From a bacterium (GTDB taxonomy: Bacteria > Hydrothermota > Tepidihabitantia > Tepidihabitantales > Tepidihabitantaceae): a DNA stretch of 43,811 nt. Positions 1-43,811 of this stretch are shown in pieces. Where the stretch lies: NCBI GenBank assembly GCA_035505375.1, contig DATJQV010000046.1, positions 1 to 43,811 of the forward strand. Reading direction: 5' to 3'. How positions within the stretch are numbered: position 1 is the stretch's first letter; each line of letters begins with the position of its first letter. Position numbers and translations under genes: made by a program. The notes beneath the pieces were generated by a model. It ran no database searches, was not told where the DNA came from, and saw only the letters and a list, made by a program, of their open reading frames with translations.

Positions 1-1
1 G

Positions 2-538
2 AGCGACAACGGCGTTACCTGGGCAGCTGCGACCAAGCTGACTGATGCCGAGACCTATTCGATGCGATTCCCGTCGGTCATCGACTACGCGATCAAAGGG
101 GACTCGACTTCGGATACGATGGCCGTTGTGTATGAGGAAGATTCTGTCGCAGGCTTCTACGTGTCGACGAGCGGGTCGCCAGAGGGAGCGGCGTCGTACA
201 ACCCAGCAGTGGTGCAGAAGGTGCCTGTGTATGACTTGCTCCACCCGGGAATTGCCGAGCAACCGAGTGTCGCGCCGGTGAGACTCGGTGCAGCGGCCAG
301 CCCGAACCCGTTCAATGGGCAGACGCGGATATCCTATTCGCTGCCGCGGGCCGGTGATGTGTCGCTCGTTGTTTACGACGTCACCGGGCGTCCGGTCCAG
401 ACTCTGGCATCGGGACATCGACAGGCCGGGCACTATGCGACCACGTGGGATGCGAAGAGCGTTGCTGCCGGCGTGTACTTTTACACGCTGACCAACGGGA
501 ATGCTTCGCTAACCCGGAAACTGACACTCACTCGCTGA
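2..538 (+). CDS. C-terminal part of a secreted Asp-box protein with a Por/FlgD-type sorting domain
   Basis: The reading frame is open from base 2, so the start lies outside the window. The first visible residues, SDNGVTW, form a BNR/Asp-box (SxDxGxTW) of the kind found in sialidase-like beta-propellers. The last ~80 residues have the look of a FlgD-like / type IX-type C-terminal sorting domain: ASPNPFNG at the start, then YDVTGRPVQTL, then AAGVYFYTL and a basic end. By family knowledge such proteins are exported and anchored at the cell surface. A strong terminator follows directly. What the propeller binds or cleaves cannot be told from this fragment. Confidence 0.85.
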   Translation, partial: SDNGVTWAAATKLTDAETYSMRFPSVIDYAIKGDSTSDTMAVVYEEDSVAGFYVSTSGSPEGAASYNPAVVQKVPVYDLLHPGIAEQPSVAPVRLGAAASPNPFNGQTRISYSLPRAGDVSLVVYDVTGRPVQTLASGHRQAGHYATTWDAKSVAAGVYFYTLTNGNASLTRKLTLTR

Positions 539-554
539 CGACTAATGGCTATCG

Positions 555-586
555 CGGGGCGGGCAGCAGTGCCCGCCCCGTCTTTT
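555..586 (+). terminator. Rho-independent terminator of the surface-protein gene
   Basis: An 11-bp perfect GC-rich stem (555-565 with 570-580) closes a GCAG tetraloop and is followed by TCTTTT. It begins 16 nt after the stop at 538. This is the clearest intrinsic terminator in the window. Confidence 0.9.
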
Positions 587-766
587 CAGAAACGGACTGC
601 GAATGCATGGCTCGACATGGGAGGGCTGACTCAGGCTCGACCTGAAACCAACCAGTTTAGCAGTCAGGGTTTCAACCAGGCTTCGCGTTCCTCATGTGCA
701 TCAACCACGCCTAACGGACAATGCGGGTCTTTCCTCTGTCCGGTAGACACTGACTGCTGAGCGGCT

Positions 767-1675
767 ATGATAGTACGGCCGATGCGTCCTGAGGAACTGG
801 AGGCTTGCTGCGCTCTGGGCGGCACCGGCTGGCTGACCGGCGTCGTGAGGCGCTCATGGAAAGAGGGCGCGAGCTCACCGGAACTCGCTTTCGTGGCCGA
901 GCAAGACAAGATGCCGGTCGGCCGCGTGTTCTTTCATCGCCGCTCGTCGCCGGCTGAACTGGCGATGTTCGGAACGCACATAAGCGCCGCGGTTGACTTC
1001 TTCGCGACGGGCAGAGCCCTGCTGGGCACGGCTCTGGCTCAGCTCAAGGACAAGGGCGTGATCGGGATCGACTACGCCATCTACGACATCTACGACCCGG
1101 ACCCGGCGCTGTATCAGGCGCTCGTCGAGGCGGTCGGCTTCAGACAGTTTCAGGAGAAGAGGCGCTACGTATGGCAGGACTCCGGGGCTCCGATGCGGGT
1201 TCAGGTGAGGCTTCGGTTCCGGACGATGCCCGAAGCTGGCGAGTACTCGTTTGAGCAGGCAATCGGGCAGGTCACGGTCGGTACCCTCGACCGAGCGGAC
1301 CGGGCACGACTCAAGAAGTACGGCGCGGCCGAGACAGCCCGCTGGTACATGCAAGTTCTCAAGGAAGGAAGCTTCGAGCCGAATGACTGGCTGCTCGGCT
1401 ATCTTGACGATGGGAGACTCTGCGGCCTCGTGGTGCCCAGGCGGCTCGACGACAACGAGGGGACGATTAACTACATCGGAGTGGCGCCGGAGCTGCGGGG
1501 CTCAGGCTATGGGTTCGACCTGCTCATGAAGGGTACAGCTATTCTGCGGGCGAAGGGCTTCAAGACGGTCGTGGCCGAAACTGACTCGGAGAATCTGCCG
1601 TTCTACAAGGAGCTCGAGCGCGCCAAGTACAGACATCAGGGCACGCTTCGGTGCTTTTGCTACAAGCTGGCGTGA
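767..1675 (+). CDS. GNAT-family N-acetyltransferase (tandem GNAT folds)
   Basis: A 302-residue protein. The C-terminal half (about residues 205-300) carries the acetyl-CoA pyrophosphate-binding motif A as GVAPELRGSGYG, followed by the helix and the NLPFYKEL segment typical of GNAT motif B. The N-terminal half (about 1-130) starts MIVRPMRPEEL, a usual GNAT opening, but has no clear RxxGxG loop. The protein may therefore be a two-fold GNAT with one degenerate half. The acyl acceptor cannot be predicted. No convincing Shine-Dalgarno or promoter is visible. The gene stands alone between a terminator and a repeat array. Confidence 0.8.
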   Translation: MIVRPMRPEELEACCALGGTGWLTGVVRRSWKEGASSPELAFVAEQDKMPVGRVFFHRRSSPAELAMFGTHISAAVDFFATGRALLGTALAQLKDKGVIGIDYAIYDIYDPDPALYQALVEAVGFRQFQEKRRYVWQDSGAPMRVQVRLRFRTMPEAGEYSFEQAIGQVTVGTLDRADRARLKKYGAAETARWYMQVLKEGSFEPNDWLLGYLDDGRLCGLVVPRRLDDNEGTINYIGVAPELRGSGYGFDLLMKGTAILRAKGFKTVVAETDSENLPFYKELERAKYRHQGTLRCFCYKLA

Positions 1676-1957
1676 CTGGCCCGGCACGGGGCTAGCGTCT
1701 CAGACCGTAGGCTTGAGAGCCGCGGCCAGTGCCTTTCAGACCATCAACGCCGCATGACCCGGTCGCATCGAGCACCTTGGCTCGGATTCACTGCAGGACG
1801 TCGCGAGTTTCTGCGGTCAGTCCAACGGGGCATATGGCGGCAGGGCCTAAGAGACCTGAGAGACTAGGGCGAGGCGACTATCAGGGATGACCGTCAAATC
1901 ATGGCCAGTTTGGTCTCGGTCGCGAACGCGAGAATTCGCATGTGGGGGTCGGCGCTG

Positions 1958-2258
1958 GTTGGCCCCATATTCAGCCCGTGAGCTTGCCTGCTGGCCAGCC
2001 TCTGAAGGAGTTACCGAGAGAGCCTCGGTCGCTTGCATGGAAGGAACTTCGCTGCGAGCTTTCCGGCGAGCCCGGCCGTGAGCGGGGGAACAAGCCTCGG
2101 TCGGAGCGGCGTCAGGAGCCGGGCGACAAGCTCCGAACGTTGCTCGATGAGCAGCTTCCCGCGGAGCTCCAGGAGAGCTCTAGCCGTGTCCTTCCGGGGA
2201 GCTTACGGACAAGCTTGCTGAGGAGCTGTCTGGCGAGTCCTGTTGTGAGCAATCAACC
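1958..2258. repeat. 12-bp-period degenerate array A
   Basis: About 25 consecutive dodecamers share a core close to nnGAGCynnsnn; unit phase is clear at 2054, 2066, 2078, 2090, 2102 and 2114. One 1-bp slip occurs near 2174, after which the period resumes. An open frame (1942-2325) crosses it only because 12 is a multiple of 3; its product has no recognisable domain and no ribosome-binding site. Nothing else is recognisable in the gap 1676-2496. Arrays B, C and D have the same period with different consensus. Confidence 0.75.
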
Positions 2259-2496
2259 TCCGACGGATATCTCAATTGCCAGATGCTCGCAGTTCTTCGG
2301 ATCGGATTGGAACACCACCCGATAGCCGGATGGTGATGTCCCTGTCGGAGAGTGCAATGGGATCGGCCATGTCGCGCGCTGCGCGAGTCTGCGGCGATAG
2401 CGCAATCTGCGGACAATCGCGTCTTCGTTACTCGTCAATTGTGCATTCTGTCTTCTGGATCACGCTTTGTCTGAGCCGTGAAGCTGCGGCATCGGC

Positions 2497-2524
2497 TTGA
2501 TTTTCGTGTGGTTTGGCCTAACCT
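2497..2524 (+). promoter_or_regulatory. Putative promoter of the TPR gene
   Basis: TTGATT (2497-2502) and TAACCT (2519-2524) are 16 bp apart, the spacing of the other promoters here. The -35 and -10 are imperfect. It predicts a leader of about 85 nt before the GTG start at 2617. Confidence 0.45.
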
Positions 2525-2616
2525 TACGGGGTCGGATTGGAGGCCATTCCCAGGATTCACTTTCGGTAAAGGAGAAGATCCTCTATGCGGCAATTGGACC
2601 GTGATAGGAATCGTCT

Positions 2617-4575
2617 GTGATTGCCGTGCTGGCCGGGCTGGTTGTGGCCGCAGCAGCCTTCGCGGTCGGATGGCTGTTGGGCAAGCGTACGGCTGAATCA
2701 CGCGCGAACGGGTTGGAGCGGAGGCTGGTCCTGCTTGAAGACGAGGCAGGACGCAAGTACCGCGAACGGCTGGCGTCGATGCGACGCCGGCTGGGTTTCG
2801 TCTATTTGAACGGGTTACCTGCGGCAACCGATCCGGAGGTCTCGGACTTGTTCGAGGCCGGAGCGAGGTATGCCGGGCAGGCTGAGTGGGACAAAGCCGG
2901 AGAGCGCTGGACCAAGGCTCTGGCCAAGGCCGCGCCGGCTGAGGTCGTGGCGCTGCACCATCTCTGTGGTATCTGCCGGCTGCTCTTGAATCAGCCCGAC
3001 AAGGCCACGGTTGAGTTCGAGACGGCGCTGGCTGAAAGCCGGAAGGCTGGTGACAAAGCCGGCACTGCGGCCAGCTTGCTGGCGCTTGGTCTGGCGGTGG
3101 TCGAACAAGGCGCGACGCAGAAGGCCGACGGCTATCTCGACGACTGTTTGCACATGAGCCAGAAGCTGGGGCTCGGCGAGCTGGAAGCGTTGGCGGCAGC
3201 GAGATTGGCTGAGCTGGCCGAGGCGCAGAAGCAGCATGATCGGGCATTGGTGTTTCACCGTCAGGCGTTGCATGCCATGCAAGCTGCCGGTGACCGAGTC
3301 GGTGCGGTCCGTGAGTACGGTGCGGCCGGCGAAGCGCTGTACAAGCAGGGCGAGCTGGACAAGGCACGGGCCGCGCACGAAGACGGTTTGCTGCTCGCAC
3401 GGCAGTCGCACGACCGCATCGGTGAGGCCGAACGGCTCGCGGCCATCGGCGTCATCAATCGGGTCCAGGGCGACGGGGCTCACGCACTCGACGTGATGGA
3501 GCGGGCCATGCGTATCTACGAGGAGCTGCATCAGTTGAAGCCGACGGCGCGACTGCTCCATGAGTTGGCGCTTATCCACGAGCAACTTGCCGAGCCGGAC
3601 GCGGCTCAGGAGTACTATGAGCGCTCGCTCGCGGTTGCGCGCGAGGTAGGGGAGCGTTCGCTGCAGGCGCGCAATCTGGAACAGCTGGCCGAGCATTGCC
3701 TGTCCCATGGGGCGTTTGAGCAGGGGCTGGCCCTGTTCGAGGACGCGGAGAGAATCGACCGCGAGGGTTCGAGGAAGCGCGACCTGTGCCATGACCTGAC
3801 CGGAGTGGGGCGGGCGCTTATCCGCCTGGGGCGCGCAATGGAAGCCAACAAGCCGCTGCTTGAGGCGCTGGCCCTGAGCCGCGAACTGGCCGACCAGAAG
3901 GCAGAGATGTGGGTGTCGCTCTACCTTGGCAAGTCCCAGGGCGCGGCCGGGCAGCCGGTCGAAGCACTTGGGAGCCTGGAGCAGACACAGGTTCTGGCTC
4001 GTAAGATAGGGCAGCACGACGTCCTGGCGGCAGCCGTTGCCGAGGCCGCACAGGTTCATGCCGGACAGCAAGACTGGAGCAGCGCGGTGGCTGCGGCTGA
4101 GTCCGCGGCCGATTTGCACCAGAAGCTCGATGACAAGCTCGCTCAGGCGCGAGACCAGGTGGAAGTTGGCGTGGCTCTCAGACACCTGTCACGGCTGGAC
4201 GAGGCCAAGGCCAGGCTCGACGACGCGCTTCGGCTGGCACGCGAGAGTGGCAATACCGAGGTCGAGGCCCGGTCACTGTTTGAGGCGGCAGCGGTGAATC
4301 TCGCACTGGGCAACAGCAGTCTTGCTCGCGACAACCTGCAGCGTTCGCTGCAGTTGCGGGAGGCCGACGGCGACCTGCGCGGTCAGGCCGAAAGCCTCCT
4401 GGGGCTAGGACGTTTGCTGGCCGAGACCGGGGAGCATGAAGCCGCACGGTCTCGGCTGGACCAGGCGGCGCGACTGTACGTCAAGCTCGATGACCGGGAG
4501 CGGGCGGCCGAGGCGAGCCGTGCGCTGTCGAGTCTGCCCGGGTCGGGTGCCGGCGTCCAGATCATCGGGCAATGA
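2617..4575 (+). CDS. Membrane-anchored tetratricopeptide-repeat protein
   Basis: A 652-residue protein starting with GTG at 2617, chosen because AGGAA (2606-2610) lies 6 nt upstream and the next residues form one hydrophobic helix (about 2-22) ending in a basic stop. A short charged coiled stretch follows, then roughly a dozen TPR-like helical pairs to about residue 630, rich in A, E, L and R with recurring LG/LA...GD..A turns. TPRs are protein-interaction scaffolds; the helices probably face the cytoplasm with the N-terminus in the membrane. No catalytic domain is visible and the partner is unknown. Long antisense frames over this gene reflect its GC-rich codon use. Confidence 0.85.
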   Translation: MIAVLAGLVVAAAAFAVGWLLGKRTAESRANGLERRLVLLEDEAGRKYRERLASMRRRLGFVYLNGLPAATDPEVSDLFEAGARYAGQAEWDKAGERWTKALAKAAPAEVVALHHLCGICRLLLNQPDKATVEFETALAESRKAGDKAGTAASLLALGLAVVEQGATQKADGYLDDCLHMSQKLGLGELEALAAARLAELAEAQKQHDRALVFHRQALHAMQAAGDRVGAVREYGAAGEALYKQGELDKARAAHEDGLLLARQSHDRIGEAERLAAIGVINRVQGDGAHALDVMERAMRIYEELHQLKPTARLLHELALIHEQLAEPDAAQEYYERSLAVAREVGERSLQARNLEQLAEHCLSHGAFEQGLALFEDAERIDREGSRKRDLCHDLTGVGRALIRLGRAMEANKPLLEALALSRELADQKAEMWVSLYLGKSQGAAGQPVEALGSLEQTQVLARKIGQHDVLAAAVAEAAQVHAGQQDWSSAVAAAESAADLHQKLDDKLAQARDQVEVGVALRHLSRLDEAKARLDDALRLARESGNTEVEARSLFEAAAVNLALGNSSLARDNLQRSLQLREADGDLRGQAESLLGLGRLLAETGEHEAARSRLDQAARLYVKLDDRERAAEASRALSSLPGSGAGVQIIGQ

Positions 4576-4593
4576 CGCGGGCAGTGCACTGGG

Positions 4594-4621
4594 TTGACAC
4601 CCGGGGCACCGCTGATAGAAT
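4594..4621 (+). promoter_or_regulatory. Promoter of tRNA-Val
   Basis: TTGACA (4594-4599), a 16-bp spacer and TAGAAT (4616-4621). Predicted transcription start is about 10 nt before the tRNA. Confidence 0.75.
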
Positions 4622-4637
4622 TCGGGCGGGCAGTTTA

Positions 4638-4711
4638 GGGCGATTAGCTCAGTTGGTTAGAGCGCTGGTCTCACATACCAGAGGTCACAAGTTCAACTCT
4701 TGTATCGCCCA
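4638..4711 (+). tRNA. tRNA-Val (anticodon CAC)
   Basis: A full cloverleaf can be folded: acceptor GGGCGAT/ATCGCCC, D stem GCTC/GAGC, anticodon stem CTGGT/ACCAG with loop CTCACAT (anticodon CAC, reading GUG) and T arm ACAAG-TTCAACT-CTTGT. The discriminator is A and the 3' CCA is not encoded, so CCA-adding enzyme is needed. The same is true of the two other tRNAs in the window. Confidence 0.97.
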
Positions 4712-4842
4712 GTTCCAGTGTTCCAAGCCGGCAGTCAGGAGTCAGCGGCTGCTGGAACGGGCGTACCGCCACACTTTAGCCTTCTGAGAGACAATCCCTC
4801 ATATAAGAGTTAGCAGCCAGCTGCTGGAATGCCCGCACGGCT

Positions 4843-4873
4843 TCCAACTGCTAACTGCTATCTACTGACTACC
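4843..4873. repeat. Heptamer-period element after tRNA-Val
   Basis: AACTGCT-type heptamers repeat with a 7-bp period and then decay. This is one of many such short elements in the gaps of this window. Transcription of tRNA-Val and of the convergent minus-strand gene would meet here. Confidence 0.6.
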
Positions 4874-4882
4874 GAGTTCTTC

Positions 4883-5377
4883 TTACTTCCGCCCGCGCTT
4901 CCGGGCCGGGACAGTCTTCACGCCCTCCCAGCGGAATCCCATCTGACGACGGTAGCGGCGGCGCTGGAGGCCGCTGAATCCGAGCTTGTCACAGGCCTGC
5001 TCAAACGTCAATCCGCGCGCGAGCAGCTTGCGGATCGCTTCTTGGCGGCACAAACGCTGGATTCTGCCGGCGGGCTCGATCTCGCGCCTTACCTGCCGGA
5101 TGGCTTCGCGAACGTGGTAATCGCTGACTCCATAGTGCCGGCCGATTGCGGACAGTGACTCACCGCGGTCGTGGAGGTCCGCCATTGCGATGCAGGTCCG
5201 GCGCGACACGGTTCGATGCCAGGCACGGATGCGGCGGCTCGGCTTAGTCTTCAAACGTGGCATGAGTTGACGGATACGCTCGCGTGAGACGCCGACCGCC
5301 CGAGACAGTTCTGCCTGGGTCATGCCTGACACGGCCTTGCCCAGCTTCGCGATCTTCTGTGATGCTGTCAGTTCCAT
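4883..5377 (-). CDS. Small DNA-binding protein with several helix-turn-helix motifs
   Basis: A 164-residue basic protein. Three HTH-like segments can be seen: residues about 19-38 (TQAELSRAVGVSRERIRQL), about 73-93 (SLSAIGRHYGVSDYHVREAI) and about 122-145 (LTFEQACDKLGFSG). An RKRGRK tail ends it. The start is fixed by AAGGAAGG a few nt upstream. It lies 65 nt behind rplU on the same strand, without a promoter of its own, so it is probably read as the last gene of the gap-pgk-tpiA-secG-rplU unit. This is the place where rpmA (L27) usually stands. It may be a regulator; the target is unknown and no family name is claimed. Confidence 0.75.
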   Translation of the reverse strand: MELTASQKIAKLGKAVSGMTQAELSRAVGVSRERIRQLMPRLKTKPSRRIRAWHRTVSRRTCIAMADLHDRGESLSAIGRHYGVSDYHVREAIRQVRREIEPAGRIQRLCRQEAIRKLLARGLTFEQACDKLGFSGLQRRRYRRQMGFRWEGVKTVPARKRGRK

Positions 5378-5442
5378 CTAACCTTCCTTTCGAGTTGCGC
5401 TGATTGTCATTCCCTCGGGTTCAAAGCTCCTACGGTCCGCCG

Positions 5443-5754
5443 CTAGCCGGCACTGATTCCGGTGATCTTGACCCGGGTCAGTTGCTGACGATGCCCCTGC
5501 TTGCGCCGGTAGTTGCTGCGCCTGGTGAACTTGAAGTTGGTGATCTTGCGGGCGCGAATATGGCCGACTACTTCGGCGTCGACCTTGGCGTCGGGGACCG
5601 TCGGATTGCCAAGGATTGCCTTGTCGTTGGTTCGCAGAAATAGAACTTCAAGCGGAATTGCGGCTCCAGGTTCGGACTCCATGTGGGGGACGGTCACAAT
5701 GTCCCCCTCTTTGACCAGGTACTGGAAGCCTGAGACTCTTACGATTGCGTACAT
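5443..5754 (-). CDS. rplU: 50S ribosomal protein L21
   Basis: The 103-residue product matches L21 in length and sequence: YAIVRVSGFQYLVKEGD at the start, a central AxVVGHIRARKI and the basic KFTRRSNYRRKQGHRQ segment that binds 23S rRNA. ATG at 5754 is preferred over the GTG one codon upstream because AGGAGG stands 6 nt before the ATG. The ATG shares its A with the secG stop (TGATG), so translation is probably coupled. L27 does not follow, which is unusual. Confidence 0.95.
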   Translation of the reverse strand: MYAIVRVSGFQYLVKEGDIVTVPHMESEPGAAIPLEVLFLRTNDKAILGNPTVPDAKVDAEVVGHIRARKITNFKFTRRSNYRRKQGHRQQLTRVKITGISAG

Positions 5755-6122
5755 CACCTGCCTCCTGTCGGGCTGGGTTGAACTGGAGAAGGCTGCGTCG
5801 GCAGCGGTTGCGTCGGCAATTGCTGCGACGGGATCGGTTGCGACGGCATCGGTTGCTGCGCCGACGTCGATCGCGTGGCCGGCGGCACGCGACCAAGCCT
5901 CGCCCCGACCAGGACCAGGCCGAGCGACGTAAGCATGAAGGCAATCGCCAGGCCCGTCGTCAGTTTGGCCATGAACGGCGCGGCGCCGCCGCCGCCGAAC
6001 ATGCTGTCGCCGCTTCCACCCATGATCGACGCCATCCCGCCTTTCTGGGGCTGCTGGACGAGTACGACCAGCACCATGACGACCGAGACCAGCAGGTGGA
6101 AGAATATCAGAATACCGTACAT
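5754..6122 (-). CDS. secG: Preprotein translocase subunit SecG
   Basis: SecG is the small subunit of the SecYEG channel in the inner membrane. The 122-residue protein has the two hydrophobic helices (about 3-23 and 53-73) and the conserved linker between them (VLVQQPQKGGMA...GGSGDSMFGGGGA). It is longer than usual because of a proline/glutamine-rich tail of pentapeptide repeats (from about residue 85). AAGGAG lies 8 nt before the start. It follows tpiA by 67 nt, a common order of glycolytic genes and secG. Confidence 0.93.
   Translation of the reverse strand: MYGILIFFHLLVSVVMVLVVLVQQPQKGGMASIMGGSGDSMFGGGGAAPFMAKLTTGLAIAFMLTSLGLVLVGARLGRVPPATRSTSAQQPMPSQPIPSQQLPTQPLPTQPSPVQPSPTGGR
5791..5859 (-). 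repeat. 15-bp tandem repeats inside secG tail
   Basis: Four full and one partial 15-bp units (boundaries at 5800, 5815, 5830 and 5845) encode pentapeptides such as QPMPS, QPIPS, QQLPT and QPLPT. The tail faces the periplasmic side if SecG has its usual topology. Confidence 0.75.
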
Positions 6123-6189
6123 TAAGCGTTCTCCTTAGTCGGGCTAGATTAGCGGAACGGGAAACGTAGTCAAGACGTGATGTTACACA

Positions 6190-6978
6190 TCAAATCAGGC
6201 CGGTCAAGTAAGACATTGCGGAACCGACCAACTTGATGAATGAGGCGATTTCGAGGCTTGCACCGCCCACCAGCGCACCGTCAACGTCGGGCTGTTTGAG
6301 CAGTTCTCCGAAGTTGTCAGGCTTGACGCTGCCGCCATAGAGCAGCCGGGTCTGTTCGCCGACCTCGGCCGAGAGGTTGCGCGTGAGCCAGTCGCGGATG
6401 AAGCGGTGGGCCTCCTCGGCCTGAGCCGGAGTCGCGGTGCGGCCGGTGCCGATGGCCCAGACCGGCTCATAGGCAATGGTGAACCGTTCCGCCGGTTGCC
6501 GATCGGCAAGGGGGACGCGCAGCTGGCGCTCGATGACCTCGAGGGTGCGACCGGACTCCCGCTCGGCCAGAGTCTCACCGCAACAGAGTACCGGCTCGAC
6601 GCCCGCCGCGATGGCGGCAATCAGCTTCTTGCGGCAGTTGTCGTCGGTCTCGCCGAACAAGGCGCGCCGTTCAGAGTGCCCGACCAGCACGTAGCGGCAG
6701 CCCAGCTCGGCGAGGAAGGCAGGCGAGGTCTCGCCCGTGAATGCTCCACTTGTTTCCCAGTGGGAGTTCTGGCCACCATAGGAGATGGGCGTCCCCTTGA
6801 GGACTTCCGCAACTGCGGGCAGGGACGCAGACGGCGGAAAGACTGCGACTTCCGGGGTCGGCCCCTGCTGGGCAGGTCCAGCCATGACCGACTTGAGCAG
6901 CTCCTGCACAAAAGCCCGGGCCGCAGCCGGGCCCTTGTACATTTTCCAATTGCCGGCAACCAGCGGGATGCGAGCCAT
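6190..6978 (-). CDS. tpiA: Triosephosphate isomerase
   Basis: Interconverts dihydroxyacetone phosphate and glyceraldehyde 3-phosphate in glycolysis. The 262-residue product has the catalytic Lys in AGNWKMYK, the catalytic His in YVLVGHSERR, the catalytic Glu in AYEPVWAIGTG, and the phosphate-binding LLYGGSVK and GALVGGASL segments. ATG at 6978 is chosen because it opens the conserved MARIPLVAGNWKM and stands 2 nt after the pgk stop; a longer frame upstream has no family similarity. It is translated with pgk and gap. Confidence 0.97.
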   Translation of the reverse strand: MARIPLVAGNWKMYKGPAAARAFVQELLKSVMAGPAQQGPTPEVAVFPPSASLPAVAEVLKGTPISYGGQNSHWETSGAFTGETSPAFLAELGCRYVLVGHSERRALFGETDDNCRKKLIAAIAAGVEPVLCCGETLAERESGRTLEVIERQLRVPLADRQPAERFTIAYEPVWAIGTGRTATPAQAEEAHRFIRDWLTRNLSAEVGEQTRLLYGGSVKPDNFGELLKQPDVDGALVGGASLEIASFIKLVGSAMSYLTGLI

Positions 6979-6980
6979 GA

Positions 6981-8162
6981 TTACCGGTCCGCCAATGCCG
7001 CGACGCCGGGCAGCGCCTTGCCTTCGAGGAACTCCAGGGACGCGCCGCCCCCGGTCGAGACGTGGCTCATCTTCAAAGCGTAACCGAACTTCGTCAGAGC
7101 CGCGCCGGTATCGCCGCCGCCAGCCACCGTGCACGCTCCACGGTCGGTGGCCTCGGCGACAGCCTGCGCCACGGCCCGCGTACCTTCGGCGAACGCGTCG
7201 CGTTCAAACACACCCATCGGACCGGCCCAGACAACGGTCTTGGCAGCATTGAGCACGTCGGCGAACCGCCGGCTCGATTCCGGTCCTATGTCCAGTCCCA
7301 TCTGGTCGGCGGGAATCTTGTCGACGGCCACGGTCCTGGCCTCGGCGCCGGCATCGATGGTTGAGGCCGCGACGACATCGGTCGGCAGCACGAGCTTCGG
7401 GTCCCCGGCGAGCGGCCGCACCTGCTCGGCCAGGTCAGGCTCCCAGAGCGACTTCCCGATTGCCACGCCACGCGCCTTGATGAAGTTGAAAGCCGCGCCT
7501 CCGCCGAGTATCACGTGGTCAATCCGCGGCAGCAGGTTCTTGATGACACCGGCCTTGTCCGATACCTTGGAGCCGCCGATGACGGCTACGTACGGCCGGG
7601 CCGGGTGTTCGAGAATCCGGGTGAGGAAGTCGACCTCGGTCTCCATCAGCAGTCCGGCGGCCGGCTGCTTGAAGAACGAAGCGGCTCCGACCGTGGAAGC
7701 GTGGGCGCGGTGGGCCGCGCCGAAAGCGTCGTTGACGTAGACGTCGGCCAGCGAGGCAAGCTCGCGCGCGAACGATGGGTCGTTCGCGGTCTCGCCCGGA
7801 TGGAACCGGAGGTTCTCAAGCAGCGTGACCGTGCCCGGCACCGCTCGTTTCCGAACCTTGGCGGCATTGTCGCCGGTGTAGACCGGCGCGTAGGTCACCG
7901 GGCTGCCGACGAGCTGAGATACGACCGGCAGGACCGGGTGGAGCGAAAAGAGCGGGTCGGGCTTGCCCTTCGCCTTGCCCAGATGCGAGGCGAGAATCAC
8001 GCCCGCGCCGTGGTCGAGCAGGTACTGCAGGGTCGGCAGGGCGGCCACGATTCGAGCGAGGTCACGAATCCGCATGTCCTCGGTCATCGGCACGTTGAAG
8101 TCGACGCGCAGGAACACCCGCTTGTCCCGCACGTCGATATCCCGGACCGTCAGCTTCTTCAT
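6981..8162 (-). CDS. pgk: Phosphoglycerate kinase
   Basis: Transfers phosphate from 1,3-bisphosphoglycerate to ADP. The 393-residue protein is of normal length, with the N-domain signature RVFLRVDFNVPM, substrate-binding residues in ILASHLGKAKG and LLENLRFHPGE, the hinge region and the C-terminal nucleotide site (VWAGPMGVFE and GGGDTGAAL). The start lies 3 nt after the gap stop and the stop 2 nt before tpiA, so the three genes form a tight glycolytic operon. Confidence 0.97.
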   Translation of the reverse strand: MKKLTVRDIDVRDKRVFLRVDFNVPMTEDMRIRDLARIVAALPTLQYLLDHGAGVILASHLGKAKGKPDPLFSLHPVLPVVSQLVGSPVTYAPVYTGDNAAKVRKRAVPGTVTLLENLRFHPGETANDPSFARELASLADVYVNDAFGAAHRAHASTVGAASFFKQPAAGLLMETEVDFLTRILEHPARPYVAVIGGSKVSDKAGVIKNLLPRIDHVILGGGAAFNFIKARGVAIGKSLWEPDLAEQVRPLAGDPKLVLPTDVVAASTIDAGAEARTVAVDKIPADQMGLDIGPESSRRFADVLNAAKTVVWAGPMGVFERDAFAEGTRAVAQAVAEATDRGACTVAGGGDTGAALTKFGYALKMSHVSTGGGASLEFLEGKALPGVAALADR

Positions 8163-8165
8163 CGC

Positions 8166-9173
8166 CTATGCCCGCGAGGCCATGTAGCCGACAAGGTCGA
8201 CGAGCCGGTTGGCGTAGCCGAACTCGTTGTCGTACCACGCGAATACCTTGACCAGCGTGCCGTCGACGACCGCGGACAGCTTCGAGTCAATCATGCACGA
8301 GTGCGGGTTGCCCACGAGGTCGATGGAAACGATTGGCTCATCGATGTACTGCAGGATGCCCTTGAGCGGTCCCTCGGAAGCGGCCTTGAACGCGGCGTTG
8401 ACCTCATCCTTAGTGGTGCTCTTCTCCACGGTGCAGGCGAGGTCGACTATCGAAACGTCGGGCGTGGGCACGCGGATGGCGACACCGTCAATCTTGCCCT
8501 TCAGCTCCGGGAAAATCACGGCGATGAGCTTGGCCGCACCCGTAGAGGTCGGAATCATCGACACGGCACCGGCCCGGGCGCGCCGCAGGTCCTTGTGCGG
8601 CTGGTCGAGCAACGCCTGGTCGTTGGTGTAGGCGTGAATTGTTGTCATGTAGGCGCGCTGAATCTTGAAGTTCTCGTGAATAACCTTGGCCGCGGGAACG
8701 ACGCAGTTGGTCGTGCAGGAGGCGTTGGAGACGATGTGGTCGACCTTGGGGTCGTAAGTCGTGTGATTCACGCCCATCACCAGCGACTTGATGGGCTTGT
8801 CGCCCTTGGGCGGGGCAGAAATGATGACCTTTTTCGCACCGAACTTCAGGTGCATGGCCGCCTTGTCGTACTCCGTGAACAGGCCCGTGGACTCGATGAC
8901 GTATTCGACGCCGAGTTTCTCCCAAGGCAGGTCCGGGTTCTTCTTCGCATTGTTGACGAGCACCTTGCGTCCGGCGATGACGATGGACTCGCCGTCAACC
9001 TTCACGTCGGGAAACTGGCCGTGGACCGAGTCGTACTTCAACAGGTGCGCAAGAGTCGCGGCATCAGTGACGTCGTTGATTCCGACGACCTCGACTTGCG
9101 GATTGCGGGACGCGATTCTCGTGACCAGCCGACCGATCCTGCCGAAACCATTGACTGCGAGTTTGACGGACAT
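8166..9173 (-). CDS. gap: Glyceraldehyde-3-phosphate dehydrogenase (NAD-type)
   Basis: Oxidises and phosphorylates glyceraldehyde 3-phosphate. The 335-residue protein opens with the Rossmann motif NGFGRIGR, has Asp34 in GINDVTD (typical of NAD rather than NADP enzymes) and the catalytic Cys153 in SNASCTTNC. ATG at 9173 is chosen because AAGGAGG lies 5 nt upstream and the conserved protein begins there; an in-frame extension of 14 residues has no similarity. It is the first gene of gap-pgk-tpiA-secG-rplU, driven by the promoter at 9261-9289. Confidence 0.97.
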   Translation of the reverse strand: MSVKLAVNGFGRIGRLVTRIASRNPQVEVVGINDVTDAATLAHLLKYDSVHGQFPDVKVDGESIVIAGRKVLVNNAKKNPDLPWEKLGVEYVIESTGLFTEYDKAAMHLKFGAKKVIISAPPKGDKPIKSLVMGVNHTTYDPKVDHIVSNASCTTNCVVPAAKVIHENFKIQRAYMTTIHAYTNDQALLDQPHKDLRRARAGAVSMIPTSTGAAKLIAVIFPELKGKIDGVAIRVPTPDVSIVDLACTVEKSTTKDEVNAAFKAASEGPLKGILQYIDEPIVSIDLVGNPHSCMIDSKLSAVVDGTLVKVFAWYDNEFGYANRLVDLVGYMASRA

Positions 9174-9213
9174 GCATTCCTCCTTAAAGGTAATAGCGGC
9201 CTTAGATTCAATC

Positions 9214-9229
9214 ACCCTCAGTTGAGGGT
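9214..9229 (-). promoter_or_regulatory. Palindrome in the gap leader
   Basis: ACCCTCA-GT-TGAGGGT is a perfect dyad between the predicted transcription start (~9254) and the ribosome-binding site. It could be an operator or a short leader hairpin. No known regulator is assigned. Confidence 0.45.
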
Positions 9230-9260
9230 CTGCAACCAGTCCTGTCTAGGTTGAAGGCTA

Positions 9261-9289
9261 AGCATAGATACTCAAGTGCGGTTCGTCAA
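9261..9289 (-). promoter_or_regulatory. Promoter of the gap operon
   Basis: On the minus strand TTGACG (9284-9289), 17-bp spacer, TATGCT (9261-9266). It predicts a leader of about 80 nt. Confidence 0.75.
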
Positions 9290-9360
9290 GACTGGAATTG
9301 GGAGCCAAACCCGACATTGAACTACCAAGACATGAAGGCAGGGACTCTCAGCCGAAGAAA

Positions 9361-9446
9361 GAAGTCAGAAAAGTGAGTGCAGAATGCAGAAACCCGGACG
9401 CCGGCGACTTCTGACATCTGACATCTGGTATCTGACATCTGACTTC
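9361..9446. repeat. Heptamer-period inverted-repeat element
   Basis: The left arm has GTCAGAA/GCAGAAT heptamers and the right arm GACATCT heptamers. The outer ends, GAAGTCAGA (9361-9369) and TCTGACTTC (9438-9446), are perfectly inverted. It lies between the divergent gap operon and the LVIVD gene and contains no open reading frame of note. Confidence 0.75.
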
Positions 9447-9512
9447 GTTTGGCTCTGGATGTGTGCCTCTCTGGTGAGTTTCTATTTCGGAGTCAGGGTA
9501 ACTGCCAGCCGT

Positions 9513-9540
9513 TTGACACGGTGACGGACGTGACTAGAAT
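9513..9540 (+). promoter_or_regulatory. Promoter of the LVIVD protein, leaderless type
   Basis: TTGACA (9513-9518), 16-bp spacer, TAGAAT (9535-9540). Only 9 nt separate the -10 from the ATG at 9550, and no Shine-Dalgarno is present. Confidence 0.75.
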
Positions 9541-9549
9541 CTTCGCGAC

Positions 9550-11772
9550 ATGAGACTGTGGCGGTGGAGCGTTCTTCTCCTGCTGGGCGCAGCAACTGCG
9601 GCCTTTGGCGGCAGGCTGTCGTTTCAGGAGCGGGCCGCCGTGCAGGAGTCGCTGAGCCGCGTGCATCCGAGGATGCGGGCCAGTTGGCTACGGCAGCACG
9701 GGATTGAGGACCCGTACTACACGGCTATGAGGAGCTCGGACAGCGGCCAGGGGCTACGTGAGGTGGGACGTTGGTCATACGGGCCATCCTATGACGTGGA
9801 CGGCAGGACGACCCCAAGCGAGACGTTGGTGGCGCTGGCTCGCGGTTCAGGCGTGAGCCTGCTCAGGTTCAGCAGGCAAGATTCCCTCTCAATCCAACTG
9901 CTCTCCGATATCAATGCTGAGGGCCTGACGGGCCATGTGAAGGTGGTCGATACTCTGCTCTACCTCAGTTCGGGCAGGGGGCTCGAGATCTACGACATTT
10001 CTGACGAGCAGAACCCGGTTCGGCTCTCCTGGACGCCGATACCCTTGAATGACTTCGCCCTGCAGGACTCGCTGGTCTATGCCATAGGCGACTCATTCCG
10101 CATCTACAACGTCTCAAACCCTGCCGCCCCTGTCTTCCGTGGAGCCTGCCTGGATTCGGGTGACGTGGTTTCGGTGGCAGGCCATACCGCTTTCCTCGGC
10201 GGGCGCTGGGGGCTGTATGTGCTGGACGTCACCAATCCATCAAGCCCGCACCGCATCGGCTCCTGGGGCAGCGCGGTTGAGCAGGTGCTGGCGAGAGGAC
10301 ACCTCTGCTACGCCACGACATTCAATCCGAACGTGCCGGGTGAGATTACGTTCCACATTCTCGACGTTGCTAACCCGTCACTGCCGTATCAGATTGGGTC
10401 GCTTGATTCTGTCGGCGGCTACGGCGTGTACCTCGTTGACACTCTCGCCTACTGCTCCGGCGATGCCGACTTGATTCGATTCTCCATTGTGTCGGTGGCA
10501 GACTCGACCCGACCGCGTGCTCTGAGCACAATAGACGAGGGCGGCTGGGGCATGGGCATGTGGGCCAGCGGGCTGGCGCAGGCGGCGTTCGGCGCATTCC
10601 ACTGGGGAGGACTGTACGTCTTCGACACGCGGAACACATCGAATCCTGTCCGCGACACGTTCCTGCTTGATGCCGATGCAGCCATAGACATCAGCATTGA
10701 CAATGGCAGGGCCTATGTGGCAGACTTGATGTCCGGACTCAAGATTCTCGATGTCCACGACCCAACTCGACCGAGCACGCTCGGGTCTTACGACACGGCG
10801 GGTCAGCCGCCGTCCATGGCCTCGGCTATCGCTAGGGACTCGTTCGCGTTCGTGGACTGGTTCTGGTTTAGAGTGGTGGACGTCAGCGACCCAACGCACG
10901 CTACCGCTGCCGGCCAGCTTGGCTTGTTCAACCCACCGGAGGACATGGTCCTACGCGACAGCTTCGCATGCGTGGCGGAGGCCCACCGCTTCCAGATTGT
11001 CAACGTCGCTCGGCCGAGACAGCCGGTGCTAGTCGGGAGCTGCGTAACCGGGGACGCGACCTTCGCGAGTCTCTGTGTTCAGGAAACGCTGGCGTTCGTC
11101 GGCAACTACGTCGGCGATGTTGTCAACGTCCGAAGTCCGACGAGCCCGCAGGTCGTCGGGCACTTCGGGCTCGGCTGCAATATCTCCGTCAGAGACACGT
11201 TTGCATTCTTGGCGACAGGAGATCCTACGCTCCTGGTCTACAGCGTTGCCGACCCGACTCAGCCTCGGCTGATAGATTCCGTCGATGTAGGAACGAACTC
11301 GTTGTATTGCGTAGAGCCAGTCGGCTCACTGTTATACGCTGGCAACGATGACGGTGTAAGGGTCGTGGACGCCAGCGATGTTCACAACATGCGGGTCCGT
11401 GGCTACGCGACGGCTCCAGACGCGGCAGGAAGGTTGAGCTACGCATCACCGTATCTCTATGCTGCGTGCGGTGAGGCCGGAACATGCATCTTTGAGTCGA
11501 CGCAGGTCGGCGTCGCCGAACCTAAGCAGCTCGCAGGAGAGCAGGCGCGGAAGGGGGCGAGCGTGGTCAGGAGAGTGCTGAATCTGGAAGTAGGCAGTAG
11601 ACAGCATACAGCATACAGGGCCGAACTGCTGGACGTCAGCGGGCGGAAGGTGATGAACCTGCATTCCGGCGCGAATGATGTGCGGGCGCTGGCACCGGGG
11701 GTCTACTTTGTGAGGGAAGCACAAGTGCAAGCCCAAGCCCAAGCCATCCGCAAGGTCATCAAGCTGAAGTAG
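9550..11772 (+). CDS. Secreted LVIVD-repeat beta-propeller protein with C-terminal sorting domain
   Basis: A 740-residue protein with a signal peptide (basic MRLWRW, hydrophobic core to about residue 20). Residues ~90-650 are a chain of 40-50-residue LVIVD-like units, each with a pattern such as GLYVLDVTNPSSPHRIG, as in surface beta-propellers. The end resembles a FlgD/Por sorting module (AELLDVSGRKVMNL and LAPGVYFVRE). Two repeat insertions are visible in the tail: heptamer DNA at 11591-11618 and a CAAGCC-type hexamer run at 11719-11749, which codes for a VQAQAQA stretch. It is probably exported and surface-bound; the ligand is unknown. Confidence 0.85.
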   Translation: MRLWRWSVLLLLGAATAAFGGRLSFQERAAVQESLSRVHPRMRASWLRQHGIEDPYYTAMRSSDSGQGLREVGRWSYGPSYDVDGRTTPSETLVALARGSGVSLLRFSRQDSLSIQLLSDINAEGLTGHVKVVDTLLYLSSGRGLEIYDISDEQNPVRLSWTPIPLNDFALQDSLVYAIGDSFRIYNVSNPAAPVFRGACLDSGDVVSVAGHTAFLGGRWGLYVLDVTNPSSPHRIGSWGSAVEQVLARGHLCYATTFNPNVPGEITFHILDVANPSLPYQIGSLDSVGGYGVYLVDTLAYCSGDADLIRFSIVSVADSTRPRALSTIDEGGWGMGMWASGLAQAAFGAFHWGGLYVFDTRNTSNPVRDTFLLDADAAIDISIDNGRAYVADLMSGLKILDVHDPTRPSTLGSYDTAGQPPSMASAIARDSFAFVDWFWFRVVDVSDPTHATAAGQLGLFNPPEDMVLRDSFACVAEAHRFQIVNVARPRQPVLVGSCVTGDATFASLCVQETLAFVGNYVGDVVNVRSPTSPQVVGHFGLGCNISVRDTFAFLATGDPTLLVYSVADPTQPRLIDSVDVGTNSLYCVEPVGSLLYAGNDDGVRVVDASDVHNMRVRGYATAPDAAGRLSYASPYLYAACGEAGTCIFESTQVGVAEPKQLAGEQARKGASVVRRVLNLEVGSRQHTAYRAELLDVSGRKVMNLHSGANDVRALAPGVYFVREAQVQAQAQAIRKVIKLK
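11591..11618 (+). repeat. Heptamer repeat inside the coding sequence
   Basis: GACAGCA and TACAGCA-type units with 7-bp period within the sorting domain of the LVIVD protein, encoding SRQHTAYR. The same heptamer family occurs in gaps. Confidence 0.6.
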
Positions 11773-11880
11773 TCCTGTCCCTGCTGCCGGTTTCCACCTA
11801 AATAGGGACGCTACCCATTTACAGTTTGTCTGCGCCTAATGTACTGAAATAGCTGGCGTTAGGCTGTAAGAGCGGCCGAA

Positions 11881-12216
11881 AACCACGCTTCGGGAATCGC
11901 CCTGGGAACCGTTCCCGGAACGGTTCGGGGGGTGGTTCCCGGAGGCAGTCGGAAACCGACTTTCCCTGTGATTTCGGCCCTGATTTACGGCGCGAGAAGG
12001 ACGGCGACTTTGGGGTCGAATCGAGAAGGCACGGGCGACGTGATTGTCTGACCGATTCTGGCCGGCACCTGCCTGCTGAGTCTCAGGGCCTCTCCTGCCG
12101 CGATTCGTAGGGCGACTCGCGATTGCGTTTGCAGAGTGGTTTGCAGGGCGAGTTCGACGGCGAGTTGCGGAGCGAGTTGTGTGTGGGAAAACAGGGCACA
12201 GTCCAACTGAGCGGCT
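11881..12216. repeat. 12-bp-period degenerate array B
   Basis: Twenty-eight consecutive dodecamers without any indel, with a core near rgnGCGAnTTnc; units at 12109, 12121, 12133, 12145, 12157 and 12169 show it best. No frame through it looks like a protein and no ribosome-binding site precedes one. The array fills most of the gap between the LVIVD gene and the hydrogenase promoter; the rest of 11773-12300 is featureless. Confidence 0.75.
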
Positions 12217-12300
12217 GCGTGGAACGTGCCCCGGCATCGGAGGAACGAACGGCGCGGGGCAGTTTCCGTTTTCGCGGTCACGTCCTCGCCCTTGGCCTAT

Positions 12301-12376
12301 CTGCATCGTCTGCGTAATCTGCTGATGTCTCTCCGGGTTCGCCCTTTGCCATTTCCACTTTCCCCTTCATCTTTGG
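12301..12376. repeat. Nonamer and heptamer periodic elements
   Basis: At 12301-12327 there are ATCTGCGTA-like nonamers, and at 12342-12376 TTTCCAC-like heptamers. Both match element families seen elsewhere in the window. Confidence 0.5.
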
Positions 12377-12411
12377 CGGTTCAATATCGGGCCTGGGGCT
12401 GGCGAGGGTGC

Positions 12412-12439
12412 TTGACTTTGAGGGCGAATCGTCTATTCT
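12412..12439 (+). promoter_or_regulatory. Promoter of the hydrogenase operon
   Basis: TTGACT (12412-12417), 16-bp spacer, TATTCT (12434-12439). The start codon at 12470 is 30 nt downstream with a good ribosome-binding site, so this mRNA has a short leader. Confidence 0.75.
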
Positions 12440-12448
12440 CTTCGCCCT
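12421..12448. promoter_or_regulatory. Operator-like dyad around the hydrogenase -10
   Basis: AGGGCGAA (12421-12428) and TTCGCCCT (12441-12448) form a perfect 8-bp inverted repeat with 12 nt between the arms. It encloses the -10 box and the predicted transcription start. This is where a repressor would act. The regulator is unknown. Confidence 0.6.
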
Positions 12449-12469
12449 TGCTTACCCCGGAGGAACCAA

Positions 12470-13447
12470 TTGCCGGATAAACTGAAGTTCGGTTTCTATT
12501 GGGCAGCCTCGTGCGGAGGCTGCGAGATCGCCGTTCTGGACACTAACGAGAAGATCCTGGATGTGATTGCCGGCGCCGACATCCTGCTTTGGCCAGTGGC
12601 CATGGACACGAAGTACGCGGACGTGAAAGCCATGCCGGACCGTCACATGGACGTCTGTTTCTTCAACGGGTCAATCCGGAACTCGGAGCAGGAGGAGCTT
12701 GCCCACCTGCTGCGGAAGAAGTCCAAGGTGCTGGTCGCGTTCGGTTCGTGCGCCCACCATGGCTGCATCCCGGGACTCGCCAACCTGTCGGGCCGCGAGC
12801 AGATTCTCAAACATGTGTACACTGAGGAACCGTCGGTCGTCAATCCGGATGGAACGAAGCCGCTGGTGAAGGGCCACGTGCCAGAGGGTGACGTAACCCT
12901 GCCGGAATTCTACGACCGCGTGTCGCCGCTGAACCGAGTGGTCGATGTCGACTACTACCTGCCGGGATGCCCGCCCGCAGTGTCGGGCATTCTGAACGCA
13001 GTTACCGCGATTTTCGAAGGCAACCTTCCGGCCAAGGGCAGCATTCTCGGGCCGGCTAAGGCTCTGTGTGATGAGTGCGACCGGAACAAGCACGTGGCCA
13101 AGAAGATGCCGGACGTGAAGCGGATGTGGGAAGTTCAGGCCGACCCGGGCGTCTGTTTCCTTGAGCAGGGCATCGTGTGCATGGGGCCGGCGACCCGCGG
13201 CGGGTGCGGTCAGCGCTGCATCAATGGCAACTGGCCGTGCACCGGCTGCATGGGCCCGACGCCGGAAGTAGGGGACCAGGGCGGCAAGATGATTTCCGCG
13301 CTCAGTTCGGTCCTGAGGATTGACGACGAGAAGGACATCACGGGGCCGGAGACCGAGAAGCTACTGGCAAAGGTCAAGGACCCGGTCGGCACGTTCTATA
13401 TGTATGGGCTGGCCGACGCGACCATCAGCGACCGGAGGCATAAGTGA
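12470..13447 (+). CDS. [NiFe] hydrogenase small subunit, Mvh-type
   Basis: The electron-transfer subunit, 325 residues, with no twin-arginine signal, so cytoplasmic. Cluster-binding cysteines are visible: ASCGGCE near the N-terminus, FGSCAHHGC, LPGCPP, LCDEC, and a Cys-rich C-terminal part (GGCGQRC, WPCTGCMG). This fits the three Fe-S clusters of group 3 enzymes, closest by eye to MvhG of methanogens. The start is TTG at 12470, set by GGAGG at 12459-12463. The stop overlaps the next start (GTGA), so both subunits are coupled. Confidence 0.9.
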   Translation: MPDKLKFGFYWAASCGGCEIAVLDTNEKILDVIAGADILLWPVAMDTKYADVKAMPDRHMDVCFFNGSIRNSEQEELAHLLRKKSKVLVAFGSCAHHGCIPGLANLSGREQILKHVYTEEPSVVNPDGTKPLVKGHVPEGDVTLPEFYDRVSPLNRVVDVDYYLPGCPPAVSGILNAVTAIFEGNLPAKGSILGPAKALCDECDRNKHVAKKMPDVKRMWEVQADPGVCFLEQGIVCMGPATRGGCGQRCINGNWPCTGCMGPTPEVGDQGGKMISALSSVLRIDDEKDITGPETEKLLAKVKDPVGTFYMYGLADATISDRRHK

Positions 13448-14901
13448 GCACGCGGATTACGATTGACCCGATTACCAGGCTTGAGGGACACGGCAAGGTC
13501 GAGATCTTCCTTGACGCGCAGGGCGAGGTCGAGAATGCCTACCTGCAGGTGCCGGAGCTCCGCGGGTTCGAGCAGTTCTGCGTGGGCCGCAAGGCCGAGG
13601 ACATGCCCCAGCTTACGAGCCGCATCTGCGGCGTCTGCCCGGTTGCGCACCACTACGCCGGGGTCAAGGCGCTCGATGAGGCTTTCGGGGTCAAGCCGAC
13701 CGAGACCGCGCTGAAGCTACGCGAGCTGATCTACCACGGCTACTACATCTATGACCACATCCTGCACTTCTACTTTCTCGGTGGGCCGGACTTCGTGGTC
13801 GGGCCGGACGCGCCCAAGGCGAAGCGGAACATCCTCGGTGTCATCGAGAAAGTGGGCGTGGATACGGCCAAGGAGGTCATCAAGCATCGGGCCTATGGTC
13901 AGCGGATTACCGAGATCCTTGGCGGCAAGCCGACGCACCCGGTGAGCGGCGTACCCGGCGGCCAGACCAAGGCGCTGAGTGAAGAGGGCCGCAAAGAGAT
14001 TGAGACGATGGCGAAGTCCTGCGTGGAATTCGCCAAGTTCACCCTGCAGTTGTTCGAGGACGTCGTGCTGAAGAACCCGGCCTACATGGCGCTGATAACC
14101 AATCCGAAGCTGGGCCATGCGGTGTACAACATGGGCATGGTGGACGAGAAGAACCGGGTGAGTTTCTATGACGGCAAGGTCCGGGTCACGGACCAGCAGG
14201 GCAAGGAGTTCGTCAAGTTCGAGGGCCACGACTACCTGCAGCACATTGCCGAGCACGTGCTCGACTGGAGCTACGTCAAGGCAACCTACCTCAAGGCAAT
14301 CGGCTACAAGGGTCTGGTTGACGGTCCCGACTCTGGTCTTTACCGGGTCGGGCCGCTCGGCAGGCTCAATGCCGCCGACGGAATGTCGACCCCGTTGGCC
14401 GATGCGGCGTACCAGAAGCTATTCGCTACGTTCGGCGCGAAGCCAGTCAACTCCACGCTTGCCTATCACTGGGCAAGGTTGGTTGAGCTGCTCTACGCCT
14501 CGGAGCGGGCACTGCAACTGGCGACCGACCCGGGGATCACCGGGACCGATATCCGGAACATGAAGTTCGACATGAAGCCGGAGGGCGTCGGCGTTGTCGA
14601 GGCGGCTCGTGGTACGCTCTACCATCACTACCGTCTGACCGAGGACCGGATGATTGAGAAGGTGAACCTGATTGTCGCGACCACGAACAACAAGGGCCCC
14701 ATCTGCATGTCCGTGCGGGAGGCGGCCAAAGAGCTGATCCACAAAGGCAAGGTCGATGACGGGCTGCTGAACACGGTCGAGATGTTCTTCCGAGCCTACG
14801 ACCCATGCTTCGGGTGTGCCTCTCACGTGCTGGGCAGACCCACGGTCGTAATCGACGTCCTGAGCCACGACGGTGAGCTGGTCCGGCAACTGGCCGGCTA
14901 G
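13444..14901 (+). CDS. [NiFe] hydrogenase large subunit, Mvh-type
   Basis: The catalytic subunit, 485 residues. Ni-Fe ligands are Cys62/Cys65 in the L1 motif RICGVC and Cys455/Cys458 in the L2 motif DPCFGCASH. The 24 residues after His461 are a C-terminal extension of the kind removed by a maturation protease. The N-terminus (ITIDPITRLEGHGK, then LQVPELRGFEQFC) closely follows group 3c MvhA. GTG start at 13444 overlaps the small-subunit stop. No MvhD, HdrABC, F420/NAD subunit or maturation gene is in the window, so the electron acceptor cannot be read from context. Confidence 0.93.
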   Translation: MSTRITIDPITRLEGHGKVEIFLDAQGEVENAYLQVPELRGFEQFCVGRKAEDMPQLTSRICGVCPVAHHYAGVKALDEAFGVKPTETALKLRELIYHGYYIYDHILHFYFLGGPDFVVGPDAPKAKRNILGVIEKVGVDTAKEVIKHRAYGQRITEILGGKPTHPVSGVPGGQTKALSEEGRKEIETMAKSCVEFAKFTLQLFEDVVLKNPAYMALITNPKLGHAVYNMGMVDEKNRVSFYDGKVRVTDQQGKEFVKFEGHDYLQHIAEHVLDWSYVKATYLKAIGYKGLVDGPDSGLYRVGPLGRLNAADGMSTPLADAAYQKLFATFGAKPVNSTLAYHWARLVELLYASERALQLATDPGITGTDIRNMKFDMKPEGVGVVEAARGTLYHHYRLTEDRMIEKVNLIVATTNNKGPICMSVREAAKELIHKGKVDDGLLNTVEMFFRAYDPCFGCASHVLGRPTVVIDVLSHDGELVRQLAG

Positions 14902-14904
14902 ACC

Positions 14905-14932
14905 TTGATAAGGAGGGCAGCAGCCATAGACT
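14905..14932 (+). promoter_or_regulatory. Promoter of the glycosyltransferase gene, leaderless type
   Basis: TTGATA (14905-14910), 16-bp spacer, TAGACT (14927-14932); ATG follows 7 nt later at 14940. The AAGGAGG inside the spacer is too far from the start to be its ribosome-binding site. Confidence 0.6.
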
Positions 14933-14939
14933 GTCCTTG

Positions 14940-15839
14940 ATGTCCCCGGACCTGACCATTGTCTTCATCAACTACAACTCAGCCCGACTTCTGGTCCGAG
15001 CGCTGGCCACGCTCCGTGACGCCGAGCCGCGACTGCGGGTCGAGACGCTGGTCGTCGATAATGGTTCTCGCGACCGTGGTGACCTGGTCGAGGTCTGTCG
15101 CCGGCACGGAGCGAGGCTTCTCCTGCTGGGGCGAAACGCCGGGTATGGCGCGGCGTTCAATCGAGGATACAGACATGCCACCGGCCGGTATGTGGCAGTG
15201 GCCAATCCCGACGTGGCTTTCTCGACGCCGGCAATGACCGGCCTGGTGGCGTTCATGGATGAGCACCCGGACGCGGGCGCCGTGTCGCCGCAGCTTGAGT
15301 ACCCGGACGGTACTCCCCAGCCGTCAGCCCGGCGGCTACCGAGATTGCGCTACCTGCTCGCGGGCCGGCGCTCACCACTCGCGCGAATCCTGCCGCGCTA
15401 CGCCCCGGCGCGCGACTTTCTATACGCGGACGCCCACCTGGCCAAGGAGCCGGTTCCGGTAGAGGCGGTCATTGGCACACTGGTTACGTTCCGGCGTGCG
15501 GCCCTGGACCAGGTGTCGGGCTTCGATGAGAGGTTCTTCATGTACGCTGAGGACATGGACATCTGCCGCCGACTCGGCCAGTCGGGATGGGGCGTGTATC
15601 TAGACCCTCGCGTGACGGTTGAGCACTTCTACGGCGGCGTGAGGCGCCGGTTCCAGCAGTTCGGCGACTATCAGCGACTGAAGGCCCTGATGCGCTACTT
15701 CACCAATGGCCGGGCCTGGCCTGGCAGGCTGGCACTGCGGTTCGCCTTTGCCGCCTACCTCGTCATTTCCGAGGCAGGCTGGTTCGTCGGCCTGAGGGAG
15801 TTCGAGTACTCCTGGCAGTCGGCTGTGCGTCGAGCATGA
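14940..15839 (+). CDS. GT2-family glycosyltransferase (rhamnosyltransferase-like)
   Basis: A 299-residue GT-A fold enzyme. Visible motifs: INYNS near the N-terminus, VVDNGS for the nucleotide, ANPDVAF as the DxD-like metal site, and the acceptor-side signature FMYAEDMDICRRL of WbbL-type transferases. By family it adds a sugar to a lipid-linked glycan at the cytoplasmic membrane face. ATG at 14940 is chosen from the promoter at 14905-14932; a TTG one codon upstream is the alternative. The stop overlaps the next start (ATGA), so it works with the sugar transferase that follows. Confidence 0.88.
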   Translation: MSPDLTIVFINYNSARLLVRALATLRDAEPRLRVETLVVDNGSRDRGDLVEVCRRHGARLLLLGRNAGYGAAFNRGYRHATGRYVAVANPDVAFSTPAMTGLVAFMDEHPDAGAVSPQLEYPDGTPQPSARRLPRLRYLLAGRRSPLARILPRYAPARDFLYADAHLAKEPVPVEAVIGTLVTFRRAALDQVSGFDERFFMYAEDMDICRRLGQSGWGVYLDPRVTVEHFYGGVRRRFQQFGDYQRLKALMRYFTNGRAWPGRLALRFAFAAYLVISEAGWFVGLREFEYSWQSAVRRA

Positions 15840-17221
15840 GTCGGCTGCAACGTCTGGTCGTCACGGCCTTGCTCGTCATCGGCGACGGCGTGGCCGTGTT
15901 CGCAAGCTACGCCCTGGGGTACTTGGTTCGTAGCTGGTTCCAGACCGGTATCCCGAACGCATTCCCGCCCGGGCTGCATTTTCACACGCTTGCCGAGAAG
16001 GCGTTCGTGCTGGCCGTCTACCCGTTTGTCTTCGCCTACGAGGGGCTGTACACCAAGAGGCTCGCAGCGTGGGAAGAGGTGCGCCGGTATGTGCGCGGGG
16101 TCGCTATCGCCACTGCAGCAGTCATGATACTGCTTTTCCTCTGGCGGATGTGGATCGTGTCGCGGGTCGCTGTCCTGCTCGCGCTGGTGTTCAGCATGAT
16201 CCTCACGCCGGTCGTCCGTGACTTGCTCAAACGATTCCTGACTGGTGTGGGTCTCGGGCGCCAGCCACTGTCCATTCTGGGGGGTGGGCCGGCGGCGGAG
16301 CAGTTCTCCGCAGAGTTGGTCCGCCATCGCGCCATGGGCTACGTTGTGGCACGCCGTATTCCTCACAGCCCCGGCGCCGGAAAGGTCGAGGAAGCGCTGG
16401 CGCAGGCCGGCGGGCCGGATAGCGTGCTCGCGGTCGTGTCGGATTCATTCACTCCGGACGAACTGCGTTTGGTCTTCCGCCTGGCGGAACGGCAGTTTGC
16501 CGAGTTGCTCGTGGTTCCCACCGCGGCGCTCCTGCAAAGCACGGCGGCCGAGGTCGAGCAGGTTGGCAGTACGCTGGTGATGAAGTACCGGTACAATCTG
16601 CTCCGCCCGATCAATCTCTACACCAAGCTGGCGGTGGAACTGGTGCTGACGGTGATGCTGCTCGTCGCGATTTCGCCGGTGCTCCTGGTGCTTTCGCTGG
16701 TGGTCAAGGCGTCGTCCCGTGGCCCGGTTCTCTTCCGGCAGCGGCGCATCGGTCGTGGCCGCCGGGTGTTCGACTGCCTGAAGTTCCGAACTATGTACTG
16801 CGACGCGGAGCAGCGGCTCGATGAGATGCTCGCCGCCGACTCGGCGTTACGCGAGGAGTGGCTGAAGTACGCCCGTGTTCCCAACGACCCGCGGGTTACG
16901 CGGGCCGGCCGGTTCCTGCGGCGGTTCAGCCTGGATGAGTGGCCGCAGCTCTGGAATGTGCTGCGGGGCGAGATGGCGCTGGTCGGACCGCGACCGTACC
17001 TGCCGGTTGAGTCGGACCGGATCGGCGAGTCGCTGGACACCATCGTGCGGGTGCGGCCGGGCATGACCGGACTCTGGCAGGTATCGGGCCGGACGTCGCT
17101 GCCGTTCAAGGAGCGGCTGACACTGGATGAATTCTACATCCGTAACTGGTCGCTGTGGATGGACTTCTCGATCGTGCTTCGCACCTTGCGGGCGGTGCTC
17201 AGTGCGCGCGGCGCTTACTGA
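15836..17221 (+). CDS. Polyprenyl glycosylphosphotransferase (WbaP/WcaJ-like initiating sugar transferase)
   Basis: Moves a sugar-1-phosphate to undecaprenyl phosphate and starts polysaccharide assembly. The 461-residue protein has about four N-terminal membrane segments (to ~residue 130), a central CoA_binding_3-like Rossmann region and, from ~residue 260, a membrane segment followed by the catalytic domain. That domain has the markers LKFRTMYCDAE, SLDEWPQLWNVLRGEMALVG, GPRPYLPVE and RPGMTGLWQVSGR. The sugar cannot be told. It is coupled to the GT2 gene; the two probably make part of an exopolysaccharide or O-antigen. Confidence 0.93.
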   Translation: MSRLQRLVVTALLVIGDGVAVFASYALGYLVRSWFQTGIPNAFPPGLHFHTLAEKAFVLAVYPFVFAYEGLYTKRLAAWEEVRRYVRGVAIATAAVMILLFLWRMWIVSRVAVLLALVFSMILTPVVRDLLKRFLTGVGLGRQPLSILGGGPAAEQFSAELVRHRAMGYVVARRIPHSPGAGKVEEALAQAGGPDSVLAVVSDSFTPDELRLVFRLAERQFAELLVVPTAALLQSTAAEVEQVGSTLVMKYRYNLLRPINLYTKLAVELVLTVMLLVAISPVLLVLSLVVKASSRGPVLFRQRRIGRGRRVFDCLKFRTMYCDAEQRLDEMLAADSALREEWLKYARVPNDPRVTRAGRFLRRFSLDEWPQLWNVLRGEMALVGPRPYLPVESDRIGESLDTIVRVRPGMTGLWQVSGRTSLPFKERLTLDEFYIRNWSLWMDFSIVLRTLRAVLSARGAY

Positions 17222-17227
17222 CAATGG

Positions 17228-17255
17228 TTGACGCTTTGGCGCCGTGCGCTAGTAT
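17228..17255 (+). promoter_or_regulatory. Promoter of the second propeller gene, short-leader type
   Basis: TTGACG (17228-17233), 16-bp spacer, TAGTAT (17250-17255); ATG at 17269 is 13 nt behind the -10, with no Shine-Dalgarno. Confidence 0.65.
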
Positions 17256-17268
17256 CGTCTAGCGGCAT

Positions 17269-19395
17269 ATGATCGGACTACTCACTGCTCTGATAGCTGT
17301 CGGTGTCTCCGGCAGCTGGCAGGCCTACACCAACACGAACTTCATCAACGACATGGCGGGATCCGACTCGGTGCTTTACCTTGCCACGAACGGTGGGGTC
17401 GTAGCACTTGACATCCGAGGCGAGCCCAGGCTGCTCCGGACGTTCGTCAATACGGACGGCCTGCCGACAAATCGCTGCCTCTGCATTACCCGCGACACGG
17501 CCGGTGACCTCTGGGTGGGGACAGACGGCGGCGGCCTGGTCGTGATTCAGCCCGGCCGCGGGCAGGTCCACCTGTACCGGCCCGACGACATTGCGCTGCA
17601 CATCCGGACCCTGACCTGGGACGGCACGCGGTTGCTGTGCGGGTCAGACCAGGGCGTGTATCTGGTCGAGACGCGCGGGACTCCGCTGGACTTCGACGAT
17701 GACAGCATCGTGCGGTTCACGACGATGCGCATACCCGGGCTGCTGAGCGACCAGATACTCTGCGTCGCGTCCCTGGACCAGTATTGGATCGGTACCAACC
17801 GTGGGGTCGTGGCCGTGGACCGGAACTTCCAGAACTGGACATCGTACCGCGCACCGTTCGGTGATTCAGTCAGAGCCGTCGCGGTGTGGCATGACAGCCT
17901 GCTTCTGGCCACGGAGAAGGGCCTGGCGATTAAGGAGAGCACGCAATTCAGGCCGGTCTTCGTCTTCGGCGCCGACTCGACCGTGGTGCACCAACTGGTC
18001 GTATCCGGGTCGGGGATCTACCTGGCAACCCAGGGCGGTCTGTACGAGGCCGACGAGGCCGACTCAACCCGTTTTTCCGTGATCCTACACGAGGACGCGC
18101 GGGCTCTCCACTTTGCCAAGGCGCTCTGGGTGGGGTGTGGAGGCAACGAGCTCTACGGGGCTGGACTCCGTTACGCTTTTTCCGGGCAATCCTGGGATTC
18201 GTACTACAGCCACTGCATCTGGTCGGCATCGATCTCCGACTGTGCGATGGGATCGGTGGGTGACATCTATCTCTGCCATCAGGGCGGGCCGATAACCGCG
18301 ATTGACTCGACCGGCGGCGTTTCCTATGTCTGGAGTCCGCTGCCGGTTGCGATTCAGGTCAGGGTTGACTCGAAGGGTCGAATCTGGGTCGCGCACTTCT
18401 CCGGGAACGGCGGACTGGCCGAACTCGACCCCTCTACCGGAACATGGCAGAAAGTCCAATGGGGCGCTTCATCCAGCTGGAATATCATTGACGCCTTCGG
18501 ACTCGACCGGTTCGACACGAAGTGGGTCTTCAATGGCGGAGCCACGGTCATCGCGATTGACTCCACGCTTCAGCAGACGGTGTTTCAGGTCCCGGGTCTG
18601 TCACCGCCACCGGGCGGGTTGTACGAGTTCGCGTTCGACTCGCGCGGCCGCGTTTGGCTGGGCCTTAACGAAGGGCTGGTCATGATTGACTATGGCGGGA
18701 CCCTGCACGACCAGTTCGATGACAAGGATACAGTCCTGGTCGGAGGGCTGCCGTCGGCCGAAGTCAGGTCGGTAGCGGTAGACGGTGAGGACCATGTGTG
18801 GGTCGCAACGGCGCAGGGCGCGGCGATGTGGAATGGCTCGTCTTTTCAGGTCGTCACCAATCCTTCAGGCAGCAGCGGAGCCAACAACATCTACCGGGTG
18901 CGGGTGGACGCGTCCGACCGGGTTTGGCTGCTGAGTGACGTCGGGCTGTCCATCTACGACCAGGTTGCCCGAACCTGGACCAACTTCACACCTCAGAACA
19001 GCGGCCTGATTGCCAACACGGAGGGGATCGTCGGCTTCTATTCGTCACTGGCGCTGAGCGACTCACTGGGGCTGGGGCTGATCGGGACACGGCGTGGACT
19101 TTCGATCTACAACTACTCTGTCAAGCCGGAGAGCACGGCTGAGCATGTGCGGGTGTATCCTAATCCCTGCATTCTCGGCGTGAACAGCGGCGTAGTGATT
19201 GATGGTCTGCCGTATGATGCGACCAACGTCGGAGTGCGGACGCTCGCGGGCAGGCTGGTTGCTGACCTGCAGGTGGAGCAGTCTCGTCACGCCGCAGTTT
19301 GGCGTCCGCACAATCTGGCGAGCGGGCTCTACCTTCTGGTCGTGACTACCCCACGTGGCGCGCGCGTCGATCGCGTCGCTTTGGTCAGCCCCTAG
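17269..19395 (+). CDS. Secreted two-component-regulator-propeller-like protein with sorting domain
   Basis: A 708-residue protein with a short hydrophobic N-terminus (about 1-16) as signal peptide. Repeating segments such as DTAGDLWVGTDGGGLVVI, SKGRIWVAHFSG and DGEDHVWVATAQGAAMW match Reg_prop blades of a large beta-propeller (about residues 40-620). The C-terminal ~80 residues begin VRVYPNPC and end LASGLYLLVVTTPRGARVDRV, a Por/T9SS type A-like sorting module. No kinase or DNA-binding domain follows, so it is not a hybrid sensor. It is probably exported; the ligand is unknown. Confidence 0.85.
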   Translation: MIGLLTALIAVGVSGSWQAYTNTNFINDMAGSDSVLYLATNGGVVALDIRGEPRLLRTFVNTDGLPTNRCLCITRDTAGDLWVGTDGGGLVVIQPGRGQVHLYRPDDIALHIRTLTWDGTRLLCGSDQGVYLVETRGTPLDFDDDSIVRFTTMRIPGLLSDQILCVASLDQYWIGTNRGVVAVDRNFQNWTSYRAPFGDSVRAVAVWHDSLLLATEKGLAIKESTQFRPVFVFGADSTVVHQLVVSGSGIYLATQGGLYEADEADSTRFSVILHEDARALHFAKALWVGCGGNELYGAGLRYAFSGQSWDSYYSHCIWSASISDCAMGSVGDIYLCHQGGPITAIDSTGGVSYVWSPLPVAIQVRVDSKGRIWVAHFSGNGGLAELDPSTGTWQKVQWGASSSWNIIDAFGLDRFDTKWVFNGGATVIAIDSTLQQTVFQVPGLSPPPGGLYEFAFDSRGRVWLGLNEGLVMIDYGGTLHDQFDDKDTVLVGGLPSAEVRSVAVDGEDHVWVATAQGAAMWNGSSFQVVTNPSGSSGANNIYRVRVDASDRVWLLSDVGLSIYDQVARTWTNFTPQNSGLIANTEGIVGFYSSLALSDSLGLGLIGTRRGLSIYNYSVKPESTAEHVRVYPNPCILGVNSGVVIDGLPYDATNVGVRTLAGRLVADLQVEQSRHAAVWRPHNLASGLYLLVVTTPRGARVDRVALVSP

Positions 19396-19400
19396 CGGGG

Positions 19401-19528
19401 AATGACCAAGTCCCAGGCACCAGTAACCACTCAAACGGAAAATGACCGAGCCTCGAGATCGAATGGGGTTCGGCATTCGCGTTTGATTGGATATTGGCAC
19501 TTGGTCATTGGCACTTTTCGTTATTGAC
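19401..19528. repeat. Heptamer-period inverted-repeat element
   Basis: AATGACCAAGT (19401-19411) and its exact inverse ACTTGGTCATT (19499-19509) frame the element. The left side carries CCAnnnn heptamers and the right side ATTGGCA heptamers. It fills the gap between two convergent genes, so it might end transcription from both sides. Confidence 0.7.
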
Positions 19529-19532
19529 TGGG

Positions 19533-19697
19533 CTATGGCCGGGCTGCCCGGTGATAGGTCGCGGCCTTATGCTTGGTTTTCTCCTGTGCAGGTTCCTCCA
19601 TGCACGAGTCGAAATAGCGGCACTGGGAGCAGCAGTCTTCGGACAGTTTGCTCTTGGCCCGGCAAAGCTCGTAGCCAGAGCAAGCACGACAACACAT
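19533..19697 (-). CDS. Cysteine-rich microprotein with duplicated CCx2Cx5C knuckle
   Basis: A 54-residue protein with a strong ribosome-binding site (AAAGGAGG, about 9 nt before the ATG). It contains eight cysteines as two copies of the same spacing: C2-C3-x2-C6-x5-C12 and C22-C23-x2-C26-x5-C32. A charged, His-containing tail follows. The pattern suggests zinc or Fe-S binding by two knuckles; it has no signal peptide. I know no named family with this pattern. It lies between the propeller gene and the agmatinase-like gene, about 97 nt from the latter's stop. Confidence 0.75.
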   Translation of the reverse strand: MCCRACSGYELCRAKSKLSEDCCSQCRYFDSCMEEPAQEKTKHKAATYHRAARP

Positions 19698-19793
19698 GGT
19701 CGGTTACCTCCTTTGCGGATTGCTGTGCGGAGAATGAGCGGACGCGTCTCACGGAGTTCCGACGCGGGCGCTCCTGATACATTCTGAGTTGGT

Positions 19794-20627
19794 TTATGCG
19801 GCGCTGGTCAGCAGCAGGCCGAGCTCGCGCACCAGTTCCGCCGCGGCGGCAGCGCCGGCCGACGGCTGCATCGTCCTCGGGCAGAATTCAACGAGGTCGC
19901 AGCCGACGACCTTGAGGCCGCTGAGCCCGGCGAGCGAGAGCGCGAGGTCCCGGTAGGAACATCCGCCCGGCTCCGGCGTCTGCACGTCCGGCATTACGCC
20001 CGGGTCGAGAACGTCAATGTCCAGTGTTACGTAGACCGGACGGGTCCCGATTGCTTCGCGCACGCGTGCGACAGGAGCGAGCACCTCGAATGGGAAGACG
20101 TTCGACTCTGACATCTCCGAGGCCTGTGAGAAGGAACGGATGCCGAGCTGGAACAGACGCTGGCGGGAAATAGAGTCGAGAACACGGGCCATGGCCGTCG
20201 CGTGGCAGGTCCGCTCGCCGAGGAAGTCCTGGCGCAGGTCGGAGTGGGCGTCGTACTGCACCACGCACAGGTCCGGATGCCGCCTTGCCAGCGCCGCGAC
20301 GATCGGCGGGCTGACGGTGTGCTCGCCGCCGATGGCAAGCTGGCGTTTGTTCTGCGAGAGATGCCGGCTGGTAGTGTCGGCGATGAGTTCCAGCGGTGCG
20401 GCCGCGGTCGGAAACGTGAATCCCAGATTACCGGAGTCGTGGACAGCGATGCCGGTGATGTCACGCCTCTGGTAGGGGCTGAATGACTCGATGTTGTCCG
20501 CCGCCACGCGGATTGCGTCCGGGCCGAACCGCGCGCCGGGGACAAAAGAGCTCGTTCGGTCAAGCGGCATTCCGACGATCACGACATTAGCGTCAGAAGC
20601 GCCCGCCGTTGCGTAGTAGAACGCCAT
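19794..20627 (-). CDS. Agmatinase/arginase-family ureohydrolase
   Basis: A binuclear-Mn ureohydrolase, 277 residues. All metal-ligand motifs are present: GGEHT, DAHSD (with DLRQDF and TCHATAMARV behind it) and DIDVLDP. The TCHAT segment is closer to agmatinases (SpeB) than to arginases, so the likely reaction is agmatine to putrescine and urea, though formiminoglutamase or guanidinobutyrase activity is possible. ATG at 20627 is chosen because the only upstream start, a TTG at 20666, coincides with the -35 box of the promoter. It diverges from lpxB. Confidence 0.88.
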   Translation of the reverse strand: MAFYYATAGASDANVVIVGMPLDRTSSFVPGARFGPDAIRVAADNIESFSPYQRRDITGIAVHDSGNLGFTFPTAAAPLELIADTTSRHLSQNKRQLAIGGEHTVSPPIVAALARRHPDLCVVQYDAHSDLRQDFLGERTCHATAMARVLDSISRQRLFQLGIRSFSQASEMSESNVFPFEVLAPVARVREAIGTRPVYVTLDIDVLDPGVMPDVQTPEPGGCSYRDLALSLAGLSGLKVVGCDLVEFCPRTMQPSAGAAAAAELVRELGLLLTSAA

Positions 20628-20638
20628 GCGCTCAAGCC

Positions 20639-20666
20639 AGCTTACCAGCCCCGGCCTCGAAGTCAA
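20639..20666 (-). promoter_or_regulatory. Promoter of the agmatinase-like gene, leaderless type
   Basis: On the minus strand TTGACT (20661-20666), 16-bp spacer, TAAGCT (20639-20644). ATG lies 11 nt downstream, with no Shine-Dalgarno. Confidence 0.65.
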
Positions 20667-20699
20667 GCCGGCGAAGTGAGGCAGAATCCGTCGAGAGGT

Positions 20700-20727
20700 T
20701 TGACTGGTGTGGCGAGGCGAGTAGGCT
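20700..20727 (+). promoter_or_regulatory. Promoter of lpxB, leaderless type
   Basis: TTGACT (20700-20705), 16-bp spacer, TAGGCT (20722-20727); the GTG start is 7 nt behind the -10. Confidence 0.65.
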
Positions 20728-20734
20728 TGCGTCG

Positions 20735-21847
20735 GTGAGAATAGTAGTATCGGCCGGGGAAGCGTCGGGCCGGGTGATGCTTGATCGCTTCAGGTCGGAG
20801 ATGGCAAGACTGGACCCTGCTTGCGAGGTCATCGACATGGGCGTCGCGGCGGCGCTTGATGGGGTTTTCGGGTTCACGGAGGGCATGCGGGCCGGGCAGA
20901 GGCTGCGCGGCGTGCTTGAACGGGCAGAGGCCTCGGCCGCAAGGCTAGCACCGGATCTGGCCGTTCTTGTTTCTTTTTCGGGCCTCCACCTGCCCTTAGG
21001 CAGACGGTTGCGGAGGCGGGGCGTGCCGGTGCTGTATCTCGGCCCGCCGCAAGTCTGGGCATGGGGCGGGTGGCGGAAGCGGCGGCTCAGGCAGGCGGCT
21101 GACGCGGTTGTGTGTCTGTTTCGGTTCGAGGAGGAGATGCTGCGCCGGGCAGGGGTAAACGCCGTCTACTGCGGATACCCGCTGTCGGATGGAGTAGTCT
21201 CCACTCTCAGCCGGGCGGAAACTCTCAAGATGCTTGGATTCTGGGCGAATGACCGGTACGTGGTGTTCCTGCCGGGGTCGAGACCGGCAGAGCGTGCCTA
21301 CCATGTTCCGCTGTTCGAGTCCGTGTACAAGAGGCTGCGGAAGCTCGTGCCCGACATCAAGGGAGCCATGGTGACAGCAGAAGATTCAAGCTGCAAGATG
21401 CAAGGTGGAAGATACAGGATGCGGGGGCAGGAGGCGGTTGGCGCGCTGCCTTCCGTGAGCCACGACCGGTACGATGTGATGCGCCATGCTGACTGCGCCT
21501 GCGCGGTTTCCGGTACGGTGACCGCAGAGTTGGCGCTCCTCGGCGTGCCGATGGTCGTCTGCTACCATCTACCGTGGTTGTCTCGGGTATTGGCGCAGGC
21601 TCTCGTGCGTCTGCCTTACTTCGCCTTGCCGAACATCCTGGCCGGGACGTTGCTCGTGCCTGAGACGCTGGAGCCTGAGCCGGAGTCGCTGGCGCTGCTG
21701 CTTACGCCACTGCTGCGCGATTCGGAGGAGCGGAGAGAGCAGGTTGCCGGACTTGCCAGGGTCGCAGCGGAGCTGGGACCCCAAGGCGCGATGGCGCGTA
21801 TCTGCGCGCTGGCCCGCGACCTGGCCTCCGCTGGTCGGAGGCCGTAG
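20735..21847 (+). CDS. lpxB: Lipid-A-disaccharide synthase
   Basis: A GT-B glycosyltransferase that joins UDP-diacylglucosamine and lipid X at the inner membrane. The 370-residue product begins VRIVVSAGEASGR, has YLGPPQVWAWGGWR, LPGSRPAE (donor site) and the C-terminal AVSGTVTAELALLGVPMVVCY typical of LpxB. GTG at 20735 is taken from the promoter position and the conserved beginning; the frame extends further upstream without similarity. Residues ~217-234 are an unusual Cys/Met/Arg-containing insert encoded by a heptamer repeat. Presence of lpxB implies a lipopolysaccharide outer membrane. Confidence 0.88.
   Translation: MRIVVSAGEASGRVMLDRFRSEMARLDPACEVIDMGVAAALDGVFGFTEGMRAGQRLRGVLERAEASAARLAPDLAVLVSFSGLHLPLGRRLRRRGVPVLYLGPPQVWAWGGWRKRRLRQAADAVVCLFRFEEEMLRRAGVNAVYCGYPLSDGVVSTLSRAETLKMLGFWANDRYVVFLPGSRPAERAYHVPLFESVYKRLRKLVPDIKGAMVTAEDSSCKMQGGRYRMRGQEAVGALPSVSHDRYDVMRHADCACAVSGTVTAELALLGVPMVVCYHLPWLSRVLAQALVRLPYFALPNILAGTLLVPETLEPEPESLALLLTPLLRDSEERREQVAGLARVAAELGPQGAMARICALARDLASAGRRP
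21380..21424 (+). repeat. Heptamer repeat inserted in frame in lpxB
   Basis: GCAAGAT, GCAAGGT, GGAAGAT and ACAGGAT follow each other with a 7-bp period. They encode an insert around SSCKMQGGRYRM between the donor-site region and the SHDRYDVM segment. A 21-bp multiple keeps the frame. Confidence 0.65.
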
Positions 21848-21878
21848 GCTGTGAGCTGTCAGCCCCCGTCCCGTCGGC

Positions 21879-21906
21879 TTGACTTCGCCTGAGGTTTCAA
21901 TATCCT
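21879..21906 (+). promoter_or_regulatory. Promoter of the barrel/KOW protein gene, leaderless type
   Basis: TTGACT (21879-21884), 16-bp spacer, TATCCT (21901-21906); ATG at 21917 is 10 nt behind the -10 and has no Shine-Dalgarno. Confidence 0.65.
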
Positions 21907-21916
21907 TGCTTAGCCT

Positions 21917-23038
21917 ATGGCACATGCATATACACCTGGTTTGAAAGTGACGGCACGGACGCTGGTCAAGAAGCAGCGGCGGCTGCCGTTGCCCGGCGAG
22001 ACCCTGGTCGACAAAGGCCACAAAGTGAAGGGCGACGACGTTGTTGCCCGTACCGCATTGCCCGGAAACGTCCAAACGGTGAATGTGGCCGGACTGCTCG
22101 GGGTCCCGCCCGAGGACGTGCCGAGCTTGATGACAAGGAAGTCAGGCGACGCCGTGACCAAGGATGAGGTGATGGCCTTGTCCAAGGGCTTCTTTGGCCT
22201 GTTCAAGTCCGAGGTGAAGGCGCCGGTTTCCGGTACGGTCGAGAACGTTTCCTCCATCACCGGGCAGGTCATTCTGCGCGAGCCGCCGGAGCCGGTCCAG
22301 GTTGACGCGTACATCGAGGGTACTGTAAGCGACGTGATTCCACGTGAGGGTGTCGTGGTCGAGACCGAGGCGAGCTTCGTGCAGGGCATCTTCGGGGTGG
22401 GCGGCGAGGTGCGGGGCGTCATCCGGATGATTGTCGACAAACCCGACGTGGTGGTGACCGCAGCCCTGATTCCGGACGACTGCAAAGGCCAGGTGCTGAT
22501 CGGCGGTTCCCTGGTCAAGTACGATGCGATTGAGAAGGCGGTGAAGCTCGGAGCCAAGGCGATCGTTGTCGGCGGCATCGAGGACGCGACCCTGCGTTCG
22601 TTCCTCGGGTACGACATCGGCGTGGCGATAACGGGCTCAGAGAAGAAGGGTCTGACCGTGGTGGCGACCGAGGGGTTCGGCGAGATGCGGATGGCGCAGC
22701 GGACGTTCGAGCTCTTGAAGTCGCTCGTGGGCAAGATGGCGTCGGTCAACGGCGCGACCCAGATACGGGCGGGCGTAATCCGGCCCGAGGTGATTGTGCC
22801 GGCCGATACCAAGCTCGGTGAACTCCCGCAGAGCTCGGCCGAGGGCGGGCTGGCACTGGGGATGCCGGTGCGGATTATCAGGCAACCGAACTTCGGCAAG
22901 ATCGGCAAGGTGACGAGCCTGCCGGTCGAACTTCAGACGATTGAGACCGAGGCGAAGGCACGCGTGCTCGAAGTGGAACTGGAAGACGGCAAACGAGTCC
23001 TGATGCCTCGTGCCAACGTCGAGATAATCGAGAGCTAG
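21917..23038 (+). CDS. Conserved-looking protein with barrel-sandwich and KOW-like segments
   Basis: A 373-residue protein without signal peptide or membrane segments. Residues ~90-125 (FKSEVKAPVSGTVENVS...GQVILRE) resemble a biotinyl/lipoyl-like barrel-sandwich hybrid. Residues ~185-230 have an alternating hydrophobic pattern with AKAIVVGGIED, and ~310-345 (MPVRIIRQPNFGKIGKVTSLP) look like a KOW motif. Such a combination suggests a scaffold, but the role is not known to me. Its stop is 3 nt before the PorV-like gene, so the two are cotranscribed. It may belong to envelope biogenesis. Confidence 0.7.
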   Translation: MAHAYTPGLKVTARTLVKKQRRLPLPGETLVDKGHKVKGDDVVARTALPGNVQTVNVAGLLGVPPEDVPSLMTRKSGDAVTKDEVMALSKGFFGLFKSEVKAPVSGTVENVSSITGQVILREPPEPVQVDAYIEGTVSDVIPREGVVVETEASFVQGIFGVGGEVRGVIRMIVDKPDVVVTAALIPDDCKGQVLIGGSLVKYDAIEKAVKLGAKAIVVGGIEDATLRSFLGYDIGVAITGSEKKGLTVVATEGFGEMRMAQRTFELLKSLVGKMASVNGATQIRAGVIRPEVIVPADTKLGELPQSSAEGGLALGMPVRIIRQPNFGKIGKVTSLPVELQTIETEAKARVLEVELEDGKRVLMPRANVEIIES

Positions 23039-23041
23039 CGT

Positions 23042-23929
23042 TTGCGTGTCATACTGGCCGCGGCCCTGGCGGTTGCGATGGCTTGGGCCGAGCCGACCGG
23101 GGCCGGGTTTTCCTCCCTCAAGATTGTGAATGGTGTGCGCGAAGCCGGAATGGGCGGGACCGGCGTCGCCTCGGCTTTCGGACCGCAGGCGATTGCCATC
23201 AATCCGGCTGCGGGGGCCGGTATTTCCGGGTTCGACGGGGTCGCTTCCTACTCGAAGTGGTTGCTCGACATGCACCACCAGTCAGTGTTCGTTGCCCGCG
23301 GTTTCCCGGCGCTGAGCATCAGCCTGGGTCTGGTGAGTCATTCGGACGGCCAGGTTGAGTACCGGACCGAACCGACCGATTCACCGATCGGGACGTTCAC
23401 ACCGACCGATTTCACCGGCTACGTAAACCTCGCCCGTTCCATCGGCAGCAAGGTACAGGTCGGCCTCACCGGCCGCTACTTCTACACGCGCATCTATGAC
23501 TACGACGCTGCCGGGTTCGGTGTGGACGGAGGCGTCAGGGTGACGCCGATTCAGCGCCTGACCGTCGGCGCGTCGGTGGTCGATTTCGGCCAGACACTCT
23601 ATTATGTCAGCGAGGAATTCTGGTTGCCGACTCGCGGCCGGCTGGGAGTCAGCTACGACTTCCTCCCGTTCGCGCGCACCCGCCTGACACTGTCGGCGGA
23701 TGGTTCCTACTTCTTCTACAGCGGTGAGAAGGGAGCTGCCGCCGGTCTCGAGTTTGCCTGGCACGACCAGGTGGCGCTTCGCGCCGGATACGACTTCCTC
23801 TCCCAGGCGAATCACCTGGACTTCGGTCTCGGGCTCCGCGCCGGCAGGTTTCGCTTCGACTACGCCTTTGCGCCGATGCAGTTCGACCTCGGCGGCGCCC
23901 ACCGTGTCTCAATCGGATTCGGCAGCTGA
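23042..23929 (+). CDS. PorV/PorQ-like outer membrane beta-barrel protein
   Basis: A 295-residue protein with a signal peptide (MRVILAAALAVAMAWA). The opening after it, SLKIVNGVREAGMGGTGVASA followed by AINPAA, is the signature of the PorV/UPF0164 family. The rest is made of alternating amphipathic strands with aromatic girdles (YFYTRIYDY, SYFFYSGE) and ends in FGS, as outer membrane barrels do. In Bacteroidota PorV is an accessory of the type IX system; here that fits the sorting domains seen on three proteins. The start is TTG at 23042, 3 nt after the preceding stop. Confidence 0.85.
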   Translation: MRVILAAALAVAMAWAEPTGAGFSSLKIVNGVREAGMGGTGVASAFGPQAIAINPAAGAGISGFDGVASYSKWLLDMHHQSVFVARGFPALSISLGLVSHSDGQVEYRTEPTDSPIGTFTPTDFTGYVNLARSIGSKVQVGLTGRYFYTRIYDYDAAGFGVDGGVRVTPIQRLTVGASVVDFGQTLYYVSEEFWLPTRGRLGVSYDFLPFARTRLTLSADGSYFFYSGEKGAAAGLEFAWHDQVALRAGYDFLSQANHLDFGLGLRAGRFRFDYAFAPMQFDLGGAHRVSIGFGS

Positions 23930-23951
23930 CCACCAAGTGGTCACTGACCAC
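23927..23951. repeat. TGACCAC triplicate / hairpin after the porin gene
   Basis: TGACCAC (23927-23933, containing the stop codon), its inverse GTGGTCA (23937-23943) and TGACCAC again (23945-23951). The first pair forms a 7-bp stem with a CAA loop, with no T-run, so it is not a typical terminator. Confidence 0.5.
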
Positions 23952-23977
23952 CCCCATGGGTTGCGCCGGAGCGCCTG

Positions 23978-24925
23978 ATGGCTGAAGGCTGGCTCGACTT
24001 CGAGCAACCGCTGGCCGACCTGGTCACGCGGCTGGAGGAGCTTACGGCAATCGGCGCAAAGGACGAGGTCAAGCGACTGCAGGAGCAGATCGAGAAGCAG
24101 AAGGCGAACCTCTACTCCGACCTGACACCATGGCAGCGGGTCCTGCTCGCGCGCCATCCGCGACGTCCATATCCCCTGGACTACATCGAACGGATCATGA
24201 CCGACTTCACCGAGCTGCACGGCGACCGGGCATTTGCCGATGACCCTGCCGTCGTCGCCGGCATTGGCCGGATCGACGGCATCGGGTTCGCGGTGGTCGG
24301 GCATCAGAAGGGGCGCGACACCAGGGAGAAGCTGCGCCGCAATTTCGGGATGCCGCATCCCGAAGGATATCGGAAAGCTCTGCGGGTGATGGAAATTGCC
24401 GCGCGGTTCGGCCTGCCGGTACTGTCGCTGGTCGACACACCCGGGGCCTATCCGGGCGTTGGCGCGGAGGAACGCGGGCAGGGCGAGGCCATTGCGCGCA
24501 ACCTCCGGGAGATGGCCATGTTGGAAGTGCCGACGGTGGTCGTGGTAACGGGCGAGGGTGGCTCGGGAGGTGCGCTCGCCGTCGCCGTCGGCAACCGGGT
24601 GCTGATGCAGGAGAACTCGGTCTATTCGGTAATCACTCCGGAAGGTTGTGCTTCCATTCTGTGGCATGATGGGTCTCGCGGTGAGGAAGCGGCCAAGGCC
24701 ATGCGCATGACCGCCCGCGAACTCAAGGACTTCGGCATAATCGACGACGTCGTGGCGGAGCCGCTTGGAGGCGCGCATCATGACTGGGACGAGGCTGCGC
24801 GTCTATTGAAAGAAGCGGTCATGACTAACTATCAGGCGCTCGCGGGTCAGACCGGGTCGGAGCTGGTTGCGGAGCGTGTGGCCCGGTTCGACGCCATCGG
24901 CGCCTACGCTTCAGAGCCGGCTTGA
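23978..24925 (+). CDS. accA: Acetyl-CoA carboxylase carboxyltransferase subunit alpha
   Basis: AccA forms, with AccD, the carboxyltransferase that makes malonyl-CoA for fatty acid synthesis. The 315-residue protein has the usual N-terminal helix region (FEQPLADLVTRLEEL), then the crotonase-like core with FTELHGDRAFADD, GHQKGRDTREK, FGMPHPEGYRKA, VDTPGAYPGVGAEERGQ and EGGSGGALA. The length is normal. ATG at 23978 has GGAG about 7 nt upstream. No accD is in the window. Confidence 0.96.
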   Translation: MAEGWLDFEQPLADLVTRLEELTAIGAKDEVKRLQEQIEKQKANLYSDLTPWQRVLLARHPRRPYPLDYIERIMTDFTELHGDRAFADDPAVVAGIGRIDGIGFAVVGHQKGRDTREKLRRNFGMPHPEGYRKALRVMEIAARFGLPVLSLVDTPGAYPGVGAEERGQGEAIARNLREMAMLEVPTVVVVTGEGGSGGALAVAVGNRVLMQENSVYSVITPEGCASILWHDGSRGEEAAKAMRMTARELKDFGIIDDVVAEPLGGAHHDWDEAARLLKEAVMTNYQALAGQTGSELVAERVARFDAIGAYASEPA

Positions 24926-24983
24926 ACTGGCTCCGCTCGCGTCGCGGACGGGGCTTCACCACCAAACGCACAGACACTTGCAG

Positions 24984-25112
24984 AAGGACAAAGTCGTAAG
25001 GACAAAGGACAAAACAACGATGAAAGGACAAAGTACTGAGGCCGAGCCCGACGTGCACTTTGCGCCTACTACTTACTACTTGCTTTGTCCTCTGCACTTT
25101 GTCCTTTGTACT
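24984..25112. repeat. AAGGACAAAG inverted-repeat element
   Basis: AAGGACAAAGT occurs at 24984 and 25024 and its inverse ACTTTGTCCTT at 25096, giving a 12-bp inverted match (25023-25034 with 25096-25107). TACTACTT heptamers lie between. The element runs up to 24 nt before the era start and makes a spurious N-terminal extension of that frame. Confidence 0.7.
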
Positions 25113-25135
25113 TCTCCTGCTCGCAGCACTCACAC

Positions 25136-26041
25136 ATGAGCACTACTGAGGACAACGGCGTCCCATTCCGCTCCGGCTACGTCGCCATCATCGGCCTGCC
25201 CAACGCCGGCAAGTCCACGCTGCTGAACCGGCTGACCGGCGCGCACCTCGCGGCGGTCGCGCCCCGGCCACAGACTACCCGGCATCGGATTCTGGGGATT
25301 CTGAACGGGCACGGACACCAGGCGGTGTTCCTGGACACCCCCGGCCTGCTCGACCCGAAGTACGCGCTCCAGCAGCAGATGAAACGCGAGATTGACCTTG
25401 CCCTTAGAGACGCCGACGTCGTGATGCTTGTGGTCGACGCGACCCGGACCGGCGAGGAAACCGATTCCCTCGTGCGACGGCTGACCGGCCGGAAGGTGCT
25501 GGCCGTACTGAACAAGGTGGACCTCGTCAGGGACAAGAAAGACCTGCTCCCGGCGGTGGAGCGGCTGGTCAAGGCCGGGTTCCCGGACGTCTTCATGGTA
25601 TCGGCGCTCAAAGGCGGCGGGGTCGATGACCTCAAAACGGCGATAGCGGCGAAGCTGCCTGAAGGGCAGCCCTTCTACCCGCCGGACGCGGTTGCCGACC
25701 GGCCGGAGAAATTCTTCGCGGCAGAATTCATCCGCGAGGCGGTGTTCAACCTCTACGGCGAAGAGATACCGTACTCGACCGCGGTCGTCGTGGAAGAGTT
25801 CAAAGAGCGGCCCGACCGCAAAGACTACATCCTTGCCACTATCTATGTCGAACGGAAATCGCAGAAGGCAATCATGATCGGCAGCGGCGGCAGGGCCTTG
25901 AAGCGGGTCGGGTCACAGGCGCGGCGCGAGATTGAGGCCCTTACCGGCCGTCCGGTCTACCTCGAAATCCGGGTCAAAGTCGCCGAGGCCTGGCGTAAAG
26001 ACGAGCGCTTCATCCGCGACAACGTCTACGGCCGCGACTAG
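25136..26041 (+). CDS. era: GTPase Era
   Basis: Era binds the 3' end of 16S rRNA and helps small-subunit assembly. The 301-residue protein has G1 GLPNAGKST (residues ~20-28), the switch region with RPQTTRHRILG, G3 DTPG, G4 NKVD and a C-terminal KH domain (KAIMIGSGGRALKRVGSQAR). ATG at 25136 is preferred; an in-frame extension of 17 residues upstream is only the repeat element translated. Confidence 0.96.
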   Translation: MSTTEDNGVPFRSGYVAIIGLPNAGKSTLLNRLTGAHLAAVAPRPQTTRHRILGILNGHGHQAVFLDTPGLLDPKYALQQQMKREIDLALRDADVVMLVVDATRTGEETDSLVRRLTGRKVLAVLNKVDLVRDKKDLLPAVERLVKAGFPDVFMVSALKGGGVDDLKTAIAAKLPEGQPFYPPDAVADRPEKFFAAEFIREAVFNLYGEEIPYSTAVVVEEFKERPDRKDYILATIYVERKSQKAIMIGSGGRALKRVGSQARREIEALTGRPVYLEIRVKVAEAWRKDERFIRDNVYGRD

Positions 26042-26063
26042 CCGGTTCCCGGACTCTGCCCTA

Positions 26064-26187
26064 ATCTCGACCTCAACCTTGACCTCAGCCTCGCGGCGAA
26101 GCCGCGTCCAACCGCCAATCGACAATCAACAATCTAAGATCGGTCAGACTCGGCTAATCCAAAATCCGAAATCCACAATCTAAAATG
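26064..26187. repeat. Hexamer and heptamer periodic elements after era
   Basis: CGACCT/CAACCT hexamers at 26066-26095, then AATC-containing heptamers (ACAATCA, ACAATCT, GAAATCC, ACAATCT) at 26114-26187. They fill the gap between era and the convergent protease gene; the rest of 26042-26323 holds nothing I recognise. Confidence 0.6.
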
Positions 26188-26323
26188 GTATTGCTCGCTG
26201 CCTCCGGCAGCGCGATGTCCCGAAGCTTACCGAGATGGGGTACCTTCCCCTGATTCCCCCCGGAGATTACTACTCCTGACGTGGGCGGGAAAATGCGGAA
26301 GCGTCCCGCTTTTGCCGGCCGGT

Positions 26324-27205
26324 CTACGGCGCAGGATTCTGTGTCGGTGTAGTTGGCGCAGTACCTAGAACGGGTTGAGTCGCCCCCTTGTGGACCACCG
26401 ATTCCGCTAGGCTGATGGCCTCTATCACGCAGTCCATAGGAAACACAAGAGATAGACCGGAATTCTCCGTGAAGCTCACTCGTGGCTTCCCAGTCTGAAG
26501 GCTACAGGCCACGTCTTCGTATGTGAGGTAGCTTGCCGCTACTCCTATCACGGACGCCCGCATCTGTGGCTTGGTACCCTTGATCGCGAGTAGTTCGCCC
26601 CTCAGTACTACCGGGCCCCCGCTGTTCCCAGGGAATATCGGCGCATCGACGAGCATAGGTACGCGGGGGTTAGTAAGCGTTTCCTGCATGGACGCGATGC
26701 ACCCCGCTCTCACGATCACTGTGTTCCGCGCGACCCCGACAAGACTCATTGGAAATCCCAAGACGTAGACCAGGCTCCCCTCCGCCACTCCATCACTAGC
26801 CAGCGCAGAGACGGTCGACACATCACTGTCGCTTTTGATCAGCTCGGCAGAGACGCCTGCTTGGCTTGCAACCTGCATATTCACCGGCATGACCGCCACA
26901 TCGACGTTTGGGTCTGGATGTCCGAAATGCCAAGGAAGGCCGTTTGCCCGCTTCAGTGAAATCGGGAATTCCCTTGCCGGACCCGAGCCTTTGGGGTTTA
27001 TTCGCACGCAAGCACTGGGATCTGTGAGTCCGTCTAGGACGTGCCGGTTAGTGACAAGATACGTCCCGTACTCATTGCGGCCGGCGGTCGTGCCCCTTAG
27101 GGTCGCATACAGAAATCCGGAAGCACCCCACGTCGCATTGCCACCCGACGGATGCGAGCCTATTGCAACTACGCTGTCTATGAACGAGAGCGGAATTACT
27201 GCCAT
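26324..27205 (-). CDS. Trypsin-like serine protease without signal peptide
   Basis: A 293-residue protein of the S1/PA clan. The triad is His55 in VTNRHVLDG, Asp102 in PNVDVAVM and Ser195 in FPGNSGGP. The N-terminus (MAVIPLSFIDSVVAIG) is not a signal peptide and there is no PDZ domain, so it is not a normal DegP/HtrA. Such cytosolic trypsin-like domains are known as parts of conflict or signalling systems, but no partner is recognised here. AAAGGA lies 5 nt before the ATG. Base composition looks less GC-rich than the neighbours, which hints at transfer. Confidence 0.85.
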   Translation of the reverse strand: MAVIPLSFIDSVVAIGSHPSGGNATWGASGFLYATLRGTTAGRNEYGTYLVTNRHVLDGLTDPSACVRINPKGSGPAREFPISLKRANGLPWHFGHPDPNVDVAVMPVNMQVASQAGVSAELIKSDSDVSTVSALASDGVAEGSLVYVLGFPMSLVGVARNTVIVRAGCIASMQETLTNPRVPMLVDAPIFPGNSGGPVVLRGELLAIKGTKPQMRASVIGVAASYLTYEDVACSLQTGKPRVSFTENSGLSLVFPMDCVIEAISLAESVVHKGATQPVLGTAPTTPTQNPAP

Positions 27206-27356
27206 TTATGTCCTTTCAGCCCAAGGCGAACTCCGCGCGCTCTGACGAGGAAAGGGGGGGAGCTGGGGGGGACACTTCCCTATTTCCACTTCCGTCAAGG
27301 ACGGGCGGGATTTGGGTTCCACAACGAGTCGAATATTACGCCCGCGGGGCTGCAAG

Positions 27357-27539
27357 TCAAGCCGACTGGTCGTCGTCGGGCGGGGTTTGGTCGTAGACAA
27401 AGGGCGTTCGGTCGTCCATGACGGTTTCGCGGCGCGTCTTGGACTCGACCATGGCCTCTGCTTCGGCCAGGTCCTGCTTCATCTTGCGGATGTGGTCATC
27501 AGGCAGCATGACTGGATGCCTGCGGTTATTCTGGGACAT
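27357..27539 (-). CDS. Small acidic-tailed protein (60 aa), leaderless
   Basis: Sixty residues: a basic N-terminus (MSQNNRRHP), a predicted helix (about 13-36, DDHIRKMKQDLAEAEAMVESK) and an acidic end (QTPPDDDQSA). No family is recognised. It is accepted as real because a consensus promoter (TTGACA-16-TAGAAT) ends exactly 6 nt before its ATG, as for divIVA and the DUF3108-like gene. It lies upstream of, and parallel to, the trypsin-like gene (152 nt apart). Confidence 0.65.
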   Translation of the reverse strand: MSQNNRRHPVMLPDDHIRKMKQDLAEAEAMVESKTRRETVMDDRTPFVYDQTPPDDDQSA

Positions 27540-27545
27540 CGCCCG

Positions 27546-27573
27546 ATTCTAGAACGGCGACTCGGGATGTCAA
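27546..27573 (-). promoter_or_regulatory. Promoter of the 60-aa gene, leaderless type
   Basis: On the minus strand TTGACA (27568-27573), 16-bp spacer, TAGAAT (27546-27551), then 6 nt to ATG at 27539. Confidence 0.75.
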
Positions 27574-27614
27574 GGCGGCGGTCACGGCTAGTGCCAGATA
27601 TCAAACTGCGGCGC

Positions 27615-27914
27615 GACTTACCTATCGACGAACTCAACGACGAACCTGTCGAGGAACTCAACGGCAAACTCAGTGACAGACCTATCGACCTACGTGCTGA
27701 CGTACTCAGCGACGTACTCGCCGACACACCCGTCGACCTACTCAGGAACAAACTCAGCGACCTACGTAGCGACGTGCTCAATGACAAACCTGAGAACAGA
27801 CCTAGCGACCTACTTTTCGACAAACTTGCCGACATACCTGCCAACAAACTCAATGGTTTACTCGGCGACAAACCTGCCGACGAACCTCTCGAAATACGAA
27901 CTCACATACCCACC
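27615..27914. repeat. 12-bp-period degenerate array C
   Basis: Twenty-five dodecamers without indel, consensus GACnnACyynnC (for example GACGAACTCAAC, GACCTACTCAGG, GACAAACCTGCC). Because 12 is a multiple of 3 several frames stay open; the plus frame would give a DxPxD/DxLx tetrapeptide pattern, but it has no start with a ribosome-binding site. Positions 1-3, 6-7 and 12 of the unit are conserved and the others vary. Confidence 0.85.
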
Positions 27915-28010
27915 CCCGGACGACCCCCCGGGGTGGAAATCACTCGGAATATGTCCGTTTTGGCGACTTCGGCATATGTACGCATGAGGACAGCAAGAAA
28001 GGAGCTTTGT

Positions 28011-28208
28011 ATGGCTGTGAAGTCTATCCGGAAAGGTCTGAACCGCGACACGCTGGCCTTGCGTGGGAGGGCTTTCAGTCCTGGGCGGGATAGGTCTCTC
28101 CTTCTGTCCAGCCGATGGTCGCTTGAGAAGTCCGGGCGGGTGAGAAAACGGTTGCTGTCATGGGCGTTTGGGCGGGAGCCGTGGCCGGAGCCATGGCTGA
28201 TGTCGTAG
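28011..28208 (+). CDS. Small basic protein, C-terminus lies in array D
   Basis: A 65-residue frame behind a good ribosome-binding site (AAAGGAG, 6 nt before ATG). It starts MAVKSIRKGLNRDTLALRG, is very basic, and its last 15 residues are read from the first units of array D in a frame that is stopped there. It may be a small gene or the 5' remnant of a longer gene overwritten by the array. No family is recognised. Confidence 0.4.
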   Translation: MAVKSIRKGLNRDTLALRGRAFSPGRDRSLLLSSRWSLEKSGRVRKRLLSWAFGREPWPEPWLMS

Positions 28209-28630
28209 CAGCAGCCGTAGCGGATGTCGTTGCTTCTGTCGTGACCAGTGTCGTGGCCTGCATCGTGACCGGAGCCGGAACCTGAGCGGTTGTTGGTGTC
28301 GTGGCCGGTCTCGTTGCGGAAGCCGTGACGGGTGTCATGACAGGAGTCGTTGCGGCGGCTGTGACAGGAGTCGTAACAGGCGTCTTGGCGGGTGTCATGA
28401 CGAGTGTTGTTACGAGTGTCGCAACGGGCGTCGCGCCGGAAGCAATGACAGACGTCGTTGCAGGAGTTGTAGCGGATGCCGTAACGGCTGTCATGTCAGT
28501 GGTCGTAACAGGAGTCGCAGAGAGCGTCGTTGCGGATGTCATCACAGGAGCCGAAACTGGCGTCAGAGCAGGAGTCATGACGGGAGTCGCAACGGGACTC
28601 GTGACGGGTGCTGTGACAGGAGCGGCTATC
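28163..28630. repeat. 12-bp-period degenerate array D
   Basis: Thirty-nine dodecamers without a single indel, consensus GGnGTCGTnACn (GGAGTCGTAACA, GGTGTCATGACG, GATGTCGTTGCG). The plus frame reads VTGV-like tetrapeptides with one stop at 28283. The minus frame stays open for about 190 codons with TPVT-like repeats, but has only internal ATGs inside the array. Neither strand has a credible start, so it is treated as non-coding. Confidence 0.85.
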
Positions 28631-28710
28631 CCCCCAGGGAGGGTGTCATTGCGGCCCAGTTATGAATAATGAGCGCTGGGCGCTGAACTTACATGAACAG
28701 GTGAGACATC

Positions 28711-28738
28711 GCGCGTGATAAGAACCCTTATCATGCGC
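28711..28738. repeat. Strong 12-bp hairpin
   Basis: GCGCGTGATAAG (28711-28722), loop AACC, CTTATCATGCGC (28727-28738): a full 12-bp stem with one G-T wobble. No T-run follows. It stands alone in the gap 28631-29012, where no convincing gene is seen. Confidence 0.6.
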
Positions 28739-29012
28739 ATGGTGGCGTCGGTACTTGAAGAGACCTAAGGACCGGCACAACTGCGATGATGAACCCGGCA
28801 AGCGGCTGCGTGAGCGCAGGCTCAACGCGGCCTGACCGAGGCCGTGCTACAGGCCATCCGCAGCGACGTCTTCAACGTCTCAGCACCGATTACGCCGTAG
28901 TGGCTCGGTCTGCAGAGCGGGCGCGGTTCCGCCGCCGGGTCCCCGCCCGCACTGGTTCTCAGGACGTCCAGACTAGTCTCGGGGACACGCCCTGAATCCG
29001 AATTGACTTACC

Positions 29013-29040
29013 TTGACAGCCGGTTTCTGTGCGGGATAAT
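29013..29040 (+). promoter_or_regulatory. Promoter of the 56-aa gene
   Basis: TTGACA (29013-29018), 16-bp spacer, GATAAT (29035-29040). It predicts a leader of about 65 nt before the TTG start at 29113. Confidence 0.75.
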
Positions 29041-29112
29041 CCCTTACACCAACGCCGGCGCGAGCAGCTCGGGTTCGGCTCAAGCCGGGACTGGTCCCTG
29101 AAAGGAGATGCT

Positions 29113-29283
29113 TTGCCTTACGATGTTTTCATCGAGTCGGAAAAGCGGCCGCAGGTTATCGTTGACGCAGACCGGGTTGAGGAACTGGATGGTTACTTAC
29201 GGTTCTTCAAGGGGGGCGAGCTGGTTGCGTCGTTCAAGGAGCAGAAGGTCGTCGGCTACATGAAGTTGACCGTGCCGATCTAG
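29113..29283 (+). CDS. Small protein of unknown function (56 aa)
   Basis: Starts with TTG at 29113, 5 nt behind AGGAG (29103-29107). The product, beginning MPYDVFIESEKRPQVIVDAD, reads as several short beta strands with a central charged turn and ends YMKLTVPI. No cysteines, no membrane segment. Good promoter and ribosome-binding site make it likely real; the fold may be a small beta-barrel, which is inference only. Confidence 0.7.
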   Translation: MPYDVFIESEKRPQVIVDADRVEELDGYLRFFKGGELVASFKEQKVVGYMKLTVPI

Positions 29284-29299
29284 AGTCCCGAACCCGCCG

Positions 29300-29980
29300 T
29301 TCAACCACAGAGCACACAGCGCGTCGGACGCGCAAGTCAAAAGGCAGAAGCCAAGAGTCAAAACCGCCGAACGGAGCGCGCCCGGGCAGCCAGACAAAAG
29401 CCCGAGTCCGATATTGAATCGCCAAGAACGCCAAGAACGCCAAGAACGCCAAGAGGACAGAACGGGTCAGAGCGAAGCAACCGCCGATGCACGCCGACCA
29501 ACGCCAATGGCCGTTCTTGGTTCGGAACCAAGTCTGTACTACAAACCTGCAGGATCGTTGTTTTCGCTAAGATGTTGCTCGCTACCGCCTCTGTCCGGAG
29601 TCCATCGAGGTATTGAAGACCGCCGTCAAGTGCCACCTTCGGCGGCCACGAATCGGGTCTCTTTCGGGACTCAATCTGCGCAATCTGCGTAATCTGTGGA
29701 TGACCACTCCGGATCCGCAGTTCTGCCTTCTTGTTTCTGGTCGCTGACTTCTGCATTGTCTGAGCCCGAACCATCTGTGGATGTCCTCCCCGAGCCATCT
29801 GCGACATCTGCGGTTACTCCGGGTTTGGTTGCGGCCCCCGAGGCCGCGCTAGGTCCATCTGCGTTCATCGGCGGTTCACCTTTTCCGGTTCCGCGCCCGG
29901 AACTCAATCTGTCGAATCTGCGTAATCTGCGGTTGATACCTTGAATCCTCTTTGTGTCTTGGTGTCTTTGTGGTGAAATC
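29300..29980. repeat. Cluster of nonamer-period elements
   Basis: The gap 29284-30040 holds no gene but several 9-bp-period blocks: ACCACAGAGC-like at 29304, four CGCCAAGAA units at 29420-29455, AATCTGCGT-like units at 29671-29697 and 29905-29933, CATCTGCGG-like units at 29771-29870, and TTTGTGTCT-like units at 29950-29977. The last block is the inverse of the CCAAGACAC-type block at 32155. Confidence 0.7.
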
Positions 29981-30040
29981 CTAGTCCGGGCTCAGGGAAG
30001 CACGACAACTGCAGCCGGGTCGAGTTCTGCGGGCTGCGAG

Positions 30041-31327
30041 CTAGCGCAAGCGCAGGCGTTGACCGCGACCACCGGACATCTGCTTGGCCAGCACCCGGGC
30101 CTGGTCGAATTCCTTCAGCAGGCGGTTGACGTCGGTGACCGTGGTGCCGCTGCCCGCGGCAATGCGGCGCCGCCTTGAGCCGTCAACAATGTCGGGGTTG
30201 TGGCGTTCGGACCAGGTCATGGATTGGATTATGGCCTCGACCTGCACGAATTCATGGTCGTCAATCTCGACGTTGCCGGCTCCGGGTATCATGGCCAGGA
30301 GTTTGGAGACGTTCCCCATTTTCTTGACGCTCTTGAGCTGGCTCAGGAAGTCGTCGAGGTCGAACTTGCCTTTGAGGAACTTCTCGGCAATGGCACGCTG
30401 GTCCTGTCCTTCGGTCGCGGCCTGGACTTTGTCGGCAAGGCTCTTCAAGTCGCCCATGCCGAGGATGCGGGAGGCAATCCGGTCCGGGTGGAACTCTTCC
30501 AGGTCTTCGAGGTGTTCGCCGGTGCCGACGAACAGGACCGGCAGCCCGGTCACTTGCCGGACCGACATCACGGCGCCGCCGCGGGCGTCGCCGTCGAGTT
30601 TGGTGAAGCAGCAACCGGTCAGTTTGAGCCGGGCGTTGAATTGTTCGGCCTGGCTGACCGCGTCCTGTCCGACCATGCCGTCGAGCACGAGCAGGCTGGC
30701 AGTGGGCTTCGCCCGGTCTTGAATCGAGGCCAGCACGTCCATCAGTTCGTCCTCGATGTGGAGCCGGCCGGCGGTATCGAATACCACAATGCCGTTGCCC
30801 CGGTCACTGGCCTGTTTGAGTGCGCTCAGGCAGGTTGCCACCACGTCGTCCGCTACCGGGTAGAAGTCGCACTTGGCGCGCTCGGCGACCGAACGGAGCT
30901 GTTCGGACGCGGCCGGGCGCTTGGGGTCGCAGGCGACAAGCAGAGGCCGGCGGTTGCGGAGTTTGTACGCGAGCTTCCCGGCGAACGTGGTCTTGCCCGT
31001 GCCCTGGAGCCCGACCAGGCTGATGACCGAGGGGTTGGCGCTCAGGTCCAGTTTGGGGGTAGTCCCGCCCAGCAGTTGCACCAGTTCCTGGTAGAGAGTG
31101 GCGTTGATGAGTTCACCGGGTTTGAGGCTGGCCGCGACGTCTTTCTCTTTGAGCCGGGCCTCGACCGACCGGATAAAGTGGCCGACGACCTTGTAGTTGA
31201 CATCGGCCTCGAGCAGCACGGTCCGGACTTCGCGCAGGGCCTGCGAAATCTCGGTGTTGGTCAGCCGGCCGAAGCCGAGCAGCTTGCGGCGAAGCTGGCC
31301 GAAGCGGTCGGTCAGGGCGTCAAACAC
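30041..31327 (-). CDS. ffh: Signal recognition particle GTPase Ffh
   Basis: Ffh binds signal sequences and SRP RNA and delivers ribosomes to FtsY. The 428-residue protein has the N domain, the G domain with P-loop GLQGTGKTT (residues 106-114; Ser is more usual at the Thr), DPKRPAA, DTAGR, TKLDGDARGG, and the C-terminal M domain with GSRRRRIAAGSGTTVTDVN for RNA binding. The start is GTG at 31327. The M domain ends soon after, without a long Met-rich tail. A heptamer inverted repeat precedes the start. Confidence 0.96.
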   Translation of the reverse strand: MFDALTDRFGQLRRKLLGFGRLTNTEISQALREVRTVLLEADVNYKVVGHFIRSVEARLKEKDVAASLKPGELINATLYQELVQLLGGTTPKLDLSANPSVISLVGLQGTGKTTFAGKLAYKLRNRRPLLVACDPKRPAASEQLRSVAERAKCDFYPVADDVVATCLSALKQASDRGNGIVVFDTAGRLHIEDELMDVLASIQDRAKPTASLLVLDGMVGQDAVSQAEQFNARLKLTGCCFTKLDGDARGGAVMSVRQVTGLPVLFVGTGEHLEDLEEFHPDRIASRILGMGDLKSLADKVQAATEGQDQRAIAEKFLKGKFDLDDFLSQLKSVKKMGNVSKLLAMIPGAGNVEIDDHEFVQVEAIIQSMTWSERHNPDIVDGSRRRRIAAGSGTTVTDVNRLLKEFDQARVLAKQMSGGRGQRLRLR

Positions 31328-31346
31328 GCTGGCCCGACTGGGACAA

Positions 31347-31428
31347 GTCAGAATTCAGAATGCAGATACCAGAGTGCAGAACTGCCGGACATTCTGAATT
31401 CTGGTTTCTTGTATCTGATTTCTGCATT
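31347..31428. repeat. Heptamer-period inverted-repeat element between rpe and ffh
   Basis: CAGAATTCAGAAT (31349-31361) and ATTCTGAATTCTG (31391-31403) are a perfect 13-bp inverted repeat; further TCAGAAT/GCAGATA heptamers extend both arms. The right arm reaches the rpe stop codon at 31427-31429. Confidence 0.8.
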
Positions 31429-32071
31429 ATTCGGTTCCTCTTATGGCCTTGATGGTTGCTGCGTAGTTGCCGCTGTGGAAGATGGCGCTGCCGGAAATGA
31501 CCCAGTGGGCGCCGGCTTCGGCTACTGCCGCGCAGTTGTTCGGGTTGATGCCGCCGTCCACCGATATCGTCGCCTTTGAGCCCGTTGTACCGATGAGGCG
31601 GGCGACCTCACGGATGCGGCCGGGGGCCTCGGGAGAGAACTCCTGGCCTCCGAATCCCGGGTAGACACTCATGACGAGCACGTCCTGCACATCGGCAATG
31701 AGCGGGCGCAGGGATTCGACCGGAGTGTTGGGGTTGAGCGATACTCCTGCAGCCTTGCCGGCAGAGTGGATTATCTCGAGACACAAGCCGGGGTTCTCCG
31801 CGGGCTCGATGTGGAAGGTAACCAGGTCGGAGAATGGCAGGAACTTCTCAATCAGCCATTCCGGTTCGTTGACCATCAGATGGGCGTGAACCGGCACCGT
31901 GACTGCCTTGCGCACGGCCCGGGCCAGGGGCACGCCGAAGCTGAGGTTCGGGACAAAGTGCCCGTCCATCACGTCAAGGTGTATGGCGTCGGCTCCGGCC
32001 GCTACCACGGCCGCCAGCTCGTCGGCAAGGTGGAGGAAGTCGCAGTCGAGGATCGAGGCGGAGACCTTCAT
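31427..32071 (-). CDS. rpe: Ribulose-phosphate 3-epimerase
   Basis: Interconverts ribulose 5-phosphate and xylulose 5-phosphate in the pentose phosphate pathway. The 214-residue TIM barrel has SASILDCDF, the metal/catalytic HLDVMDGHFVPN, the HLMV His, VMSVYPGFGGQEF, and the phosphate site SVDGGINPNN and VISGSAIF. ATG at 32071 opens the conserved MKVSASIL; the 17 residues upstream in frame come from a repeat element. No Shine-Dalgarno is seen. Confidence 0.95.
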   Translation of the reverse strand: MKVSASILDCDFLHLADELAAVVAAGADAIHLDVMDGHFVPNLSFGVPLARAVRKAVTVPVHAHLMVNEPEWLIEKFLPFSDLVTFHIEPAENPGLCLEIIHSAGKAAGVSLNPNTPVESLRPLIADVQDVLVMSVYPGFGGQEFSPEAPGRIREVARLIGTTGSKATISVDGGINPNNCAAVAEAGAHWVISGSAIFHSGNYAATIKAIRGTE

Positions 32072-32078
32072 GGAGGGC

Positions 32079-32239
32079 AAGTCCGAATGACAAAGTCCGA
32101 ATGACGATTGAAGTCCGGGCAAAGCCCGAATGACGAGACCGGTTCCGGAGTATCACCACCAAGACACAAAGGCACAAGGAGGAGTCGAGTGGTGAGTATC
32201 TCAATCATCTGCGTTCATCCGTGTTGATCCGTGGTTCAC
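32079..32239. repeat. 14-bp direct repeats and nonamer elements upstream of rpe
   Basis: AAGTCCGAATGAC at 32079 and 32093 with a third, altered copy at 32111-32134. At 32155-32180 a CCAAGACAC/AAAGGCAC nonamer block, and at 32205-32239 ATCTGCGTT/ATCCGTGTT units follow. Confidence 0.65.
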
Positions 32240-32241
32240 CA

Positions 32242-32985
32242 TTACCTTCGTCCGGCGGGCGCGGCCACGATCAGGTTCACCGTGTCAAGGTCGCGGACCG
32301 TCATGCCTTCCTCAGGGTACTGAACCAGCACGTTGCCGGCCGGTTCGTCACTCGGGGCGCGCTTGACCTCGCCGAGAGACAGGCCCTGCGACGTGATGAC
32401 GCCCTGTGCGCTTGCCAGGCTCATGCCGACAAGGGTCGGCATGGGGAAGCTGCCGGTCCGAGAGGCGACCTGGACCGAAACGCGGTCGCCTTCTTCCACA
32501 TCTTCACCTGCCGCGGGCCGTGTCGACACGACCTGTCCTTGCGGCAGGGTGGGAGAACGGAGCGACTCGACGCCGGCCAGCACGAGGCCGGATTCGGTGA
32601 GCAGGGCGCTGGCCCGCGCCAGGGTCAGACCTTCGACGTGCGGGACCTTCATTCTGGCCCCGCCGTGGCTGATGTCGAGCTGTACCTGCCGTCCCGTTTT
32701 GACCCGCTGTCCGGGCTCGGGGTGTTGGGCCACGATGCGGTCCGGGGGCACGGTTGCGTTGGATACGCTGCGCACCTCGCCGATGACCAGGCCTGCCTTG
32801 AGCAGAGATTCGGTTGCCGCGAACCGGTCCATGCCGATGACGCTGGGCACGGTTGTCTCCCGGCCGCGGCGGACGAAGAGCGGCATCAGGAACCAGTTCA
32901 GGGCCGCCACCAGCGCGGCAAGAACGAGCACGAAGATGAGCAATCCGCGCAGCTTGTGGCTTCGGTGCTTGCGAGGCTGCTTCAT
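32242..32985 (-). CDS. Membrane-anchored PASTA-domain protein
   Basis: A 247-residue protein: basic N-terminus, one membrane helix (about 13-33) and three PASTA domains (about 45-108, 112-175, 180-242), marked by VPSVIGM, VPHVEGL and MPTLVGM with ...GxVV..P..G. PASTA domains sense or bind peptidoglycan. Usually they are the outer part of a Ser/Thr kinase or PBP, but here no kinase domain precedes them. Start overlaps the fmt stop (ATGA), so it is part of the def-fmt operon. Confidence 0.9.
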   Translation of the reverse strand: MKQPRKHRSHKLRGLLIFVLVLAALVAALNWFLMPLFVRRGRETTVPSVIGMDRFAATESLLKAGLVIGEVRSVSNATVPPDRIVAQHPEPGQRVKTGRQVQLDISHGGARMKVPHVEGLTLARASALLTESGLVLAGVESLRSPTLPQGQVVSTRPAAGEDVEEGDRVSVQVASRTGSFPMPTLVGMSLASAQGVITSQGLSLGEVKRAPSDEPAGNVLVQYPEEGMTVRDLDTVNLIVAAPAGRR

Positions 32986-33914
32986 GCTGCGGCGAATCTG
33001 TCGCCTTCAACCAGGCGATGGCCGTTACGGAAAGACGTGCCGGTCTGAGCCCGGCTGCCTTCGGGTTTCAGTTCGGTTATCTCGACTGCGCCGGAGCCGG
33101 TCGCGACAACCAGGCCGGCGTGCAACACCAGCAGCCGGCCGGGCTCGCCGCCGTCAGTGGCTGCATGGAGACGCGAGCGGAGCAGGACGACCCGCCGGCC
33201 GCGGAACCCGGTTACTGCGCCGGGCTCGGGAGACAGCGCGCGGATGTGGTTGTGGACATGCGAAGCCGGTTCGCGCCAGTCGACAGGGCGCTCGGACTTG
33301 GCGATTTTCGAGGCGCGGGTTGCCAGCCCGGGGGCCTGGGGAGTGCGGTTTGCTCTGCCTTCCTGCAGTCGAGCCATGGCATCCAGTATCAGCCGGGCGC
33401 CGAGAGTTGACAGCCGTCGAGAGAGTTCTCCCGCGGTCTCGTCCGGGTCGACCGGAACGACGACCTGTTCAAGAATGTCACCGGCGTCAATCTGCTCGGA
33501 CAGAGCGATGACCGTCACGCCGGTTTCCGGTTCGCCGGACATGAGCGCGCGCTGAATCGGCGCAGCGCCCCGGAAACGAGGCAGCAGCGACGGGTGGATG
33601 TTGAGAAATCCGAGCCTGGGCGCAGCCAGCAGGGGCGGCTTGAGGATGTAGCCGTAGGCGGCGAGGACCGCGATGTCGGGCCGCAGCGACGCGAGTTCGG
33701 TGACGAAGGCCGGGTCGTTCGGGTTCGCCGGCGTCGACACCTGCAGGTCCAGCGCGCGGGCCTCCTGCTCAACCGGGCTCGGCGTCAGCTTCCGGCCGCG
33801 GCCGCTGGGTTTGGGAGGGGCGGCAACGACCCGGGCGACATCATGCCGAGACTTGACCAGCGCCTGAAGGGCCGGAACCGCGAAATCGCAGGTGCCGAAG
33901 AAGGCTACCCGCAT
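32982..33914 (-). CDS. fmt: Methionyl-tRNA formyltransferase
   Basis: Formylates initiator Met-tRNA. The 310-residue protein has FFGTCDFAVPAL, AAYGYILKPPLL, NIHPSLLPRFRGAAPIQRA with the catalytic Asn/His, and IDAGDI with the catalytic Asp, followed by the C-terminal OB-like domain. It overlaps def by 10 nt at its start and the PASTA gene by 4 nt at its end. Confidence 0.96.
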   Translation of the reverse strand: MRVAFFGTCDFAVPALQALVKSRHDVARVVAAPPKPSGRGRKLTPSPVEQEARALDLQVSTPANPNDPAFVTELASLRPDIAVLAAYGYILKPPLLAAPRLGFLNIHPSLLPRFRGAAPIQRALMSGEPETGVTVIALSEQIDAGDILEQVVVPVDPDETAGELSRRLSTLGARLILDAMARLQEGRANRTPQAPGLATRASKIAKSERPVDWREPASHVHNHIRALSPEPGAVTGFRGRRVVLLRSRLHAATDGGEPGRLLVLHAGLVVATGSGAVEITELKPEGSRAQTGTSFRNGHRLVEGDRFAAA

Positions 33915-34441
33915 TGCTCTCTCTCTCGGTTTTCCAGCTCCTTGAGCTTGGTGCTGATGAGCTTGCGTCGGGCATCGCTCAGGTGGTCGATGAACAGGAC
34001 GCCGTCGAGGTGCTCGAGCTCGTGCAGCATTGCGCGGGCGAGGAGCCTCGTGCCTTCGACGGTAATCGGCCGCAGTTCTTCGTCCAGTCCTGCCATCCGG
34101 ACGAACTCGGGCCGGGGCAGGAAATCGTACAAACCCGGCAGGGAGAGACAGCCCTCTTCAGCCTCGACCAGTCCTTCGGTCGCCACGACCCGGGGGTTGA
34201 TGAGACAGTAGGCTTCATGGTCGACGTCGGCGGCAAGCGGGTTGATGGTGAAGACCGCAACCGGCTCCGCAAGCTGGTTGGCGGCAAGGCCGAGGCCGTC
34301 CTGCGTGAACATGCTGACCTTCAGGTCCTCAAGGAACTGGATGAGCTCCGGCGTCAGCTTTTCGATCAGACGCGACTTCGTTCGCAGTACGGGGTTGCCG
34401 TAGAGTACGACTCGGCGATTCACCCCAGCCGGCCTGGCCAT
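33905..34441 (-). CDS. def: Peptide deformylase
   Basis: Removes the formyl group from nascent proteins. The 178-residue metalloenzyme has motif 1 GLGLAANQ, motif 2 EEGCLSLPG (Cys metal ligand) and motif 3 HELEHLDG (two His ligands and the catalytic Glu). The last is HELEH rather than the more frequent HEFDH. It lies 4 nt behind yajC and overlaps fmt, the usual def-fmt pair. Confidence 0.96.
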   Translation of the reverse strand: MARPAGVNRRVVLYGNPVLRTKSRLIEKLTPELIQFLEDLKVSMFTQDGLGLAANQLAEPVAVFTINPLAADVDHEAYCLINPRVVATEGLVEAEEGCLSLPGLYDFLPRPEFVRMAGLDEELRPITVEGTRLLARAMLHELEHLDGVLFIDHLSDARRKLISTKLKELENREREQCG

Positions 34442-34445
34442 CTGG

Positions 34446-34778
34446 CTATTTCTCAGCTCCGAACTTGTAGCTTACCGCGCTCTTGTCGATTTCGAGCTCG
34501 GTGTTCTCAGCGACCTTGACCAGGAAGGTCTGTTCCTTCACGTTGGACACGATGCCGTGGATGCCGGCTCCCAGCACCACGCGGTCCCCGCGCTTGATCT
34601 GCTCCAGCATCTGCGAGTGCTTCTTCTGGCGACGCTGCTGAGGCAGTATCATCAGGAAGTAGAGCACCGCGAATATCAGGATTATCGGCAGGAAGCCGAG
34701 CATCGAGTTCATGCCGCCGCCGGCAGCAGGTGCGGCCGCAGCCGGGGCCGGGGTCTGGGCGAAGGCGATTCCGAACAT
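34446..34778 (-). CDS. yajC: Preprotein translocase accessory subunit YajC
   Basis: A 110-residue protein with one membrane helix (about 27-46, FLPIILIFAVLYFLMILPQQ) preceded by an Ala/Pro/Gly-rich periplasmic end and followed by the conserved RRQKKHSQMLEQIKRGDRVV and the GIHGIV...E cytoplasmic domain. YajC associates with SecDF-SecYEG. ATG at 34778 has AAAGGAG 5 nt upstream; a start 18 nt further up is less likely. A GGGCAATTGCCC palindrome (34791-34802) lies just before the ribosome-binding site. Confidence 0.93.
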   Translation of the reverse strand: MFGIAFAQTPAPAAAAPAAGGGMNSMLGFLPIILIFAVLYFLMILPQQRRQKKHSQMLEQIKRGDRVVLGAGIHGIVSNVKEQTFLVKVAENTELEIDKSAVSYKFGAEK

Positions 34779-34838
34779 CAGTTCTCCTTTGGGCAATTGC
34801 CCTTGTGCGGTTCTTCTTCAATCGGGTCGGGCACGGGC

Positions 34839-35465
34839 TCAACCACGTGACGGGCGTCGGTACAGCCGGTGCCGCTTCACATAAGCGTTCACTCTCACAG
34901 GTAACATATACCGGACAGAATGGCCTTTGGCAAGCCTTGCCCGGATTGCCGCGGCCGAGATTCCGACCGGGATGATTGCGCGGAACAGCACCCGTCTCGG
35001 GTCGTGCCCGGGACACAAGGGGGGGCGTTCCACGCCCGGCCGGCTCATTACCACGATCCGGGCGAGGCGGGTGAGCAGGTCGGGCCGGTGCCAGGTTGAC
35101 ACTTCCCGATACTGGTCGGAGCCGACGATCAGGAACAGCGCGGCGTCAGGGTGAAGCGACCGGAGCTCGATCAGCGTGTCAGCAGTGTAGGAGGGGCCGG
35201 GCCGATGCTCTTCAATCCGGCACAGCTCGAACCCGCGTTCGCCCTCGACGGCAAGCCGCGTCATTTCCAGCCGGTGGCGATAGGCAGCAAGTGGTTCGCG
35301 CTTGTGCGGCGGACGGGCGGCCGGCACGAACAGCACCCGGTCCAGCCGCAGTTGCCGACCGACTTCGTCGACCGCCAGCAGATGTCCGAAGTGAATCGGA
35401 TTGAAAGACCCACCGAACACGCCGAGCCGGGGCCGCACTTCAGGCCGATTCCGATCTCGAACCAC
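34839..35465 (-). CDS. nadD: Nicotinate-nucleotide adenylyltransferase
   Basis: Joins nicotinate mononucleotide and ATP in NAD synthesis. The nucleotidyltransferase motif GGSFNPIHFGHL near the N-terminus and the C-terminal ISAAAIRARLAKGHSVRYMLP are diagnostic; PSYTADTL and FLIVGSDQY also fit. The start is uncertain: GTG at 35465 lies inside a repeat-like ACCACAGAGC block, while GTG at 35438 would open directly before the conserved fold. No clear Shine-Dalgarno for either. Confidence 0.93.
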   Translation of the reverse strand: MVRDRNRPEVRPRLGVFGGSFNPIHFGHLLAVDEVGRQLRLDRVLFVPAARPPHKREPLAAYRHRLEMTRLAVEGERGFELCRIEEHRPGPSYTADTLIELRSLHPDAALFLIVGSDQYREVSTWHRPDLLTRLARIVVMSRPGVERPPLCPGHDPRRVLFRAIIPVGISAAAIRARLAKGHSVRYMLPVRVNAYVKRHRLYRRPSRG

Positions 35466-35566
35466 AGAGCGTACAGAGATCCGGAGAGCGGGAGCCGGAC
35501 TCCGGCTTCAGCCACTCCGTGCTCACAGTGAACCCCGTGGTTGGTCCAATTCCGGTTTTGGGGACT

Positions 35567-36316
35567 TCAGCTCGTGCGACCGAGGATGGCGCGGGCGAGC
35601 TTCTTGACCGCAGGTTCACATTCGCCCGTGACGAGCTCGCTCAGCATGGCACGGGCCTTGGTGGTGTCTCCGGTTTCGAGCAGGCAGTTCGCGAAACGGT
35701 ACTTCTCAACGCCGGGCCAACGCTGTGCGGGGAAGCTATCGTTGACGTGGTTGTAGTAGACCAGCGCCGATTTGTACTCACCCGAGGTGTAGTAGATGCG
35801 CGCGGCGTCGAATTCGCGGAGTGCAAGCCGCTCGCCGATCTCGCCGCGCAGCTGTTCAACCTGACCCCGAAGAGGCGAGTCGGGGAAGGTCTCCAGGAAC
35901 TGGTCTATGGTCTCGCGGGCCTTCAGCGTCCGAGTCTGGTCGCGGATCGGCCCGGGTGCCGAACGCAGATAGGATACCGCCAGCTTGTAGGTGGCATCCT
36001 CCTGGAAGCGGCTGTTGGGGAAGCTCTTCAGGTAGAAGTCAAACTCGTTCTGGGCGTCGACGTAGTCCTTGCTTCGAAAGTAGCTTTCGGCAAGGTAGTA
36101 CTGCGCGTCCGACGCCTGGCGCGAGCCGGCGAAGTTGAAGATGATGAAGGTGAACTGGTCTTCGGCCTTGCTGTACCGCTTCGCCTCCATGTCACCGACC
36201 GCCTGGTCAATGGCTTGCTGGGCGTCCTGGGGAATGGGGGGTAGTTGCGCGCGCTTGGGGCAACCGGTAGCGGCAAGCGCAAGCAAAAGGAACATGAGTC
36301 GCCGAAGCCGCATCAT
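35567..36316 (-). CDS. bamD: Outer membrane assembly lipoprotein BamD
   Basis: BamD is the TPR lipoprotein of the BAM complex that inserts outer membrane barrels. The 249-residue protein has a lipoprotein signal with lipobox LAATGC (Cys19) and five TPR-like helical pairs, including YYLAESYFRSKDYVDAQNEF and LKSFPNSRFQEDATYKLA. Start overlaps the preceding stop (ATGA). No BamA is in the window. With lpxB it shows a diderm envelope. Confidence 0.92.
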   Translation of the reverse strand: MMRLRRLMFLLLALAATGCPKRAQLPPIPQDAQQAIDQAVGDMEAKRYSKAEDQFTFIIFNFAGSRQASDAQYYLAESYFRSKDYVDAQNEFDFYLKSFPNSRFQEDATYKLAVSYLRSAPGPIRDQTRTLKARETIDQFLETFPDSPLRGQVEQLRGEIGERLALREFDAARIYYTSGEYKSALVYYNHVNDSFPAQRWPGVEKYRFANCLLETGDTTKARAMLSELVTGECEPAVKKLARAILGRTS

Positions 36317-37128
36317 GCCAGCCTCACAACTTCCCTGACAATCGCGGTCAGGTTGGGCTCGGCCTTGGCTGCCATGGCAAGCACGTGGGATAGTTCAACC
36401 GGCCGCATCGCGTCGGGTAGTCCCATGTCGGTTATCACCGAGAACCCGAGCACGCGCAGACCGGCGTGCCGGGCCACGATGACTTCAGGCACGGTGGACA
36501 TGCCGACGACGTCGGCGCCGACGGCACGGATATAGCGGTACTCGGCCGCGGTTTCGAGGTTCGGGCCGGTGACCCACGCATAGACCGCGGGGTGAAGCCG
36601 GATACCGAGCGTCAGCGCGACATCCACGGCCAGGTTGACGAGCGTCGGATCGTAGCAGTCGGTCATGTGCGGGAACCTGGGCCCGAGCGAGTCGTCATTC
36701 GGCCCGCGCAGCGGATTCACCCCGGTCAGGTTGATGTGGTCGGTGATGACCGCGACCTCGCCGGCTCGTAACTGCGGGTTGACCCCGCCGGAGGCGTTGG
36801 AGACGATCAGCGTGTTGATGCCCAGCTCCTTCATCACCCGCACCGGGTGGGTAATCTGCTGTGCATCGTAGCCTTCGTAGTAGTGGAATCGGCCCTGCAT
36901 GACTACTACAGCCCGACCGTTCAGGCTGCCGAATATGAGACGGCCGCGGTGGCTCTCGACCGTAGGGACAGGGAAGAATGGGATGTCTTCATACGGAACC
37001 ACAGCCTCGGACTTCACTTCCTGAGCCAGTTTGCCGATTCCGGTGCCGAGGATGATGCCGAGTTCGGGCCGAAAACCGGTCTTAGTTCTTATCGCCTGGA
37101 CGCTTTGTGCTATCTGCTGCTTCAGCAT
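36313..37128 (-). CDS. punA: Purine nucleoside phosphorylase, trimeric PunA type
   Basis: Cleaves inosine and guanosine with phosphate in purine salvage. The 271-residue protein has ILGTGIGKLA, the phosphate-binding MQGRFHYYEGY, VSNASGGVNPQL, MTDCYDP, GPNLETAAEYRYIRAVGADVVGMSTVPE and VITDMG. ATG at 37128 opens the conserved MLKQQIAQSVQ; it lies 47 nt inside the end of divIVA, with AGGA upstream. A longer frame has no similarity. Trimeric PNPs with these motifs usually do not accept adenosine. Confidence 0.94.
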   Translation of the reverse strand: MLKQQIAQSVQAIRTKTGFRPELGIILGTGIGKLAQEVKSEAVVPYEDIPFFPVPTVESHRGRLIFGSLNGRAVVVMQGRFHYYEGYDAQQITHPVRVMKELGINTLIVSNASGGVNPQLRAGEVAVITDHINLTGVNPLRGPNDDSLGPRFPHMTDCYDPTLVNLAVDVALTLGIRLHPAVYAWVTGPNLETAAEYRYIRAVGADVVGMSTVPEVIVARHAGLRVLGFSVITDMGLPDAMRPVELSHVLAMAAKAEPNLTAIVREVVRLA

Positions 37129-37582
37129 TGGGTGTCCTGTCCCGCATTCGTTCCGCCATCGCAAGGTAGGTCCGCGCAATGCCGGCAACCTCGTCGCTCA
37201 GGGTCGCGCGCTTCGCCTTGAGCGCCCGCAGTTCGTCCCCGACGTTTCGTATCTGCTCCTGCGCATCATGCTTGATACGCTCGGCCTCGAGTTTCGCCTT
37301 CTGGATGACCAGCTCTGCTTCCTTCTTCGCTTCCTCGTGAAGCTGGTTGGTCGCCTTCTGTGCAGTCACCAATGTGTCCTTCAGCAACTGCTCGGTCTTC
37401 TCGTAGGCCTCCACGTGTCTCGTGAGTTCCGCTATCTTCTCAGTGAGCTGGGCCCGTTCTTTGCGCAGGTTCTCAATCTCGTCGGCGAGTTCCCCGATGA
37501 ACTCCTCGACCTCGGCCTTGGCCAGACCGCGCTTCTCGGCCGTGAAGGTCTTCTTTCTGATGTCCATGGGTGTGATAGCCAT
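37082..37582 (-). CDS. DivIVA-domain coiled-coil protein
   Basis: A 166-residue protein. The start MAITPMDIRKKTF...EVEEFIGELADEI is the membrane-binding DivIVA/GpsB N-terminal domain, followed by a long coiled coil (about 30-145). DivIVA proteins sense negative membrane curvature and organise poles or division. ATG at 37582 is chosen over the GTG one codon upstream because the -10 box ends 6 nt before it. The gene heads a divIVA-punA-bamD unit and overlaps punA by 47 nt. Confidence 0.88.
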   Translation of the reverse strand: MAITPMDIRKKTFTAEKRGLAKAEVEEFIGELADEIENLRKERAQLTEKIAELTRHVEAYEKTEQLLKDTLVTAQKATNQLHEEAKKEAELVIQKAKLEAERIKHDAQEQIRNVGDELRALKAKRATLSDEVAGIARTYLAMAERMRDRTPNAEAADSTKRPGDKN

Positions 37583-37588
37583 CACGGG

Positions 37589-37616
37589 ATTCTATCAGAA
37601 CGCTCAAGCCTGTCAA
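37589..37616 (-). promoter_or_regulatory. Promoter of divIVA-punA-bamD, leaderless type
   Basis: On the minus strand TTGACA (37611-37616), 16-bp spacer, TAGAAT (37589-37594), 6 nt to ATG at 37582. The divergent gene has its own promoter. Confidence 0.78.
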
Positions 37617-37705
37617 CGGAAACGGAAACAGTCCAGGGAAAGGGACAGAGGGACAAGGCGATCGAGTGAGCAGCGCACGGACGAAGGCGGAGGAGTGAGT
37701 TCCGA

Positions 37706-37732
37706 CACTGCGAACTGCAAACTGGTCACTGG
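37706..37732. repeat. Heptamer-period element, exact copy at 40325
   Basis: Twenty-seven nt of AACTGCA/AACTGGT-type heptamers, identical to 40325-40351. Confidence 0.8.
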
Positions 37733-37759
37733 CAACTCGCGGCGCAGTCGCGCCGCGTG

Positions 37760-37787
37760 TTGACTATTCTTTGCCTGTTTCTATGAT
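37760..37787 (+). promoter_or_regulatory. Promoter of the DUF3108-like gene, leaderless type
   Basis: TTGACT (37760-37765), 16-bp spacer, TATGAT (37782-37787), then 6 nt to ATG at 37794, so transcription should begin at or next to the A of the start codon. Confidence 0.78.
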
Positions 37788-37793
37788 TGCCCG

Positions 37794-38468
37794 ATGCTCT
37801 CCGTCCTTGCCGCGCTGGCCATCGTGGCCGTCCCGGGTGAGCGGTTCGACTACGGCCTGCGCTACGGTCCGGTCAACATCGGTACGCTCGTCCTTGAGAC
37901 GCTTGAGCCGGAAACGGTCGGCACCGACAATTGCTGGCACTTCCGGGCCGACCTGGAATTAACGCGGTCGTTCTCCTGGTTGTTCTGGGCCAGCTACCGG
38001 CTGGAGACGTGGTGCCGGGCGGCCGACATGGTGACGCTACGGTCGTACAAACGGAGCCGGGAGCCTCATTACCGCGCTGAGTGGACTGCCGACTATGGCC
38101 CCGGCGATTCGGTCGTCACCTATTCGAGCGGCCAGACCATCTCAATCGAGCCGGGAGCCCGCGACCTGCTGTCGACCTGGTACTATTTCCGGACACTACC
38201 GCTCGTGCCCGGTGACACGGTGAGGACAGCGCTTCATGTAGACCGGCACAACTACCATCTGGTTGCGGTCGCCCGCGCGGCCAAGACCGTATCCACGCCC
38301 GCCGGGGTCTTTGACTGCATAGCGGTTGTCCCGAACGCGGGTGGTCCGCTGGGCACGGTGTACCTGACGGACGATGAAGAGCGCATACCAGTTTCCATTC
38401 GCACGAGGGTGGGAGGTCTGGTGGTGAGTGCGTCGCTTCGCTCAATATCAAATGAGGAGGAGCCTTGA
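37794..38468 (+). CDS. DUF3108-like periplasmic protein
   Basis: A 224-residue protein with a short hydrophobic N-terminus (MLSVLAALAIVAVPG) that may be a signal peptide. The segments GERFDYGLRYGPVNIGTLVLE, YRLETWC, YFRTLPLVPGDTV and GVFDCIAVVP follow the pattern of DUF3108, a lipocalin-like barrel family near envelope genes. It is leaderless by promoter position. Its stop overlaps the manC start (TTGA), so it may serve surface polysaccharide export; that is inference. Confidence 0.75.
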   Translation: MLSVLAALAIVAVPGERFDYGLRYGPVNIGTLVLETLEPETVGTDNCWHFRADLELTRSFSWLFWASYRLETWCRAADMVTLRSYKRSREPHYRAEWTADYGPGDSVVTYSSGQTISIEPGARDLLSTWYYFRTLPLVPGDTVRTALHVDRHNYHLVAVARAAKTVSTPAGVFDCIAVVPNAGGPLGTVYLTDDEERIPVSIRTRVGGLVVSASLRSISNEEEP

Positions 38469-39535
38469 ATCTGCACGCGGTTATCCTGTGCGGCGGCAGG
38501 GGAGAACGGTTCTGGCCTAAGAGCCGCCGTGGACTGCCTAAGCAGTTCATAACGTTGTTCGGCCGGCAATCGCTGACTCAGGAGACCAGCGCGCGCGTCC
38601 TGCCGCTCTGTCCGTACGGTAGTCAGCTCTTTGTGGCGCCGGCCGAGTTCGAACCGGTGCTGCGTCGCCAGCTTGGGCATGACGCGAACCTTGTGTTTGA
38701 GCCGATGGGGCGTAATACAGCGCCTGCCATCGGCCTTGCCGCCGAGTACCTCGCGGTAAAGGCCCCGGACGCAACGATGCTGGTCCTGCCGGCCGACCAC
38801 TTGATCGAGGACCGAAACGCTTTCCTGAAGGCAGTGCGGGCGGGGGCAAAACTGGCGCAGCGGGGATTGCTCGTTACATTCGGAGTCCGCCCGGAGCGGC
38901 CGGATACAGGGTACGGCTACATACAACTCGGTAACCGGATTGCGGGAGAAGGGCAACTGACTGCCCACCAGGTGCAGGCCTTCAAGGAGAAGCCCAGCCC
39001 GGCCAGAGCACGCGCATATCTCGCGGCCGGTGAGTATGTATGGAACAGCGGCATGTTCATCTGGCGCGTGGACGCAATCTTGTCCGCATTCCGGACGTTC
39101 ATGCCCGACTTCCATGACGAATTGGAGGAGTTCGGCAAGTCCATCGGCACGCGTCGAGAGAAAGCGGCGCTTGCACGTCTGTACCGACATTCGCCGTCCA
39201 TTTCGATCGACTACGCGGTGATGGAAAAGGCGGACAACGTCGCCTGCGTGCGCGGCTCGTTCGATTGGGACGACGTCGGGTCCTGGCTGGCTCTGGCCCG
39301 TCACGCGAAGCCCGACGATTCGGGTAATGTGGCCAACGGCCGGCTCGTCGCCAAGGACTCATCCCGCTGCATAGTTGACTCGGACTTTGGCATCGTAGCA
39401 GCCCTGGGCGTCAAGGACCTTGTCATCGTGCGCGCCGGAGATGCGGTGCTGGTTGCGGACAAGAAGCGACTAGGGCAGATCAAGCAGCTCATCGCCGACA
39501 TCGCCGCCCTTCAAGATGGCCGCCGCTTCCTGTGA
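38465..39535 (+). CDS. manC: Mannose-1-phosphate guanylyltransferase
   Basis: Makes GDP-mannose for surface glycans. The 356-residue enzyme has the pyrophosphorylase signature LCGGRGERFWPKSR, EPMGRNTAPAIGLAA, VLPADHLIED, the FKEKP substrate motif, GEYVWNSGMFIW and the metal site near SFDWDDVGSW. It lacks a fused phosphomannose isomerase domain. TTG start at 38465 with GGAGG upstream, coupled to the preceding gene. Confidence 0.94.
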   Translation: MNLHAVILCGGRGERFWPKSRRGLPKQFITLFGRQSLTQETSARVLPLCPYGSQLFVAPAEFEPVLRRQLGHDANLVFEPMGRNTAPAIGLAAEYLAVKAPDATMLVLPADHLIEDRNAFLKAVRAGAKLAQRGLLVTFGVRPERPDTGYGYIQLGNRIAGEGQLTAHQVQAFKEKPSPARARAYLAAGEYVWNSGMFIWRVDAILSAFRTFMPDFHDELEEFGKSIGTRREKAALARLYRHSPSISIDYAVMEKADNVACVRGSFDWDDVGSWLALARHAKPDDSGNVANGRLVAKDSSRCIVDSDFGIVAALGVKDLVIVRAGDAVLVADKKRLGQIKQLIADIAALQDGRRFL

Positions 39536-39545
39536 CCTTCCATCA

Positions 39546-39645
39546 GGGGCTCGGGGTTGGGGACTAGGGGCGAGGCTGGGCATTCGGACACCTCTGGCGC
39601 CAACTCTGGACTCTGGATTCTGCATTCTGGTTTCTGAATTCTCCC
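39546..39645. repeat. Two heptamer-period blocks between manC and rdgB
   Basis: GGGGCTC/GGGGTTG/GGGACTA units at 39546-39580 and TTCTGCA/TTCTGGT/TTCTGAA units at 39603-39645, ending 7 nt before the rdgB start. Confidence 0.7.
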
Positions 39646-39652
39646 CTTCCTG

Positions 39653-40261
39653 ATGAAACTCCTCCTCGCCACCCGCAACCGCAACAAAGTCGTCGAGATG
39701 CAGCGTGCGCTTGAAGGCACCGGATGGCAGGTGATGCTGCTATCGGATGTCCCAGGTGCGCCGGAAGTGGAAGAGGACGGAGCCACGTTCGAAGAGAATG
39801 CGCTCAAGAAGGCGCGCAGCGCGGCCCGGTTCGCCAACCTGTGGACGCTGGCTGAGGACTCCGGCCTGGAGATAGATGCGCTCGGGGGAGAGCCGGGAGT
39901 AAGGTCGGCCCGCTACGCGGGCGAAGGCGCGAGCGATGCCGACCGCATCCGGAAGGTTCTGGCCCAGCTCGTATCGGTCCGTGACGAACAACGCATGGCC
40001 CGGTTCCGCTGTGTGATGTGCGTCGTCGAACCATGCGGTGATGAGAGATGCTTCGAGGGTCGCTGCGAGGGTCGGATTGCCCATTGCTCACGTGGCTCGT
40101 CCGGGTTCGGATACGACCCGATATTCATCCCTGAAGGGTACGAGCAGACGTTTGCCGAACTCGGCCTGAGCGTCAAGAGCACAATCAGCCACCGCGCCCG
40201 CGCTCTACAGCAGGTGATTGCGTTTCTGCGCGAGACGGAGGAGAGCCGGAGACCTGAGTAA
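39653..40261 (+). CDS. rdgB: Non-canonical purine NTP pyrophosphatase (RdgB/HAM1)
   Basis: Hydrolyses ITP/dITP and XTP to protect DNA and RNA. The 202-residue product has LLATRNRNKVVEM, the catalytic TLAEDSGLEIDAL, PGVRSARYAGEGA, the GRIAHCSRGSSGFGYDPIFIP loop and the C-terminal SHRARAL. No ribosome-binding site is strong; it is probably cotranscribed with manC through the heptamer blocks. Confidence 0.96.
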   Translation: MKLLLATRNRNKVVEMQRALEGTGWQVMLLSDVPGAPEVEEDGATFEENALKKARSAARFANLWTLAEDSGLEIDALGGEPGVRSARYAGEGASDADRIRKVLAQLVSVRDEQRMARFRCVMCVVEPCGDERCFEGRCEGRIAHCSRGSSGFGYDPIFIPEGYEQTFAELGLSVKSTISHRARALQQVIAFLRETEESRRPE

Positions 40262-40324
40262 CCGCAGGTTATGCAGATGGCGCAGATTCCCTTCGAGCCT
40301 GGACCCCAGAATCTCCGGGTTCCT

Positions 40325-40351
40325 CACTGCGAACTGCAAACTGGTCACTGG
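40325..40351. repeat. Heptamer-period element, exact copy of 37706-37732
   Basis: An identical 27-nt copy in the same orientation, 2.6 kb away. Confidence 0.8.
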
Positions 40352-40416
40352 GCAAAACGGGGACTGTACCTTCGCAGGGCCCTGTGCGACTCCCAGGGAC
40401 TGTCCCCGCTTTGCCC
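40350..40416. repeat. REP-like long palindrome
   Basis: Outer arms GGGCAAAACGGGGAC (40350-40364) and GTCCCCGCTTTGCCC (40402-40416) match at 14 of 15 positions around a 37-nt centre that includes a GGGCCC core. It resembles REP-type elements mobilised by RAYT transposases; no such gene is in the window. Confidence 0.6.
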
Positions 40417-40425
40417 AAGAGCGAA

Positions 40426-40454
40426 TTGACTTCTGTCCGAATCCCGTCTATATT
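40426..40454 (+). promoter_or_regulatory. Promoter of tRNA-Pro
   Basis: TTGACT (40426-40431), 17-bp spacer, TATATT (40449-40454), 29 nt before the tRNA. Confidence 0.7.
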
Positions 40455-40483
40455 AACGAAGAGTGACGAACACAGGTTCTTTC

Positions 40484-40558
40484 CGGGGAGTAGCGCAGCC
40501 CGGTTAGCGCACCACGCTTGGGACGTGGGGGCCGCTGGTTCAAATCCAGTCTCCCCGA
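40484..40558 (+). tRNA. tRNA-Pro (anticodon TGG)
   Basis: Acceptor CGGGGAG/CTCCCCG, D stem GCGC/GCGC, anticodon stem CCACG/CGTGG with loop CTTGGGA (anticodon TGG), T arm GCTGG-TTCAAAT-CCAGT, discriminator A. CCA not encoded. Confidence 0.97.
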
Positions 40559-40565
40559 TTTAGGA

Positions 40566-40660
40566 GAGGGGTCAGGGACTAGGGGTCAGGGGACAGGGCC
40601 GGACACGGCAAGCTTGCGTCCGTCACTGGAGTCCTCGAATCCTTGATTCCTCGACCCCTC
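40566..40660. repeat. Heptamer and octamer elements between two tRNA genes
   Basis: GGGGTCA/GGGACTA/GGGGTCA/GGGGACA units at 40567-40600 and TCCTCGAA/TCCTTGAT/TCCTCGAC octamers at 40632-40660. Confidence 0.65.
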
Positions 40661-40670
40661 TTCTTCGGCT

Positions 40671-40744
40671 GCGCCTGTAGCTCAGATGGATAGAGCATCG
40701 GATTTCTAATCCGATGGCCGGGGGTTCGAATCCCTCCAGGCGCG
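40671..40744 (+). tRNA. tRNA-Arg (anticodon TCT)
   Basis: Acceptor GCGCCTG/CAGGCGC, D stem GCTC/GAGC, anticodon stem TCGGA/TCCGA with loop TTTCTAA (anticodon TCT), T arm GGGGG-TTCGAAT-CCCTC, discriminator G. CCA not encoded. Confidence 0.97.
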
Positions 40745-41360
40745 CTGCTAAGTTACTTAGGTAGGGTTTTGTCGTAACACCTTTCGGAGCTCTTTCGTGG
40801 CCGCCCTCTGGTCCTCAGAAGTCCACTCACAGTGAGCTGTGTCTCTCGAAATGTAGGTTGTCCTTCTCCGGTGACGGGATTCGCCGTGTCAACGGCACCG
40901 CTAGGCGTTCAACCAGTTCCGTTGGCACAAGCTTGGCACAGGTGCACTCAGGGTCGCCGAGCTTTCGCATGTGGCATTGTGCCGGTTTGCTGGTGAAACC
41001 TCTGGTTCTGTTTCCATTCAGCCAGCTGTTCGAGAGACGGGCCGGACGCTGGCTGGGGCAATCGCTCGAGTCACTAGTCCGTGCTTTGAGGACGATCTCT
41101 CGTGGTTTGCGAAGTCCGATCCGATAGCGCCGTGCTTGCGGTCAGGTAAGAGAGAACTGCCGTCGGAGGTTTCCGTCGCGCGGAGTTCGGAAACTTGCCG
41201 GATTCCGGTGGCTTTCTGTTTCTCACATCCAAGTTGAACATGCTCAAGCGATTGTGCCGATGGCCCGAGGAGGTAGTGTCGCCAAGCATGTTTGAGTCTC
41301 TGTGTCATTTGGGACAACCGGTGAAGGCTCCGCGTGGCTGATGCAGGGGTTCGCGAAGGA
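40745..41360. other. Gap without recognisable gene
   Basis: Several short open frames cross here on both strands, but none has a ribosome-binding site, promoter or recognisable domain. No clear repeat array either. It separates tRNA-Arg from the TrkA-N/RyR operon. A decayed integration at the tRNA is conceivable, but no attachment-site repeat was seen. Confidence 0.5.
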
Positions 41361-41388
41361 TTGACAGTGAACGCGGTTTCGCTAGCCT
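41361..41388 (+). promoter_or_regulatory. Promoter of the TrkA-N/RyR operon
   Basis: TTGACA (41361-41366), 16-bp spacer, TAGCCT (41383-41388), with a leader of about 27 nt. Confidence 0.7.
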
Positions 41389-41421
41389 TCCGACATCCAG
41401 CACCGAGGAAGGGCACATGTC

Positions 41422-42771
41422 GTGAACATACCAAACGAGCCCCGTACCCGCCATCGCCGCGACGTGCGCGGAGTGGTTCGCGGCTGGTGGCGCAGTTGGG
41501 AATGGCCGGCAGTCGGAGTGCTTGCCTTGATCGGACTTGCACTCGGCTATCTGGGCCTGTTGCGTTTCTACGCTGACGCGCCGGCCTGGCAGCGTCACCC
41601 ATGGGAAATCCTCTATGCCACCACCCAGCTTCTTTCGGTGCAGTTCGGCGGATACGACCGCCCGCTGCACTGGACCCTGCAGGTAGCCCGACTCCTGCTG
41701 CCGGCGATTGCCGGGTACGCGGCGGTCAAAGGTCTCGCCGCACTATACTTCGAGCAACTCCAGACCCTGCGCGTGCGACTCTTCGTTCGCAATCACACCA
41801 TTATCTGCGGCCTCGGACAGAAAGGCCTGCTGCTGGCGCGGGGGCTGCGTGCACGTGGCGAACCCGTCGTGGTCATAGAGAACGACGCGGAGAACGACCT
41901 CATCCGCTCGGCCCGCGACGCCGGTTCCAGTGTGCTGCTGGGCGACGCCACCGAACCCTACATGCTCCGCCGGGCCGGCATCAGTCGCGCCCGACACGTC
42001 GTGGCGGTCTGCCGTGACGACGGGCTCAACGCCGAAATCGCGATCCGGACCCGAGAACTCGCGGAGCTGTCCGGCAATAGCCTGCACTGCGTCTGCCACA
42101 TCTTCGATTCGCGTCTCTGGACGCTGCTGAAGGAACACCAGGCCGAGGCCGTGAAAGGCAACTTCTCGTTGGAATTCCGCAATGTTTACGCCGAGGGCGC
42201 GACCGAACTGCTGAAGAACGACCCGCGCTTCCCGGACCTGACCTCCGGCCCCGTGCCGCACGCGCTCATTGTCGGGGTCGGTCGCATGGGCGAGAGCCTG
42301 GCAGTGGAACTGGCAGGAAGATGGCAGGTCGTGCGCCGCGAGGACGCACGCCGAATGCGAATCACCCTTGTCGACCGTCACGCCGAAGCCAAGCGTGACT
42401 TCCTGATGTCGGAATACCCGCAGCTCGCTGACGCATGGGAACTGTGCCCGGTCCAGCTTGAAGTTGACTCACCGGAATTTCAGACAGGAAGATTCCTCTC
42501 TGGCACGCGGCAGGACATCGACATCCAGAGAGCATACGTCTGCCTCGACAGTGACTCGCTGGCCCTCAGCGCGGCGCTCAGAATTGAACGTCAACTCCGG
42601 ATGTACAACCGTCGGATCGCCATCGTGCTTCGGACGAGACAATATGGTGGGCTTGCCGTCCTGCTTCGTCACATTGACGACCCGGAGTGCCCGCAGGACT
42701 GCGTGAAGGTCTTCGGCCTGCTCGACCACACCTGCAAGCCGGAACTCTGGCTCGACGAGAACGTAGCCTGA
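41422..42771 (+). CDS. Two-TM protein with two TrkA-N/RCK domains (ion-channel-like)
   Basis: A 449-residue protein. Two membrane helices (about 28-48 and 85-110) enclose a pore-loop-like stretch (WEILYATTQLLSVQFGGYD). The usual TVGYG filter is absent, so potassium selectivity is not assured. Residues ~125-200 form a Rossmann TrkA-N/RCK domain (TIICGLGQKGLLLARGL, VIENDAEND, LGDATEP); a second one begins at ~275 (HALIVGVGRMGESLAVEL) and runs to ~420. Double-RCK subunits recall CASTOR/BK-type channels. GTG start, with AGGAAGG about 10 nt upstream. It is followed by RyR after 20 nt. Confidence 0.8.
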   Translation: MNIPNEPRTRHRRDVRGVVRGWWRSWEWPAVGVLALIGLALGYLGLLRFYADAPAWQRHPWEILYATTQLLSVQFGGYDRPLHWTLQVARLLLPAIAGYAAVKGLAALYFEQLQTLRVRLFVRNHTIICGLGQKGLLLARGLRARGEPVVVIENDAENDLIRSARDAGSSVLLGDATEPYMLRRAGISRARHVVAVCRDDGLNAEIAIRTRELAELSGNSLHCVCHIFDSRLWTLLKEHQAEAVKGNFSLEFRNVYAEGATELLKNDPRFPDLTSGPVPHALIVGVGRMGESLAVELAGRWQVVRREDARRMRITLVDRHAEAKRDFLMSEYPQLADAWELCPVQLEVDSPEFQTGRFLSGTRQDIDIQRAYVCLDSDSLALSAALRIERQLRMYNRRIAIVLRTRQYGGLAVLLRHIDDPECPQDCVKVFGLLDHTCKPELWLDENVA

Positions 42772-42791
42772 CCCCAATTGAAAGGACCATC

Positions 42792-43082
42792 GTGAAATAC
42801 ACCCCGCGACCGATCGACACCGAGAATGTAACTCTGTCCGCCGACCTGGTCGAGCTTACCGAACGGCTGGCCGAGAACGCCCACGACGTCTGGGCGCTTC
42901 AGCGCATCGCGCAAGGCTGGACCTGGGGCGAGGAACGCGACGACAAGACCAAGACCCACCCTGACCTTATGCCATACGCCAACCTGCCGGAATCGGAAAA
43001 GGAATTTGACCGCAGCACGGCGATGGAGACCCTGAAGGCCATCATCGCACTGGGATACAGCATTGCTCGGAGGGAGCCATGA
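42792..43082 (+). CDS. Stand-alone RyR-domain protein
   Basis: Ninety-six residues that are almost entirely one RyR domain, the repeat known from ryanodine receptors: YTPRPIDTENV, ELTERLAENAHDVWA, GWTWGEERDDKTKTHPDL, PYANLPESEKEFDRSTAMET and LKAIIALGY all match the family pattern. GTG at 42792 with AAAGGA 5 nt upstream; a longer frame overlaps the channel gene and is rejected. Stop overlaps the next start (ATGA). Prokaryotic RyR domains are thought to bind ligands in signalling systems; the ligand here is unknown. Confidence 0.9.
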   Translation: MKYTPRPIDTENVTLSADLVELTERLAENAHDVWALQRIAQGWTWGEERDDKTKTHPDLMPYANLPESEKEFDRSTAMETLKAIIALGYSIARREP

Positions 43083-43811
43083 CGCCAAGTGGAGTCGACT
43101 CAGGATACACATCCGACCCCAGGACAATCATCGTATGCGGCGACCTCTTGAGGGACATATACCTCATCCAGAGCGGTGTCCCTCCCAGCGCGCACCACGA
43201 GGAACCTACGAACACGATTGCGGCCAACACCCCGGGGGGCGCCTGGTATCTATCACACTTGATTGGCAAGATATGCGAGGACGTCCCGCCCGGCAGCGAC
43301 TGGAAACTGACGGCCCCGCTGGGGGCCGACGACGTCAACCACGAAGAGAAGCTAGTGTGCACGGCTTACCAGGTCTGCGCCCGGTTCCCCCGAGACGGCG
43401 GCACATCAGACAACGACACTTGGCGCATCAAGCACTTCCTGGGGTGCGAACGACCCAAAGGGGAAGCCAGACCGGAACCCATACCACGCGACAGGCGCGA
43501 CCCCTACCTGCTTGTCATCGATGACCTAGGACTGGGCTTCGGCGCAGAGCAGAACCGCTGGCCTCTTGCCCTGCAGAAAGGTGGTAATCCCGCACACATA
43601 GTCGTGAAGACATCCTCGCTCCCTCTCGGGCCTCTATGGCAACTGCTGCTCGGGAGATTTGCGATGAGACTCACGGTTGTGCTCTCAGTTAGGGCGCTGA
43701 GGATGAAGTGCGCCGCCATATCACAGGCGCTTTCATGGGATGCAGCAGTCGAGGAGATCACGGACGAATTCGTTCACGGCGCGTGTACTCAGGATCTGTC
43801 ACGTTGCGGGC
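43079..43811 (+). CDS. PfkB-like protein of the RyR operon, cut by window end
   Basis: Starts ATG at 43079, overlapping the RyR stop; 244 codons are visible and none is a stop. Residues ~17-27 (TIIVCGDLLRD) and ~49-62 (NTIAANTPGGAWYL) resemble the PfkB/ribokinase opening GDxxxD...GGA. Later segments (HIVVKTSSLPLG, LTVVLSVRALR) fit a Rossmann-like kinase core, but substrate and catalytic Asp motifs are not confirmed. ATA codons are frequent compared with the rest of the window. The C-terminus is missing and could carry further domains. Confidence 0.6.
   Translation, partial: MTPSGVDSGYTSDPRTIIVCGDLLRDIYLIQSGVPPSAHHEEPTNTIAANTPGGAWYLSHLIGKICEDVPPGSDWKLTAPLGADDVNHEEKLVCTAYQVCARFPRDGGTSDNDTWRIKHFLGCERPKGEARPEPIPRDRRDPYLLVIDDLGLGFGAEQNRWPLALQKGGNPAHIVVKTSSLPLGPLWQLLLGRFAMRLTVVLSVRALRMKCAAISQALSWDAAVEEITDEFVHGACTQDLSRCG

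Follow-up and report, generated by a model that had tools for sequence, protein, structure and literature searches.

The CC gene, which encodes a 54-residue protein with two C-C-x2-C-x5-C boxes (the CC protein), belongs to a small-protein family from uncultured lineages that is real, conserved and, by searches of Pfam, NCBIfam, PHROGs and PDB sequences at the cut-offs applied, undescribed. It is near certain that both the gene and its family are genuine. The gene lies in the window, the stretch of 43,811 nucleotides analysed here, whose order corresponds to candidate division WOR-3; eight of the 11 named records that match loci of this order bear the WOR-3 name. Relatives occur in Omnitrophota and Auribacterota, and a sister family is conserved across part of Omnitrophota. 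Throughout the window's order the CC gene follows an agmatinase gene, and its product is very probably a metal-binding protein.

The CC frame reads from ATG to TGA, and its product, MCCRACSGYELCRAKSKLSEDCCSQCRYFDSCMEEPAQEKTKHKAATYHRAARP, begins MCCRACSGYELCRAKSKLSEDCCSQCRYFDSCMEEP and carries cysteines at positions 2, 3, 6, 12, 22, 23, 26 and 32, which is CC-x2-C-x5-C twice, all within the first 32 residues (Table 1). A first-pass annotation made from the DNA letters had reported a frame of this length with eight cysteines in two such boxes, preceded by a very good ribosome-binding site; translation of the minus strand confirms the former, and the Shine-Dalgarno sequence AAGGAGGT is present at 19706-19713. 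The same annotation described an exact internal duplication, which holds for the cysteine spacing and fails for the remainder, as none of the seven non-cysteine positions is identical between the two halves of the window protein. Over 43 aligned members, box-to-box identity averages 1.33 of 7, a value reached in 36 of 1000 permutations of the second-half positions, and this weak agreement outside the cysteines comes mainly from two residues ahead of the last cysteine, one aromatic and one acidic. No signal peptide was seen on inspection by eye, and the protein looks cytoplasmic and soluble.

Table 1. Features of the CC locus in the window.
Feature	Position	Strand	Evidence
CC gene (54-aa double C-C-x2-C-x5-C protein, CC protein)	19533..19697	minus	translation, homologues, purifying selection, stops in other frames
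Shine-Dalgarno AAGGAGGT of the CC gene	19706..19713	minus	sequence
First box, C2-C12 (CCRACSGYELC)	19662..19694	minus	four Cys invariant in 43/43
Second box, C22-C32 (CCSQCRYFDSC)	19602..19634	minus	translation, alignment, pattern scan
Charged C-terminal tail, 22 residues, net +5 over last 15	19536..19601	minus	charge count; basic-tail clade
Agmatinase (SpeB type), directly upstream of the CC gene, 96-nt gap, start codon uncertain	19794..20666	minus	TIGR01230, 229.5 bits (cut-off 174.3); upstream in 22/22

CC genes are conserved in the close relatives of the window's genome and across most of its order. All five other genomes of the genus that were searched, within a search of 100 relatives, keep the gene, with 76-96% identical products, so neither a lack of homologues nor a loss of the frame, the signs that the first-pass annotation named as counting against it, is seen there. 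A profile search of 147 genomes of the phylum places the CC gene in 22 of the 28 genomes of the order, a count that leaves out three weak matches (G025:C24, G005:C372 and G045); in the rest of the phylum only one weak match was found, that in G045 (E 0.0056), which has an internal stop. Values of dN/dS range from 0.05 to 0.26 in ten pairs among five genus members. At every one of the 22 loci of the order the CC frame is open; stops interrupt the other five frames in 22, 22, 12, 11 and 5 of them. In 19 of these loci an SD-like core is found in the 20 nt that precede the start, and in the other three (L047-L049) the CC start abuts the agmatinase stop, at 0-1 nt. The initial methionine and the eight cysteines are invariant in all 43 aligned proteins, drawn from three phyla. 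A short intergenic frame with no library match might be open by chance, and we give that reading virtually no credence: it is rejected by the conservation in 22 of 28 genomes, by the dN/dS values, by the stop counts, which leave CC as the only frame open at every locus, and by the relatives in two further phyla, and the full eight-cysteine DNA pattern, present once in the window, is absent from 100 dinucleotide shuffles. The homologues, the purifying selection and the open frame thus back the view that this is a short, easily missed, real gene.

The first-pass annotation's remark that no family of this form was known also stands. The window protein has no match in Pfam, NCBIfam or PHROGs, the family profile has none among PDB sequences at E<=1, and a literature search for this or a like protein found nothing relevant among the papers listed; for a possible parallel with the endonuclease III motif no paper was found, and the parallel is not used here. 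A phage or plasmid origin was rejected as far as tested: a viral scan gave at least 120 stretches, and the in-frame translations listed from 80 of them are cysteine-rich and of low complexity, none of them family-like, and a plasmid search with the acidic paralogue of G020 gave no match.

In WOR-3, the agmatinase gene is the constant partner of the CC gene. It immediately precedes the CC gene, on the same strand, at all 22 loci, as seen among the locus neighbours in 21 and through tblastn in the 22nd (L034), and the gap is 0-215 nt in the 21 loci measured. The gene beyond agmatinase is much less constant, and three f3 loci keep the agmatinase-CC pair while every other neighbour differs. The enzyme itself is present in 100 of the 147 phylum genomes, most of which have no detectable CC gene. 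Of the six order genomes that lack CC, four encode agmatinase (G007, G010, G011 and G015) and two do not (G014 and G018); no CC remnant was seen by eye behind agmatinase in those four, over 500 nt in three and over the 186 nt to the contig end in the fourth. Because no CC gene is detectable in these four genomes, or in most others of the phylum that encode agmatinase, agmatinase has no need of it. The pyruvoyl arginine decarboxylase PvlArgDC, which precedes agmatinase in the pathway, is encoded in 26 of the 28 order genomes, at loci other than that of CC. Elsewhere in the window, positions 21917-23038 encode a 373-aa protein with a weak match to the RnfC_N barrel (E 0.0014, below cut-off), to which no role is assigned.

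CC proteins fall into two types by the charge of their tails. Over the last 15 residues, 20 of the 43 proteins (the basic type) carry a net charge of +1 to +8, and the remaining 23 are neutral or negative there. The 20 basic-tail sequences form one clade (SH-aLRT 96) in a tree built from the cores alone, with tails excluded and few columns. The acidic type is present in all three phyla, is more widespread than the basic type and is probably the older. In six of the 22 order loci (L037, L038, L044, L046, L048 and L049) a second CC gene stands behind the first; the acidic type occurs alone in two (L050 and L021) and the basic type alone in 14, and the window's genus has the basic type only. Genome G022 (L047:7590-7800) has no acidic paralogue, whereas in G019 and G024, of the same genus, one follows the basic gene directly.

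Beyond the window's order, the CC family turned up only in Omnitrophota and Auribacterota when 84,980 genomes were scanned. The scan used an exact DNA pattern (MCCx2Cx5C, 4-14 residues, CCx2Cx5C) and is blind to other starts and spacings, among them the GTG start of the CC gene at L308. Its 35 stretches comprise 11 of WOR-3 type, 11 from Omnitrophota, one from Auribacterota and 12 dropped after translation as low-complexity or shortened (L081, L083, L086, L087, L093, L099, L102, L104, L106, L107, L109 and L111). A profile search of Omnitrophota gave matches at E<=0.001 in 23 of 384 genomes, 11 of which have the CC form by reading of the matches and the other 12 the sister form only; one match, L252 (G266), was left unaligned, its boxes lying outside the regular expression. 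The corresponding search of Auribacterota found CC in two of 44 genomes. The first reading of the window had included neither these relatives in two other phyla nor the agmatinase operon and the tandem acidic paralogue.

In both CC-bearing Auribacterota, the gene that follows on the same strand encodes PvlArgDC (PF01862, E 1e-59), which is a second, independent contact of CC with the arginine-agmatine-putrescine route. The Omnitrophota CC gene adjoins neither PvlArgDC nor agmatinase. Its usual upstream neighbour, near 10 of 11 loci, encodes a small exported protein of YGYGTVV...VDIEY type with a weak DUF5666 match (L306:7472-7864 and similar), and downstream lie a KamA-type radical-SAM gene and ATP-grasp genes in four of the 11 loci (one confirmed by Pfam) or DUF4912 and a GH57 enzyme in three others (again one confirmed by Pfam). 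Among the 15 CC-bearing genomes of the two phyla, PvlArgDC is present in 10, both Auribacterota included, and agmatinase in nine, neither Auribacterota having it; in CC-bearing Omnitrophota both enzymes are encoded away from CC, side by side in eight genomes. Since the Omnitrophota CC gene sits elsewhere, these neighbourhoods suggest a link to polyamines in two lineages and not in general.

The sister family, found in 21 of 145 Omnitrophota genomes, has the consensus CCExCQxYWTCETKWYRGExGEENICCPVCNYYxxC (alignment A6) and is related to the CC family with a profile-profile probability of 95.5 (E 1.4e-8). It shares the same two boxes and differs in a conserved 14-residue linker with KW..G, an N-terminal extension and other gene neighbours; the KW..G of the linker is invariant across its loci (L245-L250, L254, L256-L263, L265, L266 and L345-L363). 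Two members tested have no Pfam or NCBIfam match. In WOR-3 the sister profile finds no convincing member, three of its four matches being CC proteins and the fourth covering the second box only. An MFS gene commonly faces the sister gene in convergent orientation, and rnfC often lies divergently from it. A divergent double-box copy forms the C-terminal end of an AAA-type ATPase-like protein at L264:643-1638 (plus strand) and at L255 (minus strand), with AAA_22 confirmed for the L264 protein; the ATPase-like gene adjoins a tyrosine-kinase-like gene, in a cluster type recognised by eye.

Because eight invariant cysteines stand in a cytoplasmic-looking protein, metal binding by CC is very likely, and two metal sites are the most natural reading of the two boxes. 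The first-pass annotation called the boxes knuckles, a zinc label that may be wrong, as C-x2-C-x5-C recurs as a [4Fe-4S] motif. In Wbl proteins, C-x2-C-x5-C supplies [4Fe-4S] ligands within the motif CXnCX2CX5C (PMC7363131), a definition that the CC alignment (A5) also fits. In RseC, which belongs to the Rsx system, CX2CX5C is the core of an oxygen-sensitive [4Fe-4S] site (PMC11729352), and RPC6 carries a four-cysteine [4Fe-4S] site at its C-terminus (PMC8837262). The Wbl/WhiB proteins (PF02467) resemble CC as small soluble proteins that use C-x2-C-x5-C and one further cysteine as ligands; CC differs in having two boxes rather than one, directly adjacent C-C pairs and a shorter chain. The G[V/I]WGG motif of Wbl is absent from the window protein and the family consensus, and PF02467 stays below cut-off against the 43 members (three matched, best E 0.28, chance level). 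The N-terminal domain of RseC, from the Rsx/Rnf-linked SoxR-reducing system, has the same motif, with one box in a membrane protein, whereas CC looks soluble and has two.

In 34 of the 43 CC proteins the linker between the boxes is nine residues long, giving the spacing C3-x2-C6-x5-C12-x10-C23. A phmmer search of the PDB aligned these cysteines position for position with C287-C290-C296-C307 of RPC6 (stretch 287-307), which we take to be the ligands of its [4Fe-4S] cluster. At E 2.8 the match is not significant, so no homology to RPC6 is established, and since the linker is six residues in three members and 10 in six, RPC6-like spacing is not fixed in the family. The RPC6 and archaeal TFE-beta sites share the C-x2-C-x5-C-x10-C register with CC and differ in belonging to eukaryotic or archaeal transcription subunits and in lacking a second box. 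Taking this register together with the recurrence of C-x2-C-x5-C in Wbl and RseC, we lean slightly, by analogy, towards iron-sulfur rather than zinc. Two AlphaFold models are poor (pLDDT 62.8, pTM 0.34, and pLDDT 59.3) and disagree on secondary structure, Foldseek with the first of them found no fold, and we base no structural claim on them.

We tentatively propose that CC proteins are small metalloproteins of the cytoplasm with two sites each, that they form an undescribed family and that they serve as iron-sulfur accessory or regulatory partners of a polyamine step, a chain of suppositions that is unlikely to hold in every link. Each box would bind a single [4Fe-4S] cluster: C-x2-C-x5-C would provide three of the ligands, and one cysteine of a C-C pair the fourth. 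That pair may belong to the opposite box, in which case the fourth ligands would cross, as they do in two-cluster ferredoxins. The KamA-type radical-SAM gene behind some Omnitrophota CC copies and the rnfC gene beside the sister family, both of them settings of low-potential electrons, speak for this reading. CC, a small metal core with a charged tail, would be translated alongside a partner that it assists or regulates. In WOR-3 this partner would be the arginine to agmatine to putrescine step, and protein contact would let that enzyme's activity or stability track iron or redox status. Where a WOR-3 genome carries both copies, the basic-tail protein may associate with the acidic-tail one. 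A functional tie to polyamine synthesis, suggested by the gene neighbourhoods, is possible though doubtful. The fullest version is a long shot: two [4Fe-4S] clusters with crossed fourth ligands in a design independent of ferredoxins, an iron- or redox-sensing coupling of polyamine synthesis (agmatinase and pyruvoyl arginine decarboxylase) to iron-sulfur status, and a charge-matched basic/acidic heterodimer. If the boxes hold [4Fe-4S], CC would represent a two-cluster scaffold of minimal size that differs from ferredoxin. The agmatinase operon would then offer a concrete place to probe whether polyamine synthesis is linked to iron-sulfur status, a connection for which we know of no precedent.

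If the metal is zinc, CC would be one more small zinc protein, with one ion per box or with a zinc-ribbon-like C3/C6 plus C23/C26 site beside a C2/C12/C22/C32 site, acting as an adaptor that binds nucleic acid, ribosome or protein through its charged tail. We consider this a tenable reading that falls short of probable. The paired C-x2-C elements, the small size, the basic tail of the window's clade and the use of the sister domain as a C-terminal module of an AAA ATPase are consistent with it, yet zinc-ribbon and zinc-finger Pfam models match the window protein in no family and the 43 members at chance level only, C-x2-C-x5-C is documented in [4Fe-4S] sites, and proteins of the acidic form, 23 of the 43, would bind nucleic acid poorly. 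A peptide that buffers or stores several metal ions on its eight cysteines, in the manner of metallothionein and with no defined catalytic role, is in our judgement very unlikely despite the cysteine density and C-C pairs. Metallothioneins carry C-x-C repeats, which inspection finds absent from the window protein; moreover, the cysteine spacing inside the boxes is strictly fixed, an aromatic residue is conserved at the same place in both, and no recognised metal-resistance gene stands among the named neighbours.

Bacterial 2[4Fe-4S] ferredoxins have about 55 residues and eight cysteines in two equal boxes that arose by internal duplication, with the box motif CX2CX2CX3CP, and an acidic surface is typical of ferredoxins. 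CC shares the size, the eight cysteines and the duplicated boxes, and the acidic CC form has such a surface. CC could accordingly be imagined as a two-cluster mini-ferredoxin feeding KamA-type radical-SAM or Rnf-linked reactions, its agmatinase adjacency being inherited synteny only. Low-potential electron settings do occur near the relatives, with the KamA-type gene downstream of CC in a few Omnitrophota loci and the sister family divergent from rnfC, and RseC, a CX2CX5C iron-sulfur protein, is part of the Rsx system. We nevertheless judge this improbable: the boxes are CCX2CX5C, inspection of the sequence and of the alignment of 43 finds no CX2CX2CX3CP, no Pfam ferredoxin model matches the 43 members, the window's clade is basic, and to our knowledge the agmatinase and PvlArgDC reactions need no electrons.

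Two further observations concern the arginine-related genes of the order. The window's genome encodes pyruvoyl arginine decarboxylase twice on a single contig (G000:C83:32646-33179 and 56468-57001). In two genomes (L044:2064-3682 and L050), the genes immediately before agmatinase are McsA-like and McsB-like (arginine kinase type).
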